Positions 1-37,403 of a stretch of DNA of 37,403 nt are shown here, in pieces. How positions within the stretch are numbered: the first letter of the stretch is position 1; each line of letters opens with the position of its first letter. The position numbers were made by a program, and so were the translations under genes. The stretch covers positions 1 to 37,403 of the forward strand of contig JACPLZ010000031.1 in the NCBI GenBank assembly GCA_016186245.1. Reading direction: 5' to 3'. The stretch comes from Candidatus Peregrinibacteria bacterium. Its GTDB lineage: Bacteria > Patescibacteriota > Gracilibacteria > UBA1369 > LOWO2-01-FULL-3. Under the pieces are notes generated by a model. That model searched no databases, had not been told where the DNA came from, and saw only the letters and a list, made by a program, of their open reading frames with translations.

Positions 1-1356
1 CGCCGCATCATCAAAATAGCCGTATGCCGCATCATCTTCAATAAAAACTGACATACCCCTGGCCAACAAAATATCCATTCTCAAATAAAAAACAGCAAAA
101 ATAATTGCAAAAACACCAACAGGCAGCGCCACAATTCTTACCTTTCCAATTTCAAAATTCCTAAATTTTACAACTTTAAGCAACAGCACCGCCCAAAAAG
201 CCGCCAAATAAACCCAATGTTCCATCACCGAAAAACTGAATTGCACAGCCACATAATAGGCAACCAAAGCAAGGTATACCTCCAGCGTTTTTATTCCAAG
301 AAATTTTCTTCTATCTTCCTTTTTCCAAACAAGCATCAGCAAAAATCCCAACGGAATTAAATAAAGAGCCGCCCCAAAAATCCCCCTTTCCGTCAGCGCC
401 TCCAGAAATTCATTATGAGGACTTTCCGGCACACGATAAAATTGCTCATTTTCAAAAACTTCTTTTGGCATTACCGCCGCAAATTGCCTGTAAAAAGTCT
501 CCACCCCGCTGCCCATCCAGATATTTTCCGAATTCAGACTCTGCGCAGCACCTTTCCACAGAAAAAACCGTAAATTCAAAGACCTCATCTCCAGGCCAAA
601 ATTCCACAGTCCGGCTATCACAACAACGATCAATCCCACTGTAATCAGCAACTTATATATTGCCTTCCCATTCCATATCAGCACAAACATCAGCCACAAA
701 GAAAAACCGATACCGATTTCCACCGCCCTGCTCCCAGTCAAAAAAATAACCGCCGCCAATAAAACCATTACAACGAAATCGGCAATTCTTCCTCGCACTT
801 TTTTTTTCATGCGCCCGCTCTTCCCAAAAACATCAAACAGAACAATAAACAGCGGAAAAATCAAAAACTGCGCCAGGAAATTCGGCTGTCCGGAAGCGCC
901 AAAAAGCCTGTTTGAATATTCCGGCGCCGTCCACAACAAAATCGCCGCAATAGCGGCAACCGCCCCGATCCACTTCACCAGCCAAAAGAAAAGCCGCTGC
1001 AAGTTTTTATCCGAAAACAATGCCAGACAAATCAAAAAATGCGCCGCCAGAAATATATAAAAAAGACTTCCCTGCATCAAAGAATATTCACCAAAAAAAC
1101 TCCTGACCGGAGCTAAAGAAAAAACAGTCGACAACAAAAAAGAAACGACCCAAAGCCCCAAATAAAGATATATGCCACGATGAAATTTCAGCGCAAACCT
1201 ACGCAAATCAGCCCACCGCGAAAAAAATACCCCCACCAAAAACAACCCGACCATCCCAAAAAACCAGAAAATTTTCCCACTGCCATACAACTGCATTCCC
1301 CACGGATTCATCACCAGTGGAATCAAAAAAATGGCTAAATACCAGGCATTTTTCAT
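1..1356 (-). CDS. O-antigen ligase/polymerase-like membrane protein (Wzy_C family), C-terminus runs off the window
   Basis: My own translation of the minus strand (the ORF track misses it because it is open at the edge) gives MKNAWYLAIFLIPLVMNPWGMQLYGSGKIFW...GAAQSLNSENIWMGSGVETFYRQFAAVMPKEVFENEQFYRVPESPHNEFLEALTERGIFG...; multi-TM with the ligase-type HNxxLE motif. ATG overlaps the upstream stop (ATGA). Confidence 0.75.
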   Translation of the reverse strand, partial: MKNAWYLAIFLIPLVMNPWGMQLYGSGKIFWFFGMVGLFLVGVFFSRWADLRRFALKFHRGIYLYLGLWVVSFLLSTVFSLAPVRSFFGEYSLMQGSLFYIFLAAHFLICLALFSDKNLQRLFFWLVKWIGAVAAIAAILLWTAPEYSNRLFGASGQPNFLAQFLIFPLFIVLFDVFGKSGRMKKKVRGRIADFVVMVLLAAVIFLTGSRAVEIGIGFSLWLMFVLIWNGKAIYKLLITVGLIVVVIAGLWNFGLEMRSLNLRFFLWKGAAQSLNSENIWMGSGVETFYRQFAAVMPKEVFENEQFYRVPESPHNEFLEALTERGIFGAALYLIPLGFLLMLVWKKEDRRKFLGIKTLEVYLALVAYYVAVQFSFSVMEHWVYLAAFWAVLLLKVVKFRNFEIGKVRIVALPVGVFAIIFAVFYLRMDILLARGMSVFIEDDAAYGYFDDAA

Positions 1357-2681
1357 TCTCTATTGGCAAGATAGTTGTAAATTGCCACCGCAACCTCCTC
1401 GCGTGACAGATAATTGGAAGGCGCCAGCCACTTTAACCTCTTCGGGAAAAGCTGATATTTTTCCGCTGCACCGGCATATTTTGCAAACCAGTCGCCATCC
1501 TGCACGTCATCATAGGTATAATCCAGCCCATCCTCGAGCTCAAAAGTCTTAGATAACATCTTCAAAAATTCCGCTGTATTCACTTTATCCGCAGGCCTAA
1601 AAGTCACCTTGCCTTCATCACCTCTAATAATACCCAAATTCGCAGCGGTAATAACATATTTGACGTACCACGCCCCTTCTGGAATATCAGAAAAACGTCC
1701 TTCGTTACTCACTTCCGACACATCCAGATTCCTCGAAATCAACAGGAATTTTGCAGCCTCCGCCCTGTTTACAGGATCTGATCCATAAAATTGCCCATCC
1801 GGACGGCCATTGATAACCTTGCGTCTCTGTAATTCCGCAGCAGCAAGCCCCTCGTCATTATTCACATTCATGTCCGGAAACGGACTGACTGCAAAATACG
1901 TAAACACCGCATCCTCAAAACGACCAAGATTTACCGGCCTATCCCACATACCCTTGTAAAAAAGCTCTATGCATTGCCCAACTTCATCCATGCTTGATTT
2001 TCGTTTGTTCACAAATCTTTTGGTAAAATCACCTTCCTCCCAATAAAATTTCAGCTTATCGCAACGTTCTTTCGAAGGCAGCTCAGCGGAAAAACCGTCA
2101 GCGGAATTTTCAGTTTCCGAACCTTCCGGGGCAGAATGCCACATTTCATTATATAAATATTCACACTGTCGCGGCTCATCCAGATGTCCATCCTCACTGC
2201 CATTTTCCGCTACCCATCGGGCAGTATAACCACCATCGGATTCATCAATCCAATCAGCTTTTACAGCTTCGCATCGCGCCTCGCTTATCGTGTCATCCGA
2301 ACCGGAACTTGAACCGGATGAAGAAGCCGCAACAGCCAGCCAAATATCAGGATAATAATATTTACACGCATCGGGCTCATCCAGATGCCCGTCAAGATCG
2401 CCATTTTCCAGCTCCCATCTGTGAGTATATCCTCCAGCGGGATAATCTTTATCCCAATTGGCAGTGCTCGCAGCAATCGCCGTATCAATTCTATCCCAAT
2501 CCTTTTTCAATTCCTCGCATCTCACAGTGGATGGCTTTGTTACCACGCTTATCAGGCTTGTCTTGAATATACCCGCATTTGTTCCAAAGACCAGAATCAA
2601 CCCAAGAAAAAGTATTGCAAATCCGGTAATTTTAACCGCATCAATTTTTCTCTTTCGCGTGATTTTTTTTCTTGATTTCAT
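1353..2681 (-). CDS. SLH-domain surface protein with three Cys/Trp repeats and an N-terminal TM anchor
   Basis: 442 aa; N-terminal hydrophobic helix; repeats RCEELKKDW...GGYTHRWELENGDLDGHLDEPDACKYYYPDIW, RCEAVKADW...GGYTARWVAENGSEDGHLDEPRQCEYLYNEMW, RCDKLKFYW...QCIELFYKGMW; SLH-like C-terminus (NRAEAAKFLL, FSDIPEGAWYVKYVITAANLGIIRG). Confidence 0.8.
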   Translation of the reverse strand: MKSRKKITRKRKIDAVKITGFAILFLGLILVFGTNAGIFKTSLISVVTKPSTVRCEELKKDWDRIDTAIAASTANWDKDYPAGGYTHRWELENGDLDGHLDEPDACKYYYPDIWLAVAASSSGSSSGSDDTISEARCEAVKADWIDESDGGYTARWVAENGSEDGHLDEPRQCEYLYNEMWHSAPEGSETENSADGFSAELPSKERCDKLKFYWEEGDFTKRFVNKRKSSMDEVGQCIELFYKGMWDRPVNLGRFEDAVFTYFAVSPFPDMNVNNDEGLAAAELQRRKVINGRPDGQFYGSDPVNRAEAAKFLLISRNLDVSEVSNEGRFSDIPEGAWYVKYVITAANLGIIRGDEGKVTFRPADKVNTAEFLKMLSKTFELEDGLDYTYDDVQDGDWFAKYAGAAEKYQLFPKRLKWLAPSNYLSREEVAVAIYNYLANRE

Positions 2682-2770
2682 TTTGAAGAATTAAAAAAAT
2701 AAATTGACCAATCGAATAATACAATAGTACGTTGCACAAGCCAACCATTTTCATTACTATGCTTGCACAT

Positions 2771-2789
2771 GCGCCCGTAGCTCAGATGG
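2771..2789 (+). repeat. Partial 5' copy of the tRNA-Arg gene (tRNA fragment)
   Basis: gcgcccgtagctcagatgg is identical to the first 19 nt of the tRNA at 2877 (21 nt identity counting the preceding 'at'), then diverges. Confidence 0.8.
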
Positions 2790-2876
2790 GGAGCCTTCAG
2801 CCAAATTATAAAGTTGCAAACGCTCGCATCTAACGGTAAAAACATGGAAAACAAATAAACGATGATTTAAAAATAT

Positions 2877-2953
2877 GCGCCCGTAGCTCAGATGGATAGA
2901 GCGTTGGTTTGCGGAGCCAAAGGTCACAGGTTCGACTCCTGTCGGGCGCACCA
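2877..2953 (+). tRNA. tRNA-Arg (anticodon GCG)
   Basis: GCGCCCG-TA-GCTC..GAGC-G-TTGGT-TTGCGGA-GCCAA-AGGTC-ACAGG-TTCGACT-CCTGT-CGGGCGC-A-CCA; full cloverleaf, encoded CCA. Confidence 0.95.
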
Positions 2954-2970
2954 AACTGGAACAAAAAATT

Positions 2971-3741
2971 CTACTCCGGCAGATTTCCCATCCCTCTCTT
3001 CGCCCCCTTTCTCTTCTTTCTGCCCCTATTCCTCCTCAGTTTTTCATCAATCCCTTTCTGGGAAGGCTGCATAACAACATTTCTCGCCCATGGCTCATCG
3101 GTCAAAAGTTCCCCTTTGAATTGCTGCAGAAGCCAATCCAGGAATTCGGTCTGTTCTGCCAGCTGTCTTTTACTAAAACTTCCGCGAAAATCAACATTAT
3201 AAGCAATGGAAGGAACTCCATCGCGCCCGGCCGGCACGTCTATAATTTCCACCGGCCTGCCCAATGCCCATGGAGCACAAAATACCAGCGGTGCCCACCG
3301 TTCATATTTTTCCATCAGTTTTTCCTGTTTACTTAAACCGCCAAACACATCCCCTCCAAATAATCTGGCCAAAAACCCTGGAGCAGCGCTGGCTTCAGCT
3401 TCATCTTTTCCACTGCGACCAATATAAAACTCAGGAATTTTCAGGCTGACATTATGTCCATTTACCACAACATCAACATTTTTTTCCTTAGCCATAAACA
3501 TGGCCATCACCAGTTTATCCAGCACCCCTTCCAGCTCATCTGGCCACGATAAACCAATATCTTCAGCGGTAAAATCAACCGAGCCGGTAACTCTGGCAAT
3601 TCTGTCCAGCACCTCCTGCCGCAAAGCATTTGGATCCAGTCCCCCCCTATAGTGATCCAAAATTTTATATGAATCATATAGATGGGTAATAAACCCTTCC
3701 ATATCGCTAAGAAGCTGGGACACTCTCGCTCTGCATTCCAC
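2971..3741 (-). CDS. C-terminal part of a divergent RSH-like protein (frame-broken from the upstream ORF)
   Basis: VECRARVSQLLSDMEGFITHLYDSYK resembles the RSH synthetase motif 'VEVQIRT..MH..AE.G.AAHW.YK'; continuous with the 643-aa ORF if one T is added at the T7 tract. Confidence 0.5.
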   Translation of the reverse strand: MECRARVSQLLSDMEGFITHLYDSYKILDHYRGGLDPNALRQEVLDRIARVTGSVDFTAEDIGLSWPDELEGVLDKLVMAMFMAKEKNVDVVVNGHNVSLKIPEFYIGRSGKDEAEASAAPGFLARLFGGDVFGGLSKQEKLMEKYERWAPLVFCAPWALGRPVEIIDVPAGRDGVPSIAYNVDFRGSFSKRQLAEQTEFLDWLLQQFKGELLTDEPWARNVVMQPSQKGIDEKLRRNRGRKKRKGAKRGMGNLPE

Positions 3742-5438
3742 TGCCTTTGCGTCCGAATAAAAAAAGAGTGCTCATCCGTAGAAACACCCATTCGGTTTTC
3801 ACCAAGCCTTCTGCCCAACACGCTATTAAACTCGCCCCTGCCCGCCCATTGATGCTTAAGAGGCTTTGGGAAAAGACGCTTAAACACTTCTGCGGCCGCA
3901 AAACACATATTTGGATCATTCCTGACACACCTGAAAATTACAAAATTCTGCAAAGCCTGTTCATACCTCCCATCTCTAGCCATATCCTCGGCAATCTCTC
4001 CATCTTCATACCTGAAACCAACAGGCCGGTAATTCAGAATATAATCAACCCCCTCAGTCATAGTAGAATCCATCATTTCTCTCTTCATCTCATCCTGAAA
4101 TTCAGCGCTAAATTCACGTTTAAGACCAGGCCAATGTTGCCCATCCTTCAAAACAACCGGCCCCATATCCCGTCTATCACGTTTAGATCTGAGAACAATA
4201 CGCCTCTCTCTCTCATCCGGATCACGAAAAATCAGGTAATCATACAGCCAATCCGCAACATTCCACATTCTCATGGCCACAGCGCAAGCCATAAATGTAT
4301 AAATTGTATCCGCCGCCACTTCCTGAAATTTTTCCTCGGAAACTTCAGCCCCGCCACTCATGCCTGCTCTTATTTTTTGAATAAAAGTTCTTGTATTATC
4401 AAGCCTGTCGCTAATTTTTATAATTATGGCCCTCATTGCGGAAAATCTCTGCGCCCGCTTATGCCCCAAAACACCGTAAAACATTTCCACTATCTGCCTG
4501 GCCTTATTGTCGCCGGATTTTGTCACAAGCTTAACAAGCGCCTCTATAGACACCATTCTGGAAAAGAAAACAGCCGCTCCGGAAACATTGCCTGGCTGGC
4601 CGGAAACACCGCCAAGAGAAGAACACACCCACGAAAAATGCTTATCGAAACTAGCACCATGCCTTTCTCTAAGAGACTCGGCATGCGCCTTCGGAACCCA
4701 AACCGGACCATCCTTTCCAAAAAATTTCGGATTCAAATCTTCAACGCTGGAATTAAGCAAACCTGCTATACCCACCGGCCAATCTTCCAGCACATCATGT
4801 AGCATAGCCGCAATAACTGTCTGTTCACAGAAAAAACGACATTTTTGGACAACATTTCCAACTGCGCTGGCAACAGGATGATAGGCATAATCCTGGGAAT
4901 CACCTTTTGCATCCTTTTCACCTTTTCTTTTGGCGCCATAATGAATCAAAAAAACATAATATGCAGCAACCTTCAAATTTTCCCGCCAGTTAGCGGAAAA
5001 ATTAGAACAGTCCTCTGACCCCCTGATAACTTCTTCCACTTTATCAAGGTCTCCGTCAAAACGCCTGACAAATTCCTCAAACCGCTTGTTCAGATCTTTG
5101 CCAATAGCCTCATTCTTGAACAATATTGATTTCTCAAATCCAAACCGCACCACAAGATCATTAAGCAGTAAAAAAGCCTGCTGCATAGCGCTATTGTTTT
5201 TTTCAAAAACCTCCCTGTACAAAAATCCGTCCCTATTTTCACCCCCCAAAAATTTGGAAAAACAATCGGATAAAACACTTCTGCTGACAGCCGCATTGAC
5301 GGCATCGGCAAACCCCTTCATTACAGGGACATCTGCAACATCAACCACCTGCGCCCGGCCATCAACAGAAACTTCATCTTCATGCACACCATCCTGATTG
5401 TCATTCCGCTCCTTTGCCATATAAAAACCATAAGGCAT
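3507..5438 (-). CDS. RelA/SpoT-like (RSH) HD-domain protein; ORF leaves the inferred correct frame near 3760
   Basis: HPVASAVGNVVQKCRFFCEQTVIAAMLHDVLEDW (HD motif) and KISDRLDNTRTF (compare KLADRLHNMRT). Confidence 0.6.
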   Translation of the reverse strand: MPYGFYMAKERNDNQDGVHEDEVSVDGRAQVVDVADVPVMKGFADAVNAAVSRSVLSDCFSKFLGGENRDGFLYREVFEKNNSAMQQAFLLLNDLVVRFGFEKSILFKNEAIGKDLNKRFEEFVRRFDGDLDKVEEVIRGSEDCSNFSANWRENLKVAAYYVFLIHYGAKRKGEKDAKGDSQDYAYHPVASAVGNVVQKCRFFCEQTVIAAMLHDVLEDWPVGIAGLLNSSVEDLNPKFFGKDGPVWVPKAHAESLRERHGASFDKHFSWVCSSLGGVSGQPGNVSGAAVFFSRMVSIEALVKLVTKSGDNKARQIVEMFYGVLGHKRAQRFSAMRAIIIKISDRLDNTRTFIQKIRAGMSGGAEVSEEKFQEVAADTIYTFMACAVAMRMWNVADWLYDYLIFRDPDERERRIVLRSKRDRRDMGPVVLKDGQHWPGLKREFSAEFQDEMKREMMDSTMTEGVDYILNYRPVGFRYEDGEIAEDMARDGRYEQALQNFVIFRCVRNDPNMCFAAAEVFKRLFPKPLKHQWAGRGEFNSVLGRRLGENRMGVSTDEHSFFIRTQRQWNAERECPSFLAIWKGLLPIYMIHIKFWITIGGDWIQMLCGRRCWTELPELPARLILPLKILVYRGQMSWKGCWINW

Positions 5439-5511
5439 AGCAGAATACCATATTTCAACAAAAAGGCAATAGAAGATAGCCGCACGCGCATACCACGCCC
5501 ATACACCATTT

Positions 5512-6141
5512 TCAGCAATTTTTCAGATTTGCTATCGCCACGCTCCTATCATCAGATTCAAAAATATATGTTCCGGCAATCATAATATTTGCTCCAGCTT
5601 CTCTGCATATCCTTGCCGTTTTATCATCAATTCCCCCGTCAACACTTATATCTCCATCATACCCCAAATCCCTTAGCTGCCTTATTTTTGGCATCATGTC
5701 CTTCATGAATTTTTGCCCGCCAAACCCGGGCTCAACCGTCATAATCAAAATTTGATCAACCATCTCCAGCACGCCTTCCAAAACTTCCACGCCGGTTTTT
5801 GGCCTCACGGATACCCCGTTCTTCACCCCCAAATCCCTGATGGTACCCAAAACTCCCTTTAAATCTTTGCACGCCTCCGCGTGGACAATCAAAGTATCGG
5901 CGCCGGCCTTCACAAAATCCTCAAAAAAATCCCACGGATGTTCTATCATCAAATGCACATCAATCGGCAATTTTGTTTTAATCCATTTCATCACCGGCGC
6001 CCCAAAACTTATGTTAGGCACAAAATGCCCATCCATCACATCATAGTGCAACCGATCACTGTACGGCTCTACCTCCTTAATTTCCTCATTCAGCCTGCCG
6101 AAATCAGCCGACAGAATTGAAGGTGCGACTTGTATATTCAT
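5512..6141 (-). CDS. rpe: Ribulose-phosphate 3-epimerase
   Basis: APSILSADFGRL, HYDVMDGHFVPNISFG, MTVEPGFGGQKF, SVDGGI motifs. Confidence 0.97.
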   Translation of the reverse strand: MNIQVAPSILSADFGRLNEEIKEVEPYSDRLHYDVMDGHFVPNISFGAPVMKWIKTKLPIDVHLMIEHPWDFFEDFVKAGADTLIVHAEACKDLKGVLGTIRDLGVKNGVSVRPKTGVEVLEGVLEMVDQILIMTVEPGFGGQKFMKDMMPKIRQLRDLGYDGDISVDGGIDDKTARICREAGANIMIAGTYIFESDDRSVAIANLKNC

Positions 6142-6599
6142 CCTATATGGCTTAATTTTTCCACCCTGCGCACATGCCTTTCCTCTCCGTTTTCAAAATC
6201 CGTTTCAAAAAATTTATCCGCAATTTTTTTCATCGCATCAATATCGGTCAGACGCGCTCCCATAGTTAAAACATTGGCATTGTTGTGCTTTCTGGCCATT
6301 TCGGCCATTTCTGCAGTTACGGCATTTACAGCCCTGATATCTTTAAACTTGTTAACCGCCATCGCCACGCCTATTCCGGTGCCGCAAATCAAAACACCAA
6401 AAGATTCAGGATGCTCCACAACTTTTTCACCGACTTCCCGCGCGACATCTGGATAATCACAGGATTCCTCTGTGAAACACCCCAAATCGGTTACCTCAAA
6501 ACCTTTCTGCTGCAGATAAGCTTTTAAGTCCTCCTTGGCTTTGAATCCGGCATGATCCGCGCCTATAAAAACCAGCTTTTTTTTCTTTTCTCCAATCAT
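6138..6599 (-). CDS. rpiB: Ribose 5-phosphate isomerase B
   Basis: IGADHAGFKAKEDL, GVLICGTGIGVAMAVNK, RKHNNANVLTMGAR. Confidence 0.96.
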   Translation of the reverse strand: MIGEKKKKLVFIGADHAGFKAKEDLKAYLQQKGFEVTDLGCFTEESCDYPDVAREVGEKVVEHPESFGVLICGTGIGVAMAVNKFKDIRAVNAVTAEMAEMARKHNNANVLTMGARLTDIDAMKKIADKFFETDFENGEERHVRRVEKLSHIG

Positions 6600-7540
6600 T
6601 GCAAAACAGTGGTAACGGATTTTGATTCATAAACATTCCGGATTATTCTGGAAAGAAGAGGGGCAACGGACAAAACTTTTAACCCCCGGAATTGTTTTTC
6701 TTTCGGAATAGGAATTGTATTTGTTACTACCACCTCCTTGAAACCGGCGCCACTAAGTCTTTCCACGGCCGGATCGGAAAAAACAGCATGGGTCGCCGCC
6801 AAATAAACTTCATCGGCCGCACCATGACTCCTCAGCGCTTTTACCGCCGCGGCTACGCTGCCGGCAGTATCAATCATATCATCGAAAATCACACAATTCC
6901 TTCCACTTACATCACCTATAACATGATGAACCTCCGCTTTGTTATGAGCAGGCCTGGATTTATGAATAATCGCCAGATCCGCCCCCAGCAAGTCGGCAAA
7001 CTTCTTGGCATCCTTTGCCCCTCCGGCATCGGGAGAAACGACCATCAGATTCCTGATTTTTTTCTTTTTAAAATAATCGGCAAACAGACGCCGCGTATCC
7101 AGGTTATCCATCGGAACATTAAAAAATCCCTGCTCCTGGTCGCTATGAAGTTTCAGAGCAATCACATGCCCAGCCCCGGCCGCCGACAACAAATCTGCGA
7201 CCAGTTTTGCAGAAATAGGCTCTCTCGGCGTGGCCACACGATCCTGTCTGGAGTACCCATAATGTGGCATGACAACGTGAATATGATAGGCAAAAGATCT
7301 CTTCAGAGCATCAATCATAATAAAAAGTTCCATCAAATCTTCGTTCACGTTGCCAGAAGCGGTTTGAAGAACAAACACATCGCAACCCCTGACGCTCTCC
7401 TTTGGCTTGGCATAAATCTCTCCGCAGGCAAAACGCGAAACTTCCATTTCCGAAAGTTTGACCTTCATATTTTTAGCGATTTCTTTCGCCAATTCCGGAT
7501 GGGAAGACCCGGAGAAGAATTTAATTGGATGCTGGGCCAT
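6596..7540 (-). CDS. prs: Ribose-phosphate pyrophosphokinase
   Basis: FSGSSHPELAKEIA, MPHYGYSRQDR, VVSPDAGGAKDAKKFA, VIFDDMIDTAGSVAAA. Confidence 0.97.
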   Translation of the reverse strand: MAQHPIKFFSGSSHPELAKEIAKNMKVKLSEMEVSRFACGEIYAKPKESVRGCDVFVLQTASGNVNEDLMELFIMIDALKRSFAYHIHVVMPHYGYSRQDRVATPREPISAKLVADLLSAAGAGHVIALKLHSDQEQGFFNVPMDNLDTRRLFADYFKKKKIRNLMVVSPDAGGAKDAKKFADLLGADLAIIHKSRPAHNKAEVHHVIGDVSGRNCVIFDDMIDTAGSVAAAVKALRSHGAADEVYLAATHAVFSDPAVERLSGAGFKEVVVTNTIPIPKEKQFRGLKVLSVAPLLSRIIRNVYESKSVTTVLQ

Positions 7541-7572
7541 AAAATTTGATTACCGGAAAGCAGAATAGCATA

Positions 7573-7594
7573 GATTTTTTGCAAAGCAAAAATC
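7573..7594. repeat. Short palindrome, GATTTTYGC family
   Basis: gattttttgcaaagcaaaaatc between prs and the transketolase-like gene. Confidence 0.55.
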
Positions 7595-7596
7595 TA

Positions 7597-8052
7597 TTAA
7601 GGAACCCCTGAAAAATTAAAATAAACCGGTCCAAACTCCTCAAAATTACCATAAAGATACCCACTGTCATGGCGAGCCAAGCCTGCCCTGAGCCCGCCGA
7701 AGGGAACCATGACCCTGATATTCGGCATAGCGCCAACAACCTCCGCATCCCTCACTCCATCACCAACCGCAAAAATCTTCACATTCAAATTTGGAATACA
7801 TATTCCATCACGCAATTGGGCATAGGCATTTGCAATTTTTGCAGATGAACAAACGATTATTGGCATTTTTCCCCTAGCCGCAAAACCGCACGCGGCCATC
7901 ATCATGCTCTGTTCCCCGGAAAAATTAAACGCCCTGTCCTTAAACCGGTTCACAAAATTCTCCATGCCGGCAAATTCATCGCAATACAAAACAACCGCAT
8001 TATTGAATCTGTTTACAATTTTCAACAAATCATCCTGTAAATTTTCCATCAC
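7597..8052 (-). CDS. Transketolase-like pyrimidine-domain subunit, shortened and lacking the C-terminal domain
   Basis: FNFSGEQSMMMAACGFAARGKMPIIVCSSAKIANAYAQLRDGICIPNLNVKIFAVGDGV..; stops after GPVYFNFSGVP where a C-terminal domain would follow; 4-nt overlap with the upstream TPP-domain ORF. Confidence 0.7.
   Translation of the reverse strand: MMENLQDDLLKIVNRFNNAVVLYCDEFAGMENFVNRFKDRAFNFSGEQSMMMAACGFAARGKMPIIVCSSAKIANAYAQLRDGICIPNLNVKIFAVGDGVRDAEVVGAMPNIRVMVPFGGLRAGLARHDSGYLYGNFEEFGPVYFNFSGVP
7666..7713. repeat. 48-bp REP-like palindromic element inside the transketolase-like ORF
   Basis: GTCATGG...gcctgccctgagcccgccgaaggg...CCATGAC; 7-bp perfect terminal inverted repeats. Confidence 0.65.
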
Positions 8053-8885
8053 GCCGATACGTTAAATTTTGAAAGTATTTCCAGCATCTCTCCTTCACTC
8101 AAAATAGCATTCAGATAGCCCGTTTTCCTTTCAGCAAATTCAATACCCTTTCCGGCAATTGTATGACACCAGATACACGACGGCTTTCTGACTGTTTTAA
8201 ACGATTTATCCAAACCGGATAAAAGCTGGTCAAAATTATGTCCATCGATCACCTGCGCAACATCCCAGCCAAAAACTTTAAATTTGTCCTGCACCTGGCC
8301 AACATGGATTTTTACGGGCTGGGAAACATCAACCTCCACGGCAGGATCATCAACAAAAACAATCAGATTGTCGAGTCTATGGTAAGCCGCAGCAATAATC
8401 GCCTCCCATACCTGCCCCTGCCTCAATTCTTCAGCGCTCAAAAGCACAAAAACTTTGTTTCCTTTTTTTTCCATTTTCAATGCCAGAACCAATCCCACGG
8501 CAAAAGACAGCCCGTAACCTTTAGACAAAATTGTGCCGGTCACTCCGGGCGCTTTACCACTCGGGTACTCTTTTAGAATAGAACCGGCCCGCCCCAAAAA
8601 AGCCAACTCCGATTTGTCAAAAAATCCCAAATCCGCCAAAACGGCATATTGCAGCGGAGCAGCTTCCACCTTTGATAAAATAAGGTAATCCTGGCCGCTC
8701 CAGCCCGGCTTTGTCGGATCAACTTTCATTATTTTTCGGCCAAAAATTTCCCCATAATACAGGGCGGTCAAAATTTCCACGCTCGACATTAAATTTCCCA
8801 CATTTCCAACACCAGCCTTATAAACAGACTCCAAAGCGAGCAGTCGTATTTGAGCAGCTTTTTTTTCAAGCATGTCCTTCATCAA
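8049..8885 (-). CDS. Transketolase-like TPP-domain subunit with degenerate active-site motifs
   Basis: Overall transketolase N-terminal fold signature (VEILTALYYG, EGQVWEA-like RQGQVWEAIIAAAYHRLDNL, FGWDVAQVIDGHNFDQ) but canonical GH, GSLGQG, GDGE and N motifs are substituted. Confidence 0.8.
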   Translation of the reverse strand: MMKDMLEKKAAQIRLLALESVYKAGVGNVGNLMSSVEILTALYYGEIFGRKIMKVDPTKPGWSGQDYLILSKVEAAPLQYAVLADLGFFDKSELAFLGRAGSILKEYPSGKAPGVTGTILSKGYGLSFAVGLVLALKMEKKGNKVFVLLSAEELRQGQVWEAIIAAAYHRLDNLIVFVDDPAVEVDVSQPVKIHVGQVQDKFKVFGWDVAQVIDGHNFDQLLSGLDKSFKTVRKPSCIWCHTIAGKGIEFAERKTGYLNAILSEGEMLEILSKFNVSA

Positions 8886-8898
8886 TTAAGTTCCTTAG

Positions 8899-9018
8899 GA
8901 AGCCCTGAAAATCGTTGCAATGCGAGGAAACAAACTATTTCTGACCGAGCCGTACTTACCGGTACGGCGAGTAAGAAATAGTGCAGATGACGAAGCAGTG
9001 TACGATTTTCAGAGCTTC
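8899..9018. repeat. Nested-palindrome element, copy A
   Basis: Outer arms gaagccctgaaaatcgt/acgattttcagagcttc (16/17 paired), middle stem actatttc/gaaatagt, core gccgtacttaccggtacggc (8949-8968). Confidence 0.85.
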
Positions 9019-9019
9019 A

Positions 9020-9502
9020 TCAGGCATTCAGTTCATCCTCCGCATATACATTCACATATTCGGACTTGTCGTAACCGTGGATTTCCCCTCCTTTAAAAAA
9101 TCTCTTAACTTCGGCCGCGGCATTGGCAACACTATCCGAAGCATGGATTACATTGCAGCTCACACTCATCGAAAAATCACCGCGGATTGAGCCGGCCTCG
9201 GCCTCACGACCCTTTGTAATACCGGTAATTTTTCTCACGGTATTAACCACATCCAGTCCCTCCCAGCACATCGCAATCACCGGAGTGCTCTGCATAAATT
9301 TCGCCAACCCGGGAAAAAACGGCTTATCGGCAAGATGGGCATAATGTTCGCGCAAAACCGCCTCATCCAGCGCCATCATTTTCACGCCGACAAGCTTCAG
9401 CCCCTTCTGCTCAAAACGTGAAGTAATCGCTCCAAACAATCCGCGCTGTATGGCATCCGGCTTTACAAGGACAAGAGTTTGTTCCAGCACACCTTTTGGC
9501 AT
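9020..9502 (-). CDS. ndk: Nucleoside diphosphate kinase
   Basis: MPKGVLEQTLVLVKPDAIQRGLFG...GSIRGDFSMSVSCNVIHASDS; start set at MPKGV rather than the upstream ATG at 9577. Confidence 0.95.
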   Translation of the reverse strand: MPKGVLEQTLVLVKPDAIQRGLFGAITSRFEQKGLKLVGVKMMALDEAVLREHYAHLADKPFFPGLAKFMQSTPVIAMCWEGLDVVNTVRKITGITKGREAEAGSIRGDFSMSVSCNVIHASDSVANAAAEVKRFFKGGEIHGYDKSEYVNVYAEDELNA

Positions 9503-9573
9503 ATCGATTCTGGTTAAAAAGCGCCGGCATTGTAACGCGTACATTTTAAATTTGCAATCACGGGCAATGTAAC

Positions 9574-9642
9574 ACAAGGAAGCAAGCCATTTTCGACTGA
9601 GCCGTACTTACTGGTACGGCGAATAGAAAATGGCGCAGCTGA
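9574..9642. repeat. Nested-palindrome element, copy B
   Basis: Middle stem gccattttc/gaaaatggc, core gccgtacttactggtacggc (9601-9620); near-identical to copy C 105 bp away; weaker outer stem. Confidence 0.8.
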
Positions 9643-9653
9643 CACGGTAACAT

Positions 9654-9777
9654 CTGAAATTTTAAAAATTGATGCAATGCAAGGAAGCAAGCCATTTTCG
9701 ACTGAGCCGTACTTACCGGTACGGCGAATAGAAAATGGCGCAGCTGACGAAGCAGTGCACAATTTTTAAAATTTCAG
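9654..9777. repeat. Nested-palindrome element, copy C
   Basis: Outer arms ctgaaattttaaaaattg/caatttttaaaatttcag (18/18), middle stem gccattttc/gaaaatggc, core 9706-9725; right arm overlaps the M16 gene 3' end. Confidence 0.85.
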
Positions 9778-11028
9778 CAACTTCTCAAATCGCTCTTTCT
9801 CGCCATACGGCCCAATAACAGCCAATTTCATTCCCTCCTCTTTGAAAATATCTTTTGCCACCCTCGCAACATCCGCAACCGCCACCGCGTCAATTTTTTT
9901 GGTAATTTCCGCAGGATCCACCGCCCCGCCCCTTAACAATTCATATTTCGCCAACAAATGGGCAAATTCCTCCGAATCCTCCAGATTCAAAATCATTTTT
10001 CCTTTCAAATATGATTTTGCTTTCTTCAGTTCCGCCTCCGGCACATCTTCATCTCTCACTTTCCTGTATTCCTCAATAATACCGGTAATTGCCTGATCTA
10101 TGCGCTTTAAATCCACCCCTGCGTTTGTGACCAGCAGGCCGCTATCCGCATAACTGTCAACCGATGTATGAATATAATATGCCAATCCATGCGCCTCTCT
10201 CACACCCAAAAACATTCTGCTGCTCATATTTCCTCCTAAAATCACCGATAACAATTTCAAAGCCCAGTAATCCGGATGACTTTCCTTATAAGCCGGAAAT
10301 CCCAATGCCACATGCGCCTGTTCCGTCTTTTTTTCCTTCAAAGAAAGCCTGCCGCCATCAATTTTTTTCAACCCGTCAAAATTATAGGCTTTTTCCCCTT
10401 CCAGCCGGTCAAAACATCCACCGATCATTTCCACCACATTTCCATGATCAACATTTCCAGCAACGGCAATCACAAGATTATCTGGCGTATACAATTTTCC
10501 ATTATACTTTTTAAAATCCTCATGCATTACGGTATTTATCAGCTCTTTTGTGCCTATTTGATCCCACCCGAGCGGCTGATTTCCAAAAACAAGCTCCTCA
10601 AAATTCCAGCCGATCTGATACATTGGCGTATCCTGATACATATTAAATTCTTCCAAAATTACCCCGCGTTCCTTCTCAATTTCCACCTGCGGGAATTTTG
10701 CATTAAGAAGCATGTCCGACAGCACATCGCAGGCCACTTTAAAATTTTCCCCCGCAACCTTCACATAGTAACCGGCATATTCCTTTCCGGTAAAAGCATT
10801 AAATTCCCCGCCAACGGAATCAATCGCCTCCGAAACTTCTTTGGTGTTTTTATACTTGTTTCCACCCTTAAAAAACATATGCTCAAGGAAATGGGAAATA
10901 CCCCTGATTTCCTGAGTCTCATATCTGCTGCCGGCCCCTACAAGAATAAGCACAGTCACGGCCTGTGTGCCGGAAAGCTTTTCCGTCACCACTCTTATGC
11001 CATTTTCCAGAGTTGTTTTTCTAAACAT
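9766..11028 (-). CDS. M16 family zinc metalloprotease (processing-protease-like)
   Basis: HFLEHMFFKG (HxxEH), 420 aa, ERGVILEEFNMYQDTP, LKKAKSYLKGKMILNLEDS. Confidence 0.95.
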   Translation of the reverse strand: MFRKTTLENGIRVVTEKLSGTQAVTVLILVGAGSRYETQEIRGISHFLEHMFFKGGNKYKNTKEVSEAIDSVGGEFNAFTGKEYAGYYVKVAGENFKVACDVLSDMLLNAKFPQVEIEKERGVILEEFNMYQDTPMYQIGWNFEELVFGNQPLGWDQIGTKELINTVMHEDFKKYNGKLYTPDNLVIAVAGNVDHGNVVEMIGGCFDRLEGEKAYNFDGLKKIDGGRLSLKEKKTEQAHVALGFPAYKESHPDYWALKLLSVILGGNMSSRMFLGVREAHGLAYYIHTSVDSYADSGLLVTNAGVDLKRIDQAITGIIEEYRKVRDEDVPEAELKKAKSYLKGKMILNLEDSEEFAHLLAKYELLRGGAVDPAEITKKIDAVAVADVARVAKDIFKEEGMKLAVIGPYGEKERFEKLLKF

Positions 11029-11079
11029 AACGATAGAAAGCTTACCCCAAAAATGTTATAATACAATGATAAATTAAAA

Positions 11080-11718
11080 ATGAATTACCGACATCACATC
11101 ATCCGGAATTTCCCTCCAAATTATCCATTGTGGAAAAAAATTCTTGCCAATATGATATTTTTTTTCGCGGGGACAATAATCCATCATCGTAAAAATCTGC
11201 TGACAAAAAAAGACCTCCGCCGGGCGCTGGAAAAATTAAAGAAAGGCGACATCGTGCTTACGGGAAATCTCCGCCGCGCCAGCCATTTCATAATCCGTGG
11301 ACCGGTTACCCACAGCATGATTTATATCGGACATAGAACTTTTATCCATTCGATCGCCGATGGCGTGGAAGAAGTTTCCCTTCACGGCATCTTTACGGAA
11401 TATGACACAATGATTATTCTCCGCCCGAAAACCTGCAGCAGAAAAAAAACTGAAAAAGCTGTTTCTGAAGCCAAAAATTTACTTGGGAAACCTTATGATT
11501 TTGAATTCACATCCGGCAATGAGAAATTTTACTGCTGCGAACTTGTTGATTATTGCCTGAAAAAATCCGGCATCTGCGATGGCATTTGTAAAAAAGCCGG
11601 GCCGATTCGCCCGCAGGAATTTATCTCTGAAGTTTTTAACATAATTTTTCTCTCGCATAATCTGGAGATCAAAAATCACAGGCCATTTTTAATACTCCCC
11701 ATTCAAAAAATTTTGTAG
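11080..11718 (+). CDS. YiiX/NlpC-P60-like permuted papain-fold hydrolase
   Basis: LKKGDIVLTGNLRRASHFIIRGPVTHSMIYIG...FYCCELVDYCLKKSGI (H and C/E motifs). Confidence 0.75.
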   Translation: MNYRHHIIRNFPPNYPLWKKILANMIFFFAGTIIHHRKNLLTKKDLRRALEKLKKGDIVLTGNLRRASHFIIRGPVTHSMIYIGHRTFIHSIADGVEEVSLHGIFTEYDTMIILRPKTCSRKKTEKAVSEAKNLLGKPYDFEFTSGNEKFYCCELVDYCLKKSGICDGICKKAGPIRPQEFISEVFNIIFLSHNLEIKNHRPFLILPIQKIL

Positions 11719-11730
11719 TATTCTTCGGCC

Positions 11731-13989
11731 ATGCGCCAGGCCAAAGACATTTTCAATAAAATAAATATTTTTCTCGTCGGCAGTACTCTGATCACTTTGA
11801 TAATCATCGGACGTCTGTTTCATCTTCAGATTATTTCTCACGCCCGTTATCAGCAGATAGCCACGTCTTCCCAATATGGATTTATCGAACTGCCGGCCCA
11901 GCGCGGCGATATAATTATTCGCGACCAGCATTCTCGGGAAGAATTTCCGCTGGCCACAAACACCACTCTTAACCTCCTTTTTGCCGATCCCACCATCGTA
12001 AAAGACCCTCTTGCAATTGCGGATAAACTTACTCCTCTGATTTTTTCCATTGAGGAAGAACGGGCATCCGACAATGAAAGAATCGAAAAAACGAGCAGAA
12101 AACTTGCTCCCGATCTCACGGAAGAGGAAAAAAATGCCATTCTAAAACCGCTTACCGATGATGAATTAAAAGAAAAATTCCGCCAGGATTTTATAACCAA
12201 AATCAGTCAAAAACAGCGTCCGGAAGTAATCCTGGCAATTGATTTCACATCGGAAAAAATTGAGCAAGTCAAAAATGCCGGCGTACCAGGAGTTGAGGTC
12301 AAAGACAATGATATTTACGCGTATCCTTCACGAATTTCAGGCATCGGCAACGCCGCTCAAATACTCGCGCCAATCATAGAAATCCCAGTGAAAAAACTGG
12401 AGAAAATTCTCAAAGGAGAAAACCGCTATGTCATCCTCAAAAGAAAATTGGAGCCATCTCTTTCAAAAAAAGTTGAAAAAATATTCAGCGAAAATAAAAA
12501 AATGTTTGAAGGGATAGGCATGAAGGAAGAATATTTCCGGTTTTATCCCGAGAGCACATTGGCGGCAAATATAATCGGATATGTAAACCACGAAAACATC
12601 GGACAATACGGCATCGAAAGCAGTTTTAACACCCGGCTCCAGGGCATCACCGGAAAATTACAGACAAAAAAAGATTCCGTGGGACGACAGATCACAGTAG
12701 GAGAAAGCCAGCTCCAGGCCGCAGTAGACGGCGATGATATCGTCCTGACAATAGATCGCTCAATTCAATCGCAAATGGATAAAATTCTGGAAGAAGCCGC
12801 CAAGCATTACCAGGCCGACAGCGGACAGGCCATTATCATAAATCCTCAAACGGGAGCCATTCTGGCAATGTCCCATTATCCATCCTTTGACCCCAACAGG
12901 TATGGAGACGTATTTAAAAAAGTGGAAGTAAAACTCACCACGGAGGAAATAAAAAATCTTTATCCGACAAAAGATAATGGAATTTATTATTTCTACACCA
13001 ATGAAGTCACTCTCGATTATTATTTGATTTTTGAACAAAAAGATGAAAACGGAATAATCCGTTATTTTCGTTATGAAAATTTTCGGGGACCGGAGGTCTA
13101 CCACAACAAGATTGTTTCATGGCCATATGAGCCGGGATCAGTCTTTAAACCGGTGGTAATGTCCATGGCCATTGACGATGGAGATGTCACGCCCAACACA
13201 ACTTTTAACGACAGCGGACCGATCGGCGTCGACTGGAATATTTATAAAAAAGTTTTCGACTTTGAAATTAAAAATTCAGAAGGCAGATATTACGGACCAA
13301 ATACAACCATGAAAGACGTTATAGCAAAATCCCTCAACACCGGCATGACTTTTGTTTCAAAAAAAATAGGCCCTTCCCTTTTCTATAATTACCTGAAAAA
13401 ATTCGGATTTCTCGACCGGACAGACATTGAATTTGACAACGAAACCATCGGTAAAATCGAATATTTCGAAGACTGGACGGAATCAGAATTGGCCACGCAC
13501 GCTTTCGGACAGGGACTAACTGTCAGCATGGTCCAGCTTGCCAATGCTTTCAGCACAATCGCCAATGGCGGCCTGTTGATGAAACCGCATATAGTTGAGG
13601 AAATACGCCATGATAATGGGAATATAACCAGGACGGATCCGCAGCAAATACGGCGTGTTTTATCTGAAGACACCGCCGCAAAAATGACCGCAATGCTGAC
13701 TTATTCAAGTGAGAATGGAGTAGCCCAAAGCGCTAAAGTAAAAGGGCATTTTATTGCCGGCAAAACCGGTACGGCGCAGACATACAAAAATGGAAAAGCC
13801 CTGAGCGGGATAGGCACAACCATTGCCAGCTTTGTCGGATACGGCCCAATCAACAACCCGCAATTTGTCGTTGTGATAAAATTTGACCACCCTAAACTAA
13901 GCGAATGGGGCAACACCACTGCCGCACCCACCTTCACCAAAATCGCCGAATTCCTTTTTGATTACTACAATATTCCTCCAGATAAATAG
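11731..13989 (+). CDS. Penicillin-binding protein 2 (FtsI/PBP2-type transpeptidase)
   Basis: SxxK in YEPGSVFKPV, SxN in KSLNTGM, KTG in AGKTGTAQ; N-terminal TM; PBP dimerisation domain. Confidence 0.93.
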   Translation: MRQAKDIFNKINIFLVGSTLITLIIIGRLFHLQIISHARYQQIATSSQYGFIELPAQRGDIIIRDQHSREEFPLATNTTLNLLFADPTIVKDPLAIADKLTPLIFSIEEERASDNERIEKTSRKLAPDLTEEEKNAILKPLTDDELKEKFRQDFITKISQKQRPEVILAIDFTSEKIEQVKNAGVPGVEVKDNDIYAYPSRISGIGNAAQILAPIIEIPVKKLEKILKGENRYVILKRKLEPSLSKKVEKIFSENKKMFEGIGMKEEYFRFYPESTLAANIIGYVNHENIGQYGIESSFNTRLQGITGKLQTKKDSVGRQITVGESQLQAAVDGDDIVLTIDRSIQSQMDKILEEAAKHYQADSGQAIIINPQTGAILAMSHYPSFDPNRYGDVFKKVEVKLTTEEIKNLYPTKDNGIYYFYTNEVTLDYYLIFEQKDENGIIRYFRYENFRGPEVYHNKIVSWPYEPGSVFKPVVMSMAIDDGDVTPNTTFNDSGPIGVDWNIYKKVFDFEIKNSEGRYYGPNTTMKDVIAKSLNTGMTFVSKKIGPSLFYNYLKKFGFLDRTDIEFDNETIGKIEYFEDWTESELATHAFGQGLTVSMVQLANAFSTIANGGLLMKPHIVEEIRHDNGNITRTDPQQIRRVLSEDTAAKMTAMLTYSSENGVAQSAKVKGHFIAGKTGTAQTYKNGKALSGIGTTIASFVGYGPINNPQFVVVIKFDHPKLSEWGNTTAAPTFTKIAEFLFDYYNIPPDK

Positions 13990-13998
13990 CGTAATACG

Positions 13999-16602
13999 CT
14001 ATATCCCAATATCCCCCCACACAGTGTCCTCAACCCCCTCCAATTCCACAGTATTCAATTCACCCAAATCATCAATATCACTCGCCTTCACCATTCCACG
14101 TGAAACCGTATACAGGAAATCGTCAATTCTCAAAATTCTCATAACATCTCTGCTTCCTCCACCCCAGTAATAACCTGATTTAGCCGCAACTTCCCCTTCA
14201 TCATAGTGCGTAATTTTTCCCCTCAATTCAAAACCATTTTCCAGACTCACGTCATAGACATACGCACCCTGATAAACAAAATCTCCATATGTGCTGGCGG
14301 ACGCATTCGGATCATTTTTCACATCCTCGGGAACTTCCGCAAGACTGACCGGGAAGGCCATCAATCCCCTTTCCTTGTCAAAATAAAGCGCTTTGTGATT
14401 ATGCAAAAGTTCGCTATCTGTACCGCGATCCCCAATAACAACCTTATGTAATTCCACCGGATTCTCCACATCGGTAACATCAAACATAGCCAGCTTCATG
14501 CCCTGATACCACGCAAAATCAATATCGCGCGAACCCGCCTCTTCCTCACTTGGAGCAGCCGCATCCTTTCCAACTCCGATAATATGATCCTTATCAAACG
14601 GATGGAGATAATCGCTATATCCCGGGATTTTCAGCTTGCCAAGAATTCTTGGGTTATTCGGATCAGCAACATCAATCACAAAAAACGGATCCACTTTTTT
14701 GAATGTCACCATGTATGCGCGTTCGCCCATAAATCGTACGGAATAAATTTTTTCCCCGGGCGCAATACCCTCGATTTTTCCGGCAGGCTGAAGTTTCTCG
14801 TCAAGAATATATAAATTGTTATCAGACGTACCGTCCCACAGAGAACCTTTTGTCGTAGCTATGCGGAAATCGCCTTTATATTCATCCATGGAAAACTGAT
14901 TTAGAATAGTTCCCGGCACACTCCCGCTTCCAATATAAACCACCTGCCCTCCGTCACTATCCAATTCAAATTTATGAATTTTTGTCTTTTCACCGGAATC
15001 GATTCTGCCCCACCATGAGGCAAAATCATGCTCTGCGACATAAAGATTTTCGGTCGAAGCATAGACAGTGCCTGTTGAACCAATCACCACTTCTTTATCA
15101 ACTTCCGCATTGGGATCATCAACCGGAATAGCCGCCAGAATCAGATATTGGTTACTCTCAACACCGGGAATAACCTTCACATCCGTGCAGCCATCAACCA
15201 CTGGCTGCACCATATCTTCCCCATAAAGCGGCACCAGCGTCTCAAGCGACGGAACCTTTTCATCCATTATGCTATAAAAATTATCCCGATTATTCATTAC
15301 CACATAGACCACATCGCCAATCTTCCTGGAGGAAGAATAATTCCCTTCAAATGTTACTTTTCGCAGTTCTTTAGCGTTGGCTCCATCGCTTACGTCAAAA
15401 ATATAAACCACGGTGAGAGCGCTGTAGTAGTTTGGGGAGTAATTAGGATAAACGACCCCGTCTCCAACAGAAATACCGTCTCCAACGGAAACAGCGCTTC
15501 CTTCCACAAAAGGCTGGATCGCCCCATAAAAAGTGCCCATGACAACAAGCCTGTCCCCATCCACATACATGTCGGTTGGAGAAAAATTATCCGCGTCTCC
15601 AAAAGTCACTTTATCCATTTCCATCAGTCTGGACGGAGGCAAAGCCTTTACAACTCTGACAGTATTTCCGCTCAAAACATAAATATACGACCCGTCGGTC
15701 TTTACAATATCCGCCTCATCAACTCCCTCAACCTGCACATTGGTAGTGGAGAAATCATCACTTATTGCCAATGGTTCATCGGATTTCATGGCGACGCCGG
15801 CAGTCGGAGCAGAGGTTGGAACAGACGCACCATCGACTCCCGTACTTTCCATCATGACATAATCCATCTCATAATCAGGCTGCGAATTTTCTTTCAAATA
15901 AGCCGTCAAATCAACACACGACTCAAAATTTATCAGCGCCCCATCAGCCTTAGCCGCCCTTTCCCTCCTCTTGATTCCAATATAATTTGTAGATTTCACA
16001 TATTCCGGATTTTCCCTTATCCTCCAAATCATTTCCGCCATTTCTCCGCGGGTAACATCACCGTCAAAAGAAACAATACTTTTTGGAACAGCATTCTCCG
16101 ATTCCAAAGCCACTACAAATTTTTCATACCATTTCTCGCCTTCTTCATCCTGTTTCAAATTCATGCCATTGGCAACAATCTTGCTTGCTTCCGCAAAATT
16201 AATCACCCTCTCCGGCCTGAATTTACCGTCAGGATACCCTTTCACAATACCAAGCTCCGTAGCTGAACACACATATTTAGCATACCAGTCATCCTCAACA
16301 TCCGGATAGCAGTCCTCCCCCTCGATTCCATTTTCAAGCTTGGCCTGTAAAAAAGTGGAAGACTCCATCATTATTTTTAGAAATTCCGCGCGGTTGATGG
16401 AAGTATCGGTCTGGAAAGTTCCATCGGCATATCCCTCAACAATCCCCTCGCCGCGGAGATAATCAACCGCTTCATAATTTTCATGATCGGAATCAATATC
16501 GGAAAAGCTGGAAACCGCCGGAAGCGGAGACAAAGCAGAAGCGGAAGAAGAAAACAAAAAAGAAACAGCAAGCAGAGAAACGGAAATTTTACGGATAGAC
16601 AT
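13999..16602 (-). CDS. SLH-domain secreted protein with C-terminal beta-propeller domain (COG4880-like)
   Basis: Signal peptide, SLH repeats (FSDIDSDHENYEAVDYLRGEGIVEGYADGTF, YPDVEDDWYAKYVCSATELGIVKGYPDGKF), then TNVQVEGVDEADIVKTDGSYIYVLSGNTVRVVKA typical of the propeller family. Confidence 0.88.
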   Translation of the reverse strand: MSIRKISVSLLAVSFLFSSSASALSPLPAVSSFSDIDSDHENYEAVDYLRGEGIVEGYADGTFQTDTSINRAEFLKIMMESSTFLQAKLENGIEGEDCYPDVEDDWYAKYVCSATELGIVKGYPDGKFRPERVINFAEASKIVANGMNLKQDEEGEKWYEKFVVALESENAVPKSIVSFDGDVTRGEMAEMIWRIRENPEYVKSTNYIGIKRRERAAKADGALINFESCVDLTAYLKENSQPDYEMDYVMMESTGVDGASVPTSAPTAGVAMKSDEPLAISDDFSTTNVQVEGVDEADIVKTDGSYIYVLSGNTVRVVKALPPSRLMEMDKVTFGDADNFSPTDMYVDGDRLVVMGTFYGAIQPFVEGSAVSVGDGISVGDGVVYPNYSPNYYSALTVVYIFDVSDGANAKELRKVTFEGNYSSSRKIGDVVYVVMNNRDNFYSIMDEKVPSLETLVPLYGEDMVQPVVDGCTDVKVIPGVESNQYLILAAIPVDDPNAEVDKEVVIGSTGTVYASTENLYVAEHDFASWWGRIDSGEKTKIHKFELDSDGGQVVYIGSGSVPGTILNQFSMDEYKGDFRIATTKGSLWDGTSDNNLYILDEKLQPAGKIEGIAPGEKIYSVRFMGERAYMVTFKKVDPFFVIDVADPNNPRILGKLKIPGYSDYLHPFDKDHIIGVGKDAAAPSEEEAGSRDIDFAWYQGMKLAMFDVTDVENPVELHKVVIGDRGTDSELLHNHKALYFDKERGLMAFPVSLAEVPEDVKNDPNASASTYGDFVYQGAYVYDVSLENGFELRGKITHYDEGEVAAKSGYYWGGGSRDVMRILRIDDFLYTVSRGMVKASDIDDLGELNTVELEGVEDTVWGDIGI

Positions 16603-16706
16603 ACTAAAAGGTTAATTATAGTTGAACCTAATAATAAAAACGCTTCAGGTCAAGAATTGTTACCTTTTTGACAAACCCATAATTTTAAGTCAAAATAGCC
16701 CCCGCT

Positions 16707-17543
16707 ATGCCACAAATGACAGTAATAAAGCCAAAATCAGCAACAGTAATCAAACGCCATTCCCGCCCAAAAACGGACGCATTTTCAGCAAAAACAACCA
16801 CCCTTGAAATCAAAAATCTCCATGCCTCCGTCAACAACCAACCCATCCTGAAAGGCATCAACTTAACCATAAAATCCGGCGAAATCCACGCCATCATGGG
16901 CCCAAACGGCTCCGGCAAAAGCACCCTCGTCAACGTCCTCATGGGACACCCAAAATATGAAGTAACCAAAGGCACAGTCCTTTTTAACGACACCGACATT
17001 TTAGAATTGGAACCAACCAAACGCGCTCATCTCGGCCTCTTTCTCGGCTTCCAGCAGCCGTTGGAGATACCAGGCGTAAATCTCGGTACATTTCTCAGGC
17101 TGGCAAAAAATTCCAATCTCAAATCCCAAAAACAGCCGGAAATAAGTCCGGCGGATTTTCTAAAAACACTCAAAGAAAATGTCGCTGCACTGAAAATGGA
17201 TGACAAATTCATGCACCGCGCCGTAAACGAAGGCTTTTCCGGCGGCGAAAGAAAACGCACGGAAATAGTACAAATGTCCTTATTGGAACCAAAAATCGCC
17301 CTCCTCGACGAGATCGATTCCGGCCTCGACATCGACGCTCTCAGGATAGTTGCCGAAGGAATAAAAAATTATTTTGAAAAAAACAGCCCGGGCATTCTGC
17401 TTGTCACCCACTATCAAAGAATTTTAAATTACATTGCTCCGGATTTTGTGCATATAATAGCCAACGGACAGATCGTAAAATCCGGAGACAGGAGCCTCGC
17501 CAAAGAACTGGAGAAAAAAGGATACACCAACTTTTTAAAGTAA
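16707..17543 (+). CDS. sufC: SUF system ABC ATPase SufC
   Basis: IMGPNGSGKSTLVNVLMGHPKYEVTKG, FLGFQQPLEIPGVNL, FSGGERKRTEIVQM, LLDEIDSGLDIDAL. Confidence 0.97.
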   Translation: MPQMTVIKPKSATVIKRHSRPKTDAFSAKTTTLEIKNLHASVNNQPILKGINLTIKSGEIHAIMGPNGSGKSTLVNVLMGHPKYEVTKGTVLFNDTDILELEPTKRAHLGLFLGFQQPLEIPGVNLGTFLRLAKNSNLKSQKQPEISPADFLKTLKENVAALKMDDKFMHRAVNEGFSGGERKRTEIVQMSLLEPKIALLDEIDSGLDIDALRIVAEGIKNYFEKNSPGILLVTHYQRILNYIAPDFVHIIANGQIVKSGDRSLAKELEKKGYTNFLK

Positions 17544-17573
17544 ACCAATTTTTAAAAATGACACAACTCACTC

Positions 17574-19311
<1,738 letters not shown>

Positions 19312-19334
<23 letters not shown>

Positions 19335-19893
19335 GGACGCAGAAATGTTTTGGCTGGATTGCAATATCGGTTCCAAAGTTACCATGAAATATCCGGCAAT
19401 TTACCTCATGGGATCCGGTGCGCGCGGCGAAGTTCAATCACTCGCATTCTCAGGCAAAAATCAGCACCAGGATGCCGGCGCAAAAATCATCCATGCCGCT
19501 CCAAACACCAGTTCTAAAATCGTTTCCAAATCAATTTCCAAAGCCTCCGGCCACAGCACTTACCGCGGACTGCTTCAGGTAAATAAAGGCGCGACTAACG
19601 TAAAAAGTCACGTTTCCTGCGATGCTCTGTTGTTGGATGAAAATTCCCGTTCTGATACTTATCCAACAATGAAAATAGAAGAAGATGATGTCTCCATCGC
19701 CCACGAAGCCACTGTCGCAAAAATCGGCGAAGAGCAATTATTTTATTTAAGATCCCGCGGACTTACGGAAGAAGAAGCAGCCAGCATGATCGTCAACGGT
19801 TTTGCCAAACCGATCATCAAACAATTGCCCATGGAATACGCGATAGAACTAAACCGGCTTATCGAGATGGAAATGGAGGGCAGTGTTGGATAA
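19312..19893 (+). CDS. sufB: SufB C-extein fragment (TTG-started open frame)
   Basis: [75 protein letters not shown] is the SufB C-terminal core. Confidence 0.9.
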
Positions 19894-19904
19894 ATTTGCT
19901 TTCT

Positions 19905-19967
19905 TGTCATCCTGAACTTGTTTCAGGATCTACCTCACATAGATGCCGAAACAAGTTCGGCATGACA
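19905..19967. repeat. REP-like double-hairpin repeat between sufB and sufD
   Basis: TGTCATcctGAACTTGTTTC...GAAACAAGTTCggcATGACA inverted repeat; also two local hairpins (ATCCTGAA..TTCAGGAT, TGCCGAA..TTCGGCA). Confidence 0.8.
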
Positions 19968-19989
19968 CAAATAACACCATGCTAAATAT

Positions 19990-20601
19990 ATGAATTCACA
20001 AACCACTCTCACATATAGCCTCACCACCTCCACCATCAACATCCCCGCTGATACAAATTTAACATACGTTGCATTCTTAAAAAAAGGCTGGCGGGAGACC
20101 CAAAAACTGCAATTCAATTTCACCGGTGAAAATTCCACCCTGAATTTTATCGCGCTGATTCTCGGTCTCGGCGAAGAAACTTTCCCCTTTGAAACAATTT
20201 CCAATCACGAAATTCCGCATACCAACGCCTATTATAACATCCGCGGAGTTATGTTCGACAAATCGCAGGTTTATTATCGCGGCAGCCTCAACATAAAAAA
20301 ATCAGCGCAGCTTACCGACTGCTACCTCGCCCATCACACCCTCATGCTTTCCAAAAATGCCAAAACCCACACCATCCCTTCGCTGGAAATAGAAGCCGAT
20401 GACGTCAAAGCCGGTCATGCCGCCACCATTGGAAAAGTCGATGAAGACATTCTTTTTTATCTCGCTTCCCGCGGCATCAACAAAAAACAGGGACAAAGCA
20501 TGCTCATCAAAGGCTTTTTGGAAACCGATTTGAAGAAAATTTCCGACCCAAATATTCAGCTGATATTAGCCAAAAACATAGAAGAAGCCCTCCAATGCTA
20601 A
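19990..20601 (+). CDS. sufD: SufD-like SufBD-core protein, short (203 aa)
   Basis: YYNIRGVMFDKSQVYYRGSLNIKKSAQLTDCYLAHHTLMLSKNAKTHTIPSLEIEADDVKAGHAATIGKVDEDILFYLASRGI. Confidence 0.88.
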   Translation: MNSQTTLTYSLTTSTINIPADTNLTYVAFLKKGWRETQKLQFNFTGENSTLNFIALILGLGEETFPFETISNHEIPHTNAYYNIRGVMFDKSQVYYRGSLNIKKSAQLTDCYLAHHTLMLSKNAKTHTIPSLEIEADDVKAGHAATIGKVDEDILFYLASRGINKKQGQSMLIKGFLETDLKKISDPNIQLILAKNIEEALQC

Positions 20602-21797
20602 ATCCAAAAAAACTAAAAAAAGATTTTCCGCTGCTTGGGCAAAATCTCACATATCTTGATAATGCGTCGACTACCCAAAAACCGCGCCAGGTTATCGCAG
20701 CACTGAAAAATTACTATGAGAATTTCAATGCGAATATCCATCGTGGAATTTATAAAATTTCAGAACAGGCAACAGCCGCCTACGAGCAAACCCGCGAACA
20801 CACGGCAAAATTCATCGGCGCCCACCACGCCGAAGAAATAATTTTCACCCGCAATACCACTGAATCAATAAATCTCGTCGCCAGAACATGGGGAGAAGAA
20901 AACATAAAAGCCGGCGATGAAATTATTGTCTCCGCGATGGAACATCACTCCAATTTGGTTCCATGGCAGGAGCTCACCAAACGCAAAAAGGCAAAATTAA
21001 AAATAATTCCATTAAAAGACAATTACACTTTGGACTTTAAAGAATTTAAAAAAATACTTACTCCCAAAACAAAATTGCTTGCCATCAGCGCGATGTCCAA
21101 TGTGCTTGGCACTATTCCGCCGGTTAAAGAAATGATACGCGAAGCCAAAAAAATTGGCGCAGTAACTCTCGTAGACGGAGCCCAATCCGCTGCTCACGGC
21201 ATAACAAGCGTACAGGATCTCGACTGTGATTTTTTCGCTTTCTCCGGCCACAAAATGCTTGGCCCAACGGGAGTGGGAATACTCTACGCCCGCAAGAAAA
21301 TTCTTGAAAAAATGCCCCCATTTTTACATGGCGGAGACATGGTAAAATCAGTTTCACAATTCAGCGCAGAGTGGAATGATCTCCCCTGGAAATTTGAAGC
21401 CGGCACTCCAAATATTGCCGACGTTATTGCCTTCAACGAAGCATTAAAATATCTGGAAAACATCGGCATGGAAGAAATCGCAAAACACGATCAGAAACTT
21501 CTCAAATTCGCCAAAGAAAAATTTTCAAAACATCCGCAGATCACACTTTACAGTCCAAAAAAAGACAGCGGCGGAATTCTCTCATTCACAATAAAAGACA
21601 TCCATCCGCATGACATCGCCCAAATTTTCGACAGTGAAAACATCTGCATTCGCTCCGGCCACCACTGCTGCCAGCCACTTATGGAAAAACTCAAAATCCC
21701 AGCCACCGCCCGCCTCAGTTTCTATTTTTACAACACGCAAGAAGATATTGAAAAAGCCGAAAAAGCGCTAACAAAAACCATCAAAACCTTCCGATGA
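20595..21797 (+). CDS. sufS: SufS cysteine desulfurase
   Basis: YLDNASTTQKP, EHHSNLVPW, VDGAQSAAHG, FSGHKMLGPTGVGILY, IRSGHHCCQP. Confidence 0.97.
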   Translation: MLNPKKLKKDFPLLGQNLTYLDNASTTQKPRQVIAALKNYYENFNANIHRGIYKISEQATAAYEQTREHTAKFIGAHHAEEIIFTRNTTESINLVARTWGEENIKAGDEIIVSAMEHHSNLVPWQELTKRKKAKLKIIPLKDNYTLDFKEFKKILTPKTKLLAISAMSNVLGTIPPVKEMIREAKKIGAVTLVDGAQSAAHGITSVQDLDCDFFAFSGHKMLGPTGVGILYARKKILEKMPPFLHGGDMVKSVSQFSAEWNDLPWKFEAGTPNIADVIAFNEALKYLENIGMEEIAKHDQKLLKFAKEKFSKHPQITLYSPKKDSGGILSFTIKDIHPHDIAQIFDSENICIRSGHHCCQPLMEKLKIPATARLSFYFYNTQEDIEKAEKALTKTIKTFR

Positions 21798-21851
21798 TCT
21801 AAGGAAAGAAAATCTCCAAAGCCCGCATTACTGCGCTGATCTTTCGTCTTT

Positions 21852-22604
21852 TTATTCTTTTAAACCACCCCATTCTGCTTTCCAATTTTCATTTGTATAT
21901 GCCCTTAAGCCATATAGAGAAGATATAGGTACACTTTTTGTGAGCTCCCATTCTTCATGTAATGTCTCCGGAATATCCACTTCTAGACATGGACCATCAT
22001 TTCCATTTGGGAATGTACATTCTTGTGTAATAGTTTCTCCTACAAATTCAAAACCAATATCGATTAGGGTTTCCCTAAGATCTTCAGATGGCGCAGGATA
22101 GACCTGTAGGTAATAACCAACTTCTGTTTGTGTTTTTCCTGAAGTAATTTCCTGTACTCTTTTTTCACCGCAAGCTATAGCGGTAAATAGCTCGCCCAAA
22201 CCTTCTCCACCACCATTAAAACTAACTCCATAGCTATAATAGAGGTCGTGAACTGGCCATGCAGAACCACCAATGTCACCACCTGATTGACTACCAAGAA
22301 TACATTCTGGATCATTATCGTTGAGTACAAGAAGAGGGGAAGTTACTTTAGAAACAACCTCTCCCGTTTCCACATATTCAATCAATCGATCCAGCATCGC
22401 CGCCAACTCCGCCCTATTAACATTTTTTGTCGGACCAAACGTACCATCTTTATAACCAGTTATAATTCCTTTTTCCGACAAACTGGCCACCGCACCGGCA
22501 TACCATGCATCATTGGAAACATCAGAAAAAATTTTTGAAGCCGCAAGCGCCACCGTAGATCCCAGCACTACACCAACCATAATCAAAGCTAGAGTTTTTT
22601 TCAT
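21852..22604 (-). CDS. Secreted protein with one N-terminal SLH domain
   Basis: Signal peptide MKKTLALIMVGVVLGSTVALA; FSDVSNDAWYAGAVASLSEKGIITGYKDGTFGPTKNVNRAELAAMLDRLIEY. Confidence 0.85.
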   Translation of the reverse strand: MKKTLALIMVGVVLGSTVALAASKIFSDVSNDAWYAGAVASLSEKGIITGYKDGTFGPTKNVNRAELAAMLDRLIEYVETGEVVSKVTSPLLVLNDNDPECILGSQSGGDIGGSAWPVHDLYYSYGVSFNGGGEGLGELFTAIACGEKRVQEITSGKTQTEVGYYLQVYPAPSEDLRETLIDIGFEFVGETITQECTFPNGNDGPCLEVDIPETLHEEWELTKSVPISSLYGLRAYTNENWKAEWGGLKE

Positions 22605-22700
22605 ATTAGAATATTAAAAATATACAAACAAACCATCCCACACCCCCCCCACTTGTCAACACAACATAGACAACGCTCCAACATTTATAGTAGAATTGAA

Positions 22701-22722
22701 ACAGTTCTCGAGGCTGTCGGTC
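22701..22722. repeat. Partial duplicate of the tRNA-like element's arm
   Basis: acagttctcgaggctgtcggtc vs acagatctcgaggctgtcggtc at 22793-22814 (21/22 identical). Confidence 0.75.
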
Positions 22723-22750
22723 AAAAAGCCCCCTCGTCAGGGGGCTTTTT
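22723..22750. terminator. Bidirectional intrinsic terminator hairpin
   Basis: AAAAAGCCCCCT-CGTC-AGGGGGCTTTTT perfect 12-bp stem with A/T tracts. Confidence 0.88.
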
Positions 22751-22760
22751 GCTAATAATT

Positions 22761-22832
22761 TGGTGAAGCTACGGGGAATCGAACCCCGCCCGACAGATCT
22801 CGAGGCTGTCGGTCTGCACCAGCAGCAGCCCC
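22761..22832 (-). ncRNA. Compact tRNA-like element (or tRNA/tmRNA-derived remnant), encoded CCA
   Basis: Minus strand GGGGCTG-CTGC.TGGT.GCAG-A-CCGACAG.CCTCGAGAT.CTGTCGG-G-CGGGG.TTCGATT.CCCCG-TAGCTTC-A-CCA; acceptor pairs only with G:U wobbles. Confidence 0.5.
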
Positions 22833-23002
22833 ATAATCATTAGCAGGCTGAATATATCAATCAAAGATTAAAAAGTTATTAAATAATTCTAAAATTTAAC
22901 CAATTTCAATTTCCATAGGACATAAGCCGAAAAATCATATATCATCTGGTCATATTTTCTTATTTTTCTGCAGATTTTATATCTGTATACTTACAAAGCC
23001 AT

Positions 23003-23383
23003 ATGGACATCTACTCCGAAATAATCCTCGATTACTTCAAAAATCCCCGCAACCGCGGAAAGCTTCCACGCGCCACAATCCAAGCCCAAGAATATAATCC
23101 ACTTTGCGGCGATAAAATTACCATCTACCTTCTCCTCGATAAAAATGGCAAAATAAAAAAAGCCGCTTTTAATGGGGAAGGATGCGCCATCAGCCAAGCA
23201 TCCGCCTCAATGCTCACCGAAAAAATCATCGGCAAAACCATTCCTCAAATCACTAAAATCACCAACGAAGAAATCATCAAAATGCTCCACATTACCATCA
23301 GCCCCGCCAGAATCAAATGTGCAATTCTCGGCCTTATCACGGCTAAAAAAGCCGCCATAACCCACAAGTATGCCAAAAATTAA
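23003..23383 (+). CDS. sufU: SufU/IscU-like Fe-S scaffold protein
   Basis: YSEIILDYFKNPRNRGKL, NPLCGDKI, FNGEGCAISQASASMLTEKI. Confidence 0.93.
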   Translation: MDIYSEIILDYFKNPRNRGKLPRATIQAQEYNPLCGDKITIYLLLDKNGKIKKAAFNGEGCAISQASASMLTEKIIGKTIPQITKITNEEIIKMLHITISPARIKCAILGLITAKKAAITHKYAKN

Positions 23384-23699
23384 ACCTGTCCCAAAACCAA
23401 AACGCACCCAGGATTATTGGAAAGAATTAAACAAAGTCATCGACCCGGAGCTTAACATGGGAGTAGTCGATCTCGGCCTGATTTACAATGTAAAAATCGA
23501 CAAAAAAAATAACTGCACAATTTATATGACTCTCACCACCCCATCCTGTCCCTACGGCCCGATCGTCCTCCAGCAAATCTACGACCGCATGCGCCTATAC
23601 AAAAACATCAACGAAATAAATGTGGAAATTGTCTGGGATCCAGCCTGGAATAAAGAAATGATTGACCCGGATATCCGCGAACTGATGTTCGATTTCTAA
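23370..23699 (+). CDS. DUF59/MIP18-family Fe-S assembly factor (SufT-like)
   Basis: VIDPELNMGVVDLGLIYNVKID..YMTLTTPSCPYGPIVLQQI...EIVWDPAWNKEMI. Confidence 0.92.
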   Translation: MPKIKPVPKPKRTQDYWKELNKVIDPELNMGVVDLGLIYNVKIDKKNNCTIYMTLTTPSCPYGPIVLQQIYDRMRLYKNINEINVEIVWDPAWNKEMIDPDIRELMFDF

Positions 23700-25042
23700 G
23701 AAACCTCTGCCTCTTCCTTTTTAGAAAAGAACCCCTCATGGACAAGCATCCGATATTCGCTATCAAACATCGATAATTGTTTACTGAATTCCATCAACGC
23801 TTTTGGCAATTTTTTGCTCGCTCCATCCTTAACAGCACCGGTTAAATCCTCATACGCCTGCAACATCCCCCTCATCGGCTCATCTCCGACATACTGCCGT
23901 ATTCCACCAACAATGCTTTTTACTACGGGGAAAGCCCTGGCAAGCACCTGCGTCAAAACATGTTCAACCCTCTTACAGTCAAATTCATTTATTTGAGCGC
24001 CTTTGGTTTTTTTAAAATTACCTAACACAGACTCCAGTGTAACCTGTGCCGCACTAAAAATATCGGCTATCTGGGCCAGACTACCGCTCAAAACCTGTCT
24101 TTCCGGTTTTTGGAGCATTTCTTCTTTGTACCTCTGCAACGTTTTTCCGTATTCCTGCAAAATAAAGGCCACCATTTTTTCCAGCATTGGCTGATCCTCA
24201 TCATTTTCATATTTGCAAAACAAACCCAATTCTCCTTTAGAAAGCACTTCCATCATATGCCGGATCAAATCAAAATTTCGTCTTGTAAACGAAGTATCTT
24301 GCTGGAAAGCGGTATTCAGCTCCCTTACAGCATCGACAATTTTCCTGTATGACTCCCCAAGCCTTCCGCCCTCAAAAGCATTTTTCAAAGCATGATCACG
24401 ACCATTTTTGGCATCGCAATGATATAAAATTATCGTACTCTTGTTCAAAACATCCTGCTCCGGATCGCCAACTTTGCTGACAACCTGCATATCGGCAGAC
24501 AACCAGCCCGGCTCCAGGATTTCAGTTTTAAGAAGTTTCCATTGCAACAGCATTTTTTTAAAGAATTGGATTGCATCTTCCCCTGACTGTAAAAGCTGGA
24601 GACATTCCGCAATCGATGCCGACAAACCAATATGGAAACGCTCTCCAAAAAATTTCGAAATTTTATCACCATATCTCTCGACATAACTACTAAACGGCTC
24701 GAAAACCGATTCCTCCAACTTCCTTTTTTGAGAATCTATCTGCGTACGGTACATCCTAAGATCATGAAAATAATCCACCCCAGGAACGCTTTCACCCACC
24801 TGTACTGCAGTTTTAAGCATTTCAAGATAAGGCAAAAAAGCGGTATCAACGCGTCTAACCAGACCGGTAATACACTCCATTATATCCACGGGTGTCTCCG
24901 GTTCGAATGAAAGTTTTGCCTTAAAACCATCATCACCGGAATCCATATCATCGGTATCCATATCCTCGGAAATATCAACTAAATGGAGCGGCTCCCGATA
25001 GGGATGTTCTAAACTGCCTATTTTTTCACCAGTTTGAAACAT
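23696..25042 (-). CDS. Hypothetical protein, 448 aa, predominantly helical
   Basis: Long intact ORF convergent with the DUF59 gene; no family recognised. Confidence 0.7.
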   Translation of the reverse strand: MFQTGEKIGSLEHPYREPLHLVDISEDMDTDDMDSGDDGFKAKLSFEPETPVDIMECITGLVRRVDTAFLPYLEMLKTAVQVGESVPGVDYFHDLRMYRTQIDSQKRKLEESVFEPFSSYVERYGDKISKFFGERFHIGLSASIAECLQLLQSGEDAIQFFKKMLLQWKLLKTEILEPGWLSADMQVVSKVGDPEQDVLNKSTIILYHCDAKNGRDHALKNAFEGGRLGESYRKIVDAVRELNTAFQQDTSFTRRNFDLIRHMMEVLSKGELGLFCKYENDEDQPMLEKMVAFILQEYGKTLQRYKEEMLQKPERQVLSGSLAQIADIFSAAQVTLESVLGNFKKTKGAQINEFDCKRVEHVLTQVLARAFPVVKSIVGGIRQYVGDEPMRGMLQAYEDLTGAVKDGASKKLPKALMEFSKQLSMFDSEYRMLVHEGFFSKKEEAEVS

Positions 25043-25198
25043 ATGTACGTTGCTTTAACAGAGAAAGATTGTATCACTAATTACAGAAAAGTCAAGCCTC
25101 GATCTTCCTTGCTCCTGCCACGTCGATATGATTAAATCTATGGGCAAAAGTAAAGATCATTGAAATAAATTTCCTGGGAAATTACGCAGGCTGACCCT

Positions 25199-25221
25199 GA
25201 GACAAGCTCAGGGTAAACTCC
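25199..25221. repeat. Short REP-like hairpin
   Basis: ACCCTGAG-acaag-CTCAGGGT perfect stem upstream of tRNA-Cys. Confidence 0.55.
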
Positions 25222-25252
25222 GCAATGCGCAATTTCCAGAATTTTTCCCCAT

Positions 25253-25328
25253 GGCGCCATGGCCAAGTGGTTAAGGCAGCGGTTTGCAAAACCGTTATTC
25301 CCCGGTTCGAATCCGGGTGGCGCCTCCA
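25253..25328 (+). tRNA. tRNA-Cys (anticodon GCA)
   Basis: GGCGCCA..GCGGT-TTGCAAA-ACCGT..CCGG-TTCGAAT-CCGG-TGGCGCC-T-CCA. Confidence 0.95.
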
Positions 25329-25340
25329 GCAGTTTATGAC

Positions 25341-25465
25341 GGAAAACTGCTGAAAATTGCTATTTTACAAGGAAACAAAGCATTTTCGACTGAGCCGTAC
25401 TTACCGGTACGGCGAATAGAAAATGGTGCGGATGACGCAGTAAAATACAATTTTCAGCAGTTTCC
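25341..25465. repeat. Nested-palindrome element, copy D
   Basis: Outer arms ggaaaactgctgaaaattgctattttac/gtaaaatacaattttcagcagtttcc, middle stem cattttc/gaaaatg, core 25394-25413. Confidence 0.85.
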
Positions 25466-25472
25466 TCAATTT

Positions 25473-25547
25473 AGGCCCATGGTGTTAATGGTAGCACGTT
25501 GGTCTCCAAAACCAAAAGTAGGGGTTCAAATCCTCTTGGGCCTGCCA
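25473..25547 (+). tRNA. tRNA-Trp (anticodon CCA)
   Basis: AGGCCCA..TTGGT-CTCCAAA-ACCAA..AGGGG-TTCAAAT-CCTCT-TGGGCCT-G-CCA. Confidence 0.95.
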
Positions 25548-25550
25548 ACA

Positions 25551-25574
25551 GATTTTCGCGTACGCGAAAAAATC
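25551..25574. repeat. Short palindrome, GATTTTYGC family
   Basis: gattttcgcgtacgcgaaaaaatc just after tRNA-Trp. Confidence 0.6.
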
Positions 25575-25590
25575 CTCACTCTCCCTCCCC

Positions 25591-27297
25591 CTATTCCTCC
25601 CCCTCCCCAATCACCATCTGAAAATTGGATCGTAATACATCCCCGCCAACATAGGCATACGCAATAAGATACTCTATCGCCCCCATAATTTTTTTGACAT
25701 ACAGATCATAAGCTTGCCACAAGTCAGGATTTCCGCTAAGACGCGCGATATTCACATACATGCCGAATATACCAAGCAATGGATCAACCTGAAAATAAGT
25801 CACGCTATTTACAACATCAGCATCGCCAAGCGCTTTTTTAAACTTTTCATCATTAGCCAACACATTCTTTCCGTAGACTTCCTCAAAATCCGGATAAAAA
25901 GCCAGAACCAATACATTATCTCCGGTTATGCCATAGAAAAATTCAAATTTTTGCTTGCCCATAATATTCTCAAAAACCTTAAATTCGGCAGCAGACTGCC
26001 CAACCGCCAAAGCCTCAAAATCCAGATAAATTTTATGAAGAGTTCCGCCGTTCACAATCTCCACATCTTTTTTCAGCGCATACACGGGCGTCTCATTCCC
26101 CATCGGTCCATTTTTCAATTCGTCCAAAACTTTCACAATATACGCATCAAACTTCTCCACAAGCTTCGCCCCTTCCTCTTTGTCAGCCTCATCAAGCTGA
26201 AAATACAAAGCCACCGATGGGGTAAATCCGCCGGTATTCGAAAAAGTAAACGCAAAAGAGTCATCAAGTAAACTTAAAAATCTCTGCACAAAATTCATCA
26301 AATCCAGAAATTCAGCTGAAACCTGGCTATACCCGTCACCTCCGGAATAAACCGCAGTCAAAATACCGTTGATAAAAGCATGCATCACCACACCGGCGCC
26401 GTAACTTTCAAAATACGCGATCAGACCATCGGAATTCACCTTGTTAACAAAATTCAGCCCCTGTGTATAGCCGGGCATCACTTTTTCCAGCTGATCGGGA
26501 TTGTCAGCAATATCGGCCTCCGACAAGCCAAAAAATCCATAGTCCGAAACGCCCCATACGGAATAACTGTCACCAATTGCACCAACATAATTTTCAAAAT
26601 ATTGCCCCATCCCAAACTCCGCATAAATCGCCGCAAGATAATCCGCAAAATCAGCCGAATTGACATACGCATACCCCATATTTCCTTCAGCCAATGAGGC
26701 TATCCTGTTTTTAACATCTGCATTATCGGCAAAACTTTTCCCGCCATCAACCCTTGCCTTCATTCCTTCCAGAGCCTCCTCATTTGAAGCAATCAAAAAC
26801 AGATCCTTATATCTGGCGGCATAAAACCTGCCGTCGACATTGGTCCAGTACTCATAATCGCCGTCTTTTTTATATTGAATTCCTTCGCCATCCAACTGCG
26901 GGGATAACAGATCTTTAAACTTGTTTGCCTTGTCTGATTTCACAACAACATACACATCCGCCATATCTTCCTCAACGCTAAAATTTGCAATCGACACAGC
27001 CAGCTTCCACTTGCCTTTTAGAACTGGTTTCAAATGTTTTTTGTAGGAAAGTTTGTACCCCTCGGACGCTTTTAAATTCTCATCGATAGCGGGCACGGCA
27101 TATTTCTTCCAAAACCCCGTCTCCGGAAAACGATCCATGATTTCCTCCAACTGATCACGCTGTTGTTCATTGGAATTATCAAGCACAAACACCAGACCGG
27201 CGTCCTCAGGAAACAGAGCCTCGGGCTCAAGACCGCTCTTACCGCCGCAACCGGCAAAAAATACGGACGCACAAATTAAAAGGAGAAGTTTTTTCAT
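25591..27297 (-). CDS. DUF3352-like lipoprotein
   Basis: Lipobox MKKLLLLICASVFFAGC; LFPEDAGLVFVLDNSNEQQRDQLEEIMDRFP, and repeated Tyr/Phe-rich beta pattern. Confidence 0.75.
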   Translation of the reverse strand: MKKLLLLICASVFFAGCGGKSGLEPEALFPEDAGLVFVLDNSNEQQRDQLEEIMDRFPETGFWKKYAVPAIDENLKASEGYKLSYKKHLKPVLKGKWKLAVSIANFSVEEDMADVYVVVKSDKANKFKDLLSPQLDGEGIQYKKDGDYEYWTNVDGRFYAARYKDLFLIASNEEALEGMKARVDGGKSFADNADVKNRIASLAEGNMGYAYVNSADFADYLAAIYAEFGMGQYFENYVGAIGDSYSVWGVSDYGFFGLSEADIADNPDQLEKVMPGYTQGLNFVNKVNSDGLIAYFESYGAGVVMHAFINGILTAVYSGGDGYSQVSAEFLDLMNFVQRFLSLLDDSFAFTFSNTGGFTPSVALYFQLDEADKEEGAKLVEKFDAYIVKVLDELKNGPMGNETPVYALKKDVEIVNGGTLHKIYLDFEALAVGQSAAEFKVFENIMGKQKFEFFYGITGDNVLVLAFYPDFEEVYGKNVLANDEKFKKALGDADVVNSVTYFQVDPLLGIFGMYVNIARLSGNPDLWQAYDLYVKKIMGAIEYLIAYAYVGGDVLRSNFQMVIGEGEE

Positions 27298-27301
27298 TTC
27301 T

Positions 27302-27487
27302 TTAATTACCGCTGCCTTTTTTCGTATCCTTCCTCCTATGCATAACATGATCCATGCACTCAGGACAAAACTTGGACAGCTCTTTTACAATTTCATCGTC
27401 GCGCCTTTTGTCATAATAGGTTACATCATTGGCGCATTTACACGCGCTGCAATACCATGTGCAATACTGACTTTTACCCTTTGCCAT
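27302..27487 (-). CDS. Small zinc-ribbon protein, possibly ribosomal protein L33-like
   Basis: CSACKCANDVTYYDKRRDDEIVKELSKFCPECMDHVMHRRK: two CxxC pairs with L33-like spacing and basic tail. Confidence 0.5.
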   Translation of the reverse strand: MAKGKSQYCTWYCSACKCANDVTYYDKRRDDEIVKELSKFCPECMDHVMHRRKDTKKGSGN

Positions 27488-27729
27488 AACAAATTTTTTT
27501 ACAAAAGCAGGGGAATAGTATCGGAATTTAGAGCAAAGTCAATGGTTTGAATTGAAAACCTTGCGCTTTAAAAACACTTTATTTACAATGCCCCGCGAAA
27601 CAGATAAAAGTTTGGAGAATCCTCTTTTTAAAACGAAGAGGCGTTCTCCAGATGGCAGATTTTTGGCCACTATGCTGGACTAGACCGCATTTCCCGGGTA
27701 ACATCGGCTCGAATAAATTTCGCCAATAA

Positions 27730-27805
27730 GCCGCAATAACTCAGTTGGTAGAGTAACTCCATGGTAAGGAGTAAGTCCCCGGTTCAAATCCGGGTTGCGG
27801 CTCCA
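27730..27805 (+). tRNA. tRNA-Thr (anticodon GGT)
   Basis: GCCGCAA..ACTCC-ATGGTAA-GGAGT..CCCGG-TTCAAAT-CCGGG-TTGCGGC-T-CCA. Confidence 0.95.
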
Positions 27806-27843
27806 GTTTTTTGGTACACAAAAACACCAGCCTTTTGCGCATT

Positions 27844-28632
27844 TTATTCCATCCGGCGCGCAATTAGTACCTGCTCACCACGATAGTTCTCGCTAGAAAT
27901 TTTTATTTTGCAGGAATTAAAACCCGCGCGCAAAGACGCCATATTATTTTTTATTTCATCGGAACTGCAATTCAGTTCATCGGCCAATTCGCCAACGGTC
28001 ACTCCGGCAGCACCTCTATCAAAATCTTTCGCAATTAATCTGGCCATGTCAAACACTATACCGTCGCCAAACAAAGCCTTACCTCCACCCTCAACAAAAT
28101 CCAACAATTTCCCGCTCCTCCAGCCTGCGACATCCGGCCCTTTGTTACTCGCACGTACAGTCGCTTTCCTGATTGTGCCGGGAGACACATGTTCCAAACA
28201 CAATCTCGGCTGTAAGCACCTGAACACCTTACCGTCATTAACCGGCACACTGGTAAGTGCGCCTGCAAGCAACATCTCTCTACCAGCTTTGCCTATTTTG
28301 ACAAACAGTATATCGCCCAACTCCATTTCAATAATTTTAAATTTAGATTTGAGATATCCGAGATTATCGGCAGTAGCCATTATGGCCACCGTCTGACCGC
28401 ATAATCCGGGTAACTCTTTCCGTAGCACCACTCTTTCAACAATTTCAGCGCCAGCTTCACCTTCAGCTCCAGCGCCGATATCAATATCCAGCGAACCGAG
28501 AGTGGTGCGCACATACTTACTGGCATCACGCAAATTTTTATCATCAACCGGCTCAGACTTACGCAAAGCATCAATACCACCGGCCAAACTATCATTGCCA
28601 CCACCCACCATAAATACAGATTCTTTCGCCAT
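27844..28632 (-). CDS. Hypothetical protein, 262 aa
   Basis: Intact ORF; C-terminal VGELADELNCSSDEIKNNMASLRAGFNSCKIKI suggests a winged-helix-like segment. Confidence 0.6.
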   Translation of the reverse strand: MAKESVFMVGGGNDSLAGGIDALRKSEPVDDKNLRDASKYVRTTLGSLDIDIGAGAEGEAGAEIVERVVLRKELPGLCGQTVAIMATADNLGYLKSKFKIIEMELGDILFVKIGKAGREMLLAGALTSVPVNDGKVFRCLQPRLCLEHVSPGTIRKATVRASNKGPDVAGWRSGKLLDFVEGGGKALFGDGIVFDMARLIAKDFDRGAAGVTVGELADELNCSSDEIKNNMASLRAGFNSCKIKISSENYRGEQVLIARRME

Positions 28633-28817
28633 ATGTTGTGTATTTTAAAAAATAGCTTCGGCAAACAATTACCAGAGCATCATGATATCTGTCAATTATT
28701 TACCGAAGCAACGTTCTCGAAAATTAATTTTGGGCGCCTTTGCCACATGGCTATACCAAAACAACATAGACAAAACCACAACAGACAATCTACAATCAAA
28801 CCAACTAACAACCGCAA

Positions 28818-30626
28818 ATGCCAAAAATATTCAAATTCCTACTTCTGCCTTTCGCAATCATTTTTTTTACCGCCTGTTTTCACGAAAATAATCTTCCGCC
28901 GGCAGTACCCATAGATGACACCGCTGCAGATGCCGATTCCACGGATGATTCCACGGACAATTCCACGGACAGTCCTGCGGACGATTCCATCGATAACCCT
29001 ACGGATAACACTCCCGATCCAGCCGACAATTTCACCTCCGACTTCCAGGAAACCACCACCCCCGAAGCCACTTTCATCACTCCTAAACTACTCGATACCG
29101 ACCTCTTCTACACAGACGCGATGAAAAAAGATCTAATCGAAAAATCATACTGGGGAAATTCCACTAAAATCACCTGGGAACAGGCCTGGAAAGAAAATTA
29201 TGGCTCCTATGTATCTTTTTATGAAGTTGGCACAATCAAAAAAGCCCCATACGAAAATTGGACTTTAGTTTTGCTGGTAGGCGAATGTGATGGCCCCTGC
29301 TTTGCCCCTTACATCTACCGCTTAGCCTGGAATAAATCGAGCGGGAAAATTATCACTCTGTCCAGACATTCTTACAGTTCGGAATATGTGCCGGAATACG
29401 CCGAACCGCTATTGGTAAATAGCGACGGCGCGACAACAATCAAAGAACTGCTCGTACCTAATATCGCCACCTACAAGCCTTTTACATCCGGCTCATTTCA
29501 ACTGGAAGAAGAAGACATCGCCTTTATTCTCCAGGACTACGGATACCCCGAACTCGATAAAATAGCTTTCACATACGAAGAACAGGGCATTGACTATCCA
29601 TTTTATTTTGGCAATGAAAGAACTGGCTGCCTCTACCTCAAGATGCCGGATGGCTCTATCTCACGCTATAATCTCTTAAGCGACATTACCTACGCGGAGA
29701 CAAAAATCGTGTGGGATACCCCCGATGAACCAAAAACCACCGTTGCGAATTATCGCCTCTCTTCCGGAGGCTGCGGCATCATGGGAACTTGCTACCAGAT
29801 ATTGGATATTGATAAAAATAACCTCAAGCAGACCGGCCAAACTACCGGTAAAACAGCCATATATGAAGCCTCCGATCCCGAAAATCTTCCCGAAAAATCC
29901 GCACTTGCCGGTATAATAAATACCGCCTATGAAGCCCACAAATACAATTATCCAAACGCAAGTTTCAAAGATTTCCTCAAAACACATCCCGTGCTTTTCT
30001 GGCAGGATCCTTTTGGCCGCTGGTCTCAGCTTCTCAACAACGAAAGTTCCTACGCCGCGGAATGTGGCAAACCGGTAATTTACCTTTATCCAAAGGAAGA
30101 AACTGATGTCAGCGTGCAGGTAAAAATTGATGAATTTACAGAAACGGTCCCGGCATACGGCAAAGATGGCTGGAATGTGCGCGCCTATCCCGATGGCAAA
30201 ATTTATAATTATGAAGATGGAAAAGAATACCCCTATCTTTTCTGGGAAGGCCGTAAAAAAGAACAGATACCAACCGACAAAGGATTCGTTGTTGAAAGAA
30301 GCCGGCTCGAAAAATTCCTCAAAGACAGTCTCAAAAAACTTGGTTTGAATAAACAGGAAAGAACCGACTTTTTGGAATTTTGGCAGCCGAGAATGCTTGA
30401 GAATAAGGAGCCGTATTTCTTCATCAGTTTCATGGGAACAAGAGATTTCAACAAAGTCGCTCCGCTGACAATCACGCCAAAGCCTGACACACTGATCAGA
30501 GTTTTTATGTATTATGAACCGGTCAACAGGTCATACACGCCAATTTCCCAAACCCTTCGCAGCATCCCGCGAAACGGCTTTACGGTAATTGAATGGGGCG
30601 GCACATCTACGCGACCTTGGAAATAG
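28818..30626 (+). CDS. Lipoprotein with Asp/Thr/Ser repeat linker and conserved 'GKPVIYLYP' C-terminal domain
   Basis: Lipobox IIFFTAC; linker DSTDDSTDNSTDSPADDSIDNPTDNTPD; AAECGKPVIYLYPKEETDVSVQV. Confidence 0.8.
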   Translation: MPKIFKFLLLPFAIIFFTACFHENNLPPAVPIDDTAADADSTDDSTDNSTDSPADDSIDNPTDNTPDPADNFTSDFQETTTPEATFITPKLLDTDLFYTDAMKKDLIEKSYWGNSTKITWEQAWKENYGSYVSFYEVGTIKKAPYENWTLVLLVGECDGPCFAPYIYRLAWNKSSGKIITLSRHSYSSEYVPEYAEPLLVNSDGATTIKELLVPNIATYKPFTSGSFQLEEEDIAFILQDYGYPELDKIAFTYEEQGIDYPFYFGNERTGCLYLKMPDGSISRYNLLSDITYAETKIVWDTPDEPKTTVANYRLSSGGCGIMGTCYQILDIDKNNLKQTGQTTGKTAIYEASDPENLPEKSALAGIINTAYEAHKYNYPNASFKDFLKTHPVLFWQDPFGRWSQLLNNESSYAAECGKPVIYLYPKEETDVSVQVKIDEFTETVPAYGKDGWNVRAYPDGKIYNYEDGKEYPYLFWEGRKKEQIPTDKGFVVERSRLEKFLKDSLKKLGLNKQERTDFLEFWQPRMLENKEPYFFISFMGTRDFNKVAPLTITPKPDTLIRVFMYYEPVNRSYTPISQTLRSIPRNGFTVIEWGGTSTRPWK

Positions 30627-30646
30627 ATTTTTGCTCCGCAAAAATC
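30626..30646. repeat. Short palindrome, GATTTTYGC family
   Basis: gatttttgctccgcaaaaatc immediately after the lipoprotein stop. Confidence 0.6.
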
Positions 30647-30659
30647 CTGCTGAACCAGT

Positions 30660-31490
30660 TTGATTACCCGCAACATGCACAATATTCAAAAGCTCTCCGC
30701 CTATATATTCACTATACTCACACTCGCTTCCTGTAGCCAAAATTCACAGACACAACCGCCACAACAAACCTACGGCGCCATTATCCCCCACCATCTTCTG
30801 GTCGAAAAACACATCGACCAGTTTTATTCGGAAATATCCGATCCCAAAATAGAAAAGATTATTCTGCTCAGCCCCAACCATTTTGGACTCGGATTCAGCT
30901 ACATCCAAAGCACAGATAAAACATACGAAAAAAATGACATCAACCTGGACCTGGAAAAAATTTTCGCTCTCTCAAAAACAAATTTCCTCGCCATCGAGTC
31001 GGCAGATTTCGACAAAGAACATGGTATTTACACGCACGCTCCATTCATCAAAAAATATTTCCCGAACGCAAAAATAACACCAATCATCATCAAATCCGGC
31101 GCGCCTCAAAAAATCCTGGACACACTGATTGCAGCAATTTCTCAAAATTTTGAGAAAAACCAAACCATGATAATTGCCAGTGTTGATTTTACCCATTACA
31201 CAGCCGAAAATTTCGCATCAAAAAATGATAAAAACACCATCGCCTTTCTCCAAAATCCCCAACCGCTCACCCTCGAAACAATAAACAATCTCGCCGTTCC
31301 GCTGGCAAAAACCAACCCTGACGCCACAGCCATCGACTCACCTGAAAGCATTTACGTCCTGCTAAAATTGATGGCAAAACAAAACACCCGTTTCACACTT
31401 TGGAAAAGGACATCAACGGCAACAGTCACCAGCATCCAGGACCCCGACCTCAACACAAGCCACATTTTTGGCCGATTTAAAAAACCCTAA
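30660..31490 (+). CDS. MEMO1/AmmeMemoRadiSam system protein B family lipoprotein
   Basis: YGAIIPHHLLVEKHIDQFY, ILLSPNHFG, ASVDFTHY; ILTLASC lipobox at the N-terminus. Confidence 0.82.
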   Translation: MITRNMHNIQKLSAYIFTILTLASCSQNSQTQPPQQTYGAIIPHHLLVEKHIDQFYSEISDPKIEKIILLSPNHFGLGFSYIQSTDKTYEKNDINLDLEKIFALSKTNFLAIESADFDKEHGIYTHAPFIKKYFPNAKITPIIIKSGAPQKILDTLIAAISQNFEKNQTMIIASVDFTHYTAENFASKNDKNTIAFLQNPQPLTLETINNLAVPLAKTNPDATAIDSPESIYVLLKLMAKQNTRFTLWKRTSTATVTSIQDPDLNTSHIFGRFKKP

Positions 31491-31494
31491 AACC

Positions 31495-31800
31495 ACACGC
31501 CCGCCAGAAAGGATGACCGCGCAATACTTCAATGCCACAGTTTTATCTGGCTCCACTATACCGTTGATGTCTTAGATACTGGCCCCCATTGTATGAGGTG
31601 GGTGTCCTCATTCCACAGCCTCAGCCGGAGAATATGCGGACTCCCGTGAGATAGTTGATAGAGAGAGTAGATAAGACTCTGACTAGCAGAGTAGAGCATG
31701 GCAATTCTAGCAAAACGCCAAACAAAGTAAAGGCTCCGCAAAGCCATTTCCAGCCACCTGCTCACCACAACGGACAGTATGTCATTCATTCAAAAAATAC
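31495..31800. ncRNA. Candidate structured noncoding RNA of unknown class and strand
   Basis: About 300 nt with no plausible CDS between two convergent genes; multiple short perfect hairpins (ATGAGG-tgggtgt-CCTCAT, ACTCTG-actag-CAGAGT, GGCT-ccgcaa-AGCC). Confidence 0.4.
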
Positions 31801-31805
31801 TATCC

Positions 31806-32447
31806 CTATGTACCCAAAAGCAGAATCGCCGCAACCCAGTCATTGAGATACCTGACTATTGAGGGGATAAATCCAATTCCACGAATCTTTCCAACGATTA
31901 GAGCATCAACAATAATTATGACAATGAAATATTTAGCGCCCTCCGCGAGATAATTTTGATAATTTCTTTGAAAACGCCTTGGAATAAACACCCCGATCAC
32001 TTTGGATCCATCCAGCGGCGGAAAAGGCAAAAGATTAAAAATCCCAAGAGAAATACTCACATGGAAAATCATTTGAAGAATGGTAAGAACCGGTTTCAAA
32101 AGCGCCCCGGTCATATATGCGCCGAGATAAGCCCACGGTAAAGCGACAACAAAAGCCAACAGGAAATTGGAAAACGGTCCGGCCAGAGCAGTCAGCGCGC
32201 TATCGCGCATCGGACTTTTAAAATATGCCGGATTTATCGGAACGGGCTTTGCCCAACCGATAAATCTCGTCCAAAGCAGCACCAGCGCGCCAATCGGATC
32301 AAGATGTTTAAGCGGATTGAGAGTGAGCCGCCCCTGCATTTTTGCCGTAGGATCACCGAGATAATAGGCAACCAGCGCGTGCGACGCCTCATGTACCGTC
32401 AAAGTAATCAGCAGAGCGATAACAAAATATAGAAATTGAAGAATGTC
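31806..32447 (-). CDS. M50 family site-2-type metalloprotease
   Basis: LTVHEASHALVAYYLGD (HExxH), LAGPFSNFLLA, FNLLPFPPLDGSKV. Confidence 0.95.
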   Translation of the reverse strand, partial: DILQFLYFVIALLITLTVHEASHALVAYYLGDPTAKMQGRLTLNPLKHLDPIGALVLLWTRFIGWAKPVPINPAYFKSPMRDSALTALAGPFSNFLLAFVVALPWAYLGAYMTGALLKPVLTILQMIFHVSISLGIFNLLPFPPLDGSKVIGVFIPRRFQRNYQNYLAEGAKYFIVIIIVDALIVGKIRGIGFIPSIVRYLNDWVAAILLLGT

Positions 32448-32529
32448 CATATGCAAATTAATACTACAAATAGGTTGGCACGGCAAACTACCCATGCTAT
32501 AAAATCATGGCTCAAACATCGTAAAACAC

Positions 32530-32619
32530 GGAAGGATCGCATAGTGGTCGAGTGCACCGCCTTGGAAAGGCGGCAGGCTCGAAAGGGTCTCGGGGGTTCG
32601 AATCCCCCTCCTTCCGCCA
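32530..32619 (+). tRNA. tRNA-Ser (anticodon GGA)
   Basis: GGAAGGA..CCGCC-TTGGAAA-GGCGG..long variable arm..GGGGG-TTCGAAT-CCCCC-TCCTTCC-G-CCA. Confidence 0.95.
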
Positions 32620-32716
32620 TGGATACTGTACCCCAAAAAGTAGACACAGGTAAGATTTTCAGCATGTCCTTGGCAGGCGCTTGGCATTTCCATGGAAAAT
32701 TAAGTACAATAACCGC

Positions 32717-33043
32717 ATGAAACTCGGCATCATTTTACAATCCAACAAACCGGAACACGCGTGGAATACTTTCCGCCTCGGCATTACCGCGCTCCAGGCA
32801 AATCATCAAGTGGAAATTTTTTTGATGAACGAAGGTTCGGAGCTTGATACCATTCCCGACAGCGAAAATTTTGACATCTCGACAAAAGTGGCAACATTCA
32901 AAGGATTGGATGGCAAAATTTACGCTTGCGGCACGTGTCTGAAATTACGCGGCAAAAAAGAAAGCAAAATTTGCCCAATCTCCACGATGTCCGATTTGCT
33001 CAAAATGGTTGAGAGCTCGGATAAAGTTTTAGTTTTTGGCTGA
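32717..33043 (+). CDS. DsrE-family protein
   Basis: MKLGIILQSNKPEHAWNTFRLGITALQANHQVEIFLMNEGSELD...KIYACGTCLKLRG. Confidence 0.75.
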   Translation: MKLGIILQSNKPEHAWNTFRLGITALQANHQVEIFLMNEGSELDTIPDSENFDISTKVATFKGLDGKIYACGTCLKLRGKKESKICPISTMSDLLKMVESSDKVLVFG

Positions 33044-33047
33044 TCTC

Positions 33048-33446
33048 ATGCATTACAAAAAAATTTTTTTTATTTTTCTTCTATCGCTTTTTCTCAATTT
33101 TATTTGGGAAAATGCGCATTCCTATCTTTATACCGCTTACATGGGCGGCAGGATAACAGAAACCATTCTTTTGCGGGCTTCTGTCGGCGATGCGGTTATC
33201 ATAACTCTCTTATCCCTTCCTTTCATATTTGTTCCGATGTTAAAAAACAAAAGTTGGATTATTATTTTTGCAGGCGTTTTAATTGCGATATTTATTGAAT
33301 TATATGCTCTCCGCACCGGAAGATGGGCATATAACGAGTATATGCCAATGATTCCAATTATTTCCATCGGCTTAACCCCAGCGATTCAACTCGGACTTCT
33401 CGGGTATCTCTCGTACCGGCTTGTCGTCGATAAAAAAAGAATTTGA
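33048..33446 (+). CDS. Small integral membrane protein, unknown function, 4-5 TM
   Basis: Hydrophobic helices; FIWENAHSYLYTAYMGG, ELYALRTGRWAYNEYMPMIPIISIGLTPAIQL; sits directly upstream of csoR. Confidence 0.65.
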   Translation: MHYKKIFFIFLLSLFLNFIWENAHSYLYTAYMGGRITETILLRASVGDAVIITLLSLPFIFVPMLKNKSWIIIFAGVLIAIFIELYALRTGRWAYNEYMPMIPIISIGLTPAIQLGLLGYLSYRLVVDKKRI

Positions 33447-33471
33447 CTTATACCCCCAGGGGGTATAGAAT
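33443..33471 (+). promoter_or_regulatory. Promoter with CsoR-type operator in the spacer
   Basis: TTGACT-17 bp-TAGAAT with a perfect 19-bp palindrome TATACCCCCAGGGGGTATA (33449-33467) between/over the elements. Confidence 0.82.
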
Positions 33472-33477
33472 CCGAAC

Positions 33478-33744
33478 ATGCTGCATACGAATAAAAAGAA
33501 AGTCATCCGCCTTTTAAAAATAGTCGAAGGCCAAGTCCGCGGCCTCCAGGAAATGATCAACGCGGAAAAATACTGTGTCGATATTATCACACAGACTTCC
33601 GCTGCCAAACAGGCTCTTTCCGGCATCGAAAACACCCTCCTTGAAAATCATTTAAACACCTGCGTCCTCCATCAGATCAAGGCAAATCAAACATCAAAAG
33701 CAATTGGTGAAATAATGAAAATCTATAAACTCAAACGAAAATGA
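33478..33744 (+). CDS. csoR: CsoR-family metal-responsive repressor
   Basis: NKKKVIRLLKIVEGQVRGLQEMINAEKYCVDIITQTSAAKQAL...HLNTCV (C-H-C ligands). Confidence 0.93.
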   Translation: MLHTNKKKVIRLLKIVEGQVRGLQEMINAEKYCVDIITQTSAAKQALSGIENTLLENHLNTCVLHQIKANQTSKAIGEIMKIYKLKRK

Positions 33745-35892
33745 CAAATCCAGCAACTTACAAAGTAAAAGGCATGCACTGCGCATCCTGCTCGGCAATA
33801 ATTGAAAGAACAATCGGCAAACAGGCCGGCGTTAATTCCGTATCGGTAAATTACGCCAACGAAAAGGCAAAAATAGATTTTGATTCTTCCAAAACTTCAA
33901 TAGAGAATCTTTCAAAATCAATTGAACCTTTAGGCTACTCGATAGTTGCCGAAAATGTCGCGATTGAAACAGGGGAAGGAAAAAAGTTGCTCGCTCCGCT
34001 CGCAACCACACACCAACACACCGAAGTCGACAATCTCCGCAGAAAAATCCGCATCGCAATCCCGCTCGTCATTCTCACAAGTATCATCATGGTCTGGGAG
34101 CTTCTCGTCTCTCCATTCGAAATTCTTCCGGAAATGCCGGAAATCCTTAAAGAATTTTTCCATCACCTGCTCCCGGTAATCGCCACATATGCAATGTTTG
34201 TTACGGGAAATACCTACCTCAAAGGCATCTGGACATTCATCCGACATGGAGCCGCAAACATGGATACCCTCATAGGTATCGGCACATCCACAGCCTACCT
34301 TTACAGTTTCATCATCACAGCTTTTGAAGAACCACTCAGTCAATATATCAACACCGCCTACACATATTACGACGTAACAATTGTCGTCATCGGCCTCATC
34401 ACTCTCGGCAAATATCTTGAAGCAAGATCCAAATTAAGAACGGGGGACGCCATAAAAAAACTCCTCAACCTTCAGGTAAAAACCGCAATTGTTATCCGCA
34501 ACGGAAAAGAAATGGAAATCTCCGTGGACCAGGTCGCACACAATGATTTAATTCTTGTAAAACCCGGGATGAAAATACCGGTTGATGGCATTGTGGAAAA
34601 AGGCTCCACCAATATAGACGAATCCATGCTCACCGGCGAACCGATCCCCGTCCTCAAACAGGAAGGCGATAAAATCGCGGCGGGAACAATAAATACCACC
34701 GGATCCATTACCATGAAAGCGACAGGCGTTGGCTCGGAAACACTTCTTGCCCATATTATAAAAATGGTGGAAGAAGCCCAGGGCTCCCGCGCACCGATTC
34801 AAAAACTCGCCGATAAAATATCCGGAATTTTTGTGCCAATCGTGCTGGTCATTTCAGCAGTCACTCTCATATTATGGCTAGCCGTCGGCAGTCAATTTAT
34901 GGCATTTTCACAGGCGCTTTCATTCGGTCTTGTGGCCTTCGTAAGCATCCTTGTTATCGCTTGCCCCTGCGCTCTCGGCCTCGCAACCCCAACCGCGATA
35001 ATCGTCGGTGTCGGCAAGGGCGCGCTAAACGGAATTCTTATAAAAAATGCCGAAGTCCTCGAAAAACTTTATAAAATAGACACTCTCGTCATCGATAAAA
35101 CCGGCACAATCACCAAAGGAAAACCGGAAGTCCTCGACATAAAAATATCTGAAGAAAAAGATAAAAAAGAAATCCTCTCAATCCTCGCAACTTTGGAAAA
35201 ACACTCCGAGCACCCGCTCGCCGAGAGCATAGTAAATTATGCGAAGAAGAAAAATATTCCATTTAAATCGGCAGCGGATTTTAAAAATATTCCCGGCAAA
35301 GGCATCACCGCCTCAGTTAATGACATAACATATTTCGCGGGTAGCAGCGGATTTATCGCGGAAATGAAAATTCCTTTCGATGAAAAAACAATAGAAGAAA
35401 TAGCAAAAAAAGGCCTAACTCCGATAATTCTCGCGACTAAAAAAGAGCCGCTGGCAATCGTGGGCATCGGCGATGCGTTAAAAGAAGAAGCAAGAGAAGC
35501 TATCGAAAAACTGCACAGCATGAAAATCAAAATAATCATGGCCACAGGGAGACGGCGTCAACGACGCGCCTGCACTCGCAAAATCCAACGTCGGCATTGC
35601 CATGTCCACAGGCACAGATGTCTCCATCGAAACAAGCGACATCACTCTCCTGCACGGCGACATCAGAAAAATCGCCCAGGCCATTACCCTCTCCCGCTAC
35701 ACTATGCGCACAATAAAACAAAATTTATTCTGGGCGTTCATCTACAACATCATCGGAATACCGCTGGCAAGCGGCATATTCTATCCATTGTTTGGCTGGC
35801 TTTTATCTCCGGTATTTGCCGGGCTGGCCATGGCCTTTTCCAGCGTATCGGTAGTCACCAATTCTCTAAGACTTAAAACCAGAAAAATATGA
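33741..35892 (+). pseudogene. copA: Copper-translocating P-type ATPase (CopA-like), P-domain deletion plus frameshift
   Basis: HMA GMHCASC, CPCALGLATP, DKTGTITKGKP; the 711-aa ORF reads into the wrong frame after IIMATG at ~35549, while [34 protein letters not shown].. continues in another frame to 35892. Confidence 0.88.
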
Positions 35893-36923
35893 CAGATTCT
35901 TTGCCACGCAAAGCTCACACCTTTCACGTTACCGGCATGCACTGCAGCGCCTGTGAAATGCTTATCGCCGAAAAATTAAAAGGCCATCCGAAAATTACTC
36001 ACGTCGAAGTTTCGCTCATAAATGAACAAATTACCATAATTGGAGACCTGCACGAAACAGCGGAAATAGCCGCCAGGGATCTCACAAAACTTATTGAAGA
36101 ACATGGATATAAATTGCACACCGAAAAACCAAAAAAAGAGCTTCGATGGAAAGAATTTATTTACGCCGCCCCAATTGCCATGATCTTTATCGCAGGATTC
36201 TTCCTGCTCCAAAAAACCGGATTCACCAGCCTCATAAATCCATCAAGTGCCGGCCTGGAAACAGCTTTCCTTATTGGTCTGATCGCCTCCGTTTCGACAT
36301 GTCTCGCGGTCGTGGGAGGATTGATACTTTCCCTGTCAGCCAACTACGCAAAAGACGGAGGATCCTGGAAACCGCAAACAGCCTTCCATATAAGCAGACT
36401 GGTGGGATTTTTTGTTTTAGGCGGCGCCATCGGAGCGCTCGGCAGTTCTTTCCAGCTGGGCCTTACCGGAAGTACAATCCTCAGTATTATAATTGCTGTG
36501 ATTATGCTGCTTCTCGGCATAAATCTGTTAAATATTTTTCATTTCACAAAAAAACTGCAACCGACACTGCCAAAATGGTTTTCTCAAAAAACCGTTGATG
36601 CAAGCAAAAAAAATCACTATTTGGCTCCGGTTCTTGTCGGTATCGGCACATTTTTTCTTCCATGTGGATTCACCCAATCAATGCAGATTTACTCGCTGAA
36701 GACAGGAAGTTTCCTGCAGGGCTCACTCACAATGCTTGCGTTTGCCTTGGGAACATTGCCTGTCCTTGCTCTGATTTCTTTTGGCTCGCTGAATATTGCC
36801 CAAAAGTCCTGGAAAGGAATTTTCTTCAAAACCGCCGGAATTATTGTCATAATGCTGGCGCTTTTCAATCTCGCCAACGCGCTTGCCGTAGCTGGAATCA
36901 TTAACCCTCTATTTAATTTATAA
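35889..36923 (+). CDS. HMA domain fused to a sulfite exporter TauE/SafE (DsbD-like) membrane domain
   Basis: [19 protein letters not shown] (HMA), then [72 protein letters not shown]. Confidence 0.88.
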
Positions 36924-36926
36924 GCA

Positions 36927-37343
36927 ATGCTCAAACAAATCATCCTGTCCATACTGGTCAGCGTAACAATCGTAGGCGGAACTCTCTGGATAATCTCCAA
37001 TAACATCAACGACAACAACAATGACAGCGCTAACACGAACACTGATAAAATATCGACAACATTCGATAGTGAAGGAAACCAGATCATCGACATAACTGCA
37101 AAAGGCGGCTATTGGCCGCGCGAAATTTACGCCAAAGCAAACACACCAACTATTCTAAAAGTGAAAACAAGCGGCACATGGGACTGCTCGGCCAGCCTGG
37201 TCATTCCAAAACTATCATACCGGAATTTTCTCCAGCCCTCCGGAACTGAAGAAATAAAAATCCCCGCCGAAAAAGCTGTCGGCACCGTACAGGGCTTATG
37301 CAGCATGGGAATGTACAATTTCAAAGTAAACTTTGTGCCATGA
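36927..37343 (+). CDS. Membrane-anchored cupredoxin-like protein
   Basis: ITAKGGYWPREIYAKANTPTILKVKTSGTWDCSASLVIPKLSYRNFLQPSGTEEIKIP..GLCSMGMYNFKVNF (C..CSMGM copper-site pattern). Confidence 0.85.
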   Translation: MLKQIILSILVSVTIVGGTLWIISNNINDNNNDSANTNTDKISTTFDSEGNQIIDITAKGGYWPREIYAKANTPTILKVKTSGTWDCSASLVIPKLSYRNFLQPSGTEEIKIPAEKAVGTVQGLCSMGMYNFKVNFVP

Positions 37344-37372
37344 ATCAGCCGGTTTTTTCGTGTCATCCAGCA

Positions 37373-37393
37373 GATTTTCGCTTCGCGAAAATC
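37373..37393. repeat. Short palindrome, GATTTTYGC family
   Basis: gattttcgcttcgcgaaaatc downstream of the cupredoxin gene. Confidence 0.6.
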
Positions 37394-37403
37394 CTTTCTC
37401 CTC

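Follow-up and report, generated by a model that had tools for sequence, protein, structure and literature searches.

The split transketolase of Carboxydothermus hydrogenoformans (ChTK) is an active enzyme with two structures (PDB 6YAK and 6YAJ) and with its TPP and metal ligands named (PMC7661550). Human TKTL1 is a transketolase paralogue with a damaged cofactor region. Heterodimers of TKTL1 with transketolase are reported to accumulate ribose-5-phosphate (PMC6555833), and the inactivity of TKTL1 is a matter of dispute (PMC6334435).

Here, we describe a pair of adjacent genes, tkN and tkC, in a contig of a Candidatus Peregrinibacteria bacterium; the whole 37,403-nucleotide stretch analysed is referred to as the window. 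The pair descends from a split transketolase and has lost nearly all of the residues that bind substrate, TPP and metal. It is nonetheless held under strong purifying selection, and probably encodes a pseudo-transketolase complex. A search of open-access full text on transketolase and TPP pseudoenzymes, split transketolase, and pseudoenzymes of Patescibacteria found no earlier description of such a pair.

Identity and genomic context of the tkN-tkC pair

The two genes lie in a compact cluster, ndk-tkN-tkC-prs-rpiB-rpe, in which all genes are transcribed in the same direction and whose order is conserved among relatives. The features are:

9020..9577, minus strand: ndk, nucleoside diphosphate kinase, conserved upstream neighbour (Pfam, locus comparison)
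8049..8885, minus strand: tkN, alpha (PP-domain) subunit of a split transketolase, TPP and substrate motifs erased (Pfam/NCBIfam, AlphaFold2, PDB fold match, residue table)
7597..8052, minus strand: tkC, beta subunit cut down to the Pyr domain (alignment, AlphaFold2, 6YAJ beta fold match, tkC-family profile match to 6YAJ)
6596..7540, minus strand: prs, ribose-phosphate diphosphokinase, conserved downstream neighbour (Pfam/NCBIfam, locus comparison)
6138..6599, minus strand: rpiB, ribose-5-phosphate isomerase B, conserved neighbour (Pfam/NCBIfam, locus comparison)
5512..6141, minus strand: rpe, ribulose-phosphate 3-epimerase, conserved neighbour (Pfam/NCBIfam, locus comparison)

Translation of tkN starts at ATG 8882 or TTG 8885, either of which suits the Shine-Dalgarno-like AAGGA directly upstream. 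The tkN product belongs to the transketolase PP-domain family (Pfam Transketolase_N, E 4e-28), with NF004559, transketolase, as its best NCBIfam model (E 1.7e-50); identity as DXS was rejected, as the corresponding value is 1.1e-8 and the TPP motif is missing. The tkC product is only 151 aa long and ends where the Pyr domain ends. It matches Transket_pyr weakly (E 0.013, below the Pfam cut-off), and dxs and transketolase models at E about 1e-5. AlphaFold2 models built from alignments of the window and locus proteins have a pLDDT of 89.3 and pTM of 0.90 for tkN, and 88.4 and 0.85 for tkC; their best PDB matches are the 6YAK alpha chain (TMq 0.90) and the 6YAJ beta chain (TMq about 0.8), respectively, and the ChTK chains are likewise the best PDB matches by sequence. 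The PP and Pyr domains are encoded by adjacent separate genes that are orthologous to those of known split enzymes.

Elsewhere in the same genome there is a full-length transketolase gene with intact catalytic motifs, scoring 652 bits against an NF004556 equivalog cut-off of 575, and located directly downstream of a gene read from its sequence as glucose-6-phosphate isomerase.

Several other features of the window were noted. Just after rpe (3507-5438, minus strand) lies a gene for a protein of 643 aa in which an HD domain is weakly matched (PF13328, below cut-off), and relatives of this protein occupy the same cluster at two other loci (L103 and L113). A dispersed repeat of ~115 nt flanks ndk (8908-9022, 9560-9674 and 9665-9779, and also 25395-25415); its core, CCGTACTTACCGGTACGGCGA, has 23 genome copies at <=3 mismatches and none in a reversed control. 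The sufB gene (17574-19893, plus strand) contains an intein with a LAGLIDADG domain; the C-terminal part of SufB is encoded in a different frame by an overlapping ORF, and SUFBD_core profile positions 33-69 are missing, so that the gene seems to be broken where intein and extein meet, which may be an assembly error.

Loss of active-site residues

The substrate-binding residues are taken to be those known from yeast and E. coli transketolase. This assignment is partly restated in PMC7661550, and the ChTK residue numbering used here reproduces every ligand named in that paper. Alignment of tkN to the 6YAK alpha chain shows replacement of SGHPGG by VGNVGN, SKGHA by SKVEA, GHP by EYP and GSLGQG by LSKGYG, and this and the multiple alignments show GDGE replaced by SAEE, DYN by DDP, and WHG by YLN. 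At the level of individual residues the changes are His70 to Glu, Gly117 to Leu, Leu119 to Lys, Asp148 to Ala, Gly149 to Glu, Asn178 to Pro and Lys240 to Ala, such that four key TPP/metal ligands – Asp148, Asn178, His70 and Gly117 – are gone; Lys68 and Glu150 are retained. Three further substrate histidines of the alpha chain have become Asn, Tyr and Leu. In tkC, the equivalent of Glu55, the Pyr-domain glutamate that activates TPP, is kept (within GEQ), Phe80 is replaced by Lys, and both the substrate loop (GEDGATHQ in the intact enzyme) and the C-terminal domain are absent. None of the substrate-binding His/Arg/Asp positions that were checked is kept (0/3 alpha and 0/6 beta). The sites are located as follows:

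8802..8804, minus strand: tkN N28, at the site of the substrate His (yeast H30) in SGHPGG (alignments, residue table)
8664..8666, minus strand: tkN E74, at the site of the TPP/substrate His (ChTK His70, yeast H69) (alignment, residue table)
8565..8567, minus strand: tkN Y107, at the site of the substrate His (yeast H103) in GHP (alignments, residue table)
8520..8528, minus strand: tkN L120-S-K122, at the site of ChTK Gly117-Ser-Leu119, which contacts the aminopyrimidine (alignment, residue table)
8427..8438, minus strand: SAEE replacing GDGE, with metal ligand Asp148 to Ala and Gly149 to Glu (alignments, residue table)
8343..8351, minus strand: DDP replacing DxN, with metal/TPP ligand Asn178 to Pro (alignments, residue table)
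8112..8114, minus strand: tkN L258, at the site of the substrate His (yeast H263) in the WHG motif (alignments, residue table)
7912..7914, minus strand: tkC E47, the retained Pyr-domain Glu (ChTK Glu55, yeast E418) (alignment, residue table)

These comparisons agree closely with an earlier, sequence-only reading of this DNA. The motif replacements that it listed in the TPP-domain ORF, including the loss of WHG, hold residue by residue, and tkN falls in the transketolase family by HMM; an intact GDG...N motif elsewhere in the tkN ORF, which that reading had named as counter-evidence, was sought in the multiple alignment and residue table and is absent. It had correctly described the partner as shortened and lacking the C-terminal domain with its Glu kept, understating the loss insofar as the substrate loop is gone too. 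Both ORFs are present, and their proposed 4-nt overlap applies with a GTG start of tkC (1 nt with the ATG at 8049). To the reported clustering with rpe, rpiB and prs we can add ndk upstream, and the second, canonical tkt for which it proposed a search is the full-length gene described above.

Purifying selection on both genes

In same-genus pairs of degenerate genomes of the window's family, omega for tkN is 0.02-0.12 apart from one pair at 0.18, and omega for tkC is 0.03-0.16 apart from one pair at 0.24; these values lie in the range spanned by prs, rpiB, rpe and ndk. Because the collection contains no same-genus relative of the window, a codon branch model was fitted with two taxon sets. Omega=1 was rejected on the window branch for both tkN (LRT 25.8 and 23.1) and tkC (LRT 17.5 and 21.1), the window-branch omega values themselves being rough because synonymous sites are saturated. 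Relative to prs, tkN has evolved about 2 times and tkC about 2.5 times faster than in the intact family f8. The reading frames are intact across the family genomes, the sole apparent break (in G017) being an assembly N-run; with the pattern also common to many genomes, sequencing error or a frameshift artefact was rejected as its source.

The relaxation is confined to particular positions. Among tkN positions that are >=95% conserved in intact enzymes, 11 have fallen below 50% in the family, all of them in or beside active-site motifs (SGHPGGS, SKGH, GHP, GSL, the Glu after GDGE, KGKG and WHG), and 30 others are still >=90% conserved. Eight tkN positions are newly conserved (A11, N31, M33, Y44, L126, Q199, W239 and C240), of which N31 is Ser in most relatives, and W239 and C240 are already present in the intact genomes of the family. 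In the family's tkN no polar or catalytic-looking site has become conserved, and tkC has no newly conserved position.

Distribution of intact and degenerate pairs

tkN is present in 28/30 genomes of the window's family, with tkC following directly or after a short gap wherever tkN is not at a contig end. The substrate site is destroyed in 26 of these 28, and is intact in G001 and G018; the tkN tree places these two intact copies with f8, and the tree of neighbouring genes places them with f1. Because most of the 26 degenerate family genomes still keep GDGE and the Asn, the window represents an extreme of a gradient and is not typical; more of the GDG/Asn positions are lost in the window, G008, G007, G010 and G019, and both trees group the window with G008. 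Seven family genomes, including the close relatives G008 and G010, have another residue in place of Glu55.

Across the order, the same locus encodes an intact split transketolase in families f5, f8 and f14, most of f15, and genome G071, and a degraded pair in f2, f4, f6, f9, two of f10, f12, f13 and one of f15. An alpha chain with every listed motif is accompanied by an already degraded beta chain in G045 and G081, showing that the beta chain can degrade first. The partner gene in f4 encodes a mini-Pyr of about 115-125 aa, and f4 members are found at E 7e-18 to 2e-9 by a tkC profile that itself contains the G032 member; the beta chain of f4 was shortened to this form independently. On the neighbour-gene and tkN trees the distribution of intact and degenerate pairs requires 5 changes by Fitch parsimony, or 6-7 if reversal is forbidden. 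Degeneration has thus arisen about 5-7 times independently, a number that is approximate because backbone support of the trees is low. A foreign origin of tkN was rejected, as both gene order and the gene tree associate it with the split transketolase native to the order.

A second type of split transketolase was also observed at seven loci (L050-L054, L056 and L057), with Ser-Glu-Gly in place of Gly-Asp-Gly, and thus Glu at the position of the metal-ligand Asp; its other listed residues are canonical, and the metal site is unusual.

Across the order, a second transketolase gene is present in 40/46 degenerate genomes, and so accompanies loss often, if not always. In G072 and G077 (99% and 98% complete) the degenerate pair is the only transketolase-like gene found, and a back-up enzyme is therefore no general rule. 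The simple proposition that loss follows a second transketolase was rejected, the association being weak (intact, 10 with and 7 without; degenerate, 40 with and 6 without; Fisher P 0.03, kinship ignored). At the G072 and G077 loci (L081 and L083), tkC is on the opposite strand to tkN.

Discussion

Genes whose catalytic motifs are gone, which are redundant with a second transketolase, and which evolve faster than their intact relatives could be pseudogenes in decay that have yet to lose their frames. However, no frame is broken in 28 family genomes, loss is restricted to active-site positions, and selection is strongly purifying rather than at a dN/dS near 1 (omega 0.02-0.2 within genera, and rejection of omega=1 for tkN and tkC alike on the window branch), such that decay is very improbable and was rejected. 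It is equally hard to credit that the pair serves solely to couple prs-rpiB-rpe translationally or transcriptionally while its protein goes unused: the overlap of the two genes and their position immediately before prs in a compact cluster would suit this idea, but constraint at the amino acid level, with conserved structural residues, would not be expected from coupling alone. Nor do we see much prospect that the pair is still an active transketolase, or another TPP enzyme with unusual cofactor binding. Lys68, Glu150, the Pyr-domain Glu55 and the transketolase fold are all retained, but Asp148, Asn178, His70, Gly117 and all of the substrate His/Arg residues checked are absent, and the genome has a canonical transketolase.

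An alternative that deserves more weight, although we think it unlikely, is that the old cleft now has a different catalytic or ligand-binding activity, independent of TPP in the window, with those relatives that keep GDGE, Asn and Glu possibly being TPP enzymes with new substrates. The strong purifying selection, the retention of TPP core residues and loss of substrate residues in most family members, and the two genomes (G072 and G077) with no other transketolase-like gene are all consistent with such a change. Against it, the family has no newly conserved polar or catalytic-looking site, active-site positions differ widely among genera, and G008, G010 and similar close relatives have lost even Glu55.

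With the substrate and TPP-metal sites lost, and the folds and gene pairing under purifying selection, tkN and tkC are best regarded as a pseudo-transketolase complex, a reading that we hold with good confidence: they are homologues of an enzyme that lack its catalytic residues, and they are kept by selection rather than decaying. As judged from its residues, the pair presumably has no transketolase activity, and the two chains presumably still form a heteromer. The sequence-only reading had proposed a pseudoenzyme, and had taken the clustering and intact frames to argue against simple decay; residue loss and purifying selection support both points well. Its suggestion that the complex is repurposed stands insofar as the pair is kept without the old chemistry, and the new role itself is one that we infer.

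The ancestor was probably an ordinary split-gene transketolase, with the PP domain in the alpha chain and the Pyr and C-terminal domains in the beta chain. The substrate site was lost in the lineage, and the canonical TPP/metal site also on the window's own branch, while both folds and the two-gene arrangement remained under strong purifying selection. The pair may bind a product of the cluster (Prs, RpiB or Rpe) or the canonical transketolase, as reported for human TKTL1, and by analogy its most likely role, proposed here tentatively, would be non-catalytic control or scaffolding of ribose-5-phosphate/PRPP supply. It is possible, if rather doubtful, that the split transketolase of the ribose-phosphate cluster has been turned several times independently within the order into a regulatory or scaffold complex that does without TPP. 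The active site would have been released each time, and several lineages would also have cut the beta chain back to a minimal Pyr domain, leaving ribose-5-phosphate/PRPP supply under the control of a dead transketolase. Because the pair is still linked to prs-rpiB-rpe, a role in controlling PRPP supply can be tested directly.

Pairs within the order form a natural series that runs from those with all ligands intact to those that have lost nearly all of them, and that began independently about five times or more. Such a series should be useful for understanding how enzymes turn into pseudoenzymes and why one is kept in a small genome (0.7-1.5 Mb). Because tkN scores above the Pfam cut-off, automatic annotation would label it a transketolase, which affects pathway reconstructions of such reduced genomes.

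Among known systems, ChTK resembles the window pair in having its PP and Pyr domains on two chains, but differs in possessing every TPP and substrate residue, a beta C-terminal domain and measured activity (PMC7661550). The intact split transketolases of other families (e.g. G033, G036, G049, G068 and G071) belong to the same gene family and occupy the same place in ndk-tkN-tkC-prs-rpiB-rpe; unlike the window pair, they have the ChTK residue or a conservative variant at every ligand and substrate position listed, and, where the gene is covered by the contig, a tkC of 311-346 aa, compared to 151 aa. DXS gives weak family matches to both ORFs and is the next fold match of the Pyr domain after the ChTK beta chain, but requires the TPP motif that tkN lacks, and tkN matches transketolase much more strongly. 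Human TKTL1 provides the closest precedent: it shares with the window pair its derivation as a transketolase paralogue and its damaged cofactor region, but is a single-chain vertebrate protein altered by a 38-residue deletion rather than by site-by-site erosion (PMC6555833, PMC3485151 and PMC6334435).
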